Shown here in pieces: positions 1 to 64,000 of a DNA stretch of 64,000 nucleotides. The first letter of the stretch is position 1, and the number at the start of each line of letters is the position of its first letter. The notes under the pieces are model-generated. The model saw nothing but the letters and a program-made list of their open reading frames with translations. It searched no databases and was not told where the DNA came from. The translations under genes and the position numbers were made by a program. This stretch comes from Halobacteriales archaeon QS_6_71_20 (GTDB lineage Archaea > Halobacteriota > Halobacteria > Halobacteriales > Haloferacaceae), in the NCBI GenBank assembly GCA_003020945.1, contig PXRU01000017.1, positions 1 through 64,000 on the forward strand. Reading direction: 5' to 3'.

Positions 1-58
1 GTTCCCGGTCCACGGCTCCGCCGGCGTACTCGGCGCGGTGCTTCTGCCCGTCTTCGCG
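1..58. repeat. Inverted copy of bases 460-517 at the window edge
   Basis: Bases 1-58 are the exact reverse complement of bases 460-517, which encode the conserved FPVHGSAG pore segment of the Amt protein. The match stops abruptly after base 58. The junction falls inside the P-II domain at a short microhomology (gcgaagacgg). A hairpin-type inverted duplication beside a sequence end is typical of a chimeric read or amplification artefact, but a real inversion cannot be excluded. Confidence 0.9.
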
Positions 59-1521
59 GGCTGGCTGCCGCGGCCGGAGACGTTCGTCACGGTCAGCGAG
101 GGTGCGCCGATCTCCGCGAGGCCGGTCTTGACGTCCGAGAGCCTGTCCGGACGGACGAACGCCGTCACCATCTTGATCCCCCCGTCGTTGGCCTCGCCGC
201 CGTCCGCGCGGACGATGTCGGTCCCGTCGGCGTGGCCGCCGTCGGTGACGGCCGTGTCCGGACTGCCGAACTCGGGGTAGGTGTCGACGCCGTGCTCCGA
301 GGCGTCGAGCCCCTCGATCTCGTGGCTGCGGTCGACGCGGATCTCGCCGAGCGCCTTGATAACGCCGAACACCACGGCGGTGGCGGCGACCGTCCAGATC
401 GCGATGACGGCGACGCCGATCACCTGTGAGACGAGCGCGCTCACGGTGAAGCCGTCGACCGCGAAGACGGGCAGAAGCACCGCGCCGAGTACGCCGGCGG
501 AGCCGTGGACCGGGAACACCGCACAGACGTCGTCGATCTTCAGCCGCTTCTCGACGAACTCGAAGACGATGGGGAGCTGCGCGCCGGCCAGCAGGCCGAT
601 GACCAGCGCTCCGGGCCAGACGATCGCGTCCGTGTTGGAGGTGACGCCGACAAGCCCCGCCAGCAGCCCGTTGGCGACGTACAGCGTGTCGACCTTGCCG
701 GTCTTGTACAGCGACAGCGCGCCCGCGCCGACGGCGCCGGCGGCCATGCCGAGCGTCGTCGTCAGCGCGACGCGGCCGACGTAGGAGAACGCCCCGAGCG
801 TGAGCTCGCCGTTCTCGACGGCGAACACCGAGGCGGCCGTGCCGACGTTGAAGCCGTACCAGCCGAACGCCAGCACGAGCGTTCCAAGCACCGCGAACGT
901 CAGCGAGTGGCCGGGGATGACGTTCACCGAGCCGTCCTCGTTGTAGCGACCGAGCCGCGGACCGACGACGTACGCCGCGGTCAGGCCGGCGATGCCGCCC
1001 ATGCCGTGGACGATCATCCCGCCCGCGAAGTCGGCGAAGCCGAGCTGGTCGAGGAGGCCGCCGGCCCACGTCAGGCCGGTGACGACCGGGTAGATGACCG
1101 CCGCCAGCAGGACCGTGTAGCTGACGTACGCGCGCAGCTTCATGCGGCCGGCGACCGCGCCGGAGACGATCGTCGCCGCCGTCATCGCGAACACCGCGCC
1201 GAACAGCCAGCCGACCCAGTCGGCGGTGTTCTCGGTGGTGAGCACGCCGAACGACTCCGCGAGGGAGTAGCCGGCGCCGCCGGTGACCCCCCCGACGAGC
1301 GAGGAGACCCCCGCGCCCACGAGGAAGAACATCGTCACGCCGACGCTCCACGTCAGGAGGTTCTTGGTGAGCTGGTTGGCGACGTTCTTCGAGCGCACCT
1401 GCCCGGCCTCCAGCATCGCGAAGCCGGCGTGCATGAAGAAGATCAGGAAGGTGACCACCAGCACCCACAGCAGGTTCACCCCCTCGACGATCACCTCGGG
1501 GTCGACCTGAAGGGGCGTCAC
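1..1521 (-). CDS. Ammonium transporter fused to P-II (GlnK-like) domain, 3' part broken
   Basis: This membrane channel admits ammonium and carries a P-II nitrogen-sensor domain that would gate it. Residues 1 to about 415 are Amt-like: many hydrophobic helices, the VHGMGG segment near residue 171 and FPVHGSAG near 341, which carry the twin pore histidines. A polar linker follows. From residue 449 [13 protein letters not shown] and then TNVSGRGSQ match the start of GlnK. No stop separates the two parts, so they form one frame. In most haloarchaea amt and glnK are neighbouring genes; here they appear fused. The start is GTG at 1521, with GAGGTG a few bases upstream. Past about residue 488 (base 58) the frame leaves the GlnK sequence, because bases 1-58 are an inverted copy of bases 460-517. 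The P-II T-loop and C-terminus are therefore not seen. Confidence 0.9.
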
Positions 1522-1831
1522 GCGTTCACCTCGATCCCCGGGCGCTCGTTCAGACAATCCGTGTATTCCGTGTCGTTGTGGCACATCCGCACGCGAGAGG
1601 GGCCGATTCGGAAACACATAAACCCTTGAGTTGAAAATCGACGGTTTTCGGGCGGCGATCCACATACGCGTCAGATATTTGGAAAAGTATAGGTCATATA
1701 AGGACGTAAAACCGACGAGCGCTCGGCAAGTGTTGCACGGCTCGTCGACGATCGTAGTGTCACTAAGAGGATATATTAACACGCGATCCCCGCCGAGCGG
1801 GGGCCACGGCTCGCGCGCGCGCCGGACCCGA
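1522..1831. other. Intergenic region upstream of amt and downstream of hemD
   Basis: This 310-base gap holds no convincing gene. It is much richer in A+T than its surroundings between about 1615 and 1790. On the minus strand a TTTATG box near 1616-1622 could serve amt with a leader of roughly 70 bases. Further A+T-rich boxes lie at about 1675-1705 and 1770-1782; their role is unknown (possible regulator sites or hemD termination). Confidence 0.5.
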
Positions 1832-2635
1832 TCAGTCGTCCAGCTCCGCGACGACGGCCTCGGCGAGCGTCTCGAACGACGCCTCGGCGGGAACGGCGTC
1901 GACGTCGACCCCCCGCTCCTCGGCGGTCTCCCGGGTTGGGTGGCCGATGCAGCCGACGACGGCGTCGTTCAGTCCGTCGACCGCCGCCGCGCGGACGCCG
2001 CGTTCGGCGGCGGCGTCGAGGAGGTGGTCGACCGTCAGCGAGGAGGTGAAGCAGGCGCCGTCGAGGTCGCCGCCGGCGGCCGCCTCGGCCGCGTCGCCGC
2101 TCCCCTCGGGCCGGACCAGCTCGTACAGCACCGTCTCGTGGACGGTCGCGCCGGCGTCGCGCAGCCCGTCGAGGAGGACCGCGCTGCCGTGGTCCGAGCG
2201 GGCGACCTCGATCCGGACGCCGTCGACGCCGACGGCGTCGCCTGACCCCGACCGGCCCTCCGCCGTGTTCCGGTCCGCCCCGGCGAACGCGGCGACCAGC
2301 CCCGTCGAGGAGTACTCCTCGGGGACGAGATCGACCGTCCAGCCGGCCGCCTCGGCGGCCGCGGCCGTCGACGGGCCGATGCACGCGACCGAGGGGGTCT
2401 TGCCGTCGCGGTCCGCGGCGCCGGCGGGCGACCAGCCGGCCCCGGTGGCCAGCTCGACCCCCGTCTTGGAGGTGAACACGACCCAGTCGCCGGCCTCGGG
2501 CACCGCGCCGGTGGGCTCGACCGCGAGCATGGGGTCGGGCACCGCCGCCGCGCCCAGGGAGTCGAGGAACTCGACGGCCTCCGTCAGGCGCTCGTCGTCG
2601 GGGCGGAACACCGCCACGCGCGGTCGATCGCTCAT
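1832..2635 (-). CDS. hemD: Uroporphyrinogen-III synthase
   Basis: HemD closes and inverts ring D of hydroxymethylbilane to give uroporphyrinogen III, the branch point to sirohaem, haem and cobamides. The 267-residue product starts [18 protein letters not shown] and has two Rossmann-like halves. [10 protein letters not shown] near residue 53, [10 protein letters not shown] near 83 and [12 protein letters not shown] near 195 fit the weakly conserved HemD fold. Its ATG overlaps the stop of the upstream methyltransferase (ATGA), so the two are co-translated. It is the last gene of hemC-sumT-hemD. Family sequence identity is low, but position and motifs agree. Confidence 0.9.
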
Positions 2636-3531
2636 TGGCTCCCCCCTTCGGCGTCGCCCTCGACGGTCGGGTCGGCGTCGTCGCGGAGGTCGACGGTCGC
2701 GTCGGCGTCGCCGCGCCCCCGGAGGAACCCGAGCACGCGCTCGCGGGCGGCGGCCACCTCCCCGATGACGGCGATCGCGGGCGGCTCGATCCCCGCCTCG
2801 TCGCGCACGTCGACGGCGGTGTCGAGCGTGCCCGTCGCGACGCGCATCCCGGGCCAGGTGCCGCGCTCGACGAGCGCGACCGGCGTGGCGGGGTCCATCC
2901 CCGCCTCCCGCAGCGCCGCGGTGTAGCCGGGCAGCTTCCCGACGCCCATCAGCACGACGACGGTGCCGCCCGTCGCCGCGAGCGCCTCCCAGTCCACCGC
3001 CGACTCCTCCTTCGTGGGGTCCTCGTGGCCCGTGACGAAGGAGACGGAGGAGGCGTGGTCGCGGTGGGTCACGGGGATCCCCGCCGCCGCCGGCGCGGCG
3101 ATCGGCGAGGTGACGCCGGGCACCACCTCGAACGGGACCCCGTGTGCCGCGAGGTGTTCGGCTTCCTCGCCGCCGCGGCCGAAGACGAACGGGTCGCCGC
3201 CCTTCAGTCGGACGACCGCCTTCCCCGCCTCGGCGAGTTCGACGAGCCGGTCGTTGGTGTACCCCTGGCTGGTGCGCTCGCCGCCGGCGCGCTTGCCCAC
3301 GTCCTCGCGCTTCTCGGCCGGGATCGACTCCAGGATCTCCGGGCCGGGGAGCTTGTCGTGGAGCACCACGTCGGCCTCGGCGAGGCGGCGCCGTGCCTTC
3401 ACCGTGAGCAGCTCCGGGTCGCCCGGGCCGGAGCCGACCAGCGAAACGGTGCCGGGCGCCAGCGGGTCGTCGGCCGCGTCCTCGGGGGTGACGTCGCCGG
3501 CGACGGCGTCGGCGTGAGGGTCGTCGGTCAT
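2632..3531 (-). CDS. cobA: Uroporphyrinogen-III C-methyltransferase (SUMT)
   Basis: SAM-dependent enzyme that methylates uroporphyrinogen III at C2 and C7 to give precorrin-2. Of 299 residues, about 28-270 form the tetrapyrrole methylase domain. The SAM loop VGSGPGDPELLT is near residue 32, RLKGGDPFVFGRGGEE near 108, and PGVTSPIAAPA near 138. The acidic N-terminal extension is typical of halophiles. It begins directly after the hemC stop and overlaps hemD by four bases. There is no fused NAD-dependent dehydrogenase domain, so precorrin-2 oxidation and chelation must be done elsewhere. Confidence 0.95.
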   Translation of the reverse strand: MTDDPHADAVAGDVTPEDAADDPLAPGTVSLVGSGPGDPELLTVKARRRLAEADVVLHDKLPGPEILESIPAEKREDVGKRAGGERTSQGYTNDRLVELAEAGKAVVRLKGGDPFVFGRGGEEAEHLAAHGVPFEVVPGVTSPIAAPAAAGIPVTHRDHASSVSFVTGHEDPTKEESAVDWEALAATGGTVVVLMGVGKLPGYTAALREAGMDPATPVALVERGTWPGMRVATGTLDTAVDVRDEAGIEPPAIAVIGEVAAARERVLGFLRGRGDADATVDLRDDADPTVEGDAEGGSQ

Positions 3532-4917
3532 CTACTCCTCCACGGCCTCCGGGTCGGCGTCGGCCGGGTCGGCCTCCCCGTCCGCGTCGTCGGTCCCGTC
3601 GTCCCCTTCGTCGCTCGGTTCGTCGGCTCCCGGGTCGCCGCGCTCTCGGTTCGGTTCGCTCCCCGGTCGCTCGGCGGAGTCGCCTCCCTCATCCTCGGGG
3701 TCTCGCGGCCGTGCCGCTCGACCGTCCGAGGCGCTTCGCGCCTCGCTGTCCTCCTCGGCGCGCTTGGCGTCGTCGGTGTCGGCCGAGCGCTTCGCGGCCG
3801 CGATCAGCTCCGCGGCGCCCTGCTCGCGCAGCGCGGCGGCGAACTCGGCCGCGGCCTCCCGGTAGGTCCGCAGCGGGAGGTCGCGCGTCGACCGCACCTC
3901 CGTCCCGCCGTCGGCCGACAGCACCCGCACCGTGGTCTTGACGTGCTCGCCCTGCACGAGCGCGTTGATGCCGATGGGGGCGATACAGCCGCCGCCCAGC
4001 TCCGACAGCACCGTCCGCTCGACGCTGACGGCGACCCGGGTGGGCTCGTCGTCCAGCGCGCTCCGGACCGTCTCGACCACCTCGGGGTCGCTCGCGGTGA
4101 CCGCCACCGCGCCCTGGCCTGGGGCGGGGACGTGGTCCGCGCGGTCGAGGCGCTCCACCTCGTACTCGTCGCGGTAGAACAGCTCCGACCGCCGGAGCCC
4201 CGCCTCCGCGAGGACGACGGCGTCGTACTCGTGGTCGAGGTCGTACTCCAGGGCGCCGCGCTGGAACTCGCTGAGGTCGTCGAACCACTCCTCGACGGTG
4301 CGCTCGTCCTCCTTTCGCTGCTGTGTCGCTCGACCGTCCGAGGCGTTCCGTGCCTCGCTGTCCTCCTCTCGAACGTCGGGGTCGCCCTCGTGGTTGGCCT
4401 CCGCCTCGATGCGGCGCTCGTGTTCGGCCTGCAGGTCGGCCGCGATCAGCTTCTGGAGGCGAGTGTCGACGTTGCCGCGGAGCGGCCGGACCTCAAGGTC
4501 CGGGTGCTCGGCGAGCAGCTGCGCCTTCCGGCGCAGCGAGGAGGTACCGACGACCGCCCCGCGCGGCAGGTCCGCGAGGCCGCCGCCCGCGCGGGTGACG
4601 AGCGCGTCGCCGGCGGGGGCGCGCTCGCCCACCGCGGCGACGACGAGCCCCTCGGGCAGATCCGTCGGCATGTCCTTCAGCGAGTGGACCGCGGCGTCCA
4701 CCTCGCCCGACAGCACCTCCTCGTCGAGCGCGCGGACGAACGCGCCCGTGCGGCCGAGCTCGGTGATAAGCGCCTCGTCGAGCTCGTCGCCGCGCGTCTC
4801 CACCTCCACGAGCTCCACGTCGCGGCGGCGCGTCGACAGCGCCTCCCGTACGCCGGCGGCCTGCCGGAGCGCGAGGTCGGAGCCGCGGGTCGCGAGCCGC
4901 AGCGTGCCGGTTGTCAT
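3532..4917 (-). CDS. hemC: Porphobilinogen deaminase, with repeat-derived insertions
   Basis: HemC polymerises four porphobilinogens into hydroxymethylbilane. The 461-residue product is longer than the usual 310-380. The start LRLATRGSDLALRQA, HSLKDMPTDLPEG near 78-90, VGTSSLRRKAQ near 123 and the cofactor-binding cysteine Cys311 in LGGGCIAPIG are all present. There are two oddities. EEDSEARNASDGRA (about residues 184-197) interrupts the middle domain, and a near copy, EEDSEARSASDGRA (388-401), starts a long acidic C-terminal tail. Both are encoded by the same interspersed DNA repeat. The start is the ATG at 4917; an in-frame extension further upstream is repetitive and not conserved. First gene of the operon. 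Confidence 0.93.
   Translation of the reverse strand: MTTGTLRLATRGSDLALRQAAGVREALSTRRRDVELVEVETRGDELDEALITELGRTGAFVRALDEEVLSGEVDAAVHSLKDMPTDLPEGLVVAAVGERAPAGDALVTRAGGGLADLPRGAVVGTSSLRRKAQLLAEHPDLEVRPLRGNVDTRLQKLIAADLQAEHERRIEAEANHEGDPDVREEDSEARNASDGRATQQRKEDERTVEEWFDDLSEFQRGALEYDLDHEYDAVVLAEAGLRRSELFYRDEYEVERLDRADHVPAPGQGAVAVTASDPEVVETVRSALDDEPTRVAVSVERTVLSELGGGCIAPIGINALVQGEHVKTTVRVLSADGGTEVRSTRDLPLRTYREAAAEFAAALREQGAAELIAAAKRSADTDDAKRAEEDSEARSASDGRAARPRDPEDEGGDSAERPGSEPNRERGDPGADEPSDEGDDGTDDADGEADPADADPEAVEE
3630..3680 (-). repeat. Intragenic repeat (GGGGAGCGAA type) in hemC tail
   Basis: Coding-strand CGGGGAGCGAACCGAACC followed by GAGAGCGCGGCGA resembles elements in argG (6611-6645), argX (9464-9500) and hef (19108-19140). 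Here it encodes part of the C-terminal tail (RPGSEPNRERGD). It is the most diverged of the four copies. Confidence 0.5.
3709..3756 (-). repeat. Intragenic palindromic repeat, hemC copy 1
   Basis: On the coding strand it contains the perfect hairpin GAGGCGC-GAA-GCGCCTC and encodes EEDSEARSASDGRA. The copy at 4321-4368 matches 38 of 41 bases in the core. The same GGCGC-GAA-GCGCC hairpin recurs at 5136-5148 and inside argX at 9442-9454. The stretch lies in the unconserved HemC tail. Confidence 0.75.
4321..4368 (-). repeat. Intragenic palindromic repeat, hemC copy 2
   Basis: Second copy of the element at 3709-3756, in the same orientation, encoding EEDSEARNASDGRA within the middle of HemC. The central hairpin is weakened by three substitutions, which suggests an older copy. 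Confidence 0.75.
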
Positions 4918-5073
4918 ACGCCGAACTCCGGCGCGACCGCGGAAAACGGGTTCGCTTCGCCTGCGGAGCCCCCGTGACGGACCGCGCCCCGACGCAACCG
5001 CCGCGGGGGGCGCTGGCGCGCAAGCTTCGCCGAACCGGCTGCGTTTATGTGGCCGGAGGAGATAGCGGTGTAC

Positions 5074-5178
5074 ATGACAGCAGACGCCGTCGCTCACGTC
5101 CGCTCCTCCTCCGAGCGACGCGTCCGAGGCCGCGCGGCGCGAAGCGCCGCCCCCGCGCCGCGACGACCGGGCCGATAG
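5074..5178 (+). CDS. Possible small protein, 34 residues
   Basis: Short frame starting MTADAVAHVRSS and ending in an arginine-rich tail. In its favour are a TTTATG box 30 bases upstream and GGAGG at 5055-5059, about 14 bases before the ATG. Against it are that most of its length is G+C-rich hairpin repeat sequence, that the product is basic (unlike halophile proteins), and that I recognise no homologue. It may be chance. Confidence 0.2.
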   Translation: MTADAVAHVRSSSERRVRGRAARSAAPAPRRPGR

Positions 5179-5272
5179 GCCCGATTCACTCCCTCCCCCT
5201 CGTCCCGACCCGCTCGCGTCCGTCCGGGTAGCCTGCATGCCGCGATTAATTTCCGTGTATATAGAACGTCGA

Positions 5273-5280
5273 ATTTATAT
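5273..5280 (+). promoter_or_regulatory. TATA box of argG
   Basis: ATTTATAT is centred about 27 bases before the argG ATG at 5304. This is the archaeal TATA spacing and predicts an essentially leaderless argG transcript. Confidence 0.75.
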
Positions 5281-5303
5281 GTCTCAACGCTCCAGCGTGA
5301 GGT

Positions 5304-6665
5304 ATGACGAACCGCGTTGCACTCGCGTTCAGCGGCGGACTGGACACGACCGTCTGCGTGCCCCTGCTGGAGGAGGAGTACGGCTACGACGAGGTCGTCG
5401 GCGTCACCGTCGACGTGGGCCAGCCGAAGGCGGAGTTCGACGAGGCCGAGGAGACGGCCGAGGCGCTCGACCTGGAGCACTACGTCGTCGACGCCACGGA
5501 GGAGTTCGCGGAGCTGTGCTTCGACTCCGTGCGCGCGAACGCCACCTACCAGGGCTATCCGCTCGGCACCGCCCTCGCGCGCCCGGTGATCGCGGAGGCG
5601 ATCCTCGGGGTCGCCGAGGAGCACGACTGCGACGCGCTCGCGCACGGCTGCACGGGGAAGGGCAACGACCAGCTCCGCTTCGAGACGGTGTGGCGCGGCT
5701 CCGATAAGGAGGTCATCGCGCCCGTGCGCGAGCTCGGACTCACCCGCGAGTGGGAGATGGAGTACGCCGAGGAGAAGGAACTCCCCGTCGAGGGCGGCAA
5801 CGAGGGCGCGTGGTCGATCGACACGAACCTCTGGTCGCGCTCGGTCGAGGGCGACGACCTGGAGGACCCTACCCACGTCCCGCCCGAGGGGATCTACGAC
5901 TGGACGACCACGCCCGGCGACGCCGAGGGCGAGGCGCTCGTCGAGATCGGCTTCGAGATGGGCTACCCCGTCACGCTGAACGTCGTCGGGGAGGCCTCGG
6001 CCGGCGCTCGGCCGTCGGCCGAGAGCGGCGACCCGGTCGACTCGGTCGCGCTCATCGAGGAGCTGAACGAGCTGGCGGGCCGGTACGGCGTCGGTCGCAC
6101 GGATATGATGGAGGACCGCATGCTCGGGCTGAAGGTGCGCGAGAACTACGAACACCCCGCGGCGACCGTCCTGCTCACGGCCCACGAGGCGCTCGAAGGG
6201 CTCGTGTTCACGAAGCCCGAGCGCGAGTTCAAACGGCAGATCGACGACCAGTGGGCCCAGCAGGGGTACGAGGGTCTCGTCGACTCGCCGCTGGTCGACT
6301 CGCTTGAGGGCTACCTCGACGCCAGCCAGGAGAAGGTAACGGGGACGGTCACCGTCAAGCTCCAGGGCGGGCAGTGCCGCCCGGTCGCGCGCGACTCGGA
6401 GTACGCCGTCTACTCCGAGTCGGCCGCCTCGTTCGACACGGAGACGGTCGACGGGATCGAGCAGGCCGACGCCACGGGCGTCGCGAAGTACCACGGCTTC
6501 CAGGAGCGCCTCGCCGACCGCGTGCTGGAGAAGGTGAAGACGGGCGACGGCGGCGAGACGCTCGCGGCCGACGGGGGATGCGAGGACGAGCGGAGCGAGT
6601 CCTCGACGGGGCCGGGGAGCGAAGCGACCCGCGAACGCGGCGAGGACGGGGAGGCCGACGGGTAG
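5304..6665 (+). CDS. argG: Argininosuccinate synthase
   Basis: Joins citrulline and aspartate using ATP to give argininosuccinate, the seventh step of arginine synthesis. The 453-residue product begins NRVALAFSGGLDTTVCVPLL, the N-type ATP-pyrophosphatase P-loop (SGGLDT). GCTGKGNDQLRFE near 114 and WSIDTNLWSRSVEG near 168 are family signatures. Two parts look extra. ASAGARPSAESGDPV (about residues 230-245) falls in a variable loop. The C-terminal tail after GFQERLADRVLEKVKTG is acidic and partly encoded by an interspersed repeat (GPGSEATRERGE). The stop is directly followed by argH, so the two genes are co-transcribed. Confidence 0.97.
   Translation: MTNRVALAFSGGLDTTVCVPLLEEEYGYDEVVGVTVDVGQPKAEFDEAEETAEALDLEHYVVDATEEFAELCFDSVRANATYQGYPLGTALARPVIAEAILGVAEEHDCDALAHGCTGKGNDQLRFETVWRGSDKEVIAPVRELGLTREWEMEYAEEKELPVEGGNEGAWSIDTNLWSRSVEGDDLEDPTHVPPEGIYDWTTTPGDAEGEALVEIGFEMGYPVTLNVVGEASAGARPSAESGDPVDSVALIEELNELAGRYGVGRTDMMEDRMLGLKVRENYEHPAATVLLTAHEALEGLVFTKPEREFKRQIDDQWAQQGYEGLVDSPLVDSLEGYLDASQEKVTGTVTVKLQGGQCRPVARDSEYAVYSESAASFDTETVDGIEQADATGVAKYHGFQERLADRVLEKVKTGDGGETLAADGGCEDERSESSTGPGSEATRERGEDGEADG
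6585..6645 (+). repeat. Intragenic repeat in the argG tail
   Basis: Contains GACGAGCGGAGCGAG and then CGGGGAGCGAAGCGACCCG plus CGAACGCGGCGAG. The second half matches argX 9464-9500 and hef 19108-19140. It is read as GPGSEATRERGE, one base out of phase with its reading in argX. Confidence 0.65.
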
Positions 6666-8171
6666 ATGGCCGACGACGGGGGCGCCGACGACGCGGCCGA
6701 TGCCGACGCGAACGCCGAGACGGTCGTCCGGCGCGACCGCTTCGCGGGCGGCCCCGCCCGCGGCTTCATGTCGAGCCTCGCGGCCGACCGGCGCATCCTC
6801 GCGGCCGACCTCGCGGTCGACCGCGCGCACACGGTGATGCTCGCGGAACGGGACGTGATAGCCGACGACGAGGCCGCCGAGATACTCGCCGCGCTCGACG
6901 ACGTGGAGGCCGCCGGCCACGACGCGCTTCCGGACGGCGAGGACGTCCACGAGGCGATCGAGTCGGCCGTCGTCGACCGGGTCGGCCCGGTGGGCGGGAA
7001 GATGCACACCGCCCGCTCCCGCAACGACGAGGTCGCCGCCTGCATCCGGCTCCGCTACCGTGCGGACCTGCTGGACGCCGCCGAGGCGACGCTGGCGCTG
7101 CGGGAGGCGCTGCTGGACGCGGCGGCCGACCACGCCGACACGGTGTTGCCGGGGTTCACCCACCGGCAGTACGCCCAGCCGACGACGGTGGGCCACTTCC
7201 TGTCGTCGTACGCGGGCGCCGTCGAGCGCGACACCGCCCGCCTGCTCGCGGCGGTCGACCGGACGAACGTCTCGCCGCTGGGCGGCGCCGCCTTCGCGGG
7301 GACGACGTTCGACATCGACCGCGAGCGGGTCGCCGACCTGCTCGGCTTCGACGGCGTCGTCGAGAACGCGACCGACGCCGCCTCCGCGCGCGACTTCCTC
7401 GTCGAGGGGACCGCCGCGCTCGCGACCCTCACGGCGACGCTGTCGGGGCTCTCGACCGACCTCATCGAGCACGCGAAGGACGGCTACTTCGCCCCCTCGG
7501 ACGACTACGCGTCGACCTCGTCGATCATGCCCCAGAAGGTGAACCCCGACACGCTGGAGCTGGCGCGCGCGGTCGCGGGCGACGTCGCGGGCGACCTCGC
7601 CGGCCTCCTGACGACGCTGAAGGGGCTGCCGCGGGCGTACAACCGCGACCTCCAGCGCGCGACGCCGCACGCCTGGGACGCCGTCGACGACGCGCGCGAG
7701 GCGACCGAGGTCGTCGCCGGCGCGGTCGCGACCGGCGCCTGGGATGCCGAGGCGTGCGCGGCCGACGCGGACGCGGGCCTCTCGACGGCCACCGGCGTCG
7801 CGGACGCGCTGGCGGCCGCCGGGGTCCCCTTCCGAACCGCCCACGAACTGGTCGCCGAGGCGGCCGCGGCCGCGCCCGCGAACGCGGACGCGGAGACGCT
7901 CGCCGCAAATCTTGACGCGGCCGCACAGGAGGTACTTGGGGAGTCCATCCACAAGCATGTGAGCCGCGAGGAGCTCTCGACCGCGCTCGACCCCGCCGGC
8001 AGCGTCGCCGCCCGCGGGTCGCGCGGCGGCCCCGCCCCCGAGGCGGTGGCCGACTCCCTCGCGCGCATGACCGAGACGCACGACGACCACCGCACCGCCG
8101 TCGCCGACCGCCGTGAGGCGCTTTCGGCGGCCGAAGCGGATCTGTCCGACGCGGTCGCCGAGTACGTCTGA
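6666..8171 (+). CDS. argH: Argininosuccinate lyase
   Basis: Splits argininosuccinate into arginine and fumarate. The 501-residue product belongs to the fumarase/aspartase superfamily. GKMHTARSRNDEVA near 116 and HRQYAQPTTVGHF near 164 carry substrate and catalytic residues, and SSIMPQKVNPDTLE near 288 is the superfamily signature loop. An extra stretch, AARGSRGGPAPEAVADSLARM near the C-terminus, is typical of haloarchaeal enzymes. Its ATG follows the argG stop without a gap. Last gene of the argGH unit. Confidence 0.97.
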   Translation: MADDGGADDAADADANAETVVRRDRFAGGPARGFMSSLAADRRILAADLAVDRAHTVMLAERDVIADDEAAEILAALDDVEAAGHDALPDGEDVHEAIESAVVDRVGPVGGKMHTARSRNDEVAACIRLRYRADLLDAAEATLALREALLDAAADHADTVLPGFTHRQYAQPTTVGHFLSSYAGAVERDTARLLAAVDRTNVSPLGGAAFAGTTFDIDRERVADLLGFDGVVENATDAASARDFLVEGTAALATLTATLSGLSTDLIEHAKDGYFAPSDDYASTSSIMPQKVNPDTLELARAVAGDVAGDLAGLLTTLKGLPRAYNRDLQRATPHAWDAVDDAREATEVVAGAVATGAWDAEACAADADAGLSTATGVADALAAAGVPFRTAHELVAEAAAAAPANADAETLAANLDAAAQEVLGESIHKHVSREELSTALDPAGSVAARGSRGGPAPEAVADSLARMTETHDDHRTAVADRREALSAAEADLSDAVAEYV

Positions 8172-8538
8172 GGAGCACACGAGCACATGCCCGGACACAT
8201 ACGAGGACGGACGCGAGGCGCGACGCGTCTCGCACAGGCGCGCGGCGGGGCCGTGAGCCGGTCGCTCGCCCGACCGCGAGCGGCGGCGCCGCTGCGACGA
8301 CCCCGACCGGGGGTCCGACCACGACCCCCGGCGCGTCCGGCCCTGGCCGTCCCGCGCCCGCCGGCGGCGGTGGTCCCGCCGGCCCCCCTCGGGGCCTACA
8401 CCACTCAGATTTCGAACACCGGATTCGAGATCCGCGCCGACCCGTTCGCTCCCGCCGCGTAGCGGCGACTCCGGAATTTCTTTTCAGTTATTGAATCGAC
8501 GGATTAAAGAAGTCCTCCCCGATACTGTCGGGTACACC
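8172..8538. other. Intergenic region between argH and argW
   Basis: This 367-base gap is extremely G+C-rich to about 8395, then A+T-richer. No supported gene is seen; an arginine/proline-rich open frame here looks like composition noise. The last 80 bases should hold the argW promoter. The run ATTTCTTTTCAGTTATTG (8475-8492) and GATTAAAG (about 8502-8509) are candidate elements. Confidence 0.5.
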
Positions 8539-8709
8539 ATGACCGAGTCCGAGTGCGTCGAGTGCGGGGGGACGGTGTCCCTGCACGACGACCTGGAGGT
8601 CGGAGAGATCGTCGACTGTGAGACGTGTGGAGCGGAGCTGGAAGCCGTCGACACCTCCCCGCCGGTCCTCGATCGAGCCCCGGAGCTCGAAGAGGACTGG
8701 GGGGAGTGA
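8539..8709 (+). CDS. argW: Amino-group carrier protein LysW/ArgW
   Basis: Small acidic carrier (56 residues) to whose C-terminal glutamate the biosynthetic glutamate is attached, protecting its amino group through the pathway. A zinc knuckle is formed by CVECGG (residues 6-11) and CETCG (28-32), and the C-terminus EEDWGE is the diagnostic carrier tail. The ATG at 8539 gives the standard length; an upstream in-frame ATG (8491) would add a non-conserved leader. The gene is followed after one base by its ligase. Clustering with argF, argG and argH argues for arginine rather than lysine as the main product. Confidence 0.95.
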   Translation: MTESECVECGGTVSLHDDLEVGEIVDCETCGAELEAVDTSPPVLDRAPELEEDWGE

Positions 8710-8710
8710 G

Positions 8711-9640
8711 ATGAAGTTCGGGCTGCTGTACTCCCGGATCCGGAGGGACGAGAAGCTCCTGCTGTCGGAGCTGCGCGAGCGCGGCCACGAGGTCGCCAAG
8801 CTGGACGTGCGCGAGCAACGGTTCGGACTGAACGCGACCGACGCCGGCCTGGCGGACTGCGACCTCGTGGTCGACCGCTGTCTCGCCACCTCGCGGTCGC
8901 TGTACGCCACGCGGTTCCTCTCGGCGTACGGCGTGCCCGTGGTCAACGGTCCCGAGACGGCCGCCGTCTGCGCGGACAAGGTGAAGAACAGCCTCGCGCT
9001 GGAGGCCGCGGGCGTGCCGACGCCGGCGACGGAGGTGACGTTCACGAAGGAGGCCGCCATGCGGTCCATCGAGGAGTTCGGCTACCCCTGCGTCGTCAAG
9101 CCGGTCGTCGGCTCGTGGGGCAGGCTGATGGCGAAGATCGACTCCGAGAACGCCGCCGAGGCGATCCTGGAGCACAAGGCGACGTTGGGCCACTACGAGC
9201 ACAAGGTGTTCTACGTCCAGGAGTACGTCGACAAGCCCGGCCGCGACATCCGCGTGCTGGCGTGTGACGGCGAGCCGGTCGCCGCGATGACGCGCTCCTC
9301 GGACCACTGGCTCACGAACGCCGCGAAGGGCGGCGCGACGGCCGCCTTCGACCTCGACGACGAGGCGCGGGAGCTCGTGAAGACGGCCAGCGACGCCGTC
9401 GGCGGCGGTCTGCTCGGCGTAGACCTCATGGAGACGGACGAGGCGCGAAGCGCCCCGGAATCGAGCGGGGAGCGGAGCGACCCGCGAGACGGCGAGTCGA
9501 GGTACACCGTCCACGAGGTGAACCACACCGTCGAGTTCAAGGCGCTGAACGAGGCGAGCGAGGTCGACGTGCCCGCGGCGGTCGTCGACTGGCTCGAACT
9601 GAAGGCGGAGACGGCGGGCGAAGCCGTGATGACCGCATGA
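8711..9640 (+). CDS. argX: Glutamate-LysW ligase (ArgX/LysX)
   Basis: ATP-grasp ligase that couples glutamate (ArgX) or alpha-aminoadipate (LysX) to the carrier tail. Of 309 residues, about 90-290 are ATP-grasp: CVVKPVVGSWGRLMAKI near 130, VQEYVDKPGRDIRV near 168 and VHEVNHTVEFK near 267, including the conserved metal-binding ENH-like segment. Directly before that last motif sits EARSAPESSGERSDPRDGES (residues 244-263), an insertion absent from the family and encoded by the interspersed DNA repeat. It lies between two conserved strands, so it presumably forms a surface loop. It overlaps argC by four bases. Confidence 0.93.
   Translation: MKFGLLYSRIRRDEKLLLSELRERGHEVAKLDVREQRFGLNATDAGLADCDLVVDRCLATSRSLYATRFLSAYGVPVVNGPETAAVCADKVKNSLALEAAGVPTPATEVTFTKEAAMRSIEEFGYPCVVKPVVGSWGRLMAKIDSENAAEAILEHKATLGHYEHKVFYVQEYVDKPGRDIRVLACDGEPVAAMTRSSDHWLTNAAKGGATAAFDLDDEARELVKTASDAVGGGLLGVDLMETDEARSAPESSGERSDPRDGESRYTVHEVNHTVEFKALNEASEVDVPAAVVDWLELKAETAGEAVMTA
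9437..9501 (+). repeat. Intragenic repeat inserted in the argX ATP-grasp domain
   Basis: Consists of the hairpin GGCGC-GAA-GCGCC (also in hemC) followed by GCGGGGAGCGGAGCGACCCG plus CGAGACGGCGAG, which matches the argG and hef copies. It adds about 20 codons between the conserved GVDLMETD and YTVHEVNHTVEFK and keeps the frame open. Confidence 0.75.
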
Positions 9641-10692
9641 GTGCGGGCTCCGATGGAACACTCACCGCCTCGGTCGTCGGCGCCTCCGGCTTCGCCGGCG
9701 GCGAACTGTGTCGCCTGCTGACGGGCCACCCGGACTTCGAGCTCGCGCAGGCGACGAGCCGCGAGTACGAGAACAAGACGCTCGGCTACGTCCACCCGAA
9801 CCTCCGCGGCGTCGACGTGCGCTTCTCCTCGCCCGAGGAGTTGGACGCGGTGGACGTGCTGTTCGCCTCCACGCCCCACGGCGTCTCGATGGAGCACATC
9901 GACGCCTTCCGCGAGGCCGCCGGCACCGTGGTCGACCTCTCGGCGGACTTCCGCCTGGACGAGGCGGCCGACTACGACGAGTGGTACGACGGCCACGCCG
10001 CGCCCGAGCATCTCGCGGACGCGGCGTACGCGCTCCCCGAGCTGGGACGCGAGAAGCTCGAGGGCGCCGACCTCATCGCCTCCGGCGGCTGTAACGCGAC
10101 GGCGACGATGCTGGCGCTGAAGCCGCTGGTCGACGCCGGCGTGATCGGGCCCGACGACCGGGTGGTCGCGGACCTGAAGGTCGGCTCCTCGGAGGGGGGC
10201 GCCGGCGGCGGCGCCGCCTCCAGCCACCCGGAGCGCTCGGGCGTCGTGCGCCCGTACGCGCCGACGGGCCACCGCCACGAGGCGGAGATCGAACGGGAGC
10301 TCGGCCTCTCGCTGTCGTTCACGGTCCACGCGGTCGACATGACCCGCGGCGCGGCGGCGACGTGTCACGCCTTCCCGAGCGAGAGCGTCACCACGAGCGA
10401 CCTGTGGGGCGCCTACCGCGAGGCGTACGACGACGAGCCGTTCGTCCGCCTGGTCGCGGGCGGCGGCGGGGTGTATCGCTACCCCGAGCCGAAGGCCGTC
10501 GCCGGGACGAACCACGCCGAGGTCGGCTTCGAGCTCGACCCCGAGAACGGCCGCGTGGTCGCGTTCTCGGCCATCGACAACGTGATGAAGGGCGCGGCCG
10601 GCCAGGCGGTCCACGCCGCCAACGTCGCGCTCGGGCTGGAGGAGACGGCCGGCCTGGAGTTCCAGGGGCTCCACCCCGTGGGGTCGCCGTGA
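9637..10692 (+). CDS. argC: LysW-gamma-glutamyl-phosphate reductase
   Basis: NADPH-dependent reduction of the carrier-bound glutamyl phosphate to the semialdehyde. The 351-residue product has the nucleotide loop VVGASGFAGGELCRLL (about 11-26), the catalytic-cysteine region LIASGGCNATATMLAL near 147-162, and HRHEAEIERELG near 208-219, typical of ArgC/LysY. The stretch GSSEGGAGGGAASSHPERSG fits the normal substrate loop. ATG overlaps the argX stop and its TGA overlaps the argB GTG, so translation is coupled. Confidence 0.96.
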   Translation: MSAGSDGTLTASVVGASGFAGGELCRLLTGHPDFELAQATSREYENKTLGYVHPNLRGVDVRFSSPEELDAVDVLFASTPHGVSMEHIDAFREAAGTVVDLSADFRLDEAADYDEWYDGHAAPEHLADAAYALPELGREKLEGADLIASGGCNATATMLALKPLVDAGVIGPDDRVVADLKVGSSEGGAGGGAASSHPERSGVVRPYAPTGHRHEAEIERELGLSLSFTVHAVDMTRGAAATCHAFPSESVTTSDLWGAYREAYDDEPFVRLVAGGGGVYRYPEPKAVAGTNHAEVGFELDPENGRVVAFSAIDNVMKGAAGQAVHAANVALGLEETAGLEFQGLHPVGSP

Positions 10693-11543
10693 GCCGGCTC
10701 GACCCGGCGGACGGCGCCCTCACGACCGACGGCGGGGGCGACGCCCCGCCGGTGGTCGTGAAGCTCGGCGGCGCGCGCGCGGTCGACCCCGCCGGCGCCG
10801 TCGGCGACGTGGCCCACCTCGTCGCCAACGGGCGCCGCGTGGTCATCGTCCACGGCGGCTCCACCGCCGTCGACGACCTGCTGGGCCGGCTCGGCATCGA
10901 GTCGGAGTACGTCGAGACGCCGTCGGGCGTCGCCGGCCGCTTCACCGACGAGGAGACGATGGCGGCGTTCACGATGGCGATGGCCGGGCGGGTGAACACC
11001 GACCTCGTGGCCGCCCTGCGGAACGCCGGCGTCGACGCGGTCGGCCTCTCGGGGGTCGACGGCGGCCTGCTGACCGGTCCCCGGAAGTCCGCAGTCCGCG
11101 TCGTCGAGGACGGGAAACGGAAGATCAGGCGGGGCGACCACTCGGGCACGCCGAAGGCGGTGAACGACGACCTGCTCGACACGCTGCTGTCGGACGGCTA
11201 CACGCCGGTCGCCTCCCCGCCGATGTTCGGCATCGAGGACGAGAGCGAGGGGACGGGCGTCCCGGTGAACACCGACGCCGACCGCGCCGCCGCGGCCGTC
11301 GCGGGCGCGCTCGGGGCGGAGCTGGTCGTCCTCACCGACGTGGCCGGCGTGTACGCGGACCCCGACGACCCCGACACGCTCATCGACTCCGTCGCCACGG
11401 ACGAGGGGTACGCGGCGCTGACCGACGCCGCCGAGGGGTTCATGACGCGGAAGGTGATGGCCGCGACCGAGGCGCTCTCGGCGGGCGCCCGACGAGCGGA
11501 GCGCGGGAGCGGACGGCGACGCCGCGGACACGGGGGTGGAGCA
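10689..11543 (+). CDS. argB: LysW-glutamate kinase, C-terminus abnormal
   Basis: Phosphorylates the carrier-bound glutamate. VVKLGGARAVDP (about residues 17-28), IVHGGSTAVDDLLGRL near 55, VDGGLLTGPRKSAVRV near 124 and VPVNTDADRAAAAVAGAL are amino-acid-kinase signatures. The start is GTG at 10689, overlapping the argC stop. Up to TRKVMAATEALSAGA it is normal. The usual last 30-40 residues are missing and replaced by an Arg/Gly-rich string, with no stop before the argD GTG, so the frame runs into argD. The +1 frame would end in TGA at 11545-11547, overlapping that GTG. Either a deletion with a frame change occurred at about 11480-11510 or the sequence contains an error. Confidence 0.85.
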
Positions 11544-12707
11544 GTGAGCGCCTTCGAGGACCGCTCGGGCGCGGGCGAGGGGTTCGTCTTCTCCGAGAAG
11601 CCGATCGGCATCGAATCGGGCGAGGGCGTCCACCTCACCTCGACCGACGGCACCGAGTACCTCGACTTCGGCGCCAGCTACGCGTGTGCCCCGCTGGGGC
11701 ACTGCCCGCCGGCCGTCGTCGAGGCGGTGCAGGAGCGGGCCGCGGAGCTGCTGTACGTGCAGGCGTCGTACCCGAACGCGCCCCGCACGGAGCTGTACGA
11801 GCGGCTCGGCGCGGTCGCCCCTGGCGACCTCTCGAAAGTGTGGCTCTGTAACTCCGGCACGGAGGCCAACGAGGCCGCGATGAAGTTCGCGCGCTCGGCG
11901 ACCGGGCGCGAGAAGATCGTCGCCACGAAGCGCGGCTTCCACGGCCGGACGCTCGGCGCGCTGGCGATGACGTGGAAGAAGAAGTACCGCGCCCCCTTCG
12001 AGCCGGTCGCCGGCGGCGTCGAGTTCGTCGACTACGGGGACGGCGAGGCGCTGGCCGACGCCGTCGACGACGAGACGGCCGCGGTGTTCCTCGAACCCGT
12101 GCAGGGGGAGGGCGGCATCAACCCCGCCGACCCCGAGTACCTGCGGTCGGCCCGCGACCTCACCGCGGACGCCGGCGCGGCGCTGGTGTTCGACGAGATC
12201 CAGACCGGGATGGGGCGCACGGGCGACCTCTGGGCGTGTGAGGGCGTCGGCGTCGTCCCCGACGTGCTGACGACGGCGAAGGGGATCGCCTCCGGCCTCC
12301 CGCTGGGCGCGACGCTGTGTGCCGACTGGATCGCCGACGGCGCGGCCAGTCACGGCTCGACGTTCTCGGGCAACCCGGTCGTCGCCGCGGCGGCCAACGC
12401 CACCCTGGCGGAGGTGGTCGCCGAGGACGTGCCCGACAACGCGGCGACGGTCGGCGAGTACCTCACGACCCAGTTGACGGCGGCCGTCGAGGAGCACGAC
12501 CTCCCCGTGCGCGACGTGCGCGGGGAGGGCCTGATGATCGGCGTCGAGGTGAAGCGGGGGGCGAACCGCTACCTCCGCGACCTCGCGATCGAACACCGGG
12601 TGCTCGCGCTGCCGGCGGGGCGCTCGGTCGTGCGCCTGCTGCCGCCGCTGACGGTCACCGAGGGGCACGCCCGCGAGGTCGTCGACGCGCTGACGGAGGT
12701 GCTGTGA
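11544..12707 (+). CDS. argD: LysW-ornithine/lysine aminotransferase
   Basis: PLP enzyme that transaminates the carrier-bound semialdehyde. The 387-residue class-III aminotransferase has NSGTEANEAAMKFARSATGR near 98, KRGFHGRTLGALAMTWK near 127, LVFDEIQTGMGRTG near 213 (the PLP aspartate) and TTAKGIASGLPLG near 239 with the Schiff-base lysine. The start is taken as GTG at 11544 (SAFEDRSG), with GGTGGAG upstream; homologues start at about this point. No stop separates it from argB in the same frame. argD ends five bases before the lysK ATG. Confidence 0.95.
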   Translation: MSAFEDRSGAGEGFVFSEKPIGIESGEGVHLTSTDGTEYLDFGASYACAPLGHCPPAVVEAVQERAAELLYVQASYPNAPRTELYERLGAVAPGDLSKVWLCNSGTEANEAAMKFARSATGREKIVATKRGFHGRTLGALAMTWKKKYRAPFEPVAGGVEFVDYGDGEALADAVDDETAAVFLEPVQGEGGINPADPEYLRSARDLTADAGAALVFDEIQTGMGRTGDLWACEGVGVVPDVLTTAKGIASGLPLGATLCADWIADGAASHGSTFSGNPVVAAAANATLAEVVAEDVPDNAATVGEYLTTQLTAAVEEHDLPVRDVRGEGLMIGVEVKRGANRYLRDLAIEHRVLALPAGRSVVRLLPPLTVTEGHAREVVDALTEVL

Positions 12708-12709
12708 GG

Positions 12710-13861
12710 ATGGCGGTGTCGGACCCGCTGAGTCCCGAGGAGGCACTCGACACGCCGGGCCGGCAGCTTCTGTACGACCTGGTGTCGACGCCGTCCGTCT
12801 CGGGCGCCGAGGCCGACGCCGCGGCGGTGCTCGTCGAGTTCTTCGAGGCGCACGACCGCGAGGTGTTCGTCGACGAGGCGGGCAACGTCCGCGCGCCCGC
12901 CGACGACGCCGTCCTGTTGACCTCCCACGTCGACACGGTGCCGGGGGAGGTGCCCGTCGAGATCGCCGACGGCGACGGGGAGCTGGGCGCCGACGGCCCC
13001 GTGCTGTGGGGGCGCGGCAGCGTCGACGCGACGGGGCCGCTGGCGGCGATGGCCGCCGCGGCCGTCGAGACCGGCGTCTCCTTCGCCGGCGTGGTCGGCG
13101 AGGAGACGGACTCGCGGGGCGCGCGCCACCTCGTCGCCGACCGCGAGGCGCCCGAGGCGCTGATCAACGGCGAGCCGTCCGGCTGGGACGCCGTGACGCT
13201 CGGCTACCGCGGCTTCCTCGCGGGGACGTACGTGGCGACCAGCGAGTCAGGCCACACCTCCCGCCCGGACCCCAACGCCGTCGAGCACGCGATGGGCTGG
13301 TGGCGCCGCGTCGAGGACGCCTTCGAGGCGGACGACTACGCGCCCGTCTTCGAGACGGTGACGACCAAGCCCGTCGGCATCGAGGGGGGACTCTCCGAGG
13401 ACGGCCTCTCGATGGAGGCGACGATGGACGCGCAGTTCCGCGTGCCGCCGTCGCTTGCGCCGTCGGACGTGCGCGAGCGTGCGGACGCCGAACTCGACGC
13501 CGGCACCGTCCACTGGGAGGAGCCGATCCCGCCGGTGATGGGAAGCCCCCGCGACCCCGTGGCTACGGCGCTGCGGGGCGGGATCAGGCGAGCCGGCGGG
13601 GACCCCCGGCTGCTCCGCAAGACCGGCACCGCCGACGTGAACCTGTTCGCGGGCGCCTGGGACGTGCCGATGGCGACGTACGGTCCCGGCGACTCCGACC
13701 TCGACCACGCCCCCGACGAGCGGCTCCCGCTCGCGGCGTTCGACCGCGCGGTCGAGGTACCTCGCCCGGGGGCCGGTTCCCCCGACTCCGTACCGAGTTC
13801 CACACGACACGGACCCGACCCGCGACGACGCGGACGACCCACACGACACACAGACCCACCA
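12710..13861 (+). CDS. lysK: LysW-ornithine/lysine hydrolase, 3' end uncertain
   Basis: M20-family metallopeptidase that releases ornithine from the carrier. LLTSHVDTVPGE near 64, the glycine-rich WGRGSVDATGPLAAM near 98, the catalytic GVVGEETDSRGARHL near 126 and INGEPSGWDAVTLGYRG near 150 fit the family. The end is odd. After LPLAAFDRAVEV the frame continues without a stop through Arg/Pro-rich sequence into argF. Removing one base near 13757 would give VEVLARG and later a TGA at 13863-13865 overlapping the argF ATG. The real product probably ends near 13760. Confidence 0.88.
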
Positions 13862-14797
13862 ATGAGCGCGAACACGACGCCCTCACCGACCGACGACGCC
13901 GACGAGTTCCCGAGCGACTTCCTCGACATCGACGACCTGGCCGCGAGCCAGCTCGCGACGGTGCTGGAGCGAGCCTCGGCGCTCAAGACCGGGAAGGACC
14001 TGACGCAGCTCCCCCGGACGACGCTGGCGATGCTGTTCGAGAAGCCCTCGACTCGGACGCGCGCGAGCTTCGAGACGGGGATGACCCAGCTCGGCGGCCA
14101 CGCGATGTTCCTCGGCCCCGACGACATCCAGCTCGGCCACGGCGAGCCGCCGAAGGACACCGCCCGGGCGCTCTCGGGCTACGCGGACGCGCTGATGGTG
14201 CGGACGTTCGCCCACGAGAACGCGGAGATCCTCGCGGAGCACGCCGACGTACCGGTGATCAACGGCCTCACAGACGACGCCCACCCGTGTCAGACGCTCG
14301 CGGACCTGCTCACAATCCGCGAGGCGGTCGGCGACCTCGACGAGGTGTCGGCGGCGTGGGTCGGCGACGGCAACAACGTCGCCCGCTCGTTCGCCGTCGG
14401 TGCCGCGCTCGCGGGGCTGGACCTCACGGTCGCCACGCCCGACGGCTACGGTCTTGGCAACGACGTGTACGAGCGCTGTGCGAAGGTCGGCACCGAGCCG
14501 ACCGCCGTCGACGACCCCGCGGCGGCGGTCGCCGACGCGGACGTGGTGTACACCGATGTCTGGGTGAGCATGGGCGAGGAGGAGGCGCGCGAGGAGAAAC
14601 TTCCCGCCTTCGACGGCTACCAGGTGAACGAGGCGCTGCTCGACGGCACCAACGCGGCGTTCATGCACTGCCTGCCCGCCCACCGCGGCGAGGAGGTGAC
14701 CGACGCGGTGCTGGAGTCCGAGCGCTCGCTCGTGTGGGAGCAGGCGGAGAACCGGATGCACGCCCAGAAGGGGCTACTGGTCGAGTTGCTGGCGTAG
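13862..14797 (+). CDS. argF: Ornithine carbamoyltransferase
   Basis: Makes citrulline from ornithine and carbamoyl phosphate. Of 311 residues, LFEKPSTRTRASFETGMTQL near 58 contains the carbamoyl-phosphate STRTR motif, INGLTDDAHPCQTLADLLTI near 137 has the HPCQ loop, and FMHCLPAHRGEEVTD near 268 is the ornithine-binding HCLP motif. The N-terminal acidic extension MSANTTPSPTDDADEFPSDF is common in haloarchaea. Last gene of the arginine cluster. A second, slightly diverged copy of its final 57 bases lies 199 bases downstream. Confidence 0.97.
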   Translation: MSANTTPSPTDDADEFPSDFLDIDDLAASQLATVLERASALKTGKDLTQLPRTTLAMLFEKPSTRTRASFETGMTQLGGHAMFLGPDDIQLGHGEPPKDTARALSGYADALMVRTFAHENAEILAEHADVPVINGLTDDAHPCQTLADLLTIREAVGDLDEVSAAWVGDGNNVARSFAVGAALAGLDLTVATPDGYGLGNDVYERCAKVGTEPTAVDDPAAAVADADVVYTDVWVSMGEEEAREEKLPAFDGYQVNEALLDGTNAAFMHCLPAHRGEEVTDAVLESERSLVWEQAENRMHAQKGLLVELLA

Positions 14798-14840
14798 CTG
14801 ACGCGAGCGATACGAGGCCGACCCACGGGAGGCCTCGTCG

Positions 14841-14937
14841 CGAGCGCCTTTTGTCATCGACGGGTTTTGACGGGGTTCGACGAGCGAGCGCGGCAGGGCC
14901 GCGCGAGTGAGGAGGACCCCGTGAAAAGCGGTCGGGT
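14841..14937 (+). repeat. Intergenic hairpin repeat, copy 1
   Basis: Begins CTTTTGTCATCGACGGG and TTTTGACGGGG and ends GACCCCGTGAAAAGCGGT. The two ends pair imperfectly as a long hairpin around a GAGCGAGCGCGGC centre. A second copy lies at 44569-44660 in the opposite orientation, also just downstream of a gene. Confidence 0.75.
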
Positions 14938-14939
14938 TG

Positions 14940-14996
14940 CAGGCGGAGAACCGGATGCACGCTCAGAAGGGGCTGTTAGTGGAGCTGCTGGGGTAG
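14940..14996 (+). pseudogene. Orphan second copy of the argF 3' end
   Basis: Fifty of 57 bases equal argF 14741-14797, including the stop codon. The readable peptide QAENRMHAQKGLLVELL is unchanged, and six of the seven differences are synonymous. The copy therefore descends from a functional, diverged argF allele rather than from a recent local duplication. It has no upstream coding part. Confidence 0.8.
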
Positions 14997-15039
14997 GCGT
15001 CCCACCCTGCTCCGAGCTCGATTAGGACTTCGGGTACGA

Positions 15040-17211
15040 CTACGGTTCCGGCGGCGCGCCGTCGTAGGCGTCGCGGTCGGAGAAGAAGTTCAGCATCGCG
15101 AACCGCAGCTTCTCCGGGTCGATGTCGACCAGCTCCTCGCGCTCTTCCGGGGGGAACGCGCCGCGCACGGAGTACTTCCCCATGTCGGCCGCGGTGTAGC
15201 GCTCGTCCAGTAGGACGCGCACGCCGAAATCGTCGGGCGCGCGGATCACCCGCCCGAGCGCCTGGCGGGTCTTGCGGATCGTCGGGATCTCGACGGCGTA
15301 CTCCCAGCCGGCGTCCCGGGAGCGCTCGGCGAACGCGCGGTCGTACGCGTCCTGTACCGCCTCCATCCGCTCGGAGAGGCGGGGGTACGGCACCCCGACG
15401 ACGGCGACGCTGCGGGCGGCGTCGCCGTCGAAGCTCACCCCCTCCGCGAGCGTCCCCCACAGCGAGGTGAACAGCGCGGCGTCGTCGGCGGCGACGAGCC
15501 GGCGACGGAGCGCCTCCGTGTCCGGCTCGGTGCCGTCGAGCAGGAGGTCGCCGAGGTTCGGGTCGCCCGACAGCAGCTCGTGGTAGCGCTCGGCCTCCGC
15601 GTACGACGGGAAGAACAGCAGGCTGTTGCCCGGCGTGAACCGGATCACGTCCGAAAGCGCCGCGGCGATCGTCTCCTGTGTCGCGGGGTCGTCGCGCTCG
15701 GACGCGAACAGCGCCGGCGTCGTCGTCGAGTAGGTGCGACGGTTCCCCTCGGGGTACGCCAGCGGGTACGCCAGCGACACCGGGTCCGACAGCCCGAGCA
15801 CGTCCTCGGTCACGTCGAACGGCCGCAGCGTCGCCGACATGAGCACGCTCGCGTACACCTCCCCGAACAGCTCCTCGGTCACCTCCCGCGGGATGCAGGT
15901 GTACAGCTCCGCGCGGCCGTACACCTCGTCGGTACCGGCGTCGCGGCGGACGGAGACGACCGGGTGCTGTCCCAGCTCGCCGCCGTCGTCCATCCACGCC
16001 GAGACGAACGCGGCCGCCCGGAGCGTCTGACACTCCCGGCGGGTGGTCGCCTCGCCATCGCGGTAGGCGTCCTCGTACTCCTCGTCGAGGCGCTTGCCCA
16101 ACTGGAGCGCGAGGTCGCACTCCGCGCGGATGCCGCTCCCCTCGTAGCGGTCGAGGAACGCGAGCGTGAGGTCGTCCCTGCGGTCCTCGTTGGCGACGCT
16201 CACGTCCTCCCAGTGCTCGCCGACCCGGTCGCGGGCGGCGGCGCCGAGCTTCCCGTCGTACGTCGCCGACAGCGCCTCCGTGAAGGCCCGAAGCACGTTC
16301 TCGGCCGGCGCGGCCCGGGAGTCGTCGCTCTCCTCCAGCTCGGCGAGGGCGGCCTCCAGCGTGTTCTCGGTGAGCGTGCGCGAGGCGTGGTCACGGGCGG
16401 CGTCCTCGATGTTGTGCGCCTCGTCGAACACCGTGATCACGTCCTCCGGGTCGCGGTCGAGCCACCGGAAGAACTGCTCGCGGATCTGCGGGTCCAGCAG
16501 GTGGTGGTAGTTGCACACGACCAGCTCGACGTCCTCCATCCCCTCCTTCAGGAGCTCGTAGCCGCACAGGCCCCGCTCGCCGGCGTACTCGTACACCTCC
16601 TCGGGGCTGCGCACGTCCGAGAACAGCCACGAGAAGAACTCCCCGGTGTCCCGCGTCAGGTTCTGGAGGTAGTGGTCACAGACGTTCCCGGCCTCGTCGT
16701 CGATCTCCTCGTCGAGCCGCTCCAGTTCCTCCTGTACCGCCCGTCTGGCCTCCGCGGCGCTCCCGTCGTCGCCGTCGCGCATCTCGTCGGTGAGGTCGTC
16801 GAGTCGCCGCTCCAGCTGCTCTCTGTCGTCCTCGTCCTCGACGAGCGAGCGCGTGGTGTCCCGGAGCGTCTGGCACTCCTGGTAGTCGACGTCGATGTGG
16901 CACATCGACGCCTTCCCCTTGAACACGGTCGCGCGGATCGGCTCGGTCTCGTTGATCGCGCGGGCGTCCTCGACGAACTGGCGCATCTGCTGGTGGACGT
17001 TCGTCGTGATGACTACGGTGCGGTCGTGCTCGCGGGCGTGCTCCAGGGCGGGCACGAGCGCCGACAGCGTCTTCCCGGTGCCGGGCGCGCCCTCGAACAG
17101 CACGTCCTGGCCGCGCTCCAGCGAGTTGGCCACCCGGTCCATCGCCTCCCGCTGGTTCGGGTACGGCTCCTCGTACGGGAAGAAGCGCAGGTGGCCGTCC
17201 GTCGTCGACAC
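15040..17211 (-). CDS. XPD/Rad3-like ATP-dependent DNA helicase
   Basis: Superfamily 2 helicase expected to unwind DNA 5'-3' in repair. The 723-residue product has Walker A FEGAPGTGKTLSALVPAL near 39, four cysteines spread over MCHIDVDYQEC (104-114), VCDHYL (about 178) and LCGYELL (about 213) that fit the Fe-S cluster domain, DEAHNIEDAARDHASR (motif II) near 260, and C-terminal motifs SLWGTLAEGVSFDGDAAR and ALGRVIRAPDDFGVRVLLD. Between the cysteines is a long acidic coiled segment (EDEDDREQLERRLDDL). Rad3/XPD and DinG-type assignments overlap in this family. Single gene, convergent with argF. Confidence 0.93.
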   Translation of the reverse strand: MSTTDGHLRFFPYEEPYPNQREAMDRVANSLERGQDVLFEGAPGTGKTLSALVPALEHAREHDRTVVITTNVHQQMRQFVEDARAINETEPIRATVFKGKASMCHIDVDYQECQTLRDTTRSLVEDEDDREQLERRLDDLTDEMRDGDDGSAAEARRAVQEELERLDEEIDDEAGNVCDHYLQNLTRDTGEFFSWLFSDVRSPEEVYEYAGERGLCGYELLKEGMEDVELVVCNYHHLLDPQIREQFFRWLDRDPEDVITVFDEAHNIEDAARDHASRTLTENTLEAALAELEESDDSRAAPAENVLRAFTEALSATYDGKLGAAARDRVGEHWEDVSVANEDRRDDLTLAFLDRYEGSGIRAECDLALQLGKRLDEEYEDAYRDGEATTRRECQTLRAAAFVSAWMDDGGELGQHPVVSVRRDAGTDEVYGRAELYTCIPREVTEELFGEVYASVLMSATLRPFDVTEDVLGLSDPVSLAYPLAYPEGNRRTYSTTTPALFASERDDPATQETIAAALSDVIRFTPGNSLLFFPSYAEAERYHELLSGDPNLGDLLLDGTEPDTEALRRRLVAADDAALFTSLWGTLAEGVSFDGDAARSVAVVGVPYPRLSERMEAVQDAYDRAFAERSRDAGWEYAVEIPTIRKTRQALGRVIRAPDDFGVRVLLDERYTAADMGKYSVRGAFPPEEREELVDIDPEKLRFAMLNFFSDRDAYDGAPPEP

Positions 17212-17312
17212 ACCCCCACTATCGGCCCATCGGCTTTGAAGCTACGGATGGCGGGGCGGAAGTGGTCGCGCGCGCCGCTGACTTTTTCGCCGCCCGCGCC
17301 CTCCGCTCGATC

Positions 17313-18092
17313 ATGAGCGACACCGCCGACGAGCCGTCCGGCGACGACTCCGAGTTCGACAAGGAGGCGGAACGCGAGAAGCTCCGCGAGAAGTTCGCCC
17401 GCGACGAGCGGAAGCGCGAGTCGACCCGGCGGATGAGCGAGCTGCTGCTCGCTGGCGCGACGATGACCAACGCGCACTGCGACGCCTGCGGGTCGCCGAT
17501 CTTCCGGCAGAACGGCCGGGAGTTCTGCCCGGAGTGTGACGCCGCCGAGGGCGACGGGGCGACGGGGACCGACGCCGACGCGACGACGGCCGACGCGGGG
17601 GCGGCGGGTGGGCCGGACGCGGCGGACGCGCCGGCGACGAGTGACGCGACGACGGCCGACGCGGACCCGGTGGACGCGCCGGCGACGGACGCCCGGACGA
17701 CCGCCACCCCGAGCCGGACAACGGGGACGAACGATGGGGCGCCACAGCCCCCGCAGGGCGGCCGGCGGGCGCCGCAGACCTCGGACGTGGACTCGCGCGG
17801 GACCGACGAGCCGATGTCCGACCCCGCCGCCGACCGCCGAAGCGGCCGACCCGCGGGGGGGCTCGCCGCGAACGCGGCCGCGTCCGGCCACGCCGACCCG
17901 CCGCGCCCCGCGGAGCCGTCGCGCCCGGGGACGGCCGCCGGCGACGACGTCGACGCCGCCCGCGAGGCGCTCGCGACGGCGCTGCGGCGTCACGCCGAGG
18001 CCGGCGCCGAGGCGTCCGACCCCCGCGTCGCCGCCGACCACCTCGACGCCGCCCGCGAGGCGGCCGAGGCGCTGTCGGCGCTGCGTCGCTGA
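17313..18092 (+). CDS. Zinc-ribbon protein of the Sjogren/scleroderma autoantigen-1 (p27) family
   Basis: The 259-residue product has a charged helical start (KEAEREKLREKFARDERKRE), then RRMSELLLAGATMTNAHC and a zinc ribbon CDACGSPIFRQNGREFCPEC at about residues 54-73. That order is the family signature; the molecular role in archaea is not known. Residues 80-205 are a long Ala/Thr/Asp-rich, probably disordered linker. The C-terminus (DDVDAAREALATALRRHAEA) is predicted helical and repeats AREA segments. ATG at 17313 was chosen because the conserved segment starts there. It runs divergently from the helicase gene. Confidence 0.75.
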   Translation: MSDTADEPSGDDSEFDKEAEREKLREKFARDERKRESTRRMSELLLAGATMTNAHCDACGSPIFRQNGREFCPECDAAEGDGATGTDADATTADAGAAGGPDAADAPATSDATTADADPVDAPATDARTTATPSRTTGTNDGAPQPPQGGRRAPQTSDVDSRGTDEPMSDPAADRRSGRPAGGLAANAAASGHADPPRPAEPSRPGTAAGDDVDAAREALATALRRHAEAGAEASDPRVAADHLDAAREAAEALSALRR

Positions 18093-18185
18093 GAACGGGC
18101 GCTCGGGGAACCCGTGGGGTCGACCCGGTCCGGTTCGCCCCGACCCGATCCGAGTTGACCTGACCCGACCCGACGCGATCGCGGG

Positions 18186-20774
18186 CTATTCCGGGTAGTC
18201 GCTGCCGACGACCTCGCGGATCCGCTCGGCGGTCACCTGCCCCACTCCCGAGACATCCAACAGGTCGTCCTCGCGGGCGGTCATCACCGCCTCGACGGTG
18301 CCGAAGTGGTCCAGCAGCGCCCGCGCGGTGACGGGGCCGATGTCGGCGATGGCGGAGACGACGTACTCCTGTTGCTCGGCGAGCGTCTTCGACCCCTTCT
18401 CGCCGTGGGCGGACACCTCGCGGTCGTTCGCCTCCTGCTCGCGCCGGGCGATCGTCTCCAGCAGGTCCGCCGTCCCCTCCTCGTCTTCCGTCCGGAGGAC
18501 GCTCGCGTCGAAGTCGATCGCCAGCGACGCCAGCGCGCCCCGCACCGCGTTCGGGTGGACGTTGCGCTCGCCGTACAGGTCGTCGCCCTCGACGATCACG
18601 ACCGGTCGGGCGTACGCGCGCGCGGTGTCGCGGATCTGCTCGAACATCGAGCGGTCGCCGCCCACGAGCGTGTCGAGGAAGTCCGCGACGGACTTCCGCT
18701 CGACGGCGACGCGGTCCGAGAGCACGTAGTCGCCGACCGCGAGCGTCTCCAGCCGGGTGACGATCCCGTCGCGCATCGAGAGGTCCCGCGCGATGGTCGA
18801 CTCCAGCTCCCGCTGGTCGATGACGACCTCGGTGCCGTCCGCGTCGTCGCCGGCGGTCGCGACGATCCCGTCGTCGGAGTCGTCCGCGTCGTCCCCGCCC
18901 GACCCGGCGTCCTCGTCGCCGTCCCGCTCGCCGTCGGAGTCGGCGTCCGCGTCGCCGTCGTCCGCGGGCGGCTCGAACTCCGTCAGACCGGGCTGGTCGT
19001 CCGCGTCGGCGGCGGACGCCGAAGCGGTCGCCGGTCCGTCGTCGGCCGCGTCGCCGTCGGGTCCGCGGTCCGACCCCGGTCCCGCTCCGTCCGGGGGTTC
19101 GCCGCCGCTCTCGGCGTGCTCACGGGTCACTCCGTTCCCCGTTCGCGCCGAGGGTTCGCTCCGCTCACCCTCGCCCTCCCCCTCGAAGTCGGTCAGCCCC
19201 GCCTGCCCGTCGTCGAGCTCCGCCGAGAGCTCGTCGGCGACGCCCTTCAGGTCCCGTAGCTCGTCTTCCATCTCCTGCTCGCGCCGGCGGGAGATCCAGA
19301 AGAACGCCTCGTCGCGGGTGTCCTCGGCCATGAGGACGACCACCGCGCCCTCGGCCTGGCGGCCCGTCCGCCCCTTCCGCTGGATCGAGCGGATCGCGGT
19401 GGGCACCGGCTCGAAGAAGAGGACCAGGTCCACCTCGGGTACGTCGAGCCCCTCCTCGGCGACGCTGGTGGAGACGAGCACCTCGAACTCGCCGGCGCGA
19501 AAGGCGTCGAGCGTCTCCTGTTGCTGGGTCTGGGTCATGCCGTCGGAGCCCTCCTTGTCGCCCTGGCCGACGAACCGGCGGGTGTCGAAGGAGTCCGAGA
19601 GGAACTCGGTGAGCGCCTCGGCGGTGTCGCGCGACTCGGTGAACACGATGACGCGCTCGCCGCCGCCGATGCCGAGCGTCTGCGCCAGCAGCACCCGCGT
19701 CCGCCGGAACTTCGGGTGGAGGTCGTCGTACGACTCGGCCCGGCGCATCGCCTCGCGGACCTTCGGCTCGGAGACCAGCCGCTGGCTCGCCTTCGAGGCG
19801 CCCGAGGAGCGCGCGGCGTTGCGCTGGCGCTCGAAGTAGCGGCGCAGCGCCTCGACGCTTTGCGTCTCGACGAGCTCGACGGCGCGCCGGAGCTTCATCA
19901 CCTCCGCGTGGACGGACATCCCGGTGTAGGCGTCGGAGTCGCCCCCGTCCATCATGCGTTGTAGCTCCGAGCGCATCCGGTTGAGGTCCGTCTGGGAGAC
20001 GTCCGGCTGGGTGGTGTTCGAGACGCCGAGCTCCTTCAGCGACTCCAGCCGGTCGGTGATCACCTCGTTGAGTGCGTCGCGGATCTCGAGGATCCCCTCG
20101 GGGAGGTCGATCCGCTCCCACTCGACGTCGGTGTCGTGGGTGTACTCCGCGACGTCGGCGTCGTCCTCGGTCATCACCTCCACCTCGTCGATGCCGAGGT
20201 TCTCACAGACGGCGGTGATCTCCTCGCGGTCGCCGCCCGGCGACGCCGACATCCCGGTCACGAGCGGCTCGGCGGCGTCGGCGTGGTACCGCTCCGCGAT
20301 GTAGACGTACGCGTACTCGCCGGTCGCGCGGTGACACTCGTCGAACGTGCAGTGGGTCACCGTCCGCAGCGAGATGCGGTTGCCGACGAGGTCGTTCTCC
20401 ACGACCTGCGGCGTGGCGACGACGACGCTGGCGTCGTCCCACAGCGCCGCGCGGTCGTCGGGGCGCACCTCCCCGGTGAACACGACGACCTCCTCGTCGG
20501 CGACGTCGAGCGCCTCGCGGTAGAAGTCGGCGTGCTGCTGCACGAGCGGCTTGGTCGGCGCGAGGAACAGCGACTTGCCCCCGACCTCGTTCAGGCGGTG
20601 GGCGGTCACGAGCAGCGAGACGGTCGTTTTCCCGAGGCCGGTCGGGAGACACACCAGCGTGTGTCCCTCGCGGGCGGTCGCCGCCAGCTCGGCCTGGTAG
20701 CGGCGGTCCTCGATGAACCCCGGGACGAGCAGCGGGTGGTCGACGTGGTCGGCGTTCTCGGCGGCCTCGGCCAT
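18186..20774 (-). CDS. hef: Hef helicase/nuclease
   Basis: Archaeal FANCM/XPF relative that processes stalled replication forks. The 862-residue product has an SF2 helicase half (Walker A CLPTGLGKTTVSLLVTAH near 42, DECHRATGEYAYVYI near 144, motif VI SIQRKGRTGRQAEG near 456). An acidic linker of about 150 residues follows. An ERCC4 nuclease domain then starts near 640 (VVIDQRELESTIARDL, active site DYVLSDRVAVERKSVADFLD). The C-terminus holds tandem helix-hairpin-helix motifs (IADIGPVTARALLDHFG, VSGVGQVTAERIRE). The linker carries one copy of the interspersed repeat (RTGNGVTREHAE). Both halves keep their catalytic residues. Confidence 0.96.
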   Translation of the reverse strand: MAEAAENADHVDHPLLVPGFIEDRRYQAELAATAREGHTLVCLPTGLGKTTVSLLVTAHRLNEVGGKSLFLAPTKPLVQQHADFYREALDVADEEVVVFTGEVRPDDRAALWDDASVVVATPQVVENDLVGNRISLRTVTHCTFDECHRATGEYAYVYIAERYHADAAEPLVTGMSASPGGDREEITAVCENLGIDEVEVMTEDDADVAEYTHDTDVEWERIDLPEGILEIRDALNEVITDRLESLKELGVSNTTQPDVSQTDLNRMRSELQRMMDGGDSDAYTGMSVHAEVMKLRRAVELVETQSVEALRRYFERQRNAARSSGASKASQRLVSEPKVREAMRRAESYDDLHPKFRRTRVLLAQTLGIGGGERVIVFTESRDTAEALTEFLSDSFDTRRFVGQGDKEGSDGMTQTQQQETLDAFRAGEFEVLVSTSVAEEGLDVPEVDLVLFFEPVPTAIRSIQRKGRTGRQAEGAVVVLMAEDTRDEAFFWISRRREQEMEDELRDLKGVADELSAELDDGQAGLTDFEGEGEGERSEPSARTGNGVTREHAESGGEPPDGAGPGSDRGPDGDAADDGPATASASAADADDQPGLTEFEPPADDGDADADSDGERDGDEDAGSGGDDADDSDDGIVATAGDDADGTEVVIDQRELESTIARDLSMRDGIVTRLETLAVGDYVLSDRVAVERKSVADFLDTLVGGDRSMFEQIRDTARAYARPVVIVEGDDLYGERNVHPNAVRGALASLAIDFDASVLRTEDEEGTADLLETIARREQEANDREVSAHGEKGSKTLAEQQEYVVSAIADIGPVTARALLDHFGTVEAVMTAREDDLLDVSGVGQVTAERIREVVGSDYPE
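19108..19175 (-). repeat. Intragenic repeat in the hef linker
   Basis: Coding strand: GGTGAGCGGAGCGAACCCTC, then ACGGGGAACGGAGTGACCCG plus TGAGCACGCCGAG. It matches the argG tail element in both halves and is translated in the same phase as in argG (TGNGVTREHAE against PGSEATRERGE). Confidence 0.6.
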
Positions 20775-20876
20775 CGGCGACAGTACCGGCTCCCGAGGCG
20801 TAAACCTTCGCGAACCGCGGCGGAACTGAAGCCGGGCGTCGTCGTCTGCCGGCGGTCCGGTTCGGGGCTGTCCGGT

Positions 20877-20993
20877 TCAGGTCCGCTCGCGTGGGCGGAA
20901 CTCCAGTTGTCGCTCCCGGCGGGCCGGCTCCGGCACCGACTCGTCGAGGAGTGCGGCCCACTCCGGGATGTGACATGGGTCGGTGTCGGACAT
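20877..20993 (-). CDS. Small conserved-type protein, function unknown
   Basis: A 38-residue frame starting MSDTDPCHIPEWAALLDESVPEP and ending RRERQLEFRPRERT. I do not recognise a family. It is credible because an ATTATG box lies about 30 bases before the ATG (leaderless spacing), the composition is halophile-like, and it fills the gap between hef and the carotenoid genes. The single Cys-His pair (CHIPEW) is not a full zinc site. Confidence 0.45.
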   Translation of the reverse strand: MSDTDPCHIPEWAALLDESVPEPARRERQLEFRPRERT

Positions 20994-21126
20994 CGGGCGG
21001 TACGTCGCGGCCGTCTCACATAATCGTTTCCCGCGTTCCCGGAACCCCAGCCTCGACCGTCCCGTTCTCGCCCCGGCTCCGCGCGTCACCCCCTTGACGA
21101 CCGCGTCCGGCCGGCGTCGCCACCAC

Positions 21127-22164
21127 TCACCAGACGCCCTGCCGCAGGTCCATCCAGGTGACGACGGCGACGTGCGGCAGCGTCATCACGGCAATCGCGA
21201 CGAGGTAGACGGCCAGCAGCCCCGCCGGGCCGGCCGACGGCCGCGGCGCGAACGCCCACACGGCGGCGACGACGAGCAGGCCACCCGCCGTCGCGGGCGC
21301 GGCGTCGCGGGCGAACCGCCGGAGCGTCCCCCGGAGGTCTCCCGCCCCGAGCGTCGCGCGCGCTCCCGGGTCGAGCAGTTCCAGGCGCGCGATGTGGCGC
21401 GTCGCGTGCCAGAAACAGAAGTAGAGGCCGATCGCGACGACCGGGGGGACGAGCAGGAAGTACGCCCACAGCCCCAGCGTCTCGCCGGCGTCGACCAGCC
21501 ACGGGCCGCGGGCCGCGTCGCCGCGGCGGACCCGGACCGCGCCCGCGCCGAGCGCGAGCAGGGTGAGCGCCCCGAAGCCGACGGCGACGCCCGCGCGGAC
21601 GCCGGGGGCGAACGCCGGCGCCAGCGCCGTCGCGTCGGCGGCGAACAGCCCGACGAGCGCCCCGGCGACCCGGCGGTACGCCGCGGGGTGGCCGACGAGC
21701 GGAACCAGCATCGGGAGGCCGCCGCGCACCAGCAGCGCGAGCGCCCGCTCGGCCCGCGAGGGCAGGTGGTCGGCGCCCGCGAGCACGAGCAGCGCGTACA
21801 CGTCGCCCTGCCCCCAGTGGGCCCACGTGATCCCGACGAACGCGACGAACGCGGAGACGGGGGCGATCCCCCACCAGAGCCCGTACGCGACGCCGAGGAC
21901 GGCGTAGACGGCGACGACGGCTCCGACGGAGCGCCCGAGGCCGGCGCCCGTCAGCCGCGCCGGAACCAGGTGGTCGACGGCGCCGTGCGGCAGCCCGAAC
22001 AGGAGGACGGAGGCGAGAAACGGCGCGTACCGAACCGCCGGGGGAAGGGTCGGCGCGAGCAGCCCGAACGGGAGCGTGACCGCCAGCGCGACCCAGGAGG
22101 CCCGGACGCCCCAGCGGTCGAGGGCGGTCCGCAGCCGCGCGGGGAGACGCTCCGCGACCGCCAT
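21127..22164 (-). CDS. brp: Beta-carotene 15,15'-dioxygenase, Brp/Blh family
   Basis: Membrane enzyme that cleaves beta-carotene into two retinals, supplying the chromophore of the adjacent rhodopsin. The 345-residue product has about eight to ten hydrophobic helices. The family's iron-ligand histidines are seen in LFGLPHGAVDHLVPARL (near residue 54), ITWAHWGQGD (near 115), and FCFWHATRHIARL (near 250). ATG overlaps the crtY stop (ATGA), so the two are co-translated. Divergent from bop. Confidence 0.93.
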   Translation of the reverse strand: MAVAERLPARLRTALDRWGVRASWVALAVTLPFGLLAPTLPPAVRYAPFLASVLLFGLPHGAVDHLVPARLTGAGLGRSVGAVVAVYAVLGVAYGLWWGIAPVSAFVAFVGITWAHWGQGDVYALLVLAGADHLPSRAERALALLVRGGLPMLVPLVGHPAAYRRVAGALVGLFAADATALAPAFAPGVRAGVAVGFGALTLLALGAGAVRVRRGDAARGPWLVDAGETLGLWAYFLLVPPVVAIGLYFCFWHATRHIARLELLDPGARATLGAGDLRGTLRRFARDAAPATAGGLLVVAAVWAFAPRPSAGPAGLLAVYLVAIAVMTLPHVAVVTWMDLRQGVW

Positions 22165-22985
22165 CACTCCGCCACCGGCGCCGGTGTGCGCCGCTCGGGC
22201 CGGTCGGTCTCGCGCGGCTCCCCGTCGAGCCGTCGCACGACCCACTCGAACAGGATCAGTCCGTACACGACGAGCGTACAGGTGACGAGGAAGAAGACGG
22301 CCTCCTCGACGGGCAGGCCGAACAGCTCGACCCCGGTCGCGGTGTCGTCGGCGATCGTCCAGATACCTAAGCCGATGGCGACGCGGTCGACCGCCCACAG
22401 GTACAGCGTCGGGACGCCGATCCCGAGGAGCCACGGCCGGGGGCGACACAGCAGGAACGCGCCGCCGACGGCCCACTGGAGCGCGACGACGGGACACGCC
22501 CACACGAGGATCGCCCCGAGGTAGAGGAACCGCTCGGGCCCCGCGGCGACGAGCCAGCCGCCGGCCACGCCCGCCGCCAGCCAGGCGAGCGCGCCCCCGA
22601 CGCGCGGCAGCCACGCGGTGTCGCCGTCGGTCGGCGCGGCGTCGAAGTCGACCCGATACAGCCATAGGCCGACGATAACCGTCTGGAGGACGAAAAAGAG
22701 GTACTCGCCGACCGGCGCGAGCCACACCCGGGCGGCGACCCGGCCCTCGCCGTAGAACCAGGCGCCGCGCTCGATGAGGTAGTTGTCCCAGGGCGTCGTG
22801 TACAGGAACGCGACCGTTCCCATGAGTGCGAGTCCGACCCGGCCGATCCGCTGTCGGCGGGCGGACAGCGCCGGCGCCAGCAGCCCGATAACCGGGAGCA
22901 CGAACAGCAGGTGGAAGCCGAGGTAGGTGAGTGTCACCGCGTTCGCCCCCGGACGAGCGCCGACTTCCGGCGACCGCGTACCCAT
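22164..22985 (-). CDS. crtY: Lycopene beta-cyclase (CrtYcd type)
   Basis: Cyclises lycopene to beta-carotene. The protein contains two lycopene-cyclase repeats in tandem. Each has a hydrophobic start and a conserved Trp-Asp motif, seen as FLYTTPWDNYLIERGAWFYG in the first half and EEAVFFLVTCTLVVYGL near the second. Seven or so helices are predicted. The start is uncertain: ATG at 22985 gives 273 residues, while GTG at 22937 (VTLTYLGFHLL) matches the typical N-terminus better. The stop overlaps the brp ATG. The cyclase-dioxygenase pair feeds the rhodopsin encoded across the divergent promoter. Confidence 0.92.
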   Translation of the reverse strand: MGTRSPEVGARPGANAVTLTYLGFHLLFVLPVIGLLAPALSARRQRIGRVGLALMGTVAFLYTTPWDNYLIERGAWFYGEGRVAARVWLAPVGEYLFFVLQTVIVGLWLYRVDFDAAPTDGDTAWLPRVGGALAWLAAGVAGGWLVAAGPERFLYLGAILVWACPVVALQWAVGGAFLLCRPRPWLLGIGVPTLYLWAVDRVAIGLGIWTIADDTATGVELFGLPVEEAVFFLVTCTLVVYGLILFEWVVRRLDGEPRETDRPERRTPAPVAE

Positions 22986-23040
22986 CCCATATCCGATCGG
23001 GGGACTGGGGCACCGATAAGCGTGGGGGAGTTCGCGGCCC

Positions 23041-23066
23041 GGTACCGAGGCCGCTACCGCGGTACC
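23041..23066. promoter_or_regulatory. Inverted repeat between crtY and bop
   Basis: GGTACCG (23041-23047) and CGGTACC (23060-23066) form a perfect 7-bp inverted repeat about 50 bases upstream of the bop TATA box. It could be an activator site (Bat-like) for the divergent genes. The placement is suggestive only. Confidence 0.35.
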
Positions 23067-23114
23067 CATGTCGGGCGGTTACTCCCCCCCTGATACCCCC
23101 CGAGTTCGGGCAAG

Positions 23115-23122
23115 CTTATAAG
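23115..23122 (+). promoter_or_regulatory. TATA box of bop
   Basis: CTTATAAG is centred about 32 bases before the ATG at 23151. That predicts a transcript start within a few bases of the start codon, as known for bop genes. Confidence 0.75.
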
Positions 23123-23150
23123 GGGATGACTACCGTATGGTTGCGTGGGT

Positions 23151-23891
23151 ATGGCAACACCAAGCGCAGGGCTGGAGTCGATCAGCCTGTGGATCGGCAC
23201 GATCGGAATGACGCTCGGCACTCTGTACTTCATTGCACAGGGTTGGTCCGTGCGTGATCCCGAACAACAGGAGTACTATATCATCACCATCTTCATCCCG
23301 GCCATCGCGGCGGCGTCGTACTTCTCGATGGCAATGGGATTCGGCCTCATCGAGGTCCCGGTCGAGGGGCTCGGCACGCTCGAGATCTACTGGGCCCGGT
23401 ACGCGGACTGGCTGTTCACCACGCCGTTGCTGCTGCTCGACCTCGCGCTGCTGGCGGGGGCGGACCGCAACACCATCGCGACGCTGGTCGGCCTCGACGT
23501 GTTCATGATCATCACGGGCGTGGTCGGCGCGCTGGCCCGCACGGGACAGGCCCAGCGGATCGCGTGGTGGGCCATCTCGACGGGCGCCCTGATCGTCCTG
23601 CTGTACTACCTGCTGGGGTCGATGTCCGAGCAGGCCAGCCGGATGTCGGGCGACCGCGCGGCGCTGTTCGGTCGCCTGCGGAACCTCGTGCTCGTGCTGT
23701 GGTCGTTCTATCCCATCGTGTGGATACTCGGCACGGAGGGCGGCCTGGCGATCATCCCGCTTCCGGTGGAGACGGCGGCGTTCGCGGTGCTCGACATCTC
23801 GGCGAAGGTCGGCTTCGGGATCATCCTCCTGAACAGCCGGAGCGCGCTCGGCGAGGCCGAGATCGCGGAGCCCGCACAGACGGCCGACTGA
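23151..23891 (+). CDS. bop: Bacteriorhodopsin-type light-driven proton pump
   Basis: Seven-helix retinal protein of 246 residues. Helix C reads RYADWLFTTPLLLLDLALL with the counterion Asp86 and the cytoplasmic proton donor Asp97, the pair that marks an outward proton pump rather than a chloride pump or sensor. The proton-release glutamates are Glu196 (GTEGG) and Glu207 (PVETAAF). The retinal lysine is Lys219 in LDISAKVGFG. The N-terminus (MATPSAGLESISLWIGT) is short, without the longer leader of archaerhodopsins. Start at 23151 is preferred over a GTG six bases earlier. Next to crtY and brp, so pump and chromophore synthesis are linked. Confidence 0.96.
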   Translation: MATPSAGLESISLWIGTIGMTLGTLYFIAQGWSVRDPEQQEYYIITIFIPAIAAASYFSMAMGFGLIEVPVEGLGTLEIYWARYADWLFTTPLLLLDLALLAGADRNTIATLVGLDVFMIITGVVGALARTGQAQRIAWWAISTGALIVLLYYLLGSMSEQASRMSGDRAALFGRLRNLVLVLWSFYPIVWILGTEGGLAIIPLPVETAAFAVLDISAKVGFGIILLNSRSALGEAEIAEPAQTAD

Positions 23892-24041
23892 TCGGACTAC
23901 GAACGCACGGACCGCGACGTGTCACCGGCGCGCGCCGGTAGGCGACCGCGGATTTTTTTCGACGACCGACGCCGAGCAGCGACGCCGCCGCGACTCGCGT
24001 GGCCTCCGGGCCGCCGCCGACCCCGGTCGGTCCCGTGCGGC

Positions 24042-24284
24042 TCAGATCACCCGTTCGCCGTCGTCGTCGTACAGGCGGATGGCGTCGACGGGGCAGGTCC
24101 GCGCGGCGAACTTCGCGTCCAGTTCCTCGTCGTCGGACACCTCCAGCGAGAACACGCCCTCCTCGATCTCGGTCGCGTCGACGAGCGTCGCCTTGCCGGC
24201 GTCCATGTCCCGCTCGAAGGCGTCCCATTCTGCCACGCACTGAAACATTCCGACACAGGTGTCGCGGTCGTACTCGATCCGCAT
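24042..24284 (-). CDS. Single-cluster ferredoxin, 3Fe-4S type
   Basis: Eighty residues with the pattern DTCVGMFQCVAEWDAF near the N-terminus and RTCPVDAIRLYDDDG near the C-terminus. Only three cluster cysteines are present, as in 3Fe-4S ferredoxins that serve monooxygenases (Cys-x5-Cys ... Cys-Pro). This is a small soluble electron carrier whose partner is not identifiable in this window. Highly acidic, as expected. Monocistronic, convergent with bop. Confidence 0.85.
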   Translation of the reverse strand: MRIEYDRDTCVGMFQCVAEWDAFERDMDAGKATLVDATEIEEGVFSLEVSDDEELDAKFAARTCPVDAIRLYDDDGERVI

Positions 24285-24362
24285 ACGGCGACGTTGTCGC
24301 GGGCGCTCCTAACGTCTTCGTCCCGGTGCGGCTTCCGGACGCCCCTCGGTCGGCTCCGTCGG

Positions 24363-24548
24363 CTACGGCGGCCGGCCGACCGGGCACACGTCGACTTCGT
24401 GGCTCCGCGCCGACGGCGGCTGCCCGGCGATCTCGACGAACCGGTCGCCGGCGGCGGCGAACGCCCGGGCCAGTCCGGTCCCCAGCCGCTCGCCGACGCC
24501 CGCGAGGAACACGGCTCTCGGCCTCCGCTCGTCGGAGACGTCACGCAC
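24363..24548 (-). pseudogene. Short-chain dehydrogenase remnant
   Basis: A 61-codon frame whose first half, RAVFLAGVGERLGTGLARAF plus AAAGDRFVEIAG, has the Rossmann start of a short-chain dehydrogenase (glycine-rich loop, helix, second strand). It then ends after about 20 unrelated residues. The YxxxK active site and the remaining 180 or so residues are absent. It is either a decayed gene or a chance-retained fragment; rpiA begins 115 bases away on the other strand. Confidence 0.5.
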
Positions 24549-24663
24549 GCGACCGGCTTCGCCGGCCGGGGATAAGACCGTCCCCGGAAGCGCGGTTCTG
24601 TACGCGAGCCGAGCGGTCCGTGACGGGCCAAGCGTTTTGCGCGCCCCGACAGTCCCACCGGGT

Positions 24664-25365
24664 ATGAAACGCACCGGGGGAGCCGAGGCGGCGAAGCGCG
24701 CGGCGGGTCGGGCGGCCGCCGCCGAGGTGAGCGACGGCGACCTGGTCGGGTTGGGCACGGGGTCGACCGCGGCCCACGCGATCCGGCGGCTCGGCGAGCG
24801 CGTCGCCGACGGGCTCGACGTCGAGGGCGTCGCCACGTCGCACCAGTCGCGGGCGCTCGCGCGGGAGGTCGAGATCCCGCTGGTCCCGCTGTCGGACGTC
24901 GACCGCGTCGACATCGATGTCGACGGCGCCGACCAGGTCCACGCCGACGCGGACGCGAACGCGCTCGTGAAGGGGGGCGGCGCGGCCCACGCCCGCGAGA
25001 AGGTGGTCGCCGCGGCGGCCGACCGCCTCCTGGTCGTCGCCGACGACTCCAAGCTCTCGGCGACGCTCGATCACCCGATCCCCGTCGAGCTGTTGCCCGA
25101 CGCGCTCGCCCGCGTCGAGCGGGCGGTCCGGGAGGCGGGCGGCGACCCGACGCTGCGGACGGCCGACCGAAAGGACGGCCCCGTCGTCACGGACAACGGC
25201 AACCTCGTACTCGACTGCGAGTTCGGCGCCGTCGAGGAGCCGGCGGCGTTGTCCGCGGCGCTGTCCGGCGTCGCGGGCGTCGTGGAGCACGGGCTGTTCG
25301 TCGACATGGCCGACGAACTGTTGGTCGGCGACGCCGACGGCGACGTGGTCCGTCGCGAGCCGTGA
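24664..25365 (+). CDS. rpiA: Ribose-5-phosphate isomerase A
   Basis: Interconverts ribose 5-phosphate and ribulose 5-phosphate. The 233-residue product has LVGLGTGSTAAHAIRRLGER near 28 (phosphate loop), DVDGADQVHADADANALVKG near 87 (catalytic Asp/Lys segments), and GGGAAHAREKVVAAAADRLLV. Start at 24664 (MKRTGGAEAAKRAAGR) is standard. In archaea lacking the oxidative pentose phosphate pathway this supplies ribose for nucleotides. Monocistronic. Confidence 0.96.
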   Translation: MKRTGGAEAAKRAAGRAAAAEVSDGDLVGLGTGSTAAHAIRRLGERVADGLDVEGVATSHQSRALAREVEIPLVPLSDVDRVDIDVDGADQVHADADANALVKGGGAAHAREKVVAAAADRLLVVADDSKLSATLDHPIPVELLPDALARVERAVREAGGDPTLRTADRKDGPVVTDNGNLVLDCEFGAVEEPAALSAALSGVAGVVEHGLFVDMADELLVGDADGDVVRREP

Positions 25366-25419
25366 CGGCACCGCCGCTCGGGGTCGTCGAACAAAGAACT
25401 GGAAGGAAGCGTCGCCGGG

Positions 25420-25587
25420 TTACAGGTCGCGCGGCTGGACCGTCTTCCGGTCGTTCTCCTCGGCGCGGCGGGCGGCGTCTTCGAGCAGCTCTTCGACTTC
25501 CCCGTCGAGCGCGTCGTAGAAGTCCGACGCGACGTTCTTCTCCTCGAGATGCTCCTTGACGGCTGCCTTGACGATGAGATCTGCCAT
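25420..25587 (-). CDS. DUF1931-type histone-fold small protein
   Basis: Fifty-five residues, MADLIVKAAVKEHLEEKNVA then SDFYDALDGEVEELLEDAAR and ENDRKTVQPRDL, matching the small haloarchaeal DUF1931 proteins with a predicted histone fold. The C-terminal RKTVQPRDL resembles the histone-fold pattern RKTV.P.D. The ATG at 25587 is preferred over one 12 bases upstream, because TTATAAGG at 25612-25619 is then 28 bases away (leaderless). DNA binding is plausible but not shown. Confidence 0.8.
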   Translation of the reverse strand: MADLIVKAAVKEHLEEKNVASDFYDALDGEVEELLEDAARRAEENDRKTVQPRDL

Positions 25588-25611
25588 GCGTTCCGTCATA
25601 CCCCACGGCCC

Positions 25612-25619
25612 CTTATAAG
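25612..25619 (-). promoter_or_regulatory. TATA box of the DUF1931 gene
   Basis: CTTATAAG on the minus strand, centred about 28 bases before the ATG at 25587. The site is self-complementary, so it could also face larB. Confidence 0.65.
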
Positions 25620-25739
25620 GTTTCCCAAGTTATCCCGACGCTCGGCCCCCTCGCGGCCGTTCGCGGGGGTCTCCGACGATCGATTTATCCGTCGGCGTCG
25701 GTCGGAGGGTTGGAGTCGCTGCGCCGTCTCGGGTCGGCC

Positions 25740-26516
25740 ATGCGCGAGACGCTCGACGCGGTCGCGGCCGGCGACCTCACGCCCGCGGAGGCGGAGGCGC
25801 GACTCCGCGGCTACGCGACGACGGAGGCCGGGCGGTTCGACGCCGCCCGCGAGACCAGACGCGGGGTCCCAGAGGGGATCCTCGCGGAGGGGAAGACGGC
25901 CGCGGAGGTGGCGGCGATGGCGGACGCCGCCGTCGGCTCCGTTGGCCGAGCGCTTGTCACCCGCGCCGACGACGGGACGGCCGAACGGGTCCGGACCCAC
26001 TTCGACCGGGAGCGTCCGGACGCGACCGTCGAGCGCGACGCGCGCGCGAGAACGATCGTCGTTCGCGCGGCCGACTACGACCCGCCCCGGGTCGACGCGG
26101 ACGTCGTCGTCGTCTCCGGCGGCACCGCCGACGCGCCGGCCGCCCGGGAGGCGGCCGTCGTCGCCGGCGAGGCCGGCCCGCGCGTCGAGACCGTCGAGGA
26201 CGTGGGCGTCGCCAACCTGACGCGCGTGCTCGACGAGATCGAGACGCTCCGGGCGGCGGACGTACTCGTCGCCGTCGCCGGGCGCGAGGCGACGCTGCCG
26301 ACCGTCGTCGCCGGCCTCGTCGACGCGCCCGTCGTCGGCCTCCCCACCTCGACCGGCTACGGCGTCGGCGGCGAGGGGAGGGCGGCGCTTCTGGGCCTGC
26401 TCCAGTCGTGTACGGTGCTGTCGGCGGTGAACGTCGACGCGGGGTTCGTCGCGGGAACGCAGGCGGCGCTGATCGCGCGCTCGATCGGGGGTCGAAGCGT
26501 CGCCGCCGACCGGTGA
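25740..26516 (+). CDS. larB: LarB-type pyridinium carboxylase
   Basis: LarB carboxylates and hydrolyses nicotinate adenine dinucleotide, the first step to the nickel-pincer cofactor. About 258 residues: a helical N-terminus (AGRFDAARETRRGVPEGILA), then a PurE-like core VVVVSGGTADAPAAREAAVV near 120 and VGLPTSTGYGVGGEGRAALL near 200, ending SAVNVDAGFVAGTQAALIAR. The ATG at 25740 fits the usual start; a TTG ten codons upstream (25710) is better spaced from TTTATCC at 25684-25690 and is possible. larC and larE are not in the window. Confidence 0.88.
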   Translation: MRETLDAVAAGDLTPAEAEARLRGYATTEAGRFDAARETRRGVPEGILAEGKTAAEVAAMADAAVGSVGRALVTRADDGTAERVRTHFDRERPDATVERDARARTIVVRAADYDPPRVDADVVVVSGGTADAPAAREAAVVAGEAGPRVETVEDVGVANLTRVLDEIETLRAADVLVAVAGREATLPTVVAGLVDAPVVGLPTSTGYGVGGEGRAALLGLLQSCTVLSAVNVDAGFVAGTQAALIARSIGGRSVAADR

Positions 26517-26691
26517 ACGCCCCGTTCGGGAGGCGCGGGCGACCGCCGCGGACGGACCGATCCCCGCCCAGATCGACCGGGCGACGCGCGGACGCGACCG
26601 CCCCCGGCGCCCGGTCGCTCCGCCGTGAAAGGGTATATGTGGCCGCCTCCCGTACGACTGTCACCGGCACAGACGGATGCCGGTCGATCAC

Positions 26692-26844
26692 ATGCCACGC
26701 TGCGACCACTGCGGGTCGCACGTATCCGACCGCTTCGCCCGCGTGTTCGGCGACGAACACGGGCAACTGAACGCGTGCCCATCCTGCTCTGCGAACGCGG
26801 GCATCGCGGAAGCGGCCCGAGAGCGGACCCGCGCCGACGACTGA
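26692..26844 (+). CDS. Small double-CxxC zinc-finger protein (DUF7563-like)
   Basis: Fifty residues: [20 protein letters not shown] then [20 protein letters not shown]. Two CxxC pairs (CDHC, CPSC) make a classic zinc ribbon of the kind widespread in haloarchaea and usually annotated DUF7563; their function is unknown. A TATATG box at 26635-26640 could start a transcript with a leader of about 30 bases. Confidence 0.75.
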
Positions 26845-26966
26845 ACCGCTCCGTGACCACCTCGCGGCGCCGCCGGCCGATCCGTGCCGTCCCGCGGGGA
26901 CGGACCACGCGGCACCGCGCAGTACCGGATCGCGGCCGTTTATTTTCCCGCGGCCGTCCCCCCGCC

Positions 26967-27260
26967 GTGACCGACCGCGACCCCCCGACGACCGCGCTCG
27001 ACGGCGTTCCCGTCCCGCCGGCCGACCACTACGTCTACGTGCTGGCGTGTGCGGACGGCTCGCTGTACACGGGGTACACGACCGACGTGGCGCGACGCGT
27101 CGCCGAACACGACGCGGGCGAGGGGGCGAAGTACACCCGCGGGCGGACGCCCGTCGAGCTGGTCCACGTGGAGGCGTTCGACGCGAAGTCCGCGGCGATG
27201 TCCCGGGAGCACGAGATCAAACAGCTCTCGCGCCGGGAGAAGGAGTCGCTGGTCGAGTGA
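26967..27260 (+). CDS. GIY-YIG domain nuclease-like protein
   Basis: A 97-residue stand-alone GIY-YIG protein of the UPF0213/YhbQ kind. [20 protein letters not shown] near residue 20 carries the GIY/YIG equivalents (YVYVL ... YTGYT). [20 protein letters not shown] near 42 has the catalytic Arg and the His region, and a Glu is in [15 protein letters not shown]. The GTG at 26967 lies 25 bases after GTTTATTTT, so it is probably leaderless. Role unknown; relatives are linked to nucleic-acid processing. Confidence 0.88.
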
Positions 27261-27273
27261 GTGCGGGATCCCG

Positions 27274-27693
27274 CTACGTCGCGCTCGCGACGATCGTCAC
27301 CGTCGCCCGCTCGATCCCCACGTCGACGCTCCGAAGCCCGCTCCCGTCGATCGCCTCCGACCACTCCTCCCCGTCCGTCGCGACCCGGACGACGTACGTC
27401 GCGTTCGGCTCAGCGACCTCGAACTCCCCGGTTTCCCGGGCGCCCGGTTCCAGCGACCCGCCCATCGACGACAGGCGGTCCCCGGCGTCGGCGGTCGTCA
27501 CCGTTAGATCGTAGTCGCGGATCGCGTCGCTCTCGTTTATCACCTCCACGGGAACGGAATCGGGTTGGCCGCCGATACCGCGGCTGCAGCCGGCGAGCAG
27601 CGGGATCAGCGAGGCGACCGCGGTCGAGACCGTCCGCCGGCGCCACGTGTGCCGCGGTTCCCGCGGCGGCGGGACCTCCGCTTCGTCGATCAT
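27274..27693 (-). CDS. Putative Tat-exported lipoprotein
   Basis: A 139-residue protein with WRRRTVSTAVASLIPLLAGC at about residues 17-36. The twin arginine, short hydrophobic stretch and lipobox LAGC predict Tat export and lipid attachment at the cysteine. The remainder (VPVEVINESDAIRDYDLTVT and later EPNATYVVRVATDG) looks like a beta-sandwich resembling other halophile exported proteins of unknown function. ATG overlaps the stop of the upstream flavin reductase gene (ATGA), so the two are co-translated. Confidence 0.7.
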   Translation of the reverse strand: MIDEAEVPPPREPRHTWRRRTVSTAVASLIPLLAGCSRGIGGQPDSVPVEVINESDAIRDYDLTVTTADAGDRLSSMGGSLEPGARETGEFEVAEPNATYVVRVATDGEEWSEAIDGSGLRSVDVGIERATVTIVASAT

Positions 27694-28310
27694 TCCGGCG
27701 CGTCGAGGAACTCGTCTCCGCGTTCGGCGTAGCGGGCGACCCGGCGACCCAGCTTCTCGGTCCGCTCGCGTAGGCTCTCGTCGACGAACTCGTACCGCGA
27801 CCCCGACCCGATCGCGTCCGCGGGCGGACGCTCCCCGTCGTCCCACTCCTCGAACCGGTCGCGGGCGTTGCGGACGCCGACCTGGAGGGGGGTGACCCAG
27901 CCGTGGACGCCCCGGACCGTGGCGCGCAGGTGTTCGAGCGTCCCCTCGTAGGAGCCGCCGCCGGCGACGGCGAACAGCCCGACGACGGTGTCCTCGTACT
28001 CGTCGAAGGAACACCAGTCGTGGAAGCTCCGGAACGCCGAGGAGTAGGAGCCGTGATACACCGGCGTACACAGCAGGACGCCGTCCGCGCGGCGCATCCG
28101 CGCGAGCAGGTCCGCCACGTCGCCGGCGTCGGCCGCGTCGGCGTCCGGGTGGTACAGCGGGACGTCCAGCTCCGGGTCGCCCAGGTCGATGAAGTCGGGC
28201 TCGGCGCCGGACGCCGCGGCGGCGTCGAGGGCGTACTGTAGCGTGGCCCGGCCGTAGCTCCCGTCCCGCCGCGAGCCGTTCACGGCGACGACGCTTGGGG
28301 GTTCGGACAC
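27690..28310 (-). CDS. NADPH-dependent FMN reductase family flavoprotein
   Basis: A 206-residue flavodoxin-like oxidoreductase. VVAVNGSRRDGSYGRATLQY near residue 7 is the FMN phosphate loop (GSxRxxS), and DGVLLCTPVYHGSYSSAFRS near 89 is the second family signature. It could reduce quinones, azo compounds or chromate; the substrate is unknown. The GTG at 28310 has a CTTTTG box about 28 bases upstream. First gene of a two-gene unit with the lipoprotein. Confidence 0.88.
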   Translation of the reverse strand: MSEPPSVVAVNGSRRDGSYGRATLQYALDAAAASGAEPDFIDLGDPELDVPLYHPDADAADAGDVADLLARMRRADGVLLCTPVYHGSYSSAFRSFHDWCSFDEYEDTVVGLFAVAGGGSYEGTLEHLRATVRGVHGWVTPLQVGVRNARDRFEEWDDGERPPADAIGSGSRYEFVDESLRERTEKLGRRVARYAERGDEFLDAPE

Positions 28311-28475
28311 GTCCGGGAACGGCCGGCGCGCGAGCAAAAGCCCGTCGTTCCCCGCCGCACGACCGCGCCGGCGCCGCCCCCGACCGGACGACCGCGTGCC
28401 GACGCGGGCCGCGACGGCCCGCAGTCGTCGCCTCCGGGGCACGGGTTTTTGACGGCCCCGGCCGAGTCGTCGCGC

Positions 28476-29798
28476 ATGGACCAGATCTCGTTCGGCACCG
28501 ACGGGTGGCGGGACACCCTCGACCGGTTCACCGACCGCCGGGTGCGGATCGTCGGGCAGGCCGTCGCCGACACGCTCGCGGAGACGGAGGCCGACGCGAC
28601 CGCCCGCCCCGTGATCGTCGGCTACGACGCGCGGCCGACCTCCGAGGGGTTCGCGGAGTCGCTGGCCGAGGTGCTGACCGGCAACGGCTTCGACGCGCTC
28701 GTCCCCGAGCGCGACCGCCCGACGCCGCTTGTCGCTCACGCGGTGGTCGAGCGCGACGCCGCGGGCGCGCTGATGGTGACGGCCTCCCACAACCCGCCCG
28801 AGTACAACGGCGTGAAGTTCATCCCCTCCGACGGCGCGCCGGCGCTCCCGGACGTGACCGAGCGCATCGAGGCGAACCTCCGGGAGCCCGCCCTCGACGC
28901 GGCCGGTACCGAGCGGGAGGGGGCGGTCCGCCGCGTCGACCTCGCGACGCCCCACGCCGAGCGGGCCCGCGAGCTCGTCGGCGGCGAGGGCGGGGTCGAC
29001 CTCTCGGGACTCACGGTGGCGTACGACGCCATGCACGGGAGCGGCCGCGGCGTCACCGACGCGCTGCTGGAGTCGGCGGGCGCCGAGGTCGAACGGATCC
29101 GCTGTGAGCGCGACCCCGAGTTCGGCGGCGGCTCGCCCGAGCCGTCCGCCGGGAACCTCGGGGAGCTGACGGCCCGCGTCCGCGACGGCGACGCCGACCT
29201 GGGGATCGCCAACGACGGCGACGCCGACCGGCTGGCGGTCGTCACGCCCGAGCGGGGCCACCTCGACGAGAACCTCTTGTTCGCGGCGACGTACGACCAC
29301 CTCCTCGACGAGCGGTCCGGGCCCGCCGTCCGGACCGTGTCGACGACGTTTCTCATCGACCGGATCGCGGAGGCGCACGGCGAGGAGGTGTACGAGACGG
29401 CGGTCGGGTTCAAGTGGGTCGCGCGGGCGATGGACGAGCACGACGCGCTCGTCGGCGGCGAGGAGTCCGGCGGCTTCTCGGTTCGCGGCCACGTCCGCGA
29501 GAAGGACGGCGTGCTGATGGCGCTGCTGGCGGCGGCCGCCGAGCGCGGCCCGGACGCCGAGAAGGAGCGCGTCGTCGCCGAGCTGGCGGACCACATCCCC
29601 GACGAGGTCGCCGGCGAGGAGGTCGCGGACGTGGTGACCGTCGACGGCTTCAAGCTCCTGCTTTCGGACGGCTCGTGGATGCTCGTGCGCCCCTCGGGCA
29701 CCGAGCCGAAGATGCGCGTGTACGCCGAGTCCGACTCGGAGGCGGACACGGCGGCGATCCTCGCGGCCGGCCGGGAGCTGGTCGCGCCGCTCGTGTGA
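28476..29798 (+). CDS. Phosphohexomutase (phosphoglucomutase/phosphomannomutase)
   Basis: Interconverts hexose 1- and 6-phosphates, feeding glycan and nucleotide-sugar synthesis. The 440-residue product starts ISFGTDGWRD. The phosphoserine loop is ALMVTASHNPPEYNGVKF near 98-115, the metal loop IANDGDADRLAVV near 238, the sugar loop GGEESGGFSVRG near 322, and the phosphate-binding end LVRPSGTEPKMRVYAES near 408. All catalytic loops are intact; GlmM-type activity cannot be ruled out. One base separates it from the next gene. Confidence 0.93.
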   Translation: MDQISFGTDGWRDTLDRFTDRRVRIVGQAVADTLAETEADATARPVIVGYDARPTSEGFAESLAEVLTGNGFDALVPERDRPTPLVAHAVVERDAAGALMVTASHNPPEYNGVKFIPSDGAPALPDVTERIEANLREPALDAAGTEREGAVRRVDLATPHAERARELVGGEGGVDLSGLTVAYDAMHGSGRGVTDALLESAGAEVERIRCERDPEFGGGSPEPSAGNLGELTARVRDGDADLGIANDGDADRLAVVTPERGHLDENLLFAATYDHLLDERSGPAVRTVSTTFLIDRIAEAHGEEVYETAVGFKWVARAMDEHDALVGGEESGGFSVRGHVREKDGVLMALLAAAAERGPDAEKERVVAELADHIPDEVAGEEVADVVTVDGFKLLLSDGSWMLVRPSGTEPKMRVYAESDSEADTAAILAAGRELVAPLV

Positions 29799-29799
29799 G

Positions 29800-30258
29800 A
29801 TGGTCGCGGCGTCCCCGCCCGACCTCCGCGTCCGCCGGGCGACCGGGGGCGACCTCGCGACGGTCGAGCGACTGCTCGCCGCCGCCGGCCTGCCGACCGA
29901 CGACGTGCGCGCCGGCGACGCGCGGTTCTACCTCGCGTTCCACGACGAGACGACGGGGCCGGCGGCGGTCGGCGGGCTCGAACCCGCCGGCGACGCCGCG
30001 CTCCTCCGCTCGGTCGCCGTCGCCGAGGCCCGCCGCGGCGAGGGGATCGGCACCGCGCTCGTGGGGGCGCTGGAGGAGCGCGCCGCGGCGGCCGGGGTCG
30101 CGACCCTCGTGCTCCTCACGACGGGCGCGGCGGGGTTCTTCGCGGCCCGCGGCTACGACCGGGTCGACCGGTCTGTGATCCCCGACCCGCTGGGCTCGAC
30201 CCCGCAGGTCGCGTCGCTGTGTCCCGACTCGGCGGCGGTGCTGCGCAAGCGTCTTTGA
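29800..30258 (+). CDS. GNAT acetyltransferase, ArsN2-like
   Basis: The 152-residue GNAT protein has LLRSVAVAEARRGEGIGTAL near 66 (acetyl-CoA loop). The C-terminal series LLTTGAAGFFAARGYDRVDR and LCPDSAAV closely follows the arsenic-resistance ArsN2 family pattern (TTTAAGFF.R.GY ... LCPASA). ArsN proteins acetylate organoarsenicals such as arsinothricin. No other ars gene is nearby, so the substrate here is uncertain. It follows the hexomutase stop by one base. Confidence 0.8.
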   Translation: MVAASPPDLRVRRATGGDLATVERLLAAAGLPTDDVRAGDARFYLAFHDETTGPAAVGGLEPAGDAALLRSVAVAEARRGEGIGTALVGALEERAAAAGVATLVLLTTGAAGFFAARGYDRVDRSVIPDPLGSTPQVASLCPDSAAVLRKRL

Positions 30259-30276
30259 GGCGGCCGCGACGGGACG

Positions 30277-30840
30277 CTACGGCTCCAGCCGGCCGCACAG
30301 CCGCCGCGACTCCGGGTCGTCGGGCGCCGCCGCCGCGACCTCGAAGCCGAGCGACTCGTAGAAGCCGCGCACGCCCGGCCGGAACGTCGCCGTGAGCGGT
30401 CCGTCGTCGCGCGCGGCGGCCGCGCGGACGAGCGCGGTCCCCACCCCCGCCGCGCGACGGGACCTGCGGACGGCGACGCTGTCGATGCGGCGACCGTCGA
30501 GCACGAGCGCGCCGACCACCCGTCCCGCCGTGCCGTCGGCGGCGTCTCCGCCGTCGCCGTCGTTGCCACGTCCGCCCTCGTCGCCGCGGTCGTCGTTCAC
30601 GCCGCTGTCACCATCGCCCGAACCGCTGTCGTCCCTGTCGCCGTCGCCCCGGCCGTTGCCGCCGTCGACCGCTTCGACGGCGACGAGCGCGTCGCCGGCG
30701 GCGACCCGGTCGGACAGCCCCTCCGGGACCGTCAACATCGCGGCGTCCAGCAGCGCCCTGACCGCGTCGGCGTCGTCGGGGTCGGCGACGCGAACCGCGA
30801 CGGCGTCGTCCGCCCCCGCGGTGCCGTCGCCGGCGCTCAT
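30277..30840 (-). CDS. GNAT acetyltransferase with a Gly/Asp-rich insertion
   Basis: A 187-residue GNAT protein. The fold is interrupted at about residues 61-106 by a stretch made almost only of Gly, Asp, Asn, Arg and Ser between AVEAVDGG and GRVVGALVLDG. The acetyl-CoA loop is RRSRRAAGVGTALVRAAAAR near 125-144. The C-terminus GVRGFYESLGFEV is typical GNAT. The insertion falls between early strands where most relatives have a tight turn. Its ATG overlaps the samp2 stop, so it is translated with it; a link to SAMP2 is only contextual. Confidence 0.8.
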   Translation of the reverse strand: MSAGDGTAGADDAVAVRVADPDDADAVRALLDAAMLTVPEGLSDRVAAGDALVAVEAVDGGNGRGDGDRDDSGSGDGDSGVNDDRGDEGGRGNDGDGGDAADGTAGRVVGALVLDGRRIDSVAVRRSRRAAGVGTALVRAAAARDDGPLTATFRPGVRGFYESLGFEVAAAAPDDPESRRLCGRLEP

Positions 30841-31037
30841 CCGCCCCGGATCAGCCTGAGCACCCGCACGGACTCGGCCTCACAGGGGGCGTCCTCGGGG
30901 ACGGGCGAGCCGTCGACGAGCACCGTCACCTCGTGCGGGGAGTAGCCCGCCGCCCGGCACACGTCGGCGTAGGTCGCGTCCGCGGCCAGCGAGAGCTCCT
31001 CGGTGCCCTCGCCCACGACCTCGCAGGTCACGTCCAT
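30837..31037 (-). CDS. samp2: Ubiquitin-like small archaeal modifier protein 2
   Basis: Sixty-six-residue beta-grasp protein ending in the diglycine RVLRLIRGG needed for adenylation, conjugation and sulfur transfer in tRNA thiolation. [16 protein letters not shown] then [18 protein letters not shown] matches Haloferax SAMP2 closely. Unlike the Haloferax protein it contains no lysine at all; the usual K near the C-terminus is Arg. Lysine-linked SAMP2 chains could then not form. Three cysteines (5, 27 and 52) are unusual. It overlaps the downstream acetyltransferase gene by four bases. Confidence 0.9.
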
Positions 31038-31170
31038 ACCCGACCGTCGGCGACGCGGGGACTTCCCGGTTGCCCTCCGGCGGCGGCCGCGGCGCCGGTC
31101 GCCCCCTCGCGGGCCTCCGTCGGGGCGGAATCTCGGGGCGTTTATCCCGCCGGGACGCCCATCCCGTGAC

Positions 31171-34100
31171 ATGAGCGACGCCGACGACGCCGAGGGGGCA
31201 GACGGCGAGGCCGCCGACGACTCCCCGCCCGGGCGGGAGGTCTGGATCGAGAAGTACCGCCCGCAGACGCTTTCGGACGTGTACGGACACGAGCAGATCG
31301 TCTCGCGGCTGCGCAGCTACATCGATCAGAACGACCTGCCGCACCTGCTGTTCTCCGGGCCCGCGGGCATCGGGAAATGCACCACCGGCGAGACACCGGT
31401 GCTCACGAGTCGTGGCGTCGACCGTATCGAGCGCGTCGTCGGCGACACCGAAGGGTTCGCGACCCCCGACGAGGGAACGGAGATCCTGACGTTCGACGAC
31501 GACGGCCAGTTCGAGCACACCGAGCCGTCACACGTCTTCGGGAAGGAGACGGACGACCTCGTGTCGGTGTCGACACGCGACGGAGGCGAGTTCACCGTCA
31601 CGCCGGAACACAAGCTGCTGGTCGTTGACGCCGACGGACTCTCGTGGGTTTCCGCGGGAGAACTGAAGCCGGGAAGCAGGGTCGTCAGGCCTCTGGGAGT
31701 GCCGACGCCGACGGACACGGAGCTGGAGTGGCTCGACGTGGTCGACGACGAGCGGATCGAGGTCGAACTCTCCGGGGAGCTGGCCGACGAGATCGGTCGG
31801 TCAGTCGTCCCCCCCTCGGAACTCCAGTCACGGGACGTTCCCCGCGGGCGACTCCGAGCCGCCGTCGATCGGATCGTGTACGTGAACGCGTCCGGAAACC
31901 GCTCACGTCCGATCACCCCTCCCTGGGAGGTCACGCCGGAGCTCGCACGGTTCGTCGGACTCGCGGTCGCGGAGGCGCGTATCGAACGCGGCCGCGTGAA
32001 GTTCTACAACACAGATGCGGACCTTCTGGACGCGTTCGAGACGGCGGTCGACTCCTGCTTTGGACTCCCGTCGTCGCGCAGCGAGCAGCAGGGCGTCCCT
32101 TATGTCGAGGTGAACTCCCGGACGCTCACACATTTCCTGGAGGCGACCTTCGATGTCTTCGCCAGCGCCAGCAGGGAGGACCCGGAGGCGATCGGATCCG
32201 CACTCGTCACCGCGGATCGGAACTCACGAGCGGCGTTTCTCCGGGCAATGTTCGACGCGGAAGCGTACGTCGCGGAGAGCGGTATCGTCGAGCTGACCCA
32301 GCGAAACGAGAGTCACATCACGCTCCTCTCGTATCTCCTCTCGTCGTTTGGGATCCCCTCCAGACGGACGCCCGTACACAAGTCGGCGACGAACGGTACC
32401 GAGACGGAACGGGAGTACCACCAGCTGTCGATCTCGGGTGCGCCGGCACTCTCCCGGTTCGAAGCGGAGATCGGGTTCACCATCGAGGAGAAGGCGAACC
32501 GCCTCGCGGACGCGACGGCGCGGACATCGAACCCGAACCACGACACGATGCCGGCGCAGTCCGCCGTCCACGACCTCTGTGAGACGCTCCGGCTTCCGGT
32601 CGGGGAACTCACATCCGACACGCTCGACTCCGAGAACCCAGGACGCGAGCGGTACCTCGACGAGGTCGAAGCCGTCGTCGCCGCCGCGACCGACCGGGTT
32701 GCGGCCGCCCAGTCGGTACTCTCCCGCCTCGACGCGCTGTCGTCCGCGCTCGACGACGCCTCGGCGGTACCGGCATTGTGGGCGAACGGTCGCTCGGAAC
32801 TGACGCCGCTCGACACCAGAAAGGCGGTCTCGGACGTGACGGGCATCCGGACGGACCAGCTTCTGGAGTACGGCGACGGACGCCGGACCCCGACGGCGAC
32901 GCGGACGATGTCACTGTTGTCGCAGATCGGCGAGTCGAACACCTCGGTCGATATCGAGCTGATCCAGAAGGAGCTTCGCGACTGTATTGAGTCGCTCGGA
33001 CTCTCCTACGAGACGGTCGCGAGCGGGACGCGGTTCCGAGGGACGGAGCTGATCGCGCTGCTGCGAAACGACGACCACGACGTGTCGTCGCTCACTCGAT
33101 TCGCGACCGTCGCCGATCGGATCAGAACGCTCGCCTCCGAGACGTGCTCGCTCGAAACCGTCGAGCGGATCGCTATGCTCGATCGCCTCGCGTCGGCCGA
33201 CCTGTACTTCGACGAGGTCGAATCGATCGAGCCGGTCCGGGAGTCACGGCGCGTCTACGATCTTACCGTACCTGGCACACGAAACTACGTCGCCGGGAGC
33301 GTCCCGACGGTGATGCACAACACAACCAGCGCCGTCGCCATCGCCAAGGAGATCTACGGCGAGGAGTGGCGGAGCAACTTCCTCGAACTCAACGCCTCCG
33401 ACCAGCGCGGCATCGACGTGGTGCGCGACCGGATCAAGAAGTTCGCCCGCCAGTCGTACAACCCGAACCACGAGCACACGATCATCTTCCTCGACGAGGC
33501 CGACTCGCTGTGTTTGCCACCCGGAACTGAAGTCGTCACGGGCTACCCGTCGTCGCCGGAGGTGAAGCCGATCGAGGACGTGGCGACGGACGGAGAGCCG
33601 ATCCCGTCCGTCGATTTCGAGACCAACGGAATACAGTCGGACAGCGGACACCTCGTCGACTCCGGCGTCGCGGACTTCTTCGAGGTCGAACTGGAGGACA
33701 GGAGAACGATCCAAGCGAGCCCGACCCATCCGTTCTTCGTCGTCGGGGAGGACAACGAGCTCATCGAGACGGAACTTCGCGACCTCTCCCCCGGCGACGA
33801 GATCGCCGACTTCGGCGAGGAGATCGGCGTGTCGCGGTGTGAGATCTGTGGCGACTGGACGCCCGGCCGGTTCTGCTCGCTCGACTGCAAGAACGAGGGA
33901 CACAGTCGGGAGATGCAGGGAGACGGAAACCAAATGTACGGAACGGAGTGGTCGGACGAGCGACGAGCCGCGGTCGTCGACGGCGGTCGGCGGGCGGCTT
34001 CAACCGTCGAGATCCGGCGGATCGAGTACAGTCACCGGGGGAAAGCCTACAACATCAGTATGGACGGGACGCCGAACTTCATGCTCGCGAACGGCGTCCT

Positions 34101-34728
34101 GACGCACAACACCGACGACGCTCAATCGGCACTGCGGCGGACGATGGAGCAGTTCTCGGACAACACCCGCTTCGTCCTCTCGTGTAACTACTCCTCGAAG
34201 ATCATCGACCCGATCCAGTCGCGGTGTGCGGTGTTCCGCTTCTCGCCGCTGTCGGACGACGCGATCGAGGCGCAGGTTGACGACATCGCGGCCGAGCAGG
34301 ACATCGAGATCACCGACGAGGGGATGGACGCGCTGGTGTACGCCGCCGCCGGCGACATGCGCCGGGCGATCAACTCCCTGCAGGCGGCCGCGACGACCGG
34401 CGACGTCGTCGACGAGCGGGCGGTATACGAGATCACCGCGACCGCCCGGCCCGAGGAGATCGAGGCGATGGTGGAGGACGCCCTCGACGGCGACTTCTCG
34501 AAGTCGCGCGCGACGCTCGACGCCCTCCTCACGGAGACGGGGATGGCCGGCGGCGACATCGTCGACCAGCTCCACCGCTCCGTCTGGGAGTTCGACCTCT
34601 CGGACCGGGAGGCCGTGCGGCTGATGGAGCGCATCGGCGAGGCCGACTACCGCATCACCGAGGGCGCCAACGAGCAGGTGCAGCTGGAGGCGCTTTTGGC
34701 GTCGCTGGCGCTGGTTCAGTCGGAGTAG
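31171..34728 (+). CDS. rfcS: Replication factor C small subunit with two inteins
   Basis: Clamp-loader ATPase that places PCNA on DNA. The precursor is 1185 residues. Removing residues 70-717 and 781-980 leaves a 337-residue protein, normal for RfcS. The spliced sequence restores Walker [18 protein letters not shown], Walker [21 protein letters not shown] and the SRC motif [15 protein letters not shown]. Both inteins sit in the most conserved ATPase motifs, so the protein is inactive until spliced. The ATG at 31171 follows TTTATCC at 31141-31147 by 24 bases (leaderless). It runs divergently from samp2. Confidence 0.97.
31378..33321 (+). mobile_element. Intein 1 of RfcS with degenerate LAGLIDADG endonuclease
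   Basis: A 648-residue intein between GK and TT of Walker A. It starts with Cys ([14 protein letters not shown], block A), has TPEHKLLVV in block B, and ends [15 protein letters not shown] then TVMHN, with Thr as the +1 residue. The central part carries two LAGLIDADG-like motifs, [14 protein letters not shown] (about residue 270 of the precursor) and [12 protein letters not shown]. In both, the classical acidic/glycine positions have drifted, so cutting activity is doubtful. The splicing residues are intact. Confidence 0.93.
33511..34110 (+). mobile_element. Intein 2 of RfcS, small, with zinc-finger/NUMOD3-like relic
   Basis: A 200-residue intein inserted after DEADSL. Block A is [11 protein letters not shown], block [15 protein letters not shown], and the end is [14 protein letters not shown] then GVLTHN, followed by Thr. 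It is too short for a full homing endonuclease. Between blocks B and F it has a four-cysteine segment [17 protein letters not shown] and then [17 protein letters not shown], which resembles a NUMOD3 DNA-binding motif. This may be the leftover DNA-recognition arm of a lost HNH or GIY-YIG nuclease. Confidence 0.9.
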
Positions 34729-34827
34729 GGCGCGGCGGCGCGGGGCCACCGCGGGCGACGGTCGCGGCGCGGCCGCCTCTCACCCGCGCTCGCACCCACA
34801 TCCTCGCGGTCGGACCGCCCGCTCGGC

Positions 34828-35790
34828 TCAGACCTCGGGCTCGACGTAGACGATGCTCACGCGGTCGTCGACGCCGCGAAGCCGCTCCTCGATCCGCGTG
34901 ATCCCCTCGTCGACGCCGGCGGCGTCGGTTCCGCGGGCGAAGCTCACGTCGGCGGTGACGAGCGCTTCGGCGGGCCCGATGAAGACGGTGCGGAAGCCGT
35001 CGATGTGGCGAACCCCGTCCTCCTCGACGATCGCCGCCCGGAGCGCCCGTTCCACGTCGGCCGGGAGCGACTCCCCGAGGATCAGCCGCTTGTTCTCCCA
35101 CGCCAGCGCGACGGCGAACAGCATCAGCAGCGCGCCGATGACCAGCGACGCGACCGCGTCGAAGACGGGCGCGTCGAGATACCGCGCCAGCGTGATGCCG
35201 ACGAGCGCGACGGCGGCGCCAAGCAGGGCGATAGTGTCCTCGGTGAAGGCGGTGAGCGTCGTCACGTCGCTGGTCTTCGAGAACGCCTCCCGAAGCCCCG
35301 ACCAGTCGTAGGCGTTCATCTGCCGGTCGAGTTCCGCGTACGCTTTCACGAACGCGTACGACTCGAACAGGATCGCGCCCACGAGGACGGCGACGTTGAT
35401 CCAGAACGGGTCGACCGGCACGAGGTCGGTGAAGTTCACGCCCGCGAGCACCACGTCGGCGCGCTCGCCGCCGTGTCCCGGGTGCATGATGGCGTCGTAT
35501 CCGTGTTTCAGCGACTCCCACCCGGCGATGCCGAACAGCAGCACCGAGACGAGAAACGAGTAGAAGAACTGCGCCTTGCCGTAGCCGAACGGGTGCGCCC
35601 GGCTCGCCGCCCGGTTCGAGTAGCGGATCCCGACGAGCAGAAACACCTGATTGCCGGTGTCGGAGATCGAGTGGTACGTCTCCGACAGCATCGACGGCGA
35701 GCCGGTGAGCAGGAAGCCGAAGAACTTCAGGATCGCGATGGCGCCGTTGGCGATCAGCGCGGCGACGACGACGGATCTGCTGCCTGCCAT
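34828..35790 (-). CDS. Cation diffusion facilitator family transporter
   Basis: The 320-residue membrane exporter of divalent metals has six predicted helices. Helix II has YHSISDTGNQVFLLVG (HxxxD metal site), and HPFGYGKAQFFYSFLVSVLL is the family signature. Helix V reads FTEDTIALLGAAVALVG, with Glu-Asp where other subfamilies have HxxxD, so metal specificity differs from the standard zinc exporters. The C-terminal cytoplasmic domain (about 230-320) is the usual ferredoxin-like dimer domain. Start at 35790 (MAGSRSVVVAALIANG). Confidence 0.92.
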   Translation of the reverse strand: MAGSRSVVVAALIANGAIAILKFFGFLLTGSPSMLSETYHSISDTGNQVFLLVGIRYSNRAASRAHPFGYGKAQFFYSFLVSVLLFGIAGWESLKHGYDAIMHPGHGGERADVVLAGVNFTDLVPVDPFWINVAVLVGAILFESYAFVKAYAELDRQMNAYDWSGLREAFSKTSDVTTLTAFTEDTIALLGAAVALVGITLARYLDAPVFDAVASLVIGALLMLFAVALAWENKRLILGESLPADVERALRAAIVEEDGVRHIDGFRTVFIGPAEALVTADVSFARGTDAAGVDEGITRIEERLRGVDDRVSIVYVEPEV

Positions 35791-35866
35791 TGTCGGTTCC
35801 TCTCGGCGATCCGGTATGAAAGCGGTGGTCCCAACCGTTAGTACGACCCGGCCCCTCGCGACGGCC

Positions 35867-36385
35867 GTGCTCGCCGTCATCTCCGACACGCACGCCGCCG
35901 ACGGCCACGCGCTGCGCGGACGGACGCTCGCGGCCGTCCGCGAGGCCGACGCCGTCGTCCACGCGGGCGACCTCTCCCGGGAGCCGGTGCTGGACGCACT
36001 GACCGACGTGAACGACACGGTGTACGCCGTCGCCGGCAACAACGACGACAGCGCGCTCCGGGAGCGCCTGCCGGGCGAGCGGGTCGTCGGCCACGAGGGG
36101 GCGACGGTCGCGGTACGACACCGCAGCCGGAGCGGGTCGACCGGGCTCGTCCTGTTCGGCCGCGAGCGCGACGCCGACCTCGTCGTGTTCGGCCACAGCC
36201 ACCGCCCCGAGTTCGACGACTCCGGGGCGGTGCCGCTGCTCAACCCCGGGAGCTACGCCCGGCCGCGCGGGAACCCCCCGGCACACGCCGAACTCGAACG
36301 GACGGCCGAGGGGCTGGCGGGGGAGCTTCGGACGCCGGAGGGCGACCTCCTCGAGGCGTTCGAGATCCCGGTCCGGGACGCGTAG
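35867..36385 (+). CDS. YfcE/MJ0936-type metallophosphoesterase
   Basis: A 172-residue calcineurin-like phosphodiesterase. Metal ligands are visible in AVISDTHAADG (residues 3-13), VVHAGDLSREP near 36, VAGNNDDSALRERL near 59, and FGHSHRPEF near 108, with PLLNPGSYARPRG near 124. These small enzymes hydrolyse phosphodiesters in vitro; the physiological substrate is unknown. The GTG at 35867 is 27 bases after TTAGTA, so it is probably leaderless; an in-frame ATG at 35816 would overlap the promoter. Divergent from the metal exporter. Confidence 0.87.
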   Translation: MLAVISDTHAADGHALRGRTLAAVREADAVVHAGDLSREPVLDALTDVNDTVYAVAGNNDDSALRERLPGERVVGHEGATVAVRHRSRSGSTGLVLFGRERDADLVVFGHSHRPEFDDSGAVPLLNPGSYARPRGNPPAHAELERTAEGLAGELRTPEGDLLEAFEIPVRDA

Positions 36386-36591
36386 CGGGGACCGCCCTGT
36401 CGGGTGGGGTGGGCGGCCGTACGTCGTCCCGTTCCGCGTGGAGGGGGCAGTCGCGGGGACCGCGCGTGGAGGGCCGGCGTCACCGGGAACCGGTACGTGT
36501 TCCTTGTGTTCCGGTCGGCAAGTACTTTCTCGATACTCAAATTCCGCTTTCAGTCACCGACCGGGCGGCGAGGGGTGCGACCGCTTCCAGG

Positions 36592-37338
36592 TCATATCGC
36601 CCCCCGCCGGCGGGCGTACAGCGTCGCGAGCGCGAGCGCGAGGAGGCCGCCACACAGGAAGAGGAACCCCGGCGACGCGACGAGCTGGTCGAGCAGGGTC
36701 GGATCGCCGGCCGCGACGGCGGAGACGGTCTCCCGTCCGGCCTCCGTCGCCGCGGGCTCGGCGGTCGGCGTGGGGGTCGCGGTCGCCTCGGCGACGCCCA
36801 TGTCGCCGTCGCTCGGGGTCGGCGTCGGGGTGGCGGCCGCGCCGTCGGCGGCCGCCTCCGTCGCCGTCGCCGCCGTGTCCGCGGACTCCGGCTCCTCGAC
36901 GAGGAGCGCGCCGAGGCCGACCGCGCCGACGCCGCCGAGCAGACGCCGCAGCGTCGCGCGGACGCCGGCGGTCTCGGACTCGTCGCCGGCGACGAGCACG
37001 AGCGGGCCGTCCGCGGGCGCGTACACGTCCATCTCGCGACCCTTCTGTGAGTAGACGGTGTCGGCCACCTCGACGACGCCCGCCTCGCGGAGCCGGTTCA
37101 GGTGGTACTGGGTGTTCTGGAGGGAGCTGTCGACGCGCTCGGCGACGTCGCTGGCGGGGCCGGGCCGCTCGTGGAGGGCCGAAAGGATCTCGCGGGCCGT
37201 GTCCGAGGAGAGCGCCGACAGCACCGCGTCGGCGTCGTCGCCGTCGACGCCGATGACGCGCGGATCGGCGTCGCGGTCGTCGACGGCGTCGGAGTCGGGA
37301 CCGCCGACCCCCGGGATCGCGGAGGGAATCTCGACCAT
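36592..37338 (-). CDS. Membrane-anchored winged-helix regulator
   Basis: A 248-residue protein. Residues about 30-105 form an ArsR-type winged helix (LSALSSDTAREILSALHERP, then SSLQNTQYHLNRLREAGVVE and VYSQKGREMDVYAP). A Thr/Pro/Ala-rich linker follows (TPTPTPSDGD). The C-terminus is a hydrophobic helix (FLFLCGGLLALALATLYARR). A DNA-binding head on a membrane tail is a recurring haloarchaeal design that suggests response to a surface signal. Targets are unknown. Confidence 0.85.
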   Translation of the reverse strand: MVEIPSAIPGVGGPDSDAVDDRDADPRVIGVDGDDADAVLSALSSDTAREILSALHERPGPASDVAERVDSSLQNTQYHLNRLREAGVVEVADTVYSQKGREMDVYAPADGPLVLVAGDESETAGVRATLRRLLGGVGAVGLGALLVEEPESADTAATATEAAADGAAATPTPTPSDGDMGVAEATATPTPTAEPAATEAGRETVSAVAAGDPTLLDQLVASPGFLFLCGGLLALALATLYARRRGAI

Positions 37339-37497
37339 TCGTCGCCCCTCTTTCCGTGTCGACCGTGTAAGCTTTCCCTCCCGCGCTCCGGCGTCGGCCG
37401 ACCGTCACGGTCGGACTCGGGCAGGGTCGCGCGACCGTCGCGCATCCTCCCCGCTGATCCCGACAGCCATTTGCCGGTGTGTCACGCATTCGAACGT

Positions 37498-38661
37498 ATG
37501 CTCGATTACGTCGGCCTGGAGGCGGACCTCTCGGCGGAGGAGACGCTGATCCGGGACACGGCCCGGGAGTTCGTCGCCGAGGAGGTCGCCCCCGACATCG
37601 CCGACCACTACGAGGCGGGAACGTTCCCGACGGAGCTCGTCCCGGAGATGGGCGAGCTCGGCTTCTACGCGCCGAACCTGGAGGGGTACGGCTCGCCGAA
37701 CGTCTCCGAGCGGGCGTACGGCCTGCTGATGCAGGAACTGGAGGCGTGTGACTCCGGGCTGCGCTCGATGGCGAGCGTCCAGGGCGCGCTCGCGATGTAC
37801 CCGATCCACGCGTTCGGCAGCGACGCCCAGAAGGAACGCTGGCTCCCCGCGCTCGGACAGGGGGAGGCGGTCGGCTGCTTCGGCCTCACCGAGCCGGACC
37901 ACGGCTCGAACCCCTCGGCGATGGAGACCGAGGCGGAGCGGGACGCCGACGGCTTCCTCCTCAACGGGGAGAAGACGTGGATCACCAACGCCCCCATCGC
38001 CGACGTGGCGGTCGTGTGGGCGAAGCTGACGAGCGAGGAGGGGTCGCCCGTCCGGGGGTTCCTCGTCGAGACCGACCGCGACGGCGTCGAGACCCCGACG
38101 ATCGACGACAAGCTCTCGATGCGCGCGTCGATCACCGGCGGGATCGTCCTCAACGACGCCCGCGTGCCCGAGGAGGACGTCCTCCCCGAGGTGTCCGGGA
38201 TGGCGGGGCCGCTGTCGTGTCTCACGCAGGCGCGCTACGGCATCGCGTGGGGCGCCGTCGGCGCCGCCCGCGACTGCTTCGAGACGGCCCGCGAGTACCA
38301 GACCGACCGCGAGCAGTTCGGCGGGCCGGTCGCCCGCTTCCAGCTCCAGCAGGAGAAGCTCGCGGAGATGGCGACGCAGATCACCCTCGCCCAACTGCTC
38401 GCGTACCGCCTCGCGGACCTGAAGGAGCGGGGCGACCTCCGTCCCCAGCAGGTATCGATGTCGAAGCGCAACAACGTCCGCATGGCCCGCAACCAGGCGC
38501 GCGTCGCCCGCGAGATGCTCGGCGGCAACGGGATCACCACGGACTACTCGCCGATGCGCCACATGAGCAACCTGGAGACGGTGTACACCTACGAGGGCAC
38601 CCACGACATCCACTCGCTGATCCTCGGGGAGGACCTGACCGGACTGTCGGCCTTCTCGTGA
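37498..38661 (+). CDS. Acyl-CoA dehydrogenase (glutaryl-CoA dehydrogenase-like)
   Basis: A 387-residue FAD enzyme that oxidises acyl-CoA thioesters. CFGLTEPDHGSNPSAMET near 127 and WITNAPIADVAVVWAKL near 160 are the FAD/substrate signatures. ARYGIAWGAVGAARDCFETA near 243 and YTYEGTHDIHSLILGEDLTG at the C-terminus carry the catalytic Glu (YEGTHDIH) as in the glutaryl-CoA subfamily. The start follows from the conserved MLDYVGLEADLS. A second, diverged copy of the last 27 bases of the gene region lies 64 bases downstream. Confidence 0.93.
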   Translation: MLDYVGLEADLSAEETLIRDTAREFVAEEVAPDIADHYEAGTFPTELVPEMGELGFYAPNLEGYGSPNVSERAYGLLMQELEACDSGLRSMASVQGALAMYPIHAFGSDAQKERWLPALGQGEAVGCFGLTEPDHGSNPSAMETEAERDADGFLLNGEKTWITNAPIADVAVVWAKLTSEEGSPVRGFLVETDRDGVETPTIDDKLSMRASITGGIVLNDARVPEEDVLPEVSGMAGPLSCLTQARYGIAWGAVGAARDCFETAREYQTDREQFGGPVARFQLQQEKLAEMATQITLAQLLAYRLADLKERGDLRPQQVSMSKRNNVRMARNQARVAREMLGGNGITTDYSPMRHMSNLETVYTYEGTHDIHSLILGEDLTGLSAFS

Positions 38662-38702
38662 CGCGATGGCGGTGCGAGTCGCGTCGATAGTTCGGTCGGT
38701 GG

Positions 38703-38729
38703 CCGGACTCTCGACCTTCTCGTGACGCG
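38703..38729 (+). pseudogene. Orphan second copy of the acyl-CoA dehydrogenase 3' end
   Basis: Twenty-five of 27 bases match 38639-38665, including the TGA and the following cgcg. Read in frame it gives AGLSTFS and a stop, against TGLSAFS for the intact gene. The flanks do not match, so it is a terminal fragment rather than a simple tandem duplication. Confidence 0.6.
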
Positions 38730-38776
38730 GGAGGTCGCCGCGACCGAACGGCGGGCGCGCGCGAGGCCGCTCGCGG

Positions 38777-39139
38777 CTATTCGGGGAGCGACTCGCGTCG
38801 AGCGAGCCTCCCCCACAAGTCGCGGCGGTCGGCGGCCCAGCGGTACAGCGTCTCGCGCGCCTCGGGGTAGCCCGGCAGCCCCCTCGCGGCCGCGGTGAGC
38901 CACCATCCAGTCGCGCCGGTGCGCTTGGCGATCTGTTCGACGGCCTCGCCGCAGGAGTACACCCGACGCTCGGTGACGAGGTGGACGCACTCCTCGTAGC
39001 CGTCGGGGAGTCGCGCCCGGAGGTCGTCGTCCAACTCGCCGAAGCCGACGGCCTCGAACTCCCCCAGTTCCAGGGCGCGGGCGGCGACGTACGTGCAGAA
39101 CCCGCAGTCGTCGTCGTACACGAGGCGGGGAACGGACAT
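38777..39139 (-). CDS. DCC-family thiol-disulfide oxidoreductase-like protein (DUF393)
   Basis: A 120-residue protein with the defining DDDCGFCTYVAARALELG near residue 8 (D-x-x-C-x-x-C motif, thioredoxin-like), and later VYSCGEAVEQIAKRTG and RWAADRRDLWGRL, all typical of DUF393. Activity is unproven; a thiol/disulfide exchange or electron-transfer role is assumed from the motif. Start MSVPRLVYDDDC at 39139. Confidence 0.87.
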   Translation of the reverse strand: MSVPRLVYDDDCGFCTYVAARALELGEFEAVGFGELDDDLRARLPDGYEECVHLVTERRVYSCGEAVEQIAKRTGATGWWLTAAARGLPGYPEARETLYRWAADRRDLWGRLARRESLPE

Positions 39140-39184
39140 GGACGACCGTAGGCGTTCGACGACCATGTGGCTTCGGGGGACGTG

Positions 39185-39790
39185 TCAGCGCCCGCCCTCG
39201 CGGTCCGCGGAGTCGTCTTCATCGTCGACTGCCTCCCCGTCGTCCGTGTCCTCGTCACCGACGGGCTCGCCGTCCGTGTCGCCGCTCGCCGCCCCGTCGG
39301 TACCGTCGGCCTCGCCGTGCCAGTAATCCACGGCGTCGCCGCGACGGAAGTAGGCGTCGACGTCGCGGTCGCCAGTTCCGCCCGGCGGCGCGCCGGCCAT
39401 CGCGCCCACCTTCCCGGAGTCCGGGTAGACGAGCACCTCGGGGTCGCGCATCGTCGACAGCGCGAGATACCGCAGGGCGCCCTCGGAGTCGTTGATCACG
39501 CGGTGGGCGCCGTCCTCGCCCGCCGGGAGCGCGACGTAGTCGCCGGCGCGGATCCCGTCGGTCCCGCCGGCGTGGCGCAGCATCCCCTCGCCCGCGAGGA
39601 CGTAGATCGCCTCCTCGTTGCCGGCATGGTAGTGGTACGGCCACGCCCGCTTACCCGGGGGGAGTTCGTAGAGACTACACCCCAGGTCCGCGCCGCCGGC
39701 GGCGGCCCCGAGCCGCTTCCGGCGCCAGCCCACCCGGTCGCTCCGCTCGGTCCCGTCCCAGTCGAGGTCGTCGCGGTTGACACGCTCCAC
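39185..39790 (-). CDS. Cupin-domain protein
   Basis: A 201-residue single-cupin protein. WPYHYHAGNEEAIYVLAGEG near residue 51 contains the cupin motif 1 histidines and Glu, and DYVALPAGEDGAHRVINDSE near 85 is motif 2. The acidic C-terminal tail (about 150-201) is low complexity. It resembles metal-binding cupins annotated as sugar or mannose-6-phosphate isomerase-like, but the substrate is unknown. GTG start at 39790, with the conserved ERVNRDDLDWDGTE. Confidence 0.82.
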   Translation of the reverse strand: MERVNRDDLDWDGTERSDRVGWRRKRLGAAAGGADLGCSLYELPPGKRAWPYHYHAGNEEAIYVLAGEGMLRHAGGTDGIRAGDYVALPAGEDGAHRVINDSEGALRYLALSTMRDPEVLVYPDSGKVGAMAGAPPGGTGDRDVDAYFRRGDAVDYWHGEADGTDGAASGDTDGEPVGDEDTDDGEAVDDEDDSADREGGR

Positions 39791-39879
39791 GGCGGCCCCT
39801 CGGCGCCGACCGGGGTAGTCGTGTCGGCGCGGCGACCGGAACCGAAGACGTTTCGACCGCCGCCGTCCCAGCACCCGGC

Positions 39880-41029
<1,150 letters not shown>

Positions 41030-41057
41030 CGAGGGCCGTGGATCGGGCGGCTCCCCG

Positions 41058-41438
41058 TTACTCCACCAGTTCCTCCAGCGCGACCCGATCGGTCACGTCG
41101 TCGTAGCTCCCGTCGGAGGAGACGATCGGGTCGCCGCCCGCGGCGACGAGGTGGAGGGCGTCGAACGGCGTCATCCCGTCCTCCTCGACTGCGTTCGCGG
41201 CCGCGAGCACCGGGTCCGTCCCCCCGCGGACCTCGATGAGGGCGGCGGCGTTTGCAACGACGCGCTCGACGTTTCGATCCTCTCGATAGGCGACGAGCAT
41301 CAGCTCAACTAATGTGTGCGTCGAGGTCCACAGTTCCTCACTGTGTTCCCGATAGTACCGCTCGGCGGCAGCCGACAGCCAGTCGTCCTCCTTGATGAGC
41401 GCGAGCAGGAAGTCGGTCTCGACGTAGCTCACCGACAC
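41058..41438 (-). CDS. vapC: VapC-type PIN-domain toxin
   Basis: A 126-residue PIN nuclease. Acidic residues are seen in YVETDFLLALIKEDDW (Asp near 9), STHTLVELMLVAYRED (Glu near 44), and GMTPFDALHLVAAGGDPIVS (Asp near 93) with SSDGSYDD after it. This set is complete, so RNase activity is expected. It overlaps the upstream antitoxin gene by 10 bases, the standard toxin-antitoxin layout. Confidence 0.9.
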   Translation of the reverse strand: MSVSYVETDFLLALIKEDDWLSAAAERYYREHSEELWTSTHTLVELMLVAYREDRNVERVVANAAALIEVRGGTDPVLAAANAVEEDGMTPFDALHLVAAGGDPIVSSDGSYDDVTDRVALEELVE

Positions 41439-41653
41439 GCCTCCTCGACAGCCTCCTCCTCGGCCGCGGCAGCGAGCTCCTCGGCGTCGGCCTCCACGTC
41501 TCGAAACTCCTCCCGAAGCGCCGCGAGCGGATCGTCGGCGACTGGGATCAACAGCAGCCGTCCGTCACGCTCGACCAACTCGAATCGGTCGCCGAACCGC
41601 TCACGCAGCGACTTCGGGAGGTAGATCCGACCGTCGGACGCCTCGACGCGCAT
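41429..41653 (-). CDS. vapB: AbrB-type antitoxin of VapC
   Basis: Seventy-four residues. The SpoVT/AbrB swapped-hairpin start is MRVEASDGRIYLPKSLRERF, then GDRFELVERDGRLLLIPVAD, followed by an acidic helical tail that would wrap the toxin. It presumably binds its own promoter region; I see no clear inverted repeat in the 40 bases upstream. Overlaps vapC. Confidence 0.88.
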   Translation of the reverse strand: MRVEASDGRIYLPKSLRERFGDRFELVERDGRLLLIPVADDPLAALREEFRDVEADAEELAAAAEEEAVEEACR

Positions 41654-41730
41654 ACGAGAGGTGGTTTCCCATGATACTTGGCTCTTTGGTAAAACGGGGC
41701 GTTCTCGGAGCGCTGAGCGATCCGTCCCAC

Positions 41731-43854
41731 TCAGTCGGCCGCTGACGACGCCCCGCTGTCGGCGCCCGTGGGCGTGTCGACGGCGACGCCGTCTTTCGCC
41801 GTCAGCGCTTCACACAGCAGTTCCGCGATATCGACGACCTCGATGTCGTCTTCGAACTCGCCGGTCTTGCGGCCGTCCTCGTACATCGTCCCGCACATGG
41901 GGCAGGCGACGACGAACCGCTCGACGGCGTCGCCGGCGGACGTGTCCTGAAGCGCCTCCCGCAGGCGCTCCTCGCTGGGCTTGGTCTCCTCCTCGATGTC
42001 CATCCAGAGACCGCCGCCGCCGCCGCCACAGCAGAAGGAGTCCGAGCGGTTGCGCGGCATCTCGCGGAGGTCGACGCCGGTCGCCCGGATCAGCTCCCGG
42101 GGGGCCTCGTACACGTCGTTCATCCGGCCGAGGTGGCAGGGGTCGTGGTACGTCGCGGTGTAGTCGAGTTCCGTGCCGTCGAGTCCGAGGCGACCCTCCT
42201 CGACGAGGCTCTCGACGACCTCCGTGTAGTGGAAGACCGGGTCGTCGAACTCGCTCACTTCGGGGTACTCGTTCCGGAATGTGTTCATCGAGTGCGGGTC
42301 GGTCGTCACCACCGTCTCGAAGGTCGCCGACCCGAATGCCTCGACGTTGTCCTCGACAAGCATCTCGAACAGCCCCTCCTCGCCGACGCGCCGCACGTCG
42401 TTGCCGTCGTGCTGTTCGTCCTCGTGGAGGATGCCGTAGGAAACCCCGGCGCGCTCGAACAGCGTCGCCAGCGAGCGGGCGACGCGGCGGTTGCGCTCGT
42501 CGTAGCTGGGGTACTCGCCGACGTACCAGAGGAACTCCACGTCCTCCTCGCGGGCGTCGGGCACCTCGAACTCCAGGTCCTCGGCCCAGTCGGGGCGCTT
42601 GCGGGCGGGGTCGCCGAACGTGTTGCCGTTCTGGAACACGTTCATCATCGCGTCCTGCACCATCTCGTCCATCTGTCCGGTCTCGGTGAGCCGGCGGTTC
42701 ATCTGGGTGAACTCGGGGACGTGTTCGATGTCGACCGGACAGGCGTCCATGCAGGCCATACACGACATACACGACTCCATCGTCTCGGCGGCGACGACCG
42801 ACTCGCCGCCGTCCGCGACGATCTCGACCTCCTCCGTGCGGCCGGCGTCCAGCGACTCGCGGTAGGACTTGAGGTCGAGGATCACGTCGCGGGGGTCGAG
42901 GGGGCGGCCGGAGGCGTTCGCCGGACAGACGGACGAACAGCGGCCGCACTTCGTGCAGGCGTCCTGGTCGAGGATGTGGCGCCAGGAGATGTCGTCGACG
43001 GAGGCGTAGCCGATCTCGTCGGGGGCGGCGTCCGCGGGCACGCCGGGGAGGCGGACGCCGGCCTTCTCGTCGCGGGTGACGACGTTCGCGAACGAGGAGA
43101 TCATGTGGAACGGCTTCGCGTACGGGATGAGCGCGATGAACCCGAACGCGAGCAGTGCGTGGCTCCACCAGGTGAAGAAGTACAGCGTCTCGGCCATCCC
43201 CGCGGTCACGCCCGCCTCGGCGAACACCCCGGCGAGGAAGAAGCCGACGAACGACACCTGCTCGTAGGCGACGAACTCCGCGGAGCCGACGATCCGGAAC
43301 GCCTCCAGGGCGTAGCCGCCGACGCCCAGCGCCAGCAGCGTCCAGACGAACGCGTCGTCCTCCAGGGAGGTGTGCTTGCCCCACAGCCGGCCGTCGCGCT
43401 CGGTGTAGCGCCGGTAGATCGCCATCCCGACGCCGACGACGAACAGCAGCCCCATCGCGTCCATCACGAACGAGTACGAGAGATAGAAGTCGCCGACGAA
43501 GAAGGAACTGCCCGCGACGGGCCGCCAGAGGTCCAGATCGATGCCGAGGATCGTCGTCCCGATGAGCAGCGTGAGAAAGCCCCAGACGATGAACGCGTGC
43601 ATCACGCCCGCATACAGGTCGCGGTCGAACTGGCCGCGGTTGGAGGCGACGATCCGGGCCGCGCGCAGCACCCGGCCGGGGAGGTCGTCGAGGCGGTCGA
43701 ACCGGTCGTCGGCCCCCTCGGCGTACCGGGCGAACCGCGCGTAGGTGCCGTAGAGGAAGACGGCGATCGCGACCGCCGCGAGGTAGTAGAACGCGGCCTT
43801 CCCGACGGGACCGATCGTCCAGAAGGTCTCCCGCGTCACCGGATCGGCTTGCAT
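41731..43854 (-). CDS. HdrD-like membrane Fe-S oxidoreductase
   Basis: A 707-residue fusion. The N-terminal 280 residues hold five or six membrane helices of the NarI/HdrE kind with spaced histidines (GVMHAFIVWGF, FFTWWSHALLAFGF). Next come two 4Fe-4S motifs (CTKCGRCSSVCPAN near 313 and CMSCMACMDACPVDIE near 374). The C-terminus has two CCG-type domains (DPCHLGRMNDVYEAPREL near 580, SFCCGGGGGGLWMD near 622, CPMCGTMYEDG near 662). This is the layout of haloarchaeal quinone- or thiol-linked reductases. Haloarchaea lack coenzyme M/B chemistry, so the substrate is not a methanogen heterodisulfide. The gene stands alone. Confidence 0.9.
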   Translation of the reverse strand: MQADPVTRETFWTIGPVGKAAFYYLAAVAIAVFLYGTYARFARYAEGADDRFDRLDDLPGRVLRAARIVASNRGQFDRDLYAGVMHAFIVWGFLTLLIGTTILGIDLDLWRPVAGSSFFVGDFYLSYSFVMDAMGLLFVVGVGMAIYRRYTERDGRLWGKHTSLEDDAFVWTLLALGVGGYALEAFRIVGSAEFVAYEQVSFVGFFLAGVFAEAGVTAGMAETLYFFTWWSHALLAFGFIALIPYAKPFHMISSFANVVTRDEKAGVRLPGVPADAAPDEIGYASVDDISWRHILDQDACTKCGRCSSVCPANASGRPLDPRDVILDLKSYRESLDAGRTEEVEIVADGGESVVAAETMESCMSCMACMDACPVDIEHVPEFTQMNRRLTETGQMDEMVQDAMMNVFQNGNTFGDPARKRPDWAEDLEFEVPDAREEDVEFLWYVGEYPSYDERNRRVARSLATLFERAGVSYGILHEDEQHDGNDVRRVGEEGLFEMLVEDNVEAFGSATFETVVTTDPHSMNTFRNEYPEVSEFDDPVFHYTEVVESLVEEGRLGLDGTELDYTATYHDPCHLGRMNDVYEAPRELIRATGVDLREMPRNRSDSFCCGGGGGGLWMDIEEETKPSEERLREALQDTSAGDAVERFVVACPMCGTMYEDGRKTGEFEDDIEVVDIAELLCEALTAKDGVAVDTPTGADSGASSAAD

Positions 43855-43968
43855 GTCCGTACGGCGTTTCCGTCCCTGGTTAAATCTTCTCACGACTCGG
43901 GTCCGCCCCCGGACAGCGGCGCCAGCCTGCAACAGTCTTTTCCGCCGTCACGGACTACTGGCTTCGCT

Positions 43969-44565
43969 ATGGACGAGAAAACGGAGGAGCTCCGCGACAT
44001 CTTCGTCGACACGACCGGGGGGGACAGCGTCACGGAGCGCCAGGAGGAGGGCCACGGCTCGCTGGCGGCCGAGTCCGACCCGTCCGAGCGGGTCACCGAG
44101 CTCGTCGAGCGGATGCGGGAGCGCTACGAGTTCGACGCCGAGCTGTCGACCGACGAGCTCCGGCGCGTCGCCCGCCTGTTCTTCGAGGACGCCGACGACG
44201 ACGCCATCGCCGACGAGCTCGGCCGCTCGGCGGAGGCCGTCTTCGACGCCCGGATGGACCTCCATCTGGTCCGGGAGGCCGAGCGCGAGGGGCCGCTCGA
44301 CCGCTCGCGGCTCCGCTCGCTGCACGCGGAAGGGGTGCCGATGGCCGAGCGCGCGGCCGAGTTCGACGCCGACGAGGCGACGGTCGCCCGCCAGTCGGCG
44401 GTCGTCGCCGCCGACCTCGAATCGACGCGGGCCAACGACCGCTTCCGCGACGAGTTCGCGGAACTGCTCGGGGAGTCGGACCTGAAGGGCGGACACACCG
44501 AGGAGGCCCGCGAGGACGGACTCCGGGAGGCCGCCGAGGACATCGAGACGAACGTCTCCTTCTGA
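43969..44565 (+). CDS. Conserved haloarchaeal protein, 'conditioned medium-induced protein 4' type
   Basis: A 198-residue acidic, all-helical protein beginning MDEKTEELRDIFVDTTGGDS then VTERQEEGHGS, which matches haloarchaeal proteins annotated as conditioned medium-induced protein 4. The middle (TDELRRVARLFFEDADDDAI then ADELGRSAEAVFDARMDLHL) resembles a helix-turn-helix with repeated DELG motifs, so a regulatory role is possible. Function not established. Followed by an interspersed hairpin repeat. Confidence 0.75.
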   Translation: MDEKTEELRDIFVDTTGGDSVTERQEEGHGSLAAESDPSERVTELVERMRERYEFDAELSTDELRRVARLFFEDADDDAIADELGRSAEAVFDARMDLHLVREAEREGPLDRSRLRSLHAEGVPMAERAAEFDADEATVARQSAVVAADLESTRANDRFRDEFAELLGESDLKGGHTEEAREDGLREAAEDIETNVSF

Positions 44566-44568
44566 CGA

Positions 44569-44660
44569 ACCGCTTTTCGGACGGGGTTTCCTCGGTCGCT
44601 CGCCGCGCTCGCTCCCTGCGGGAACCCCCGTCGAAAACCCGTTCATGACAAAAGGGCCGC
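44569..44660 (-). repeat. Intergenic hairpin repeat, copy 2
   Basis: On the minus strand it reads CTTTTGTCATGAACGGG, TTTTCGACGGGG ... GAGCGAGCGCGGCGAG ... AAACCCCGTCCGAAAAGCGG, the same layout as 14841-14937. The outer arms pair imperfectly into a long hairpin. It begins four bases after the upstream gene's stop. Confidence 0.75.
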
Positions 44661-44847
44661 TCGCTCGGGCTTCGCCCTCGCTCGCGGTCCGACCGCTGGC
44701 GACTTCCGGGGCGCGCCGTCCGTAATGGCACCGCGACCGCGTCGTCCGCGGCCGCGCCGCGACCGCACCGACCGTGACGGCACCGCGACCGCGACGCCGA
44801 CCGCTCCGCGGCGAACGTTCAAATACCAGTACGGCACCAGACCTCGC

Positions 44848-45612
44848 GTGCCCCCGGAGACGGCGACGTTCACGGATCTCGCGACGGCGACGTACTGCCC
44901 CCGACAGCTGTACTACGACCGCCGCGAGGGCGGCCGCGCTCCCCCGCCGGAGGCGACCGACCGGATCGACCTGGCGTTCCGCTACCCGGAGCTGCGACGG
45001 ATGGACGACGCGGCGCTCGCGGCCGAGCCGATCGACCGCCCGCCGGCGGCGTACCGGGCGGCGCTGGAGCGGCTCGCGGAGCGTCCGGACTGGGCGGCGC
45101 TGGCCGACCCGTCCCGAACCCGTGTCCTCCTCGACGGGAAGGACGCCCGGGGCGTCGCACACAAGCTACTCCGTCCGGCGGGACCCGGCGACGCGAGCCG
45201 CGACGGGTCCGCCGGCGCGGGCGAGGACGGCGACCGCGACTCCGATGGCGGGAACAATGGGGCGACCGAGGACGACCCGCCGGTGCCGGTGATCGTCTCC
45301 CCCGGGAAGCCGCCGGAGTCGGGGGTGTGGGAGCCGCAGTCGGTCCGCGCGGTCGCGGCGATGCACGCGCTCTCGTGGGTCGAGGAGCGGCGGGTCCGCC
45401 GGGCGCTCGTCGAGTACCCGGCCCACGCGGTCGTCCGCGACGTCCACCTTTCGGTCCGCCGGTCCGGGACGTACCGCCGCGCCCTGCGGACGGTCCGCGA
45501 ACTTGCGGGACCGCCGCCGCGGCACTCCGGGAGCGCGAAATGCGAGAGCTGCCGCCACCGGGAGCACTGCGGGGTGAAGACACGGAGCCTCAGGAGTCTG
45601 GTCGGGCTGTAG
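44848..45612 (+). CDS. Cas4/RecB-like protein, active site apparently degenerate
   Basis: A 254-residue stand-alone Cas4-family protein. FTDLATATYCPRQLYYDRRE near residue 8 holds the first Fe-S cysteine, and CESCRHREHCG near 232 the other three. The nuclease core shows VLLDGKDARGVAHKL near 93, but where Cas4 has a Glu-x-Lys strand it reads VPVIVSPGKPPESGVWEP, so the catalytic Glu seems lost. A Gly/Asp-rich insert (about 112-140) precedes it. The start is taken at GTG 44848, 25 bases after TTCAAATACC. There is no CRISPR array or other cas gene nearby. Confidence 0.75.
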   Translation: MPPETATFTDLATATYCPRQLYYDRREGGRAPPPEATDRIDLAFRYPELRRMDDAALAAEPIDRPPAAYRAALERLAERPDWAALADPSRTRVLLDGKDARGVAHKLLRPAGPGDASRDGSAGAGEDGDRDSDGGNNGATEDDPPVPVIVSPGKPPESGVWEPQSVRAVAAMHALSWVEERRVRRALVEYPAHAVVRDVHLSVRRSGTYRRALRTVRELAGPPPRHSGSAKCESCRHREHCGVKTRSLRSLVGL

Positions 45613-45651
45613 CCGGCGCTCCCCGGAGTCGTGGCGCGGCCGGCCCCGTCG

Positions 45652-46287
45652 TCAGGGCTCGGTCGCGAGCCACTCGCGGATCCGGTCGGCGAGCGGCCCG
45701 GCGCGGTGGATCACGCCGCGGTCGGGGTCGACGACGGTGCTCTCGCCGCCGGGCGTCTCCCCGCCGTCGAGGACGACAGCCGCTCCCTCGCGGACCCGCG
45801 CGTCGAGGTCGGTGACGCGGCGCACGCTCCCCGCGCCCGACCGGTTCGCGATCGTCGCCGTGGTCGGCCCGGCGGCGTCGGCGAGCGCCCGCGCCGTCGC
45901 GTGGTCCGGCACACGGATCCCGACGCGGGACCCGCCGTCGACCAGCTCGGGCGGGAGCGCGTCGCCCCGGTCGACGACGACCGTCACCGGGCCGGGGAGG
46001 AACGCCCGCGCGAACCGGGCCGCCCTGTCGGTGGCGGGCAGCAGCGACAGCGCCGCCTCGACGTCCCCGAACGCCACCGAGAGCGGCCGCTCGCGGGGTC
46101 GATCCTTCAGTTCGAACACCCGGTCGACCGCCGCCGGGTCGGTCGCGTCGGCGCCGAGCCCGTACACCGTCTCCGTCGGGTAGACGACGGCCTCGCCGTC
46201 GGCGACGGCGGCGGCCGCGCGGTCGAGTTCCCCGTCGGTGACCCCGCCGTCGGCGACCGCGGCGTCGTCGGGTCCTCCGGCGTTCAT
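45652..46287 (-). CDS. tsaC: L-threonylcarbamoyladenylate synthase (TsaC/Sua5/YrdC)
   Basis: Makes threonylcarbamoyl-AMP for the t6A37 modification of ANN-decoding tRNAs. The 211-residue YrdC domain has AVVYPTETVYGLGADATDPA near 32, FELKDRPRERPLSVAFGD near 56, and RVGIRVPDHATARAL and TTATIANRSGAGS further on. It lacks the C-terminal Sua5 domain, so it is the short TsaC form. Start MNAGGPDDAAVADGG at 46287. Confidence 0.92.
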   Translation of the reverse strand: MNAGGPDDAAVADGGVTDGELDRAAAAVADGEAVVYPTETVYGLGADATDPAAVDRVFELKDRPRERPLSVAFGDVEAALSLLPATDRAARFARAFLPGPVTVVVDRGDALPPELVDGGSRVGIRVPDHATARALADAAGPTTATIANRSGAGSVRRVTDLDARVREGAAVVLDGGETPGGESTVVDPDRGVIHRAGPLADRIREWLATEP

Positions 46288-46296
46288 TCCGCGGCC

Positions 46297-46809
46297 CTAC
46301 AGACGGTCGATCCGGGACTCGACCTCGTCGTAGTCGGGGAAGTCGGGCCACTCGGCGGCGACCCAGGCGTACTCGACGGCGCGGTCGTCGTCGAGCAAGA
46401 ACACCGCCGGCCGGTGTTCGCGGACCCCGGACATCCCGTCGAGGTCGTGGACGACGCCGTACGCCTCGCCGACGGCCGCGGACGGGTCCGAGAACAGCTC
46501 GTAGTCCATCCCCCGCTCCCCGATGAACGTCCGGTGCTCGTACGGCGTCGAGACGGAGACGCCGACGACGGTGACGTGGTCGCTCGACCCGTGACCCCAC
46601 TCGCGGTCGCGGATCTCGTTCCACATGTACGTCGCGGGGAAGGCGCCGTCCATCGGGAAGAACACGAGCGCGACCGGGCTGTCAATGTCCGACAGCGACA
46701 CGTCCGTCCAGTACTCCTCGCCGACCAGCGGGCGGGCGAACTCGGGGGCCGTCTCGCCCGTCTCGACGTGGTCCGTCTCCGGGAGGTCGACGACCTCGAA
46801 CTCGACCAT
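46297..46809 (-). CDS. Peroxiredoxin-like protein without cysteine
   Basis: A 170-residue AhpC/TSA-fold protein: ETGETAPEFARPLVGEEYWT then PVALVFFPMDGAFPATYMWN, and FLLDDDRAVEYAWVAAEW. In active peroxiredoxins the segment after FFP carries the peroxidatic Cys (T-x-x-C). Here it reads FPATYMW and the whole protein has no cysteine. It is unlikely to be a thiol peroxidase. Its ATG lies directly after the stop of the glutaredoxin-like gene, so the two form an operon. Confidence 0.87.
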   Translation of the reverse strand: MVEFEVVDLPETDHVETGETAPEFARPLVGEEYWTDVSLSDIDSPVALVFFPMDGAFPATYMWNEIRDREWGHGSSDHVTVVGVSVSTPYEHRTFIGERGMDYELFSDPSAAVGEAYGVVHDLDGMSGVREHRPAVFLLDDDRAVEYAWVAAEWPDFPDYDEVESRIDRL

Positions 46810-47082
46810 TCAGGCACCTCCCGCCGCGCCGCCCTCGCCGTACGTCCGGTCGAGGTAGTCGACGATGTTGCCCGACTCGGACATCGTGACGCCGGTGGTC
46901 TCGTCGCGGATGGCGGGCACCGACCGCTTGCCCGTGAGCCGTGCGACCGCGTTGCGGTCGGAGTGCATCGGCTCGACGAACCGCGACTCGTAGTTGAGGT
47001 CGTACTGCTTCAGCTTCCGGACGACGCGCTCGCAGTACGGACACGCCTGTAGCCTGTACAGCGTGATCTGTGGGTCGGACAT
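46810..47082 (-). CDS. Glutaredoxin / GST N-terminal domain protein
   Basis: Ninety residues with LYRLQACPYCERVVRKLKQY near residue 8 carrying the CPYC active site, SVPAIRDETTGVTMSESGNI with the cis-Pro, then VDYLDRTYGEGG. The fold matches the N-terminal thioredoxin-like domain of glutathione S-transferases and glutaredoxins. Haloarchaea use gamma-glutamylcysteine, a plausible partner thiol. Upstream gene of a pair with the cysteine-less redoxin. Confidence 0.9.
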   Translation of the reverse strand: MSDPQITLYRLQACPYCERVVRKLKQYDLNYESRFVEPMHSDRNAVARLTGKRSVPAIRDETTGVTMSESGNIVDYLDRTYGEGGAAGGA

Positions 47083-47229
47083 GTGCGAGGGTAGGGGAGG
47101 TGCACTCGTAACGTCTTCGCCCCCGGCACGACACGCGCCGGGTCGACCGCCGGCCGGTCGCCGACGTCGTCGGATCCGTGGTCGCGAGGACAACGCTTAA
47201 TCCGGGCGCCGGGCAACCCCCCGTATCAC

Positions 47230-48615
47230 ATGGGTTTGTCGCCGGCACACGCTCCCGTAGTCGTACCCGCGCAGTTCGGCGGGTTCGAGAACGCCGTGCC
47301 GATCACCGACTCCACCGTCGCGATCGGGGGAGTCGTCGCGATAGCCGTTCTCGTCGGTCTCTCCGCGTTCTTCTCCTCCTCGGAGATCGCCATGTTCTCG
47401 CTGGCGAACCACCGGGTCGAACAGCTCGTCGAGGAGGGTCACGCCGGCGCCGGGGCGGTCAAGGAGCTGAAGGACGACCCCCACCGCCTGCTCGTGACGA
47501 TCCTCGTCGGCAACAACATCGTCAACATCGCGATGTCATCGATCGCGACGGGGCTGTTCGCCATCTACACGAGTCAAGGGCGGGCCGTCCTCGCGGCGAC
47601 GTTCGGGATCACCGCCCTGGTGCTTCTGTTCGGCGAGTCGGCGCCCAAGAGCTACGCCGTCGAGAACACCGAGTCGTGGGCGATGCGTATCGCCCGCCCG
47701 CTACAGGTCTCGGAGTACGTCCTCTTCCCGCTCATCGTCGTCTTCGACTACCTCACCCGCGTCATCAACACGGTGACGGGCGGTCGGTCGGCGATCGAGA
47801 CGTCGTACGTCACCCGCGACGAGATCCAGAACATGATCCAGACCGGGGAGCGCGAGGGCGTCATCGACGAGGAGGAGCGGGAGATGCTCGACCGCATCTT
47901 CCGGTTCAACCAGACGATCGCCAAGGAGGTGATGACCCCCCGCCTCGACGTGAACGCGGTGCCGAAGGACGCCTCGATCGACGAGGCGATCGAGACGTGC
48001 GTGCAGGCCGACCACGAGCGCGTCCCCGTCTACGAGGGGAACCTCGACAACATCATCGGCGTCGTCAACGTCCGCGACCTGGTCCGGGCGCGTTACTACG
48101 GCGAGGGGGACAACGACCTCGCGAGCGTCGTCCAGCCCACGCTGCACGTCCCCGAGTCGAAGAACGCCGACGATCTGCTGGAGGAGATGCAGGACACCCG
48201 AATGCAGATGGTCGTCGTCATCGACGAGTTCGGCACGACCGAGGGGATCCTCACCCTGGAGGACATGGTCGAGGAGATCGTCGGCGAGATCCTCGAGGGC
48301 GACGAGGAGGAGCCGTTCACGTTCGTCGAGGACAACACCGTCCTCGTGCGCGGCGAGGTGAACGTCGACGAGGTGAACGAGGTGCTCGACATCGACCTCC
48401 CCGAGGGCCAGGAGTTCGAGACGCTCGCCGGCTTCGTGTTCAACCGCGCCGGCCGCCTCGTCGAGGAGGGCGAGGAGATCGACTACGAGGGCGTGGTGAT
48501 CCGCATCGAGGAGGTCGACAACACCCGGATCATGCGCGCCCGCGTCACGGTCACCGACGAGTACTACGCCGATGACGACGCGGAGGCGGAGACGGGCGCG
48601 GAAGCCGAGAACTGA
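47230..48615 (+). CDS. CNNM/CorC-type transporter or hemolysin-family protein
   Basis: The 461-residue product has an N-terminal DUF21 membrane domain (three or four helices; AFFSSSEIAMFSLANHRVEQ near 44, LVGNNIVNIAMSSIATGLFA near 92). A CBS pair spans about 200-325 (VMTPRLDVNAVPKDASIDEA, VVVIDEFGTTEGILTLEDMV). A CorC/HlyC domain spans about 365-445. Members are implicated in magnesium or cobalt efflux and sodium-dependent transport. TTAATC near 47196 is a probable TATA element. The acidic C-terminal tail is halophile-typical. Confidence 0.92.
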   Translation: MGLSPAHAPVVVPAQFGGFENAVPITDSTVAIGGVVAIAVLVGLSAFFSSSEIAMFSLANHRVEQLVEEGHAGAGAVKELKDDPHRLLVTILVGNNIVNIAMSSIATGLFAIYTSQGRAVLAATFGITALVLLFGESAPKSYAVENTESWAMRIARPLQVSEYVLFPLIVVFDYLTRVINTVTGGRSAIETSYVTRDEIQNMIQTGEREGVIDEEEREMLDRIFRFNQTIAKEVMTPRLDVNAVPKDASIDEAIETCVQADHERVPVYEGNLDNIIGVVNVRDLVRARYYGEGDNDLASVVQPTLHVPESKNADDLLEEMQDTRMQMVVVIDEFGTTEGILTLEDMVEEIVGEILEGDEEEPFTFVEDNTVLVRGEVNVDEVNEVLDIDLPEGQEFETLAGFVFNRAGRLVEEGEEIDYEGVVIRIEEVDNTRIMRARVTVTDEYYADDDAEAETGAEAEN

Positions 48616-48678
48616 GCGCCTCGAAGCGAGGCCGGCGGACGCGGACAGCGTTTTCCCATAGCCGCCCGACACCCCGCC

Positions 48679-49548
48679 ATGCGAGTTCGATTCCTCGGGA
48701 CCGGCGGGAGCCAGCCGATCCCGCTGCCGACCTGCGAGTGCCGGCTGTGTCGGGAGGCGCGGCGGGACGGTCCGCCGGCCGCCCGCTGTGGGTCCGAACT
48801 GTTCCTCCCGGAGATCGAGGGGTTGGTCGACGCTTCGGAGTTCGCCCCGTGGTCGCTGTCGAAGGCCGGGTCCGGAGTCGGATCGCTTTCGTACTGCTTC
48901 CTGACTCACTGGCACGCCGATCACGCCGGCGGGCTCCGCGTGCTCGGGATGCGACCGGCCGACGTCGGACCGGACGAGACGGTCGCCGAGGCGAAGGCGC
49001 GGACCGCGCCGACCCTCGTCACCACCCGTGCGGTGTACGAACGCGCCCAGGAGAGCGTCGGCGTCCTCGGCCACTACGTCGACGCGGGGATCGTGGACCT
49101 GCACCTCCTCGACGAGGCGGGTCCGCTCGGGACGGACGGATGGCGGGTCGACGCCCTGCCGTACCCGCTGGATCCGGGATCGGGAACCGACGACGCGACG
49201 GGATTCCTCTTCGACGACGGCGACGCGACGCTCGCGGTCGTCGCCGACGACGCCCGGGCGTTTCCGGAGGCGTCGTTGCCGGCGGACCTCGACGCGGTCG
49301 TGTTCGAGTCGGGATACCCGTCCGAGCGTCCGGACGGGGGTCGACGCCGCGATCCCGAACCGGGGGAGGGAGACCTCTCGCACGCGGAGGTCCTCGCACG
49401 CGTCCGTCGGGTCGGCCCGGAGGTGGCGTTCCTCACCCACGTCGGCCACCAGTGCGGGTGGAGCCACGACGAACTCGCCGAACTCGCCCTGGACGCGGCC
49501 CACGACGGCGTACGGTTCGCACACGACGGGCTCGTGGTCGAGGTGTAG
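48679..49548 (+). CDS. Metallo-beta-lactamase fold hydrolase, PhnP-like
   Basis: The 289-residue MBL-fold protein begins VRFLGTGGSQPIPLPTCECR. TCECRLCREARRDG forms the structural CxCxxC zinc site seen in PhnP-type phosphodiesterases. LTHWHADHAGGL near 77 is the catalytic HxHxDH motif, and FLTHVGHQCG near 258 supplies later ligands. A cyclic phosphodiester or nucleic-acid substrate is likely from the family; no phn genes are nearby. Start at 48679. Confidence 0.88.
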   Translation: MRVRFLGTGGSQPIPLPTCECRLCREARRDGPPAARCGSELFLPEIEGLVDASEFAPWSLSKAGSGVGSLSYCFLTHWHADHAGGLRVLGMRPADVGPDETVAEAKARTAPTLVTTRAVYERAQESVGVLGHYVDAGIVDLHLLDEAGPLGTDGWRVDALPYPLDPGSGTDDATGFLFDDGDATLAVVADDARAFPEASLPADLDAVVFESGYPSERPDGGRRRDPEPGEGDLSHAEVLARVRRVGPEVAFLTHVGHQCGWSHDELAELALDAAHDGVRFAHDGLVVEV

Positions 49549-49577
49549 CCTGCGCTCGTCACTTCCCTGCCACCCGC

Positions 49578-50780
49578 TCAAAGCACCGCGTCGACGGCGG
49601 TGAACGCGCCGTAGCCGATCCCCAGCGCCAGCGCCAGCGAGCCGACCCACGCCAGCACGGTGAACCCCATCTTCCGCGTGCTCACGCCGGCGCCGCCGGC
49701 GGCGTATCCGGAGCCGATGATCGCGGAGACGATGATCTCGTTGAACGAGACGGGGATGCCGAACGCGACGGCCGTCTGGGCGATGGCGAAGCTGGGGATC
49801 AGCGCGGCGATCGAGCGCCGCGGCCCCAGCGAGGAGTAGTCCTGCGCCAGCGCCTTGATCATCCGCGGGGCGCCCGTCCACGACCCGACCAGCAGCCCGA
49901 CCCCCCCGCCCACGAGGACGGCAAGCAGCGGGATCTCGACGGCGGAGCCGGGCCCCAGCAGCGGGACCAGCGGGCCGATCGCGAGCCCGACCTGCGAGCC
50001 GCCCGCGGAGAAGGCGACCAGCCCGCCCAACACCAGCAGGAAGCGGCGCTGGCCGCGGGCCCGGTCGCCGAGCATGTCGCGGTACAGCAGAAGCGCCATC
50101 GCCGCCGCGAACGCGACGGTCACCGCCACCCGGCCGACGAGGAGGCCGGCGACATCGGCGGCCGGGACGGCGTCGCCCGCGACGCCCGCGAGCGACCGCT
50201 GGACGCCCGGCGGTCCGAGCACGGTGAAGCCGACGTTGGCGACGAGCGCGGCGACCAGCCCCGCGAGCGTCGGCACGGCGACCCGCTCGGAGACGCGCTC
50301 CGCGCGCAGCAGCCGGGCGGTGGCGTACGCGATGAAGCCGCCGACGAACGGCGTGGCCACCCACAGCGCGACGATCTCGCGGTACTTCCCCCAGGCGGGG
50401 TCGCCGCCGAGCGCGAGACCGACGCCGACGACCGCGCCCGTGACGGTGAAGGCGGTGGCGACGGGGTAGCCCGCGAACACCCCGATGGCGACCAGCACCG
50501 CGGCGGTGATCAGCCCGACGATGGCGGCGGTGGCGGTGATGGAGACGCCGACGACGAGGTCGTTGCCGACCGCCTCGGTGACGTTCGCGCCCTGCAACAC
50601 CGCGCCGAGGAAGCCGAGCACGCCCACGATCAGGCCGGCCCGCATCACGGAGATGGCGTTGGCGCCCACCGCCGGCGCGAAGGGGGTCGATCCCGAGGAG
50701 CCGGCGCCGATGGCCCACGCCATGAACAGCGACGCGAGCCCCGCGATCAGGAGCGTGGCGAGCGCACCGGCTGCGACCAT
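49578..50780 (-). CDS. Inorganic phosphate transporter, PiT family
   Basis: A 400-residue membrane protein with ten or more helices. The duplicated PiT signature is visible as APAVGANAISVMRAGLIVGV near 35 and, in the second half, GIPVSFNEIIVSAIIGSGYA near 344, with ASLFMAWAIGAGSSGSTPFA at the start. It takes up phosphate with a cation, probably sodium or proton. No PhoU-like gene is adjacent. Convergent with the MBL hydrolase. Confidence 0.93.
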   Translation of the reverse strand: MVAAGALATLLIAGLASLFMAWAIGAGSSGSTPFAPAVGANAISVMRAGLIVGVLGFLGAVLQGANVTEAVGNDLVVGVSITATAAIVGLITAAVLVAIGVFAGYPVATAFTVTGAVVGVGLALGGDPAWGKYREIVALWVATPFVGGFIAYATARLLRAERVSERVAVPTLAGLVAALVANVGFTVLGPPGVQRSLAGVAGDAVPAADVAGLLVGRVAVTVAFAAAMALLLYRDMLGDRARGQRRFLLVLGGLVAFSAGGSQVGLAIGPLVPLLGPGSAVEIPLLAVLVGGGVGLLVGSWTGAPRMIKALAQDYSSLGPRRSIAALIPSFAIAQTAVAFGIPVSFNEIIVSAIIGSGYAAGGAGVSTRKMGFTVLAWVGSLALALGIGYGAFTAVDAVL

Positions 50781-50897
50781 ACCCGGCCCTCAGGTCCCGC
50801 GGCTAAGTCCCTGTCGGGTTCCCGCCGCGAGCGTCGAGGGAGCGCCCAACGACTCCGGGAGCCGAGCCCCGTCACGCGAGTCGCGGCGGGGCCGGAC

Positions 50898-51080
50898 TCA
50901 CTGCTTCCCCTGGTCGTACCCCTCGGCGACGTTGACGACGATCCGCCGGAGGAAGATGTAGCCGCCGAACACCAGCGCCAGGAGGACCACGAGGATGACC
51001 GTCAGCGCCGGGTTGGCCGCGACGGCGTCGACGAGCGTGTCCACGATCACCATGTCGGCGGATGCGGCACTGCGGGGCAT
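50898..51080 (-). CDS. Small single-span membrane protein
   Basis: Sixty residues: a short polar start, then ANPALTVILVVLLALVFGGY as a single membrane helix, and IFLRRIVVNVAEGYDQGKQ outside it. Small proteins of this layout are common in haloarchaeal genomes and are annotated only as hypothetical. The start could be the ATG at 51080 or the internal Met at residue 10. Function unknown. Confidence 0.65.
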   Translation of the reverse strand: MPRSAASADMVIVDTLVDAVAANPALTVILVVLLALVFGGYIFLRRIVVNVAEGYDQGKQ

Positions 51081-51178
51081 AGGGGTTTCGACCGGCCGAC
51101 GCGGCCGTGACGTGGTCCGAAGGTGCCCGCGGCGTGGCGTGGCGCGCGGAAGCTGCGGCCGTCCGCCTCCGCTTTCGC

Positions 51179-51894
51179 CTATGCCTCCGCGCCCGCGTCG
51201 GATTCGGCCTCGGCGTCGCCGTCCACGTCGCCGTCCCGGACCCGCCGGCAGTAGGCGGTGAAGTTGTCGAACAGCGTCTTCGCCTCGCAGGCGGCGTCGT
51301 AGCGCTCGGGCGTGATCTCCGCGAGCACGCGCTCGACGGTCTCGTCGCCGATGCGGTCGCGCTTCCCCTCCGTCACCGACTCGGCGGTCTCCACGTCGTA
51401 CTCCGGGTGGAACTGGACGCCCCAGCAGCGACCGGCGCGGAACGCGTGGACCCCGTACTCGTTGTCCGCGAGCGGCTCGGCGCCGGGGGGCAGCTCCAGT
51501 ACGGCGTCGCCGTGGGTCGTGAACACGGTGAACTCCTCGTCGATCCCGGCGAACAGCTCGTCGTCGCCGCGGCGGGTGACGGCGTTGTAACCGATCTCGA
51601 AGCCGTCCATCCCGCCGACGCGGCCGCCCAGCGCCTCCGCGAGCACCTGGTGGCCGTAGCAGACGCCCAGGATCGGCAGGCCGTGCTCGGCGGCCTCGGC
51701 GGTCCACTCGATCAGCGGCGGGATCCACTCCTCGTCCCAGTACACCGACGGTCGTCGAAATCGACGTGTTCGGGCAGCTCACTCGCGTTCACGTCGAACT
51801 CCACGAGGTCGGCGTCGAGCTCGCGCCGGAAGTTCCGCGCCGTGTTCGCGCCGTCGTGGGCGGCGTTGAGCAGCGCGAGGCGAAGCCGTGTCAT
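51179..51894 (-). pseudogene. Class I glutamine amidotransferase-like gene, frame broken
   Basis: The N-terminal part (MTRLRLALLNAAHDGANTAR then EFDVNASELPEHVDFDD) and the main part (VYWDEEWIPPLIEWTAEAAE, catalytic GVCYGHQVLAEALGG, VFTTHGDAVLELPPG, GVQFHPEYDVETAESV) are in different frames. At about 51750 some 20-26 bases that in relatives encode a VVVTGSRSS-like strand are missing, which changes the frame. The catalytic triad (Cys, His, Glu) is otherwise intact. Either a recent inactivation or a sequencing/assembly gap. The family resembles GMP-synthase-type amidotransferases acting on unknown amines. Confidence 0.8.
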
Positions 51895-52028
51895 CACCCT
51901 CCCTGTGACGCTCGGCCACAAAGGGTTTGTGTCACCTCCGAGTTCCGCCGCCGACCGCGACGACAGCCGGACTACCTCCACCGCTGACCGCGATGACTGG
52001 ACTCCCGTCCAGTGCCGACCGCGACAGC

Positions 52029-52817
52029 TCACTCCGCGTCGAAAAATCCGAGGATCCGGTCGTTCACCGCCCTGCTGGCCTCCACGTTGGCGAGGTGGCC
52101 GGCGCCGTCGACGGGGTGGTACGAGCCGCGGGGGAGCCCCGCCGCGAGCTCCTCGCCCCTCGCCGGGGGACAGACCGCGTCCTCGCGGCCGTGGATCACG
52201 AGTGCCTCGTTGGTCACCTCGTACAGTCGGTCCGAGCAGTCGAACTCGCGCAGCGCGGCCCGCGTCGCCTCCCACGCGTCGCGGTCGGCGTCCTCGCGGG
52301 CGCGCCACTCGACGATCCGGGAGACGATGTCGGGCTGGATGTCGAGGAACCCGTCGGACACCGCCGCCCGCAGCGACGCCTCCAGCGCCTCGGGGTCCGC
52401 GGGGTCGGCCCACAGCGGGTCCGGGTTCAGCCCGGTCCCGCGGGGGGGCATCCCTACCAGCACGAGCTTCCGGACCCGCCCGGAGCCGAGCGCGGCGCGG
52501 AGCGCGACCGCGCCGCCGAGGCCGACGCCGACGAGGTGCGCGGCGTCGACGCCGGCGTCGGCGAGCACGGCGTCGAGGTCGGACGCGAGCCGGGCCACGG
52601 TGTACGGCCCCGGCGGGGCGTCGGAGTCGGCGGTCCCGCGGGTCGCGGGCACGACGGCCCGGTACGGCCCGGCGACGACGGCGTGTTGCCACCCCCACTG
52701 CCACGGCCCGTAGCCGATCTCCCCGCAGAAGGCGACGGCGTCGACGTCGCGGTCGGGGCTCCCCTCGCCGTCCGCCTCGTAGTACAGGTCCACGTCTCCG
52801 TTCGCTGCGTACGGCAC
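52029..52817 (-). CDS. Alpha/beta hydrolase
   Basis: A 262-residue single-domain hydrolase. The nucleophile elbow reads LVGVGLGGAVALRAA near 94, with Gly in place of the usual Ser in GxSxG (GVGLG), so the standard catalytic serine appears absent. The acid and His regions are normal: ALVIHGREDAVCPPARGEEL near 208 and HPVDGAGHLANVEAS near 237. It may be a non-hydrolytic member or use another nucleophile. GTG at 52817. Confidence 0.8.
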   Translation of the reverse strand: MPYAANGDVDLYYEADGEGSPDRDVDAVAFCGEIGYGPWQWGWQHAVVAGPYRAVVPATRGTADSDAPPGPYTVARLASDLDAVLADAGVDAAHLVGVGLGGAVALRAALGSGRVRKLVLVGMPPRGTGLNPDPLWADPADPEALEASLRAAVSDGFLDIQPDIVSRIVEWRAREDADRDAWEATRAALREFDCSDRLYEVTNEALVIHGREDAVCPPARGEELAAGLPRGSYHPVDGAGHLANVEASRAVNDRILGFFDAE

Positions 52818-52978
52818 GGGCGACGGTTCTCGCGCGGCCGCCTCAAAGCTCCGGGTCGCCGGGGCCGACACCCACGCTCGGTCGTCCGGACCGGACGGGC
52901 GCTCCCGCCGGTCGCTCACGCCTCGCCCACGCTTCGCCGACCGCGCGATATTTCCGGCGCCCCCGCCACCGACGATCC

Positions 52979-54004
52979 GTGATCGACTTCCGTTCGGACA
53001 CGGTGACGACGCCGAGCGACGAGATGCGCGCGGCCGCCCGCGACGCCCCCGTCGGCGACGACGTGTACCGCGACGACCCGACGGTGAACGAGCTGGAGGC
53101 CCGCGCCGCGGAGCTGGTCGGCACGGAGGCCGCCCTCTACGTCCCCTCGGGCACGATGGGCAACCAGATCGCGATCCGGACCCACACCGACCGCGGTCAG
53201 GAGCTGCTGTGCGACGAGCAGGCACACGTGTACAAGTGGGAGCTGGGCGGCATCCCGCAGCTCTCCGGCGTCCAGCCCCGCATCGTCGACTGCGGCGAGC
53301 GCTGTGTCCCCACCCCCGGGCAGGTACGGGAGGGGTACGTCGAGGAGGACCTCCACCGCCCCGGCACCGGCCTGCTGTGTCTGGAGAACACCCACAACTC
53401 CCGCGGCGGCGTCGCCGTCCCGAAGGCCGACATCGACGCCGCGGCCGACGCCGCCCACGACCTCGACGTGCCGGTCCACCTCGACGGCGCGCGCTTTCTC
53501 AACGCCTGCGTCGCGCTCGACGTCGACCCCGCCGAGATGGCCGAGCGCCTCGACTCCGTCATGTTCTGTCTCTCGAAGGGGCTGGGCGCCCCGGTCGGCT
53601 CCGTGCTCGCGGGCTCCGAGGCGTTCATCGAGCGCGCGCGCCGGACCCGCAAGCTGTTCGGCGGCGCGATGCGACAGGCGGGGCTGATCGCCGCCCCCGC
53701 CCTGCGCGCGCTGGACAACGTCGACCGCCTCGTCGAGGACCACGAACACGCCGCCCGCCTCGCGACGGGTCTGAACGATATCGACGGCCTCTCGGCGCCC
53801 GCGCCCGACACGAACATCGTGATGGTGAACACCGAGGCCGCCGGCCTCACGGGCGAGGCACTCTCGGCCGCCTGCAAGGAGCGCGACGTGACGTTCCACG
53901 CCTTCGACGACCACACCTGTCGGCTGTGTACCCACCTCGACGTCGACGGGGACGACGTCGAGGAGGGGCTCGCGCGGATCGAGGCCGCCGTCGACGAGGC
54001 CTGA
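52979..54004 (+). CDS. ltaE: Low-specificity threonine aldolase
   Basis: PLP enzyme that splits threonine or allo-threonine to glycine and acetaldehyde. The 341-residue product starts [40 protein letters not shown] near 48 binds PLP phosphate. [20 protein letters not shown] near 160 has the PLP-ring aspartate, and [20 protein letters not shown] near 194 the Schiff-base lysine. The GTG at 52979 lies about 30 bases after GATATTT, so it is probably leaderless. Confidence 0.94.
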
Positions 54005-54321
54005 TCCCCGGCGGCCGGGAGGGCGGGTCGCCGTCCCGCCGCCCACCTCTCGTCTCTCGCGCGGATGTGTGCTCCGGCGCCAGCGGGCGACCGGTTCCTC
54101 GTTGAGAACCGGGGGGAATAGTTCACGTGACCTGCACTGCACGTCTAGCAGAGGTACTTTCGCCGTCCGTTCGGCCCGAGGTCTCGCGTCGGGTCGTTCC
54201 GGCTCGGGGCTACTGTTCTGCGGGGGGCAGGCCTGTCGCCCGACTCTGCACATCGTTGAAACGAAGCCGTAGCTCGCAAGTCAGTTACCATAGGAAGGCT
54301 ACGCCGGTCCGTCGGATAGGT
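54005..54321. other. Intergenic region, composition change
   Basis: About 320 bases. G+C drops markedly after about 54110 compared with the preceding gene. Open frames here are short and unlike halophile proteins. I see no tRNA, repeat or recognisable gene. It marks the left edge of the compositionally distinct stretch that continues to about 55900. Confidence 0.4.
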
Positions 54322-54741
54322 CTACTTCGTAGAACTTCTCTGCCACACAGCGCCTTGTCCTACGACCCACCCGATCGATGAGAACAGGATTCCCCAGGCT
54401 ACGATCAGCATCAGCAACCGCTCTCGAACGAACGTAAGCGGTGCTTCCGCCTGGATTTGAATCACGACGTAATGGAAGGCCGTAGCCGAGAAGATCGCTA
54501 CTCCCGAAATCCAAGCGATCAGGATGCTACGGTACCGATACGCGACGATCACGCTCAGTGTGAGAGCGAAAGCAACGGCACTCGGTTGGACTGCTGGCCC
54601 TGCCATTCCGGCAAATGAACTCCGGCCGAGAACTCCGATCGTAAACCCGGCTAGGAGAAGAACAACAAATAATAGTATAAGTCTGATGCCACCTTTCCAG
54701 TCATCCGTGTCCCCGACCACTATCCTGGCGTAGTTTCGCAT
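54322..54741 (-). CDS. Orphan membrane protein, function unknown
   Basis: The 139-residue protein has four predicted helices (IRLILLFVVLLLAGFTIGVL, AVAFALTLSVIVAYRYRSIL, AWISGVAIFSATAFHYVVIQ, LLMLIVAWGILFSSIGWVVG). The coding sequence has lower G+C and uses codons such as ATA-, AAT- and TTA-type that are rare in neighbouring genes, a sign of transfer. CCTATATTAC on the minus strand lies about 25 bases before the ATG. I recognise no family. Confidence 0.65.
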   Translation of the reverse strand: MRNYARIVVGDTDDWKGGIRLILLFVVLLLAGFTIGVLGRSSFAGMAGPAVQPSAVAFALTLSVIVAYRYRSILIAWISGVAIFSATAFHYVVIQIQAEAPLTFVRERLLMLIVAWGILFSSIGWVVGQGAVWQRSSTK

Positions 54742-54909
54742 AAATACAGAGGGTTCGAAAAGTAATATAGGTCTTCTGCCGTGTTGTCGGTTGTCGGCAC
54801 CGATTCAGAAGGTGATTCAAGCCATTAAGACGTACATGTGTGTCCTCAGCGTTCACGTCTCAATTTCCGCTGATCGGTGAGCGGATCGGGTGTTGCGGGC
54901 TCCTTTCGA

Positions 54910-55023
54910 TCGCCTGTGAACACCTCGCCGTTCACGAGACCGGGGGTCTCGTGGGCTCGACGATCGCGGGGCGATTTTCGAACGCCGGCTATCGAGGCGT
55001 TTGCTCGCCGCGCTCACGCCTCG
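54910..55023 (+). repeat. Multi-hairpin interspersed repeat, copy A
   Basis: Three stem-loops in a row: CACGAGACC-GGG-GGTCTCGTG (54933-54953, perfect), a GATCGC/GCGATT-type stem ending in GCGATTTTCGAACGCC, and CGAGGCG ... CGCCTCG. The first two thirds match copy B at 62765-62866 (minus strand) nearly base for base, and the last third matches copy C at 55942-55985. Confidence 0.85.
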
Positions 55024-55102
55024 CTATCAGTAGCCGGCGGCGATACGACCGTGTCCGGAACGGAGCTGGGATCGGCACCCCGACCGAAACGACTACGCTC
55101 GT

Positions 55103-55119
55103 TCCCACTCAATGTGGGA
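55103..55119. promoter_or_regulatory. Probable VapB operator
   Basis: TCCCAC-TCAAT-GTGGGA is a perfect 6-bp inverted repeat with a 5-base spacer, two bases before the vapB ATG. VapB/AbrB antitoxins bind such palindromes in their own promoter. With a leaderless start, binding here would cover the transcription start. Confidence 0.55.
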
Positions 55120-55121
55120 GT

Positions 55122-55403
55122 ATGACGAAGGTCGATTCGAAGGGGCGGATCGTTCTCCCACAGGAGGTGCGCGAGCGACTCGGCATCACCCCCGGTACGG
55201 AAGTGGACGTCCACGAGGAAGACGGACGGGCAGTCGTCGAACCCGAGGACGATCCCGACGACGTTCTCGGACGTATGGAGCGGCTCGTCGAGGAAACGTC
55301 GGAACGAGCGGAGACGACCCCTCCTGCCGAGGGAGCCGACCCGATCGCTCGAAAGCACAGAGACGCCGTCCGAAGCGGGGCGGAGAACGACAGCAGTGAG
55401 TGA
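55122..55403 (+). CDS. vapB: AbrB-type antitoxin
   Basis: Ninety-three residues. MTKVDSKGRIVLPQEVRERL then GITPGTEVDVHEEDGRAVVE is a canonical SpoVT/AbrB DNA-binding hairpin. The acidic tail (DDPDDVLGRMERLVEETSER and onward) would neutralise the toxin. ATG at 55122 directly follows an inverted repeat. It overlaps the toxin gene by eight bases. The second AbrB-PIN pair in this window; the two antitoxins are only distantly alike. Confidence 0.9.
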   Translation: MTKVDSKGRIVLPQEVRERLGITPGTEVDVHEEDGRAVVEPEDDPDDVLGRMERLVEETSERAETTPPAEGADPIARKHRDAVRSGAENDSSE

Positions 55404-55863
55404 CGCCGGCGGCCCGTATCTCTTCGACGTCGGGGTGATAGCCCTCGCACACACGACCGCCCCGGTGCGCGATTCCGCGCTCTCGTACGTCCGGGATGCC
55501 GTCACCGGCGACATCGACGCCGTAGTCCCGTATCCGGCGCTGTTCGGCGCACACGCCGTTATGACCACGTACTACGGGTACTCGAACGCAGACGCGTCCC
55601 GGCTTCTCCGGAACTTCATGAACGCGAAACGGATCCACTGGCACGACAGGACGCCCGAGGACGTGGTTTCGGGCGGGTTCTCTCGGGCGAGCGACGCGAA
55701 CGTCGGTGGATGGGACGGGTACTACGCTCAGGTGGCGATCGAGGAAGGGGTGAACACCGTACTGACGATCGACGACGACCTCGACCGATTCGACGCGTTC
55801 GAAACCGAGATCGTTCTCTCCCCCGACGAGTTCGGCGAACTGAACAGGTTTCTCGGAAGCTGA
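55396..55863 (+). CDS. vapC: PIN-domain toxin
   Basis: A 155-residue PIN protein. YLFDVGVIALAHTTAPVRDS near residue 8 has the first acidic site. VGGWDGYYAQVAIEEGVNTV near 107 and LTIDDDLDRFDAFETEIV near 127 hold the later Asp residues. The internal Glu normally found in the middle is less clear (SYVRDAVTGDIDAVVPYPAL), so one catalytic acid may be displaced. GTG start overlaps vapB. G+C is lower than in the neighbouring kinase gene. Confidence 0.85.
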   Translation: MSDAGGPYLFDVGVIALAHTTAPVRDSALSYVRDAVTGDIDAVVPYPALFGAHAVMTTYYGYSNADASRLLRNFMNAKRIHWHDRTPEDVVSGGFSRASDANVGGWDGYYAQVAIEEGVNTVLTIDDDLDRFDAFETEIVLSPDEFGELNRFLGS

Positions 55864-55941
55864 TCCCGACTCTCGGTCCGGACAGCGGACGCCAGCAGGG
55901 ACTCCTGCTACTCGGTGGCGGCTCGGCCCGAAGACCTCCCT

Positions 55942-55985
55942 GCCGGCTATCGAGGCGTTCGCTCGCTGCGCTCGCTCACGCCTCG
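55942..55985 (+). repeat. Multi-hairpin repeat, partial copy C
   Basis: GCCGGCTATCGAGGCGTTCG, CTCGCTGCGCTCGCTCACG and CCTCG match the right third of copy A (54984-55023). The stop codon and the last residues (SEA) of the minus-strand histidine kinase lie inside it, so the repeat supplies the end of that protein. Confidence 0.75.
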
Positions 55986-58735
55986 CTCGTCTCGAACTCG
56001 AAGCGCGCGCCCCCCTCGGCGCTCTCGGCCAGCGTCACCGACCAGCCGTGCGCCTCGGCGATGCGGCGGACGATCGCGAGCCCGAAGCCGGTGCCGTTCT
56101 CCGCGGTGGAGACGCCGACGTCGAACACCTCCTCGCGGTCCGCCTCCGGGATCCCCGGGCCGTCGTCGGAGACGGCGAAGCCGTCGGGGGTGGCCCCGAC
56201 CCGAACCGCGGTCGACTCGCCGCTGTGCTCGACCGCGTTGCGGAAGAGGTTCTCCAGGAGCTCCCTCAGCCGGTCGGGGTCGGCGTCGAGCGTGGCCCCC
56301 TCGACCGCGTCGAGCGTCGCGTCGTCGGTCTCGACGATCGCCCACGCCTCCCGTGCGGCGTCGGCGAGGTCGACCCGCTCCGTCTCGCCGACGACCCGGC
56401 CGTCCCGGGCGAGCCTGAGCAGGTCGTCGATCATCTCGCGCATCCGATCGACCGCGTCGGCGACGGTGTCGAGGTGGTCCAGGTCCCCCGTCTCGCGCGC
56501 GAGGTCCAGGTAGCCGTCCGCGACCGACAGCGGGTTCCGCAGGTCGTGGGAGACGACGCTCGCGAACTCGTCGAGCCGCTCGTTCTGCCGGCGGAGCGCG
56601 CGCTCGCGCTCGCGGCGCTCCGTGATGTCCGAGTAGATCGCGTAGCCGCCGACGTTCTCCTCGCCGACCTCCAGGGGGACGACGTACATCAGGAAGTCGC
56701 GGACGCCGTCGACAGTCTCGCGGCGACACTCCCGGCGCAGGCTCTCGCCGGCGGCGAGGCGGTCGTTGAACTCCGCGGCCATGGACCGCTCGTCCGGGGG
56801 GACGATGTACTCGTCGATCGACTCGCCGACGATCTCCTCGTCGAAGCCGAACGTCTCCTCGAACGCGGAGTTGACCGCCCGCACGACCGGGACGCCGTCG
56901 ACCAGCTCGAAGGAGACGGCCGCGTCGGGGACGTTCTCGAACAGCGCGGACAGGCGGTCACGCTGCGCGCGGAGGTCGCCCTGGGTGCGCAGCCGCTCCA
57001 GCGAGACGGCGACGTGGGCCATCAGCAGTTCCGCGTTCCGCAGGTCGTCGTGGTCGAACGCGGCCCGCTCGGTCGCGACGGCCTGGAACACCCCGAGATC
57101 GCCGACGGGGACCGAGATCGCCGAGCGGTACTCCGACCGGACCGGCTCGGCGTCGCGTTCCTCCGTCAGATCGGCGACGAGCGTCGACTCGCCCGTCCGG
57201 TACGTCCGCCCGGTGATCCCCTCGTCGAGGTCCATCGGGCGGGTGCCCTCCGGCTCGGTGCCCTCGCTGTCCACGACGGGGACGAGCATGTCGCCGCGCC
57301 GCAGCGAGAGCGTGGAGTTGTCGAACGAGAGCACGTCCTCGGCCGCGCGGATCGACCGCTCGATGAGCTCCCCCTCCGTGTCGGCGGCCGCCAGGTCCGC
57401 GGCGGCGACGTGGAGCCGCTCGGTGACCCGTCTGGCCTCCCGGAGCGCCGTCTCCGACAGGATCCGCTGGCGCGTCACCGTCGCGTACGAGACGAGCAGG
57501 TCGGCGAACTCCGGGTCGCGCTCGTCGAACGCGTTCGGCTCGTCCACGACCGCCCGGAACACGGCGTCGCCGGCGAACGGCACCGAGATGAGCGACCGCG
57601 ACTCGCCGTCGTGGGACTCGGCCTCGTCGCTGTCGGCGACGTCGTCGACCACGATCGAGCGGCCGTCCGCGTGCGACCGCTCCATCGCGCCGAACCCCCG
57701 CGTGAGGCTGTCCGGCAGCTCCGGGTCCGTCGTCGCGCGCAGGTGGAAGCCGTCGCCGTCGGCGACGTACACCGCGGTGCGATCGAACGACAGCACCCGG
57801 TCGGATATCTCGACGGTCCGCTCGAACAGCTCGTCGTCGTCCTCGGCGTCGACGAGCCGCGGCGCCGCCTCGTGGAGCTCCGCCATCACCCGCTCGCGCC
57901 GCGTCAGGTCGGCCTGTGCGCGGAGTCGCTCGTACGACTGGCCGACGTGCATCGCGAGCAGCTCCGCCAGCTCCCGGTCGGTGTCGTCGAAGGCGTGCGA
58001 CCGCCGGGAGACGGCTTGGAGGACGGCGTCGTCACCGAACGGCACCGTGATGCTCGAGCCGGTCGCCTCGGAGTTGTCGAACTCCTCGGGATCGAGGTCC
58101 GTGACGTGGACCGTCTCGTCGCGCTCGTGTGCTCGCCCGACCAGCGTCCCCTCGATCGGGACACGCCGGGGGAGCCAGTCGGTCGAGCGCTCCAGCGCCA
58201 CGAACTCCGAACCCTCCCGCACGCCGACCGCGCAGTGGTCGAACGACAGCACCCGGTCCGCGACCGCGACCGCCCGCTCGGACAGCTCCGCCACGCTCTC
58301 GGCGGCCGCGATCCGGGCGGCGGCCTCGTGGAGCCGGGTGACCCGCTCGCGGGCCGCCCGGAGCTGTCGACGCGTCGTACCGTCGTGCGCCCGGTCGATC
58401 TCGACCGCGAGCCGCCCGGCGACCGACCCCCGCTCGACGTAGCCGTCGACGAGGTCGTCGTCCGGCTCGCGGTCGGCGTACGCGACGACCGGAACGGCCC
58501 CGGCCGACAGCCGCTCGCGCAGCGACCCCGGCAGCGTCGGGTCGCCCACCAGCACCACCGCGTCCGGCCGCTCCCCGCGGTCGAACGCCGCCGCCAGTGC
58601 CGCCGGCTCGCCGGCCTCCGTGACGCCTCCGTCGACGGCCTCCACGAGCGCCCCCGTCAGCTCCGTGGCCTCCCGCGGCGCGTCGTCCGTGAGAAGGAAG
58701 ACGAACCGCGACGGCTCGGCGACGGGGTCCGCCAT
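55976..58735 (-). CDS. Multi-sensor histidine kinase (receiver-like, three GAF, PAS, HisKA, HATPase)
   Basis: A soluble 919-residue sensor kinase. Residues 1-115 look like a receiver fold ([40 protein letters not shown]). Three GAF domains follow, seen as repeated [22 protein letters not shown] and [11 protein letters not shown] segments. Next are a PAS domain ([20 protein letters not shown]), the phospho-acceptor [20 protein letters not shown] and the ATPase N and G boxes ([53 protein letters not shown]). No membrane helix. The signal could be redox, light or a small ligand. Its last codons lie in a repeat element. Confidence 0.93.
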
Positions 58736-58838
58736 TGATTACACCGTGTTGGCGCTTTTCTATTTAAGAATAACGGGAGGGACGGCCGCTCGGGCCGGCC
58801 CGGAACCCTTTTGCACGGCGACGGGACAGGAGACTGTA
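58736..58838. promoter_or_regulatory. Divergent promoter region of the kinase gene and alaS
   Basis: TATTTAAGAATAAC at 58762-58775 is the only A+T-rich block in the 103-base gap and can act as a TATA element for both strands. On the minus strand TTAAATA lies about 30 bases from the kinase ATG, and the plus-strand CCTTTTGC (58807-58814) is 25-30 bases before alaS. Confidence 0.5.
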
Positions 58839-61607
58839 ATGAGCGATCTCACTGCGGAGTACCGCCTCGACTACTTCGAGGAGGAGGGGTTCTCCCGGCG
58901 GGAGTGTCCCTCCTGTGGGGACCACTTCTGGACCCGCGACGCGGAGCGGGAGCTGTGCGGCGAGCCGCCCTGCGAGGACTACTCGTTCGTCGGCGAGCCG
59001 GGGTTCGACGGGGCGTACACGCTCGAGGAGATGCGGGAGGCGTTCCTCTCGTACTTCGAGGCGAACGGCCACGAGCGGATCGAGCCGTACCCGGTCGCGG
59101 CGAACCGCTGGCGCGACGACGTGCTGCTCACGCAGGCGTCGATCTACGACTTCCAGCCGCTGGTCACCTCCGGGAAGACGCCGCCGCCGGCGAACCCGCT
59201 GACGGTCAGCCAGCCGTGCATCCGGATGCAGGACATCGACAACGTGGGGAAGACGGGGCGACACACGATGGCGTTCGAGATGATGGCCCACCACGCGTTC
59301 AACGCACGCGAGGAGGTCGGCGACGAGTACGCCTACTCCGGCGAGGTGTACTGGAAGGACGAGACCGTCCGCCTGTGTGACGGGCTGTTCGAGGAGCTGG
59401 GGGCGAACCTGGAGGAGATCACCTACATCGAGGACCCGTGGGTCGGCGGCGGCAACGCCGGCCCCGCGATCGAGGTCATCTACAGGGGCGCCGAGCTGGC
59501 GACGCTGGTGTTCATGTCGCTGGAGCGGGACCCCGACGGCGAGTACGAGCTGAAGGACGGCAACACCTACTCCGAGATGGACACGTACGTCGTGGACACG
59601 GGGTACGGGCTGGAGCGGTGGACCTGGATGAGCCAGGGCACCCCGACCGTCTACGAGGCGATCTACCCGGACGCCATCGAGTTCCTGAAGGACAACGCCG
59701 GGGTCGACCTCGGCGAGGAGGAGGCGGAGCTGGTGCGGCGCGCGTCCACCCTTGCGGGCCGTCTCGACATCGACGAGGTCGAGGACGTCGAGGCCGCCCG
59801 CGACACCATCGCCGACAGGCTCGACGTCGACGCCGCGGAGCTGACGGCGCTGCTGGAGCCGCTGGAGGACATCTACGCCATCGCCGACCACTGCCGGACG
59901 CTGGCGTACATGTTCGGCGACGAGATCGTCCCCTCGAACGTCGGGACCGGCTACCTCGCGCGGATGGTGCTGCGGCGGACGAAGCGGCTCGTCGACGAGG
60001 TCGGCGTCGACGCGCCGCTGGACGAGTTGGTCGACATGCAGGCCGAGCGGCTCGGCTACGAGAACCGCGACACGATCCGCGACATGGTGCGCACGGAGGT
60101 CGAGCAGTACCGCGAGACCCTGGAGCGGGGCGGCCGAAAGGTGGAGACGCTGGCCGACGAGTACGCCGGCACCGGCGACCCGATCCCGGTCGAGGAGCTC
60201 ATCGAGCTGTACGACTCCCACGGGATACAGCCGGACATGGTCGAGGAGATCGCCGCCGAGCGCGGCGCGGCCGTCGAGGTGCCCGACGACTTCTACGGGC
60301 TGGTCGCCTCCCGCCACGACACCGCGGGGGAGATCGACGACGCGGGGGCGGCCGACGAGCCGCTCGCGGACCTCCCGGAGACCGAGCGCCTCTACTACGA
60401 GGCCCAGGACCGCACCGAGTTCGAGGCGGTCGTCCTCGACGTGTTCGAGCGCGAGGAGGGGTACGACGTCGTGCTCGACCAGACCATGTTCTACCCCGAG
60501 GGCGGCGGCCAGCCGGCCGACCGGGGAACGCTCTCGACGGACGACACGACCGTCGAGGTGACCGACGTCCAACTGGAGGGGGACGTGGTGTTGCACCGGA
60601 CGGACGACGATCCCGGGAAAGGGGAGTTCGTCACCGGGCAGATCGACGGCCAGCGTCGCCGCCGGCTGATGCGCCACCACACGGCGACCCACATCGTCGG
60701 CCACGCCGCCCGGCAGGTGCTCGGCGAGCACGTCCGCCAGGCGGGCGCCCGGAAGGGGCCGGAGTCGTCCCGCCTGGACGTGGCCCACTACGACCGCGTG
60801 ACGCGCGAGCAGGCCACGGAGATCGAGCGCGTCGCCAACGCGATGGTCCGCCGTAACCTCCCGGTGAGACAGGAGTGGCCCGACCGCCACGACGCAGAGT
60901 CCGAGCACGGCTTCGACCTCTACCAGGGCGGGATCCCCCCGGGCGAGCAGATCCGACTGATCCGCGTGGGCGACGACGTGCAGGCGTGCGGCGGCACCCA
61001 CGTCTCCCGGACGGGCGACCTCGGCACGATCAAGCTGCTGAACACCGAGCCCGTCCAGGACGGCGTCGAGCGACTCGTGTTCGCCGCCGGCGACGCGGCG
61101 CTCGACGCCACCCACCGCACCGAGGACGCGCTGTACGACGCCGCCGACGTGCTCAGCGTCGATCCCCAGGAGGTGCCCGAGACCGCCGAGCGCTTCTTCA
61201 CCGAGTGGAAGCAGCGGGGAAAGACGATCGACCGACTGAAGGAGGAGCTGGCGGAGCTGCGCGCGGGCGCCGGCGGCGAGGAGGTCGCGGTCGGCGACGC
61301 GACCGCGGTCGTCCAGCGGATGGACGCCGACACCGACGAGCTCCGTGCGACCGCGAACGCCCACGTCGACGACGGCCGCATCGCCGTGCTCGGCTCCGGC
61401 GCGGGCGGCGCCGCCACGTTCGTCGTCGGCGTCCCCGACGGCGTCGGCGTCAACGCCGGCGAGGTCGTCGGCGAGCTCGCGGGCCGTGTCGGCGGCGGCG
61501 GCGGCGGCCCCCCGGACTTCGCGCAGGGCGGCGGCCCCGACGTGGACGCGCTCGATGACGCGCTCGCGGCGGCGCCCGACGTGCTCCGACGGACGTCGGA
61601 GGCCTGA
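58839..61607 (+). CDS. alaS: Alanyl-tRNA synthetase
   Basis: The 922-residue enzyme is of archaeal length. N-terminal [20 protein letters not shown] is the archaeal zinc-type leader. Class II motifs follow ([40 protein letters not shown], and [15 protein letters not shown]). The editing domain has [15 protein letters not shown] then [17 protein letters not shown] (HxxxH), and [18 protein letters not shown] with the zinc Cys. The C-Ala oligomerisation domain ends with a glycine-rich stretch ([15 protein letters not shown]). All functional motifs are intact. ATG at 58839. Confidence 0.97.
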
Positions 61608-61677
61608 GCGGCGCCGCGGCCCGCCGACGTCGTCACGGGACCGAAACCTCCTCCCCGCCGGCACCCCACGCGGAGGT

Positions 61678-62766
61678 ATGGACCCGCGCATCCGCGAACA
61701 CGCCGAGACCATCGTCGAGCACTCGATCGAGTTGGAGGCCGGCGACAATCTCGTCATCCAGCTGCCTAGCGAGGCGGAGGACCTGGCGGTCGCGCTCCAC
61801 GAGTACGCCGGCGACGTCGGCGCGAACCCGGTGTACCTCAACAACTCCGAGCGGGCCGAGCGCGCGTACCTCCGCGCCCGCGGGGACGACTTCGAGCTGC
61901 CCGACCACGAGCTGGCGCTGTACGAGGAGGCCGACGCGTTCGTCATCGCCCGCGGCGGCGGCAACGTCTCCGAGAAGTCCGACATCGATCCGGAGACGAC
62001 CGCCGACCACAACCGCGCGCGCCGCCCCGTCCAACGGACCCGGCTTTCGAAGACGTGGTGTCTCACGCAGTTCCCGACCGAGGGGCGCGCCCAGCTGGCC
62101 GGCATGAGCACCGAGGAGTACGAGAACTTCGTGTACGACGCGGTGAGCCTCGACTGGGAGGCACAACACGAGTTCCAACAGCAGCTCGTGGAGCGGCTGA
62201 ACGACGCCGAGGAGGTGCGGATCCGCTCGGGCGAGGAGACGGACGTGACGATGTCGATCGCCGGCAACACGGCGCTCAACGACGACGGGAGGGCGAACCT
62301 CCCCGGCGGCGAGGTGTTCACCGCGCCGGTGAGAGACAGCGTCGAGGGCGAGGTCCACTTCGACCTCCCGCTGTACCGCCAGGGGCGCGAGATCGAGGAC
62401 GTGCGCCTCACCTTCGAGGAGGGGCGCGTCGTCGACTTCTCCGCCGAACGCAACGAGGCGGTGCTTTCGGGCGTGTTCGACACCGACGCGAGCGCCCGCT
62501 ACCTCGGCGAGCTCGGCATCGGCATGAACCGCGCCATCGACCGCTTCAGCTACAACATGCTGTTCGACGAGAAGATGGGCGACACCGTCCACATGGCCGT
62601 CGGGTCGGCGTACCCCGAGACGGTCGGCGAGGGCAACGAGGTCAACGAGTCCGCCGAGCACGTCGACATGATCGTGGACATGAGCGAGGACTCCGTCATC
62701 GAACTGGACGGCGAGGTCGTCCAGCGGGACGGAACGTTCATCTTCGAGGACCGCGAGGCCGAGTGA
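61678..62766 (+). CDS. M29-family aminopeptidase
   Basis: The 362-residue thermophilic-type aminopeptidase starts REHAETIVEHSIELEAGDNL. Metal-ligand regions are seen in GGEVFTAPVRDSVEGEVHFD near 219 (E), LSGVFDTDASARYLGELGIG near 265 (E), NMLFDEKMGDTVHMAVGSAY near 296 (E/H) and AEHVDMIVDMSEDSVIELDG at the end (H, D). It releases N-terminal residues from peptides in the cytoplasm. It follows alaS by 70 bases and may share its transcript. The last codons run into a repeat element. Confidence 0.92.
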   Translation: MDPRIREHAETIVEHSIELEAGDNLVIQLPSEAEDLAVALHEYAGDVGANPVYLNNSERAERAYLRARGDDFELPDHELALYEEADAFVIARGGGNVSEKSDIDPETTADHNRARRPVQRTRLSKTWCLTQFPTEGRAQLAGMSTEEYENFVYDAVSLDWEAQHEFQQQLVERLNDAEEVRIRSGEETDVTMSIAGNTALNDDGRANLPGGEVFTAPVRDSVEGEVHFDLPLYRQGREIEDVRLTFEEGRVVDFSAERNEAVLSGVFDTDASARYLGELGIGMNRAIDRFSYNMLFDEKMGDTVHMAVGSAYPETVGEGNEVNESAEHVDMIVDMSEDSVIELDGEVVQRDGTFIFEDREAE

Positions 62767-62866
62767 GCGAAGCGAACGAGGCCTCGAATCAACGGCGTTC
62801 GAAAATCGCCGCGCGATTTTCGAGCTCACGAGACCAGCGGTCTCGTGAACGGCGAGGTCTCCGGGC
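62765..62866 (-). repeat. Multi-hairpin interspersed repeat, copy B
   Basis: Reverse-oriented copy of 54910-55023. Two perfect stem-loops: CACGAGACC-AGC-GGTCTCGTG (62827-62847) and CGAAAATCGC-CGC-GCGATTTTCG (62800-62822), the second better preserved than in copy A. Then a GAGGC/GCCTC arm near the aminopeptidase stop. Confidence 0.85.
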
Positions 62867-63106
62867 CGAGCCGCCTACAGAACTGCCGAGGCGAGCGCGG
62901 CGATCCGGGGCCTCGCCGTCGCACCGCCGAACACGCGTCCCGCGGCGACCCGTCCGCGACGACCGGACCAGGACGGCGTCGAACGCCGGGCAGGGGTGTC
63001 GCCCGTCGGACGCCACTCGATAAGCTATTCGTAACGGACGTGCATGTACAAATACCTTTCTCTCGCCCCCTCGGTCCCGGGATTTATGAGTGTGTGGTCG
63101 CGTCAC
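62867..63106. other. Intergenic region downstream of copy B
   Basis: Very G+C-rich to about 63015, then A+T-richer (CGATAAGCTATTCGTAAC, 63017-63034; ACAAATACC, 63049-63057). GATTTATG at 63081-63088 is the likely TATA box of the next gene. No gene is supported here. Confidence 0.45.
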
Positions 63107-63265
63107 ATGGACGTGCCCAAGGTGAACTGTCCCGACTGCGGCCGTCAGATCGGAATGCACGAACTCGAGGCGAAAACGACGGCGCAGTCCGGCGGCTTCT
63201 CGACCCGGTACCGTTGCCCGTTCTGTCAGACGGACATGGACGACGTAACCGAACGAATGGCCTGA
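63107..63265 (+). CDS. Small zinc-ribbon protein
   Basis: Fifty-two residues from MDVPKVNCPDCGRQIGMHEL through RYRCPFCQTDMDDVTERMA. Two CPxC pairs (CPDC, CPFC) form a zinc ribbon. The ATG at 63107 is 24 bases downstream of GATTTATG, giving a leaderless transcript; further in-frame starts upstream would include promoter sequence. Unknown function; possibly nucleic-acid or protein binding. Confidence 0.7.
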   Translation: MDVPKVNCPDCGRQIGMHELEAKTTAQSGGFSTRYRCPFCQTDMDDVTERMA

Positions 63266-63328
63266 CGTCGGCGGCCGGCGACGCTCCCTTTCACGGTCTC
63301 GGTCGATGACTCCCTCGCGACCGGCTCC

Positions 63329-63787
63329 TCACTCCTCGACGTCGAGATCGAACTGTGCGTTCTCGACGACGGCGTTGAGCACCACCGAGGTGTTCGTCTC
63401 GCGGATGTCCTCGTCGGCGAGCAGCCCCTTGATCCCCTCGTTCATCCGGTCCGTGTCGCGGAACTTCCCGACGGCGATCACGTCGTAGTCGCCCGTCACC
63501 TCGTACACGGACACCATCTGCTTCTGGTCGCGCAGGCGGTCGACGATCTCCGGCAGCGCGCTCCCCTCGACCTTGAGTTGGACGACCGCGGTCACGTCGT
63601 AACCGAGTTTTCCGTAGTCCACACGGGGGGTGTACCCCTCGATGACGCCCTCGTCCTCCAGGTCCCGGAGGTGGTTCGAGACGGTCGTCACCGACACGTC
63701 CAGGTCCTCGCCCAGCGACCGGAGGCTGGCGCGACCGTTCCCCAGCAGCGCGTTGACGAGCTTGGCGTCGAGGTTTTCGTACGTCAT
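63329..63787 (-). CDS. Lrp/AsnC-family transcription regulator
   Basis: A 152-residue regulator. The N-terminal winged helix is [20 protein letters not shown] then [20 protein letters not shown], and the RAM ligand domain is [20 protein letters not shown] and [17 protein letters not shown]. It is divergent from glnA; in haloarchaea an Lrp gene in this position controls glutamine synthetase. AAATTC (minus strand, about 63815-63820) is 28 bases before the ATG. Confidence 0.93.
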
Positions 63788-63875
63788 TACACCCGACCAC
63801 GCCCTCCTGCCATTAGAATTTGACGGATGTCCAGTGCAGTGGGACCGAAGAGGAAATTGCACCGACCATCAACTC

Positions 63876-63883
63876 CTATATAT
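63876..63883 (+). promoter_or_regulatory. TATA box of glnA
   Basis: CTATATAT at 63876-63883 predicts transcription from about 63905, a few bases before the ATG at 63914. The preceding 90 bases lie between the two divergent genes and would hold the Lrp site; I do not see a clear palindrome. Confidence 0.6.
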
Positions 63884-63913
63884 CGGGAGTGTATGAAAGC
63901 AAACGTCCACAAC

Positions 63914-64000
63914 ATGACGGACGACAACACCGCGACGGACGGCGGGCTCAGCGCCGTCGAACAGGACGTGCTCGACCGGATCGAGGAGAAGGGGATCGAC
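63914..64000 (+). CDS. glnA: Glutamine synthetase, 5' part only
   Basis: The window ends after 29 codons: MTDDNTATDGGLSAVEQDVL then DRIEEKGID. The pattern (short acidic start, LS..EQDVLD.IEEK..D) matches haloarchaeal type I glutamine synthetase. It is divergent from an Lrp gene, the usual arrangement. An ATG at 63893 is in frame but lies only about 12 bases past the TATA box. Assignment rests on the N-terminus and context alone. Confidence 0.8.
   Translation, partial: MTDDNTATDGGLSAVEQDVLDRIEEKGID

What the first reader, a model, noticed from the sequence alone, without database searches (positions are those of the whole stretch)
14741..14996. Second, diverged argF tail downstream of argF with a hairpin element between
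The 57-base 3' end of argF, stop included, recurs 199 bases later (50/57). Six of seven differences are synonymous, so the second tail evolved in a functional gene. This is the scar expected if an incoming argF allele with extra DNA replaced the resident gene, or if an element regenerates the 3' end of its target as integrases do. A hairpin repeat fills the gap.
Basis: partly seen in the sequence, partly recalled or inferred. Interest (0 to 1): 0.6.

Follow-up and report, generated by a model that had tools for sequence, protein, structure and literature searches.

The report
Hairpin element that copies gene ends
The spare argF ending in this salt-loving archaeon is one case of a widespread, apparently undescribed pattern in which a hairpin-forming DNA element sits between a gene's working end and a second copy of that end, probably left behind when gene versions are swapped between strains.

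Summary
In detail: 58 nt of the argF 3' end (14740-14797) recur at 14939-14996 (51/58), with two hairpins between. The genome is a Halobaculum (or very near). It is not a one-off scar and there is no sign of an integrase. Two congeners carry the same arrangement and four have the empty site. argF double or triple tails occur in about 11 genera of two families. Nor is it specific to argF. The second hairpin (E, 14847-14934) belongs to a dispersed palindromic element family, up to 52 copies per genome in Haloarculaceae. In 17 of 28 and 8 of 17 sampled copies, E lies between two direct copies of the upstream gene's 3' end (control 0/28). In 35 of 37 junctions the second tail starts 0-7 nt, most often 4, after the foot of the E stem; the window has 4. 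Pooled over 51 tail pairs, codon differences are 114 synonymous to 40 not, too many for a decaying duplicate, so both tails generally evolved in working genes. Best reading: E-anchored, one-sided allele replacement, in which an incoming gene end plus E is joined into the resident gene and its old tail is displaced. The joining step is inferred.

The parts
13862..14797 (+). argF (ornithine carbamoyltransferase), the resident functional gene
   Evidence: ORF and homologs; last gene of an arg cluster
14740..14797 (+). tail 1: functional 3' end of argF, stop included
   Evidence: direct repeat D1
14802..14846 (+). first hairpin (h) just after the stop, followed by a T run (14849-14852)
   Evidence: DNA fold; sequence
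14847..14934 (+). element E: dispersed palindrome with a T run in its left arm and an A run in its right arm; stem foot CGAC 14858-14861 pairs with GTCG 14931-14934
   Evidence: best hit of covariance model R1, trained on copies from the other family only (20.7 bits, E 0.005); fold; foot covariation
14935..14938 (+). 4-nt spacer (GGTT) between the foot of E and tail 2
   Evidence: 4 is also the commonest offset in 37 junctions elsewhere
14939..14996 (+). tail 2: displaced copy of the argF 3' end, stop included, not joined to a gene
   Evidence: single-tail sister genomes run straight from the tail into the sequence that follows tail 2 in double-tail ones
15040..17211 (-). convergent gene for a DinG/XPD-type helicase, the conserved right neighbour
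   Evidence: ORF; 3' end conserved in congeners
44574..44637 (-). another copy of E in the window, not flanked by a tail duplication

Best explanation
The structure is the product of an E-anchored, one-sided allele replacement. A gene end that carries a hairpin terminator plus element E (from a sister chromosome copy or from a related strain) recombines with the resident gene by ordinary homology on its left. On its right it is joined, at the foot of the E stem-loop, into the resident gene roughly 25-110 nt before its stop. The resident's last codons are pushed to the far side of E as tail 2. Afterwards tail-tail recombination makes arrays, homogenises the tails, or deletes the insert cleanly. 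E probably also works as a two-way transcription terminator. Shown here: the fixed right end, the gene-tail identity, the displaced tail leading into native flank, the coding-type divergence, recurrence, empty sites. Inferred: that the joined end is made by breakage at the hairpin foot, that joining is illegitimate, and the terminator function.
For: Fixed joint: 35 of 37 junctions lie 0-7 nt from the E foot, 16 of them at exactly 4. Foot bases covary (CGAC/GTCG 13, GAAC/GTTC 13, GAAC/ATTC 1, no other pairing), so the joint is the base of a hairpin. Association: tails flank E in 17/28, 8/17 and, in family f1, 5/30 copies; controls 0/28 and 0/30. In 800 kb of one genome the coding-gene tail duplications that were not paralogs or internal repeats all had E between them. 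Coding-type divergence: 114 synonymous v 40 nonsynonymous, p 3e-15 against tail 1 constrained plus tail 2 neutral. Swapped alleles at nuoI in G149 and G172, with tail 2 of G172 leading into the native flank of G108. Empty sites: G007 v G010 at argF. Several different junctions at the same gene (argF; nuoI) mean repeated origin. Gene conversion in polyploid haloarchaea (PMC8223754) and clean deletion between direct repeats (PMC3119063) are known.
Against: No donor chromosome was identified for any event. In many loci both tails are identical, which a plain target duplication also predicts. In the window the argF body shows no foreign stretch, and neither tail clearly matches one lineage. Some argF arrays in Haloarculaceae end with a further E after the last tail, as a tandem duplication would. 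A nearly constant 4-nt offset looks more like an enzyme than like random end joining. Many junctions are shared within a genus, so the number of independent events is much smaller than the number of loci. Some frames were assigned wrongly and loci are not independent.
Confidence: 0.45

Rival explanations
1. E (with the hairpin before it) is a non-autonomous mobile element that inserts near gene 3' ends and makes an unusually long target duplication of 25-120 bp; the missing enzyme acts in trans. Later divergence comes from exchange of the gene part with other lineages.
For: Dispersed family with sharp ends, empty sites, tails 100% identical in some loci, nearly constant 4-nt offset.
Against: Tails differ as functional alleles do. 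Duplication length varies widely, no transposase link was found, and copies between convergent genes show no duplication. Classic transposons do not make such duplications.
Confidence: 0.3
2. Tandem duplication in place: replication or repair stalls at the E palindrome and switches back into the gene end, doubling [tail + hairpin + E]; the last E is often lost later.
For: Regular arrays, e.g. ten 171-bp units; several argF arrays end with an E.
Against: In other loci the last tail runs straight into native flank with no E (hisH in G129, nuoI in G172 v G108). Excess of synonymous change. E copies in one array can have different interiors (G054).
Confidence: 0.2
3. Attachment-site scar of a tyrosine-integrase element at the argF 3' end.
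For: The 3' end of a gene is kept intact and repeated downstream, as integrases do.
Against: No integrase on the contig, no island between argF tails in 392 genomes, the repeat differs for each gene.
Confidence: 0.03

Closest known systems
Small mobile repeats, PATEs and MITEs of Haloquadratum (PMC3119063)
   Same: short, dispersed, palindromic or inverted-repeat ended, no transposase, present/absent between close strains; repeat-mediated clean deletion described there
   Different: SMRs and PATEs have no target duplication, and MITE duplications follow their transposase; none is described as flanked by 25-110 nt gene ends
REP / BIME-type extragenic palindromes of bacteria
   Same: dispersed intergenic palindromes at gene ends, terminator-like, in tandem groups
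   Different: not known to duplicate the end of the neighbouring gene; no REP-type (Y1) transposase tested or linked here
Homology-facilitated illegitimate recombination (PMC3240628)
   Same: one end by homology, other end joined illegitimately, can leave duplicated resident sequence
   Different: described in bacteria; here the joint is fixed at the foot of one element family
Tyrosine-integrase insertion at gene 3' ends
   Same: the gene's 3' end is kept intact and a second copy lies downstream
   Different: no integrase, no island, gene-specific tails, insert of 100-200 bp

Membership tests
tyrosine-integrase att site | integrase gene in or next to the insert | tested here: not met
   Phage_integrase hits only on contigs C2, C4, C9, C16, C22; window is C17
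tyrosine-integrase att site | one conserved core shared by insertions | tested here: not met
   duplicated segment is the tail of whichever gene lies upstream
element family E (defined here) | covariance model trained on other family's copies finds it | tested here: met
   window 14847-14934 is best hit, E 0.005
element family E (defined here) | ends of the element pair with each other | tested here: met
   fold; CGAC/GTCG v GAAC/GTTC covariation
MITE / IS-derived repeat | short fixed target duplication and termini of a known IS | tested here: inconclusive
   duplications are long and variable; termini were not compared with an IS library
known structured RNA | match to an Rfam family | tested here: not met
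   no match up to E 1
archaeal T-stretch terminator | T run downstream of the gene, termination at it | tested here: inconclusive
   T runs present on both strands; T stretch is the intergenic terminator in Haloferax (PMC7237163); no transcript data here
homology-facilitated illegitimate recombination | donor and recipient alleles differ on the homologous side and at the joint | tested here: inconclusive
   tails differ like alleles but no donor was identified

The most novel reading that the evidence does not exclude
E is a new kind of recombination element: a terminator palindrome whose foot is cut or joined by a dedicated activity (most common offset 4 nt), so that gene ends with E are swapped into homologous genes of other strains, a gene-end exchange system of haloarchaea.
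Probability: 0.25. Interest if true: 0.8.

Novelty: new variant of a known kind. Interest (0 to 1): 0.6.

Why it matters
A short element that sits at gene ends in most haloarchaeal genomes sampled is tied, at a nearly fixed distance, to duplication of the neighbouring gene's last codons. That gives a readable record of allele replacement in organisms known for exchange between species, and a concrete hairpin joint whose enzymology can be tested. It also warns annotators that orphan gene tails here are not pseudogenes of lost paralogs.

Tried and rejected
Integrase/att site: rejected. argF-specific effect: rejected after the scan of 800 kb of G242 and the E-anchored samples. Foreign argF in the window: third-position divergence along argF shows no foreign 3' end. 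Simple neutral duplicate: rejected by the synonymous excess. Rfam: nothing. Whether tail duplication goes only with non-convergent neighbours: dup loci have both orientations (24 v 20), non-dup mostly convergent, so this is a tendency only. Two tRNA 3'-end duplications in G242 have no recognisable E and were set aside. The search for E by strict text pattern found too few copies and was replaced by profiles. A first script for stem-foot pairing matched the wrong closing bases and was redone. Literature searches found no description of the pattern; most subscription journals are not in that library.

Full report
OBSERVATION. The repeat is real: 14740-14797 and 14939-14996, 51/58 identical, 199 apart. 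It is the strongest direct repeat with spacing 60-600 in the window. argF runs 13862-14797 and the right neighbour is a convergent DinG/XPD-type helicase gene ending at 15040. Between the tails are two hairpins; the whole 147 nt folds as DNA far better than shuffles (z -3.8). The stem of the second hairpin runs exactly from 14858 to 14934.

WHERE IT COMES FROM. The window's genome (G000) groups with ten others in one genus. One of these, G005, has an argF contig of the same length and position as Halobaculum saliterrae NZ_WUUS01000011.1, so the genus is Halobaculum by inference. G288 matches Haloarcula japonica NZ_AOLY01000005.1 in the same way.

SISTERS. G003 and G010 also have tail, hairpin, element, tail, with a homologous element. 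G005, G006, G007 and G008 have one tail followed at once by the downstream sequence. G007 is the closest relative of G010 at argF (5% apart) and its tail leads into exactly the sequence that follows tail 2 in G010, so it is an empty site. It could be original or the result of clean deletion between the tails.

NOT A ONE-OFF. A degenerate pattern for the argF C-terminus found 18 of 392 genomes of the order with two or three close tails, spacing 130-427; G003 and G405 add to these. They fall in about eleven genera of two families. The sequences between them share a plan: hairpin with T run, then a palindrome of the type CCCACGTTTTTGCG...CGnGAAAAAGGTGG, called E here, then the second tail. At least six different junctions occur at argF.

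NOT SPECIFIC TO ARGF. A scan of 800 kb of G242 for direct repeats found the same structure at nuoI and at a third gene, both with E between the copies. A covariance model of E from 12 Haloarculaceae copies hits 36 of 37 genomes of that family, 1-52 copies each. The best copy of each of 28 genomes was examined: 17 lie between two direct copies of the upstream gene's 3' end, against 0 of 28 with the downstream sequence reversed as control. Of 17 further copies taken down the list, 8 are so flanked; the other 9 abut the stop of a convergent gene. In the window's own family 5 of 30 are flanked with the second copy 0-4 nt from E. Genes hit include argF, nuoI, pheT, hisH and a cysteine desulfurase (names from their C-terminal sequences, not tested further). 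One locus has ten identical 171-bp units.

THE WINDOW'S ELEMENT IS ONE OF THEM. The model, trained on the other family only, has its best hit in the window at 14847-14934, full length, E 0.005; the next hit is the dispersed copy at 44574-44637. Halobaculum copies elsewhere (31 loci examined) show no tail duplication apart from argF.

THE JOINT. In 35 of 37 junctions the second tail starts 0-7 nt after the right end of E; offset 4 is the commonest (16). The window has 4 nt, GGTT. The right end is the foot of the stem: in Halobaculum copies CGAC always goes with GTCG (13) and GAAC with GTTC (13) or ATTC (1). The left border of the duplicated gene piece varies from locus to locus.

HOW THE TAILS DIFFER. 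Over 51 tail pairs there are 114 synonymous and 40 nonsynonymous codon differences. Random mutation predicts 27% synonymous; a constrained tail 1 with a freely decaying tail 2 predicts 43%; observed 74%, p 3e-15. Pairs are not independent and a few frames are wrong, which mostly adds nonsynonymous noise. At nuoI in one genus, G149 has allele type A in tail 1 and B in tail 2, while G172 has B in tail 1 and A in tail 2; tail 2 of G172 leads into the flank of the empty-site species G108. So tails have been exchanged between lineages. For the window itself the numbers are small (5 synonymous, 1 not) and argF shows no foreign block.

MECHANISM. The joint at a hairpin foot, the displaced native tail and the allele-like divergence fit one-sided replacement: homology on the gene side and joining of the E foot into the resident gene. 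Haloarchaea are polyploid with active gene conversion between chromosome copies (PMC8223754), recombine between species (PMC4500145), and delete cleanly between direct repeats (PMC3119063), which would explain identical tails, arrays and empty sites. Insertion with a long target duplication and in-place tandem duplication remain as rivals. An integrase is not supported. T runs on both strands and position between convergent stops suggest that E is a two-way terminator; T stretches terminate in Haloferax (PMC7237163), but this was not tested for E.

NOVELTY. No Rfam family matches and no paper found in the searched library describes gene-end duplication tied to such an element. The nearest described things are small mobile repeats of Haloquadratum, which have no target duplication.

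Noticed in passing
L264 (G405:C1:2702900-2706200): Ten identical 171-bp units of gene tail + hairpin + E in a row, ending with a slightly different tail without E.
   Followed up: partly
L097 (G172:C1:142850-145300): Downstream of the argF double tail lie genes that look like a toxin-antitoxin pair and then a longer argF 3' fragment followed by another E: layered remnants of argF.
   Followed up: no
L099 (G231:C1:880070-882500): The E at argF has its interior in inverted orientation compared with other copies while its feet are in place.
   Followed up: no
G242:C1:280257-280294 and 1391207-1391341 (in L208 and L231): Two tRNA 3' ends are duplicated 131 and 227 bases downstream without a recognisable E.
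   Followed up: no
L285 (G155) and L291 (G254): Truncated or decayed second argF tails after E, so the count of double tails by pattern is a lower bound.
   Followed up: partly
window 57783-57878: Weak direct repeat of 96 nt with spacing 456, probably within a coding region.
   Followed up: no

Follow-up and report, generated by a model that had tools for sequence, protein, structure and literature searches.

Haloarchaea are known to carry small palindromic mobile repeats, the closest described being the palindrome-associated transposable elements (PATEs) and the small mobile repeats (SMRs) of Haloquadratum (PMC3119063). SMRs (80-110 bp) are tiny non-coding mobile repeats that leave no target duplication, favour mobile elements and palindromes, and have no known mover. 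The units that we describe here share these traits but are about half as long, contain two triloop hairpins and occur order-wide, and they are set apart from SMRs by the published description of the latter rather than by sequence. PATEs are likewise haloarchaeal and palindromic and leave no target duplication, but their ends are those of IS605-type transposons, whereas the units are not the ends of the IS605-type loci that we examined and insert inside tnpB. In bacteria, REP/BIME/REPIN sequences, with their TnpA-REP (RAYT), are short paired inverted hairpins with a foot tetranucleotide, mostly intergenic, clustered or single, and free of long duplications; the units differ from these in being restricted to haloarchaea, 54-59 bp long, ended by GTT..AC, bordered by C and G and found also in coding sequences, with no RAYT detected in five genomes. 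Rickettsia palindromic elements (RPEs) can sit in frame in protein genes and so provide a precedent for in-frame insertion, but they are bacterial and about 150 bp long (PMC10969869), whereas the units are single hairpin pairs and the genes that they hit encode transposases. Integron attC sites, which are recombined as folded single strands and occur as tandem units with a common core, were rejected as relatives: only the tandem arrangement fits, and the terminal boxes of the units are inside out relative to RYYYAAC..GTTRRRY, so that we treat the likeness as resemblance only. The literature on dispersed palindromic repeats in haloarchaea, with subscription papers and supplements outside the scope of the search, contained nothing matching. 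The repeat described below is a real and widespread hairpin repeat with a REPIN-, SMR- or RPE-like way of working, but with established membership in none of these classes.

The window, a stretch of 64,000 nt (G000:C17:1-64000) from the 2.65-Mb draft genome of a haloarchaeon, contains two copies, A and B, which are 91% identical over 66 bp and lie in inverted orientation to each other. Both hold a 54-bp unit with two hairpins and variable triloops, which follows the pattern GTT-(CACGAGACC nnn GGTCTCGTG)-AGC-(TCGAAAATCGC nnn GCGATTTTCGA)-AC at 54930-54983 (+) and 62797-62850 (-). Copy A (54930..54983, + strand; model R2 62.4 bits, E 2e-12; DNA-fold z-score -4.25, or -4.3 when rounded) is laid out as GTT, H1 (54933-54953), GGC, H2 (54957-54981, with two imperfect pairs) and AC, flanked by C at 54929 and G at 54984. 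Copy B (62797..62850, - strand; R2 77.1 bits, E 3.3e-16; z-score -7.3) reads GTTCACGAGACC-GCT-GGTCTCGTGAGCTCGAAAATCGC-GCG-GCGATTTTCGAAC, with H1 at 62827-62847 and H2 at 62799-62823. A first-pass annotation of this DNA had given A and B two shared stem-loops; stem one (CACGAGACC nnn GGTCTCGTG) is indeed perfect in both, but the second is perfect (CGAAAATCGC/GCGATTTTCG) in B only and imperfect in A, where CGACGATCGC faces GCGATTTTCG. Chance does not account for this pattern: when up to 3 mismatches are allowed, it has an expectation of 0.16 per window and reached two matches in 1 of 100 shuffles, and the perfect double hairpin, present once in the window (copy B), was found in 0 of 30 Markov shuffles.

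The same annotation had described a three-copy element. The repeat stands in A and B, but its copy C (about 55917..55985, - strand) has neither hairpin and is not a third copy, because the element there is a host without the two-hairpin unit. The repeat is two nested things, the 54-bp unit and a host gene-end element, the latter made of a hairpin round the stop codon followed by a second hairpin. At copy C, an empty host, one hairpin arm holds the last codons and stop codon (55976-55978) of a histidine kinase gene (55976..58735, - strand), whose GAF, PAS, HisKA and HATPase_c domains in Pfam confirm the kinase context proposed for it, and the second hairpin is GGCTCGG..CCT. A and C, which were said to share a third arm, match at 87% over 46 nt (query positions 85-126 of A), but this match belongs to the flanking gene-end element only and not to the unit; it corresponds to a host-element remnant adjoining copy A (54984..55038, - strand) with a GCCGGCTATCGAGGCG..CGCCTCG..TAGCCGGC hairpin. 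Copy A had also been placed before a toxin-antitoxin operon, of which the MazE/AbrB-type antitoxin gene downstream (55122..55403, + strand; PF04014, E 7.6e-14) was recovered with Pfam, but no Pfam family matched the presumed toxin.

Copy B lies, as proposed, at the 3' end of a peptidase gene, which encodes an M29 aminopeptidase (61678..62766, + strand; PF02073, E 5e-67), and the flank seen in copy C also surrounds the unit here. The stop-codon hairpin of this host element (62755..62785, + strand), GAGGCC-GAG-TGA-gcgaagcgaacga-GGCCTC, has its 5' arm within the peptidase coding sequence, and the second hairpin (62851..62872, + strand), GGC(GA)GG..CC(GA)GCC, follows directly on ACGGC in congeners where the unit is absent. 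The stop-codon arms covary in several orthologs at this locus (GAGGCC/GGCCTC, GAGGAC/GTCCTC, GAGGTC/GACCTC and GAGGGC/GCCCTC); the support from a permutation test is modest (P about 0.01). Stop-codon hairpins as a rule for all genes were rejected: 9 of 33 genes in the window have one, compared to 10.4 expected from swapped downstream sequences. Since there is no general enrichment, the host is a particular element and not a rule.

We compared the orthologous peptidase gene in ten congeners and found that in six of them (G009, G004, G007, G010, G002 and G005) the host is present and the unit absent. The empty sites align as ..ACGGC^GGCGAGG.. or ..ACGGC^GGCGCGG.. with ..ACGGC[54 bp]GGCGAGG.. in the window. 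By parsimony, we infer that copy B is a unit inserted between two host hairpins at the peptidase end, with loss of the unit in several congeners as a formal possibility. Empty sites were also found in other kinds of sequence. A tnpB gene in genome G027 carries a 56-bp insert where three relatives are empty (TTCGCC GCCAGC), and a single site in an IS6-family transposase gene holds one unit in Natrononativus, two in tandem in Haloferax mediterranei and Hfx larsenii, and none in Hfx gibbonsii and Hfx alexandrinus; the empty sites of this gene came from plasmid matches. A structured Halorubrum repeat, which is very numerous (up to 93 pattern matches per genome), has a 55-bp insert at GGC^GAC, compared to 24 fully read copies that are empty. 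A TnpB gene of the window's own genome holds a 57-bp unit in frame, which adds 19 residues beside the RuvC-I motif; this is the one clear in-frame case, while the inserts in the IS6-family transposase gene and the G027 tnpB are frame-shifting.

Inserts at empty sites measure 54-56 bp, or 113 bp for one tandem pair, and in the aligned cases each consists of one unit or two in tandem, and the sharing or duplication of bases that recurs at every site is limited to CG. No target duplication beyond CG was seen in the aligned insertions, and 161 of 171 copies have C as their left neighbour and G as their right. Together, these comparisons show insertion of units at precise positions within pre-existing sequences, namely the gene-end element, the Halorubrum repeat and two kinds of transposon gene, an IS605-type tnpB and an IS6-family transposase gene.

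The further stem-keeping copies that the first-pass annotation called for were readily found. The window's genome has 6 strong matches above 62 bits (62-78), a further match that scores 50 bits and several of greater divergence, and others occur in nearly all congeners. Order-wide, the R2 model matched 249 of 293 genomes and 78 of 87 genera, a count that includes weak matches, with up to 19 candidates scored per genome; the weak matches in distant genomes (E 1e-3 to 1e-5) may be generic hairpins. A pattern scan of genome_contigs (84,980 species) returned at least 111 stretches, with haloarchaeal titles throughout among the matches listed. A phage or plasmid origin was rejected: the pattern is absent from viral_contigs and a single class-b query of 60 nt matched no phage, while plasmid matches do exist.

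Units of this family are about 54-59 bp long, start with GTT, end with AC (the ends can also be written GTTCACGAGAnC..AC) and contain two consecutive triloop hairpins. All 162 exact first hairpins have an adjoining second hairpin, which is eroded in 14, and 63 aligned cores present the inverted hairpin pair in many dispersed copies. H1 is nearly fixed, whereas the H2 arms vary by group (TCGAAAATCGC, TCACAAATCGC, TCACGAGACGC, ATCAGAACGC, TCAGAAATC and others), and a looser search revealed further arm families that share the GTT..AC ends. Selection on the structure had been suggested from the window alone, and selection on the stems, or their upkeep, is supported by a gapless alignment of 29 units, in which each of the 638 pair cells holds a standard pair and two-sided (compensatory) changes occur in 10 of 22 pairs, compared to 5.6 in shuffles; four of the five measures were never matched by any shuffle. 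The loops vary freely, with 34 different loop pairs among 47 units that share identical stems, and GNA or its complement TNC makes up 53% of triloops in each hairpin. GNA triloops closed by C-G are unusually stable in DNA.

These stems could also be kept for an RNA function, with the units acting as structured elements in 3' UTRs, such as terminators or processing or stability signals. Compensatory changes would suit this explanation, transcription termination at hairpins is possible in Haloferax volcanii (PMC7237163), and 28 of 40 class a/b copies lie just past a stop codon, in sense orientation (gene end within 200 nt on the host side, compared to 12% of random positions). This is where the host lies, but the enrichment could instead reflect a function. 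The RNA explanation is at odds with units in transposase coding sequences, in frame or disrupting, with copy A lying between divergently read genes and with orthologous gene ends that lack the unit. Nor is there a G.U bias: G.T and A.C mispairs are balanced, at 27 versus 35 in H2 and 2 versus 4 in H1, and thus give no hint of an RNA-strand preference. A known RNA family was rejected as well, the curated Rfam covariance models at gathering threshold having matched only a tRNA in the window and 17 loci. We hold an RNA function of the unit to be improbable, and find that it fits the host element better, where internal GA/GA pairs set against GC/GC suit RNA. The freedom and bias of the loops, the upkeep of the stems and the mispair balance favour, but do not prove, that the unit works as DNA hairpins.

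The first-pass annotation had recognized in the repeat the BIME/REP layout of bacteria and had asked for a linked TnpA-REP-like Y1 protein. As an archaeal REP/BIME, the hairpin pairs would be mobilized by a REP-type Y1 HUH transposase (RAYT/TnpA-REP). The layout itself is borne out in part, as there are two inverted hairpins with a tetranucleotide foot (GTTC..GAAC), many copies, a mainly extragenic position, often at gene ends, and no long target duplication, but units also lie inside tnpB and the IS6-family transposase gene, against a strictly extragenic location. The linked protein did not materialize: PF01797 (Y1_Tnp) has no match in the window's genome (G000, 94% complete) or in four other unit-rich genomes (G005, G015, G022 and G025, each 99% complete). 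In a published survey, IS200 is the sole TnpA-Y1 subclass reported from Archaea, with no RAYT subclass (PMC6006769). A unit is near 3 of 30 Y1 loci, and in two of these it occupies the same conserved place within an IS605-type element. We consider mobilization by such a transposase very unlikely.

Equally unlikely, in our view, is that the units are fragments or "terminal-only" forms of IS605-type transposons, that is, PATEs mobilized by an IS200-type TnpA. The Haloquadratum PATEs do offer short elements, down to 52 bp, with near-terminal palindromes and no target duplication (PMC3119063), but when we searched the flanks of 30 TnpB and 30 Y1 loci, the unit was absent in 56 of 60 and internal or variable in position in the other 4. 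Furthermore, units sit within tnpB genes whose relatives lack them; the separation from PATEs rests on the description of the latter. An identity as IS605 omegaRNA or right end was rejected on similar grounds, with 29 of 30 TnpB loci lacking the hairpin and units inserting into tnpB.

That the units are ordinary MITEs with GTTCAC..GTGAAC inverted ends, for which a DDE transposase acting in trans makes a 2-bp CG duplication, is an unlikely explanation too, though less remote than the preceding ones. CG on both sides is compatible with a 2-bp duplication, and the class a/b ends, which include the copies in the window, are perfect inverted repeats (GTTCAC..GTGAAC). Perfect inverted ends are confined to class a/b; the commonest end type, GTTC..TGAC (80 of 171), is not an inverted repeat, nor are most others. 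As for the traits of SMRs, the units lack duplications beyond CG and insert into IS genes, with perfect inverted ends in class a/b only. A search for an autonomous partner, with H1 and H2 split round a gene, found none in 162 cases, and a DDE MITE does not need a two-hairpin body.

Altogether, we think it likely that the repeat in the window is one of a family of very small mobile units in haloarchaea, which are non-coding, about 54-59 bp long and made of two triloop hairpins with GTT..AC ends, and the units and their relatives in most haloarchaeal genomes appear, from comparison of their sites, to be mobile. Non-autonomous hairpin elements is the best label on present reading. A unit would move in single-stranded, folded form, or at the least with its hairpins extruded, and a trans-acting enzyme would join it into CG, usually within GGCG; we prefer joining of folded single-stranded DNA at CG because the body consists of hairpins, the loops are biased and no longer duplication is present. 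The units are bordered by C and G, share or duplicate no more than the dinucleotide CG, and can lie head to tail in tandem; at least one sits in frame in a coding sequence. Copy B would have given the peptidase 3' UTR two more hairpins, any effect on mRNA 3' ends being probably secondary, and copy A is probably an older insertion, now partly decayed. More tentatively, and with less confidence than in the family itself, we suggest an order-wide class of 54-59 bp hairpins moved as folded DNA by a non-Y1 enzyme at a CG core, in which triloops would be renewed (loops drawn from GNA and its complement) while stems are kept, and which would nest in structured repeats to build up hairpin arrays at gene ends and between genes.

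If the units are mobile, Archaea would own a counterpart of the bacterial REPINs, minus the bacterial enzyme, and the natural insertions with exact empty sites would provide a route to the enzyme and its target rule. Identical stems combined with variable loops are unusual, and they make a DNA-hairpin mechanism directly testable. The unit family would also explain many of the repeated hairpins at haloarchaeal gene ends, which could otherwise be mistaken for regulatory RNAs.

The two-hairpin units, putative mobile elements of 54-59 bp, insert at GGC^GAC (the caret marks the insertion point) within a structured repeat of Halorubrum. This repeat spans ~190 bp, is built as GGGACTCAAAGGGGCAGCCG .. 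GACGYAAGCACCG .. CGGCTGGGGCTTTGGAGG (loci L316, L319, L326, L331, and L336, around position 1501), and has a long, covarying closing stem. Its insertion-site pattern has up to 93 matches per genome, and the repeat has no Rfam family. At four loci (L204, L249, L291, and L337), the interior of the repeat lies inverted with respect to the outer flanks, with CCAAAGCCCCAGCC.. replacing CTCAAAGGGGCAGCC.., that is, a flip-flop around the closing stem.

Another hairpin unit, the second kind, has different arms, GTTCGAGAGAGCnnnGCTCTCTCG..(G)AAC. It is found nested in Halorubrum repeats (L191, L203, L216, L244, L279, and L351) and has one copy in the window's genome.

Separately, two gene ends in the window form hairpins in which the last codons of the gene serve as the 5' arm and the stop codon lies in the loop, one at the M29 peptidase stop (62755-62785, plus strand) and the other at the histidine-kinase stop (55951-55985, minus strand). 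The arms of the stop-codon hairpin co-vary among some peptidase orthologs.

Two-hairpin units also occur in or beside transposon genes. In the window's own genome, a unit on another contig (L138, G000:C4:65322-65378) encodes an in-frame insert of 19 residues in TnpB, directly ahead of the RuvC-I motif. In several genera, a unit adjoins IS605-type tnpA/tnpB genes at a conserved site, TACAGC^GCCGC (L127, L149, L156, L233, and L296). Finally, a haloarchaeon of genus g5 (G014) carries many near-identical related units (L342, L344, L346, L348, L350, L352, and L354), all with the same flanking sequence, which is apparently the 3' part of tnpB. These copies in a single flank suggest that the unit spread together with an IS element.
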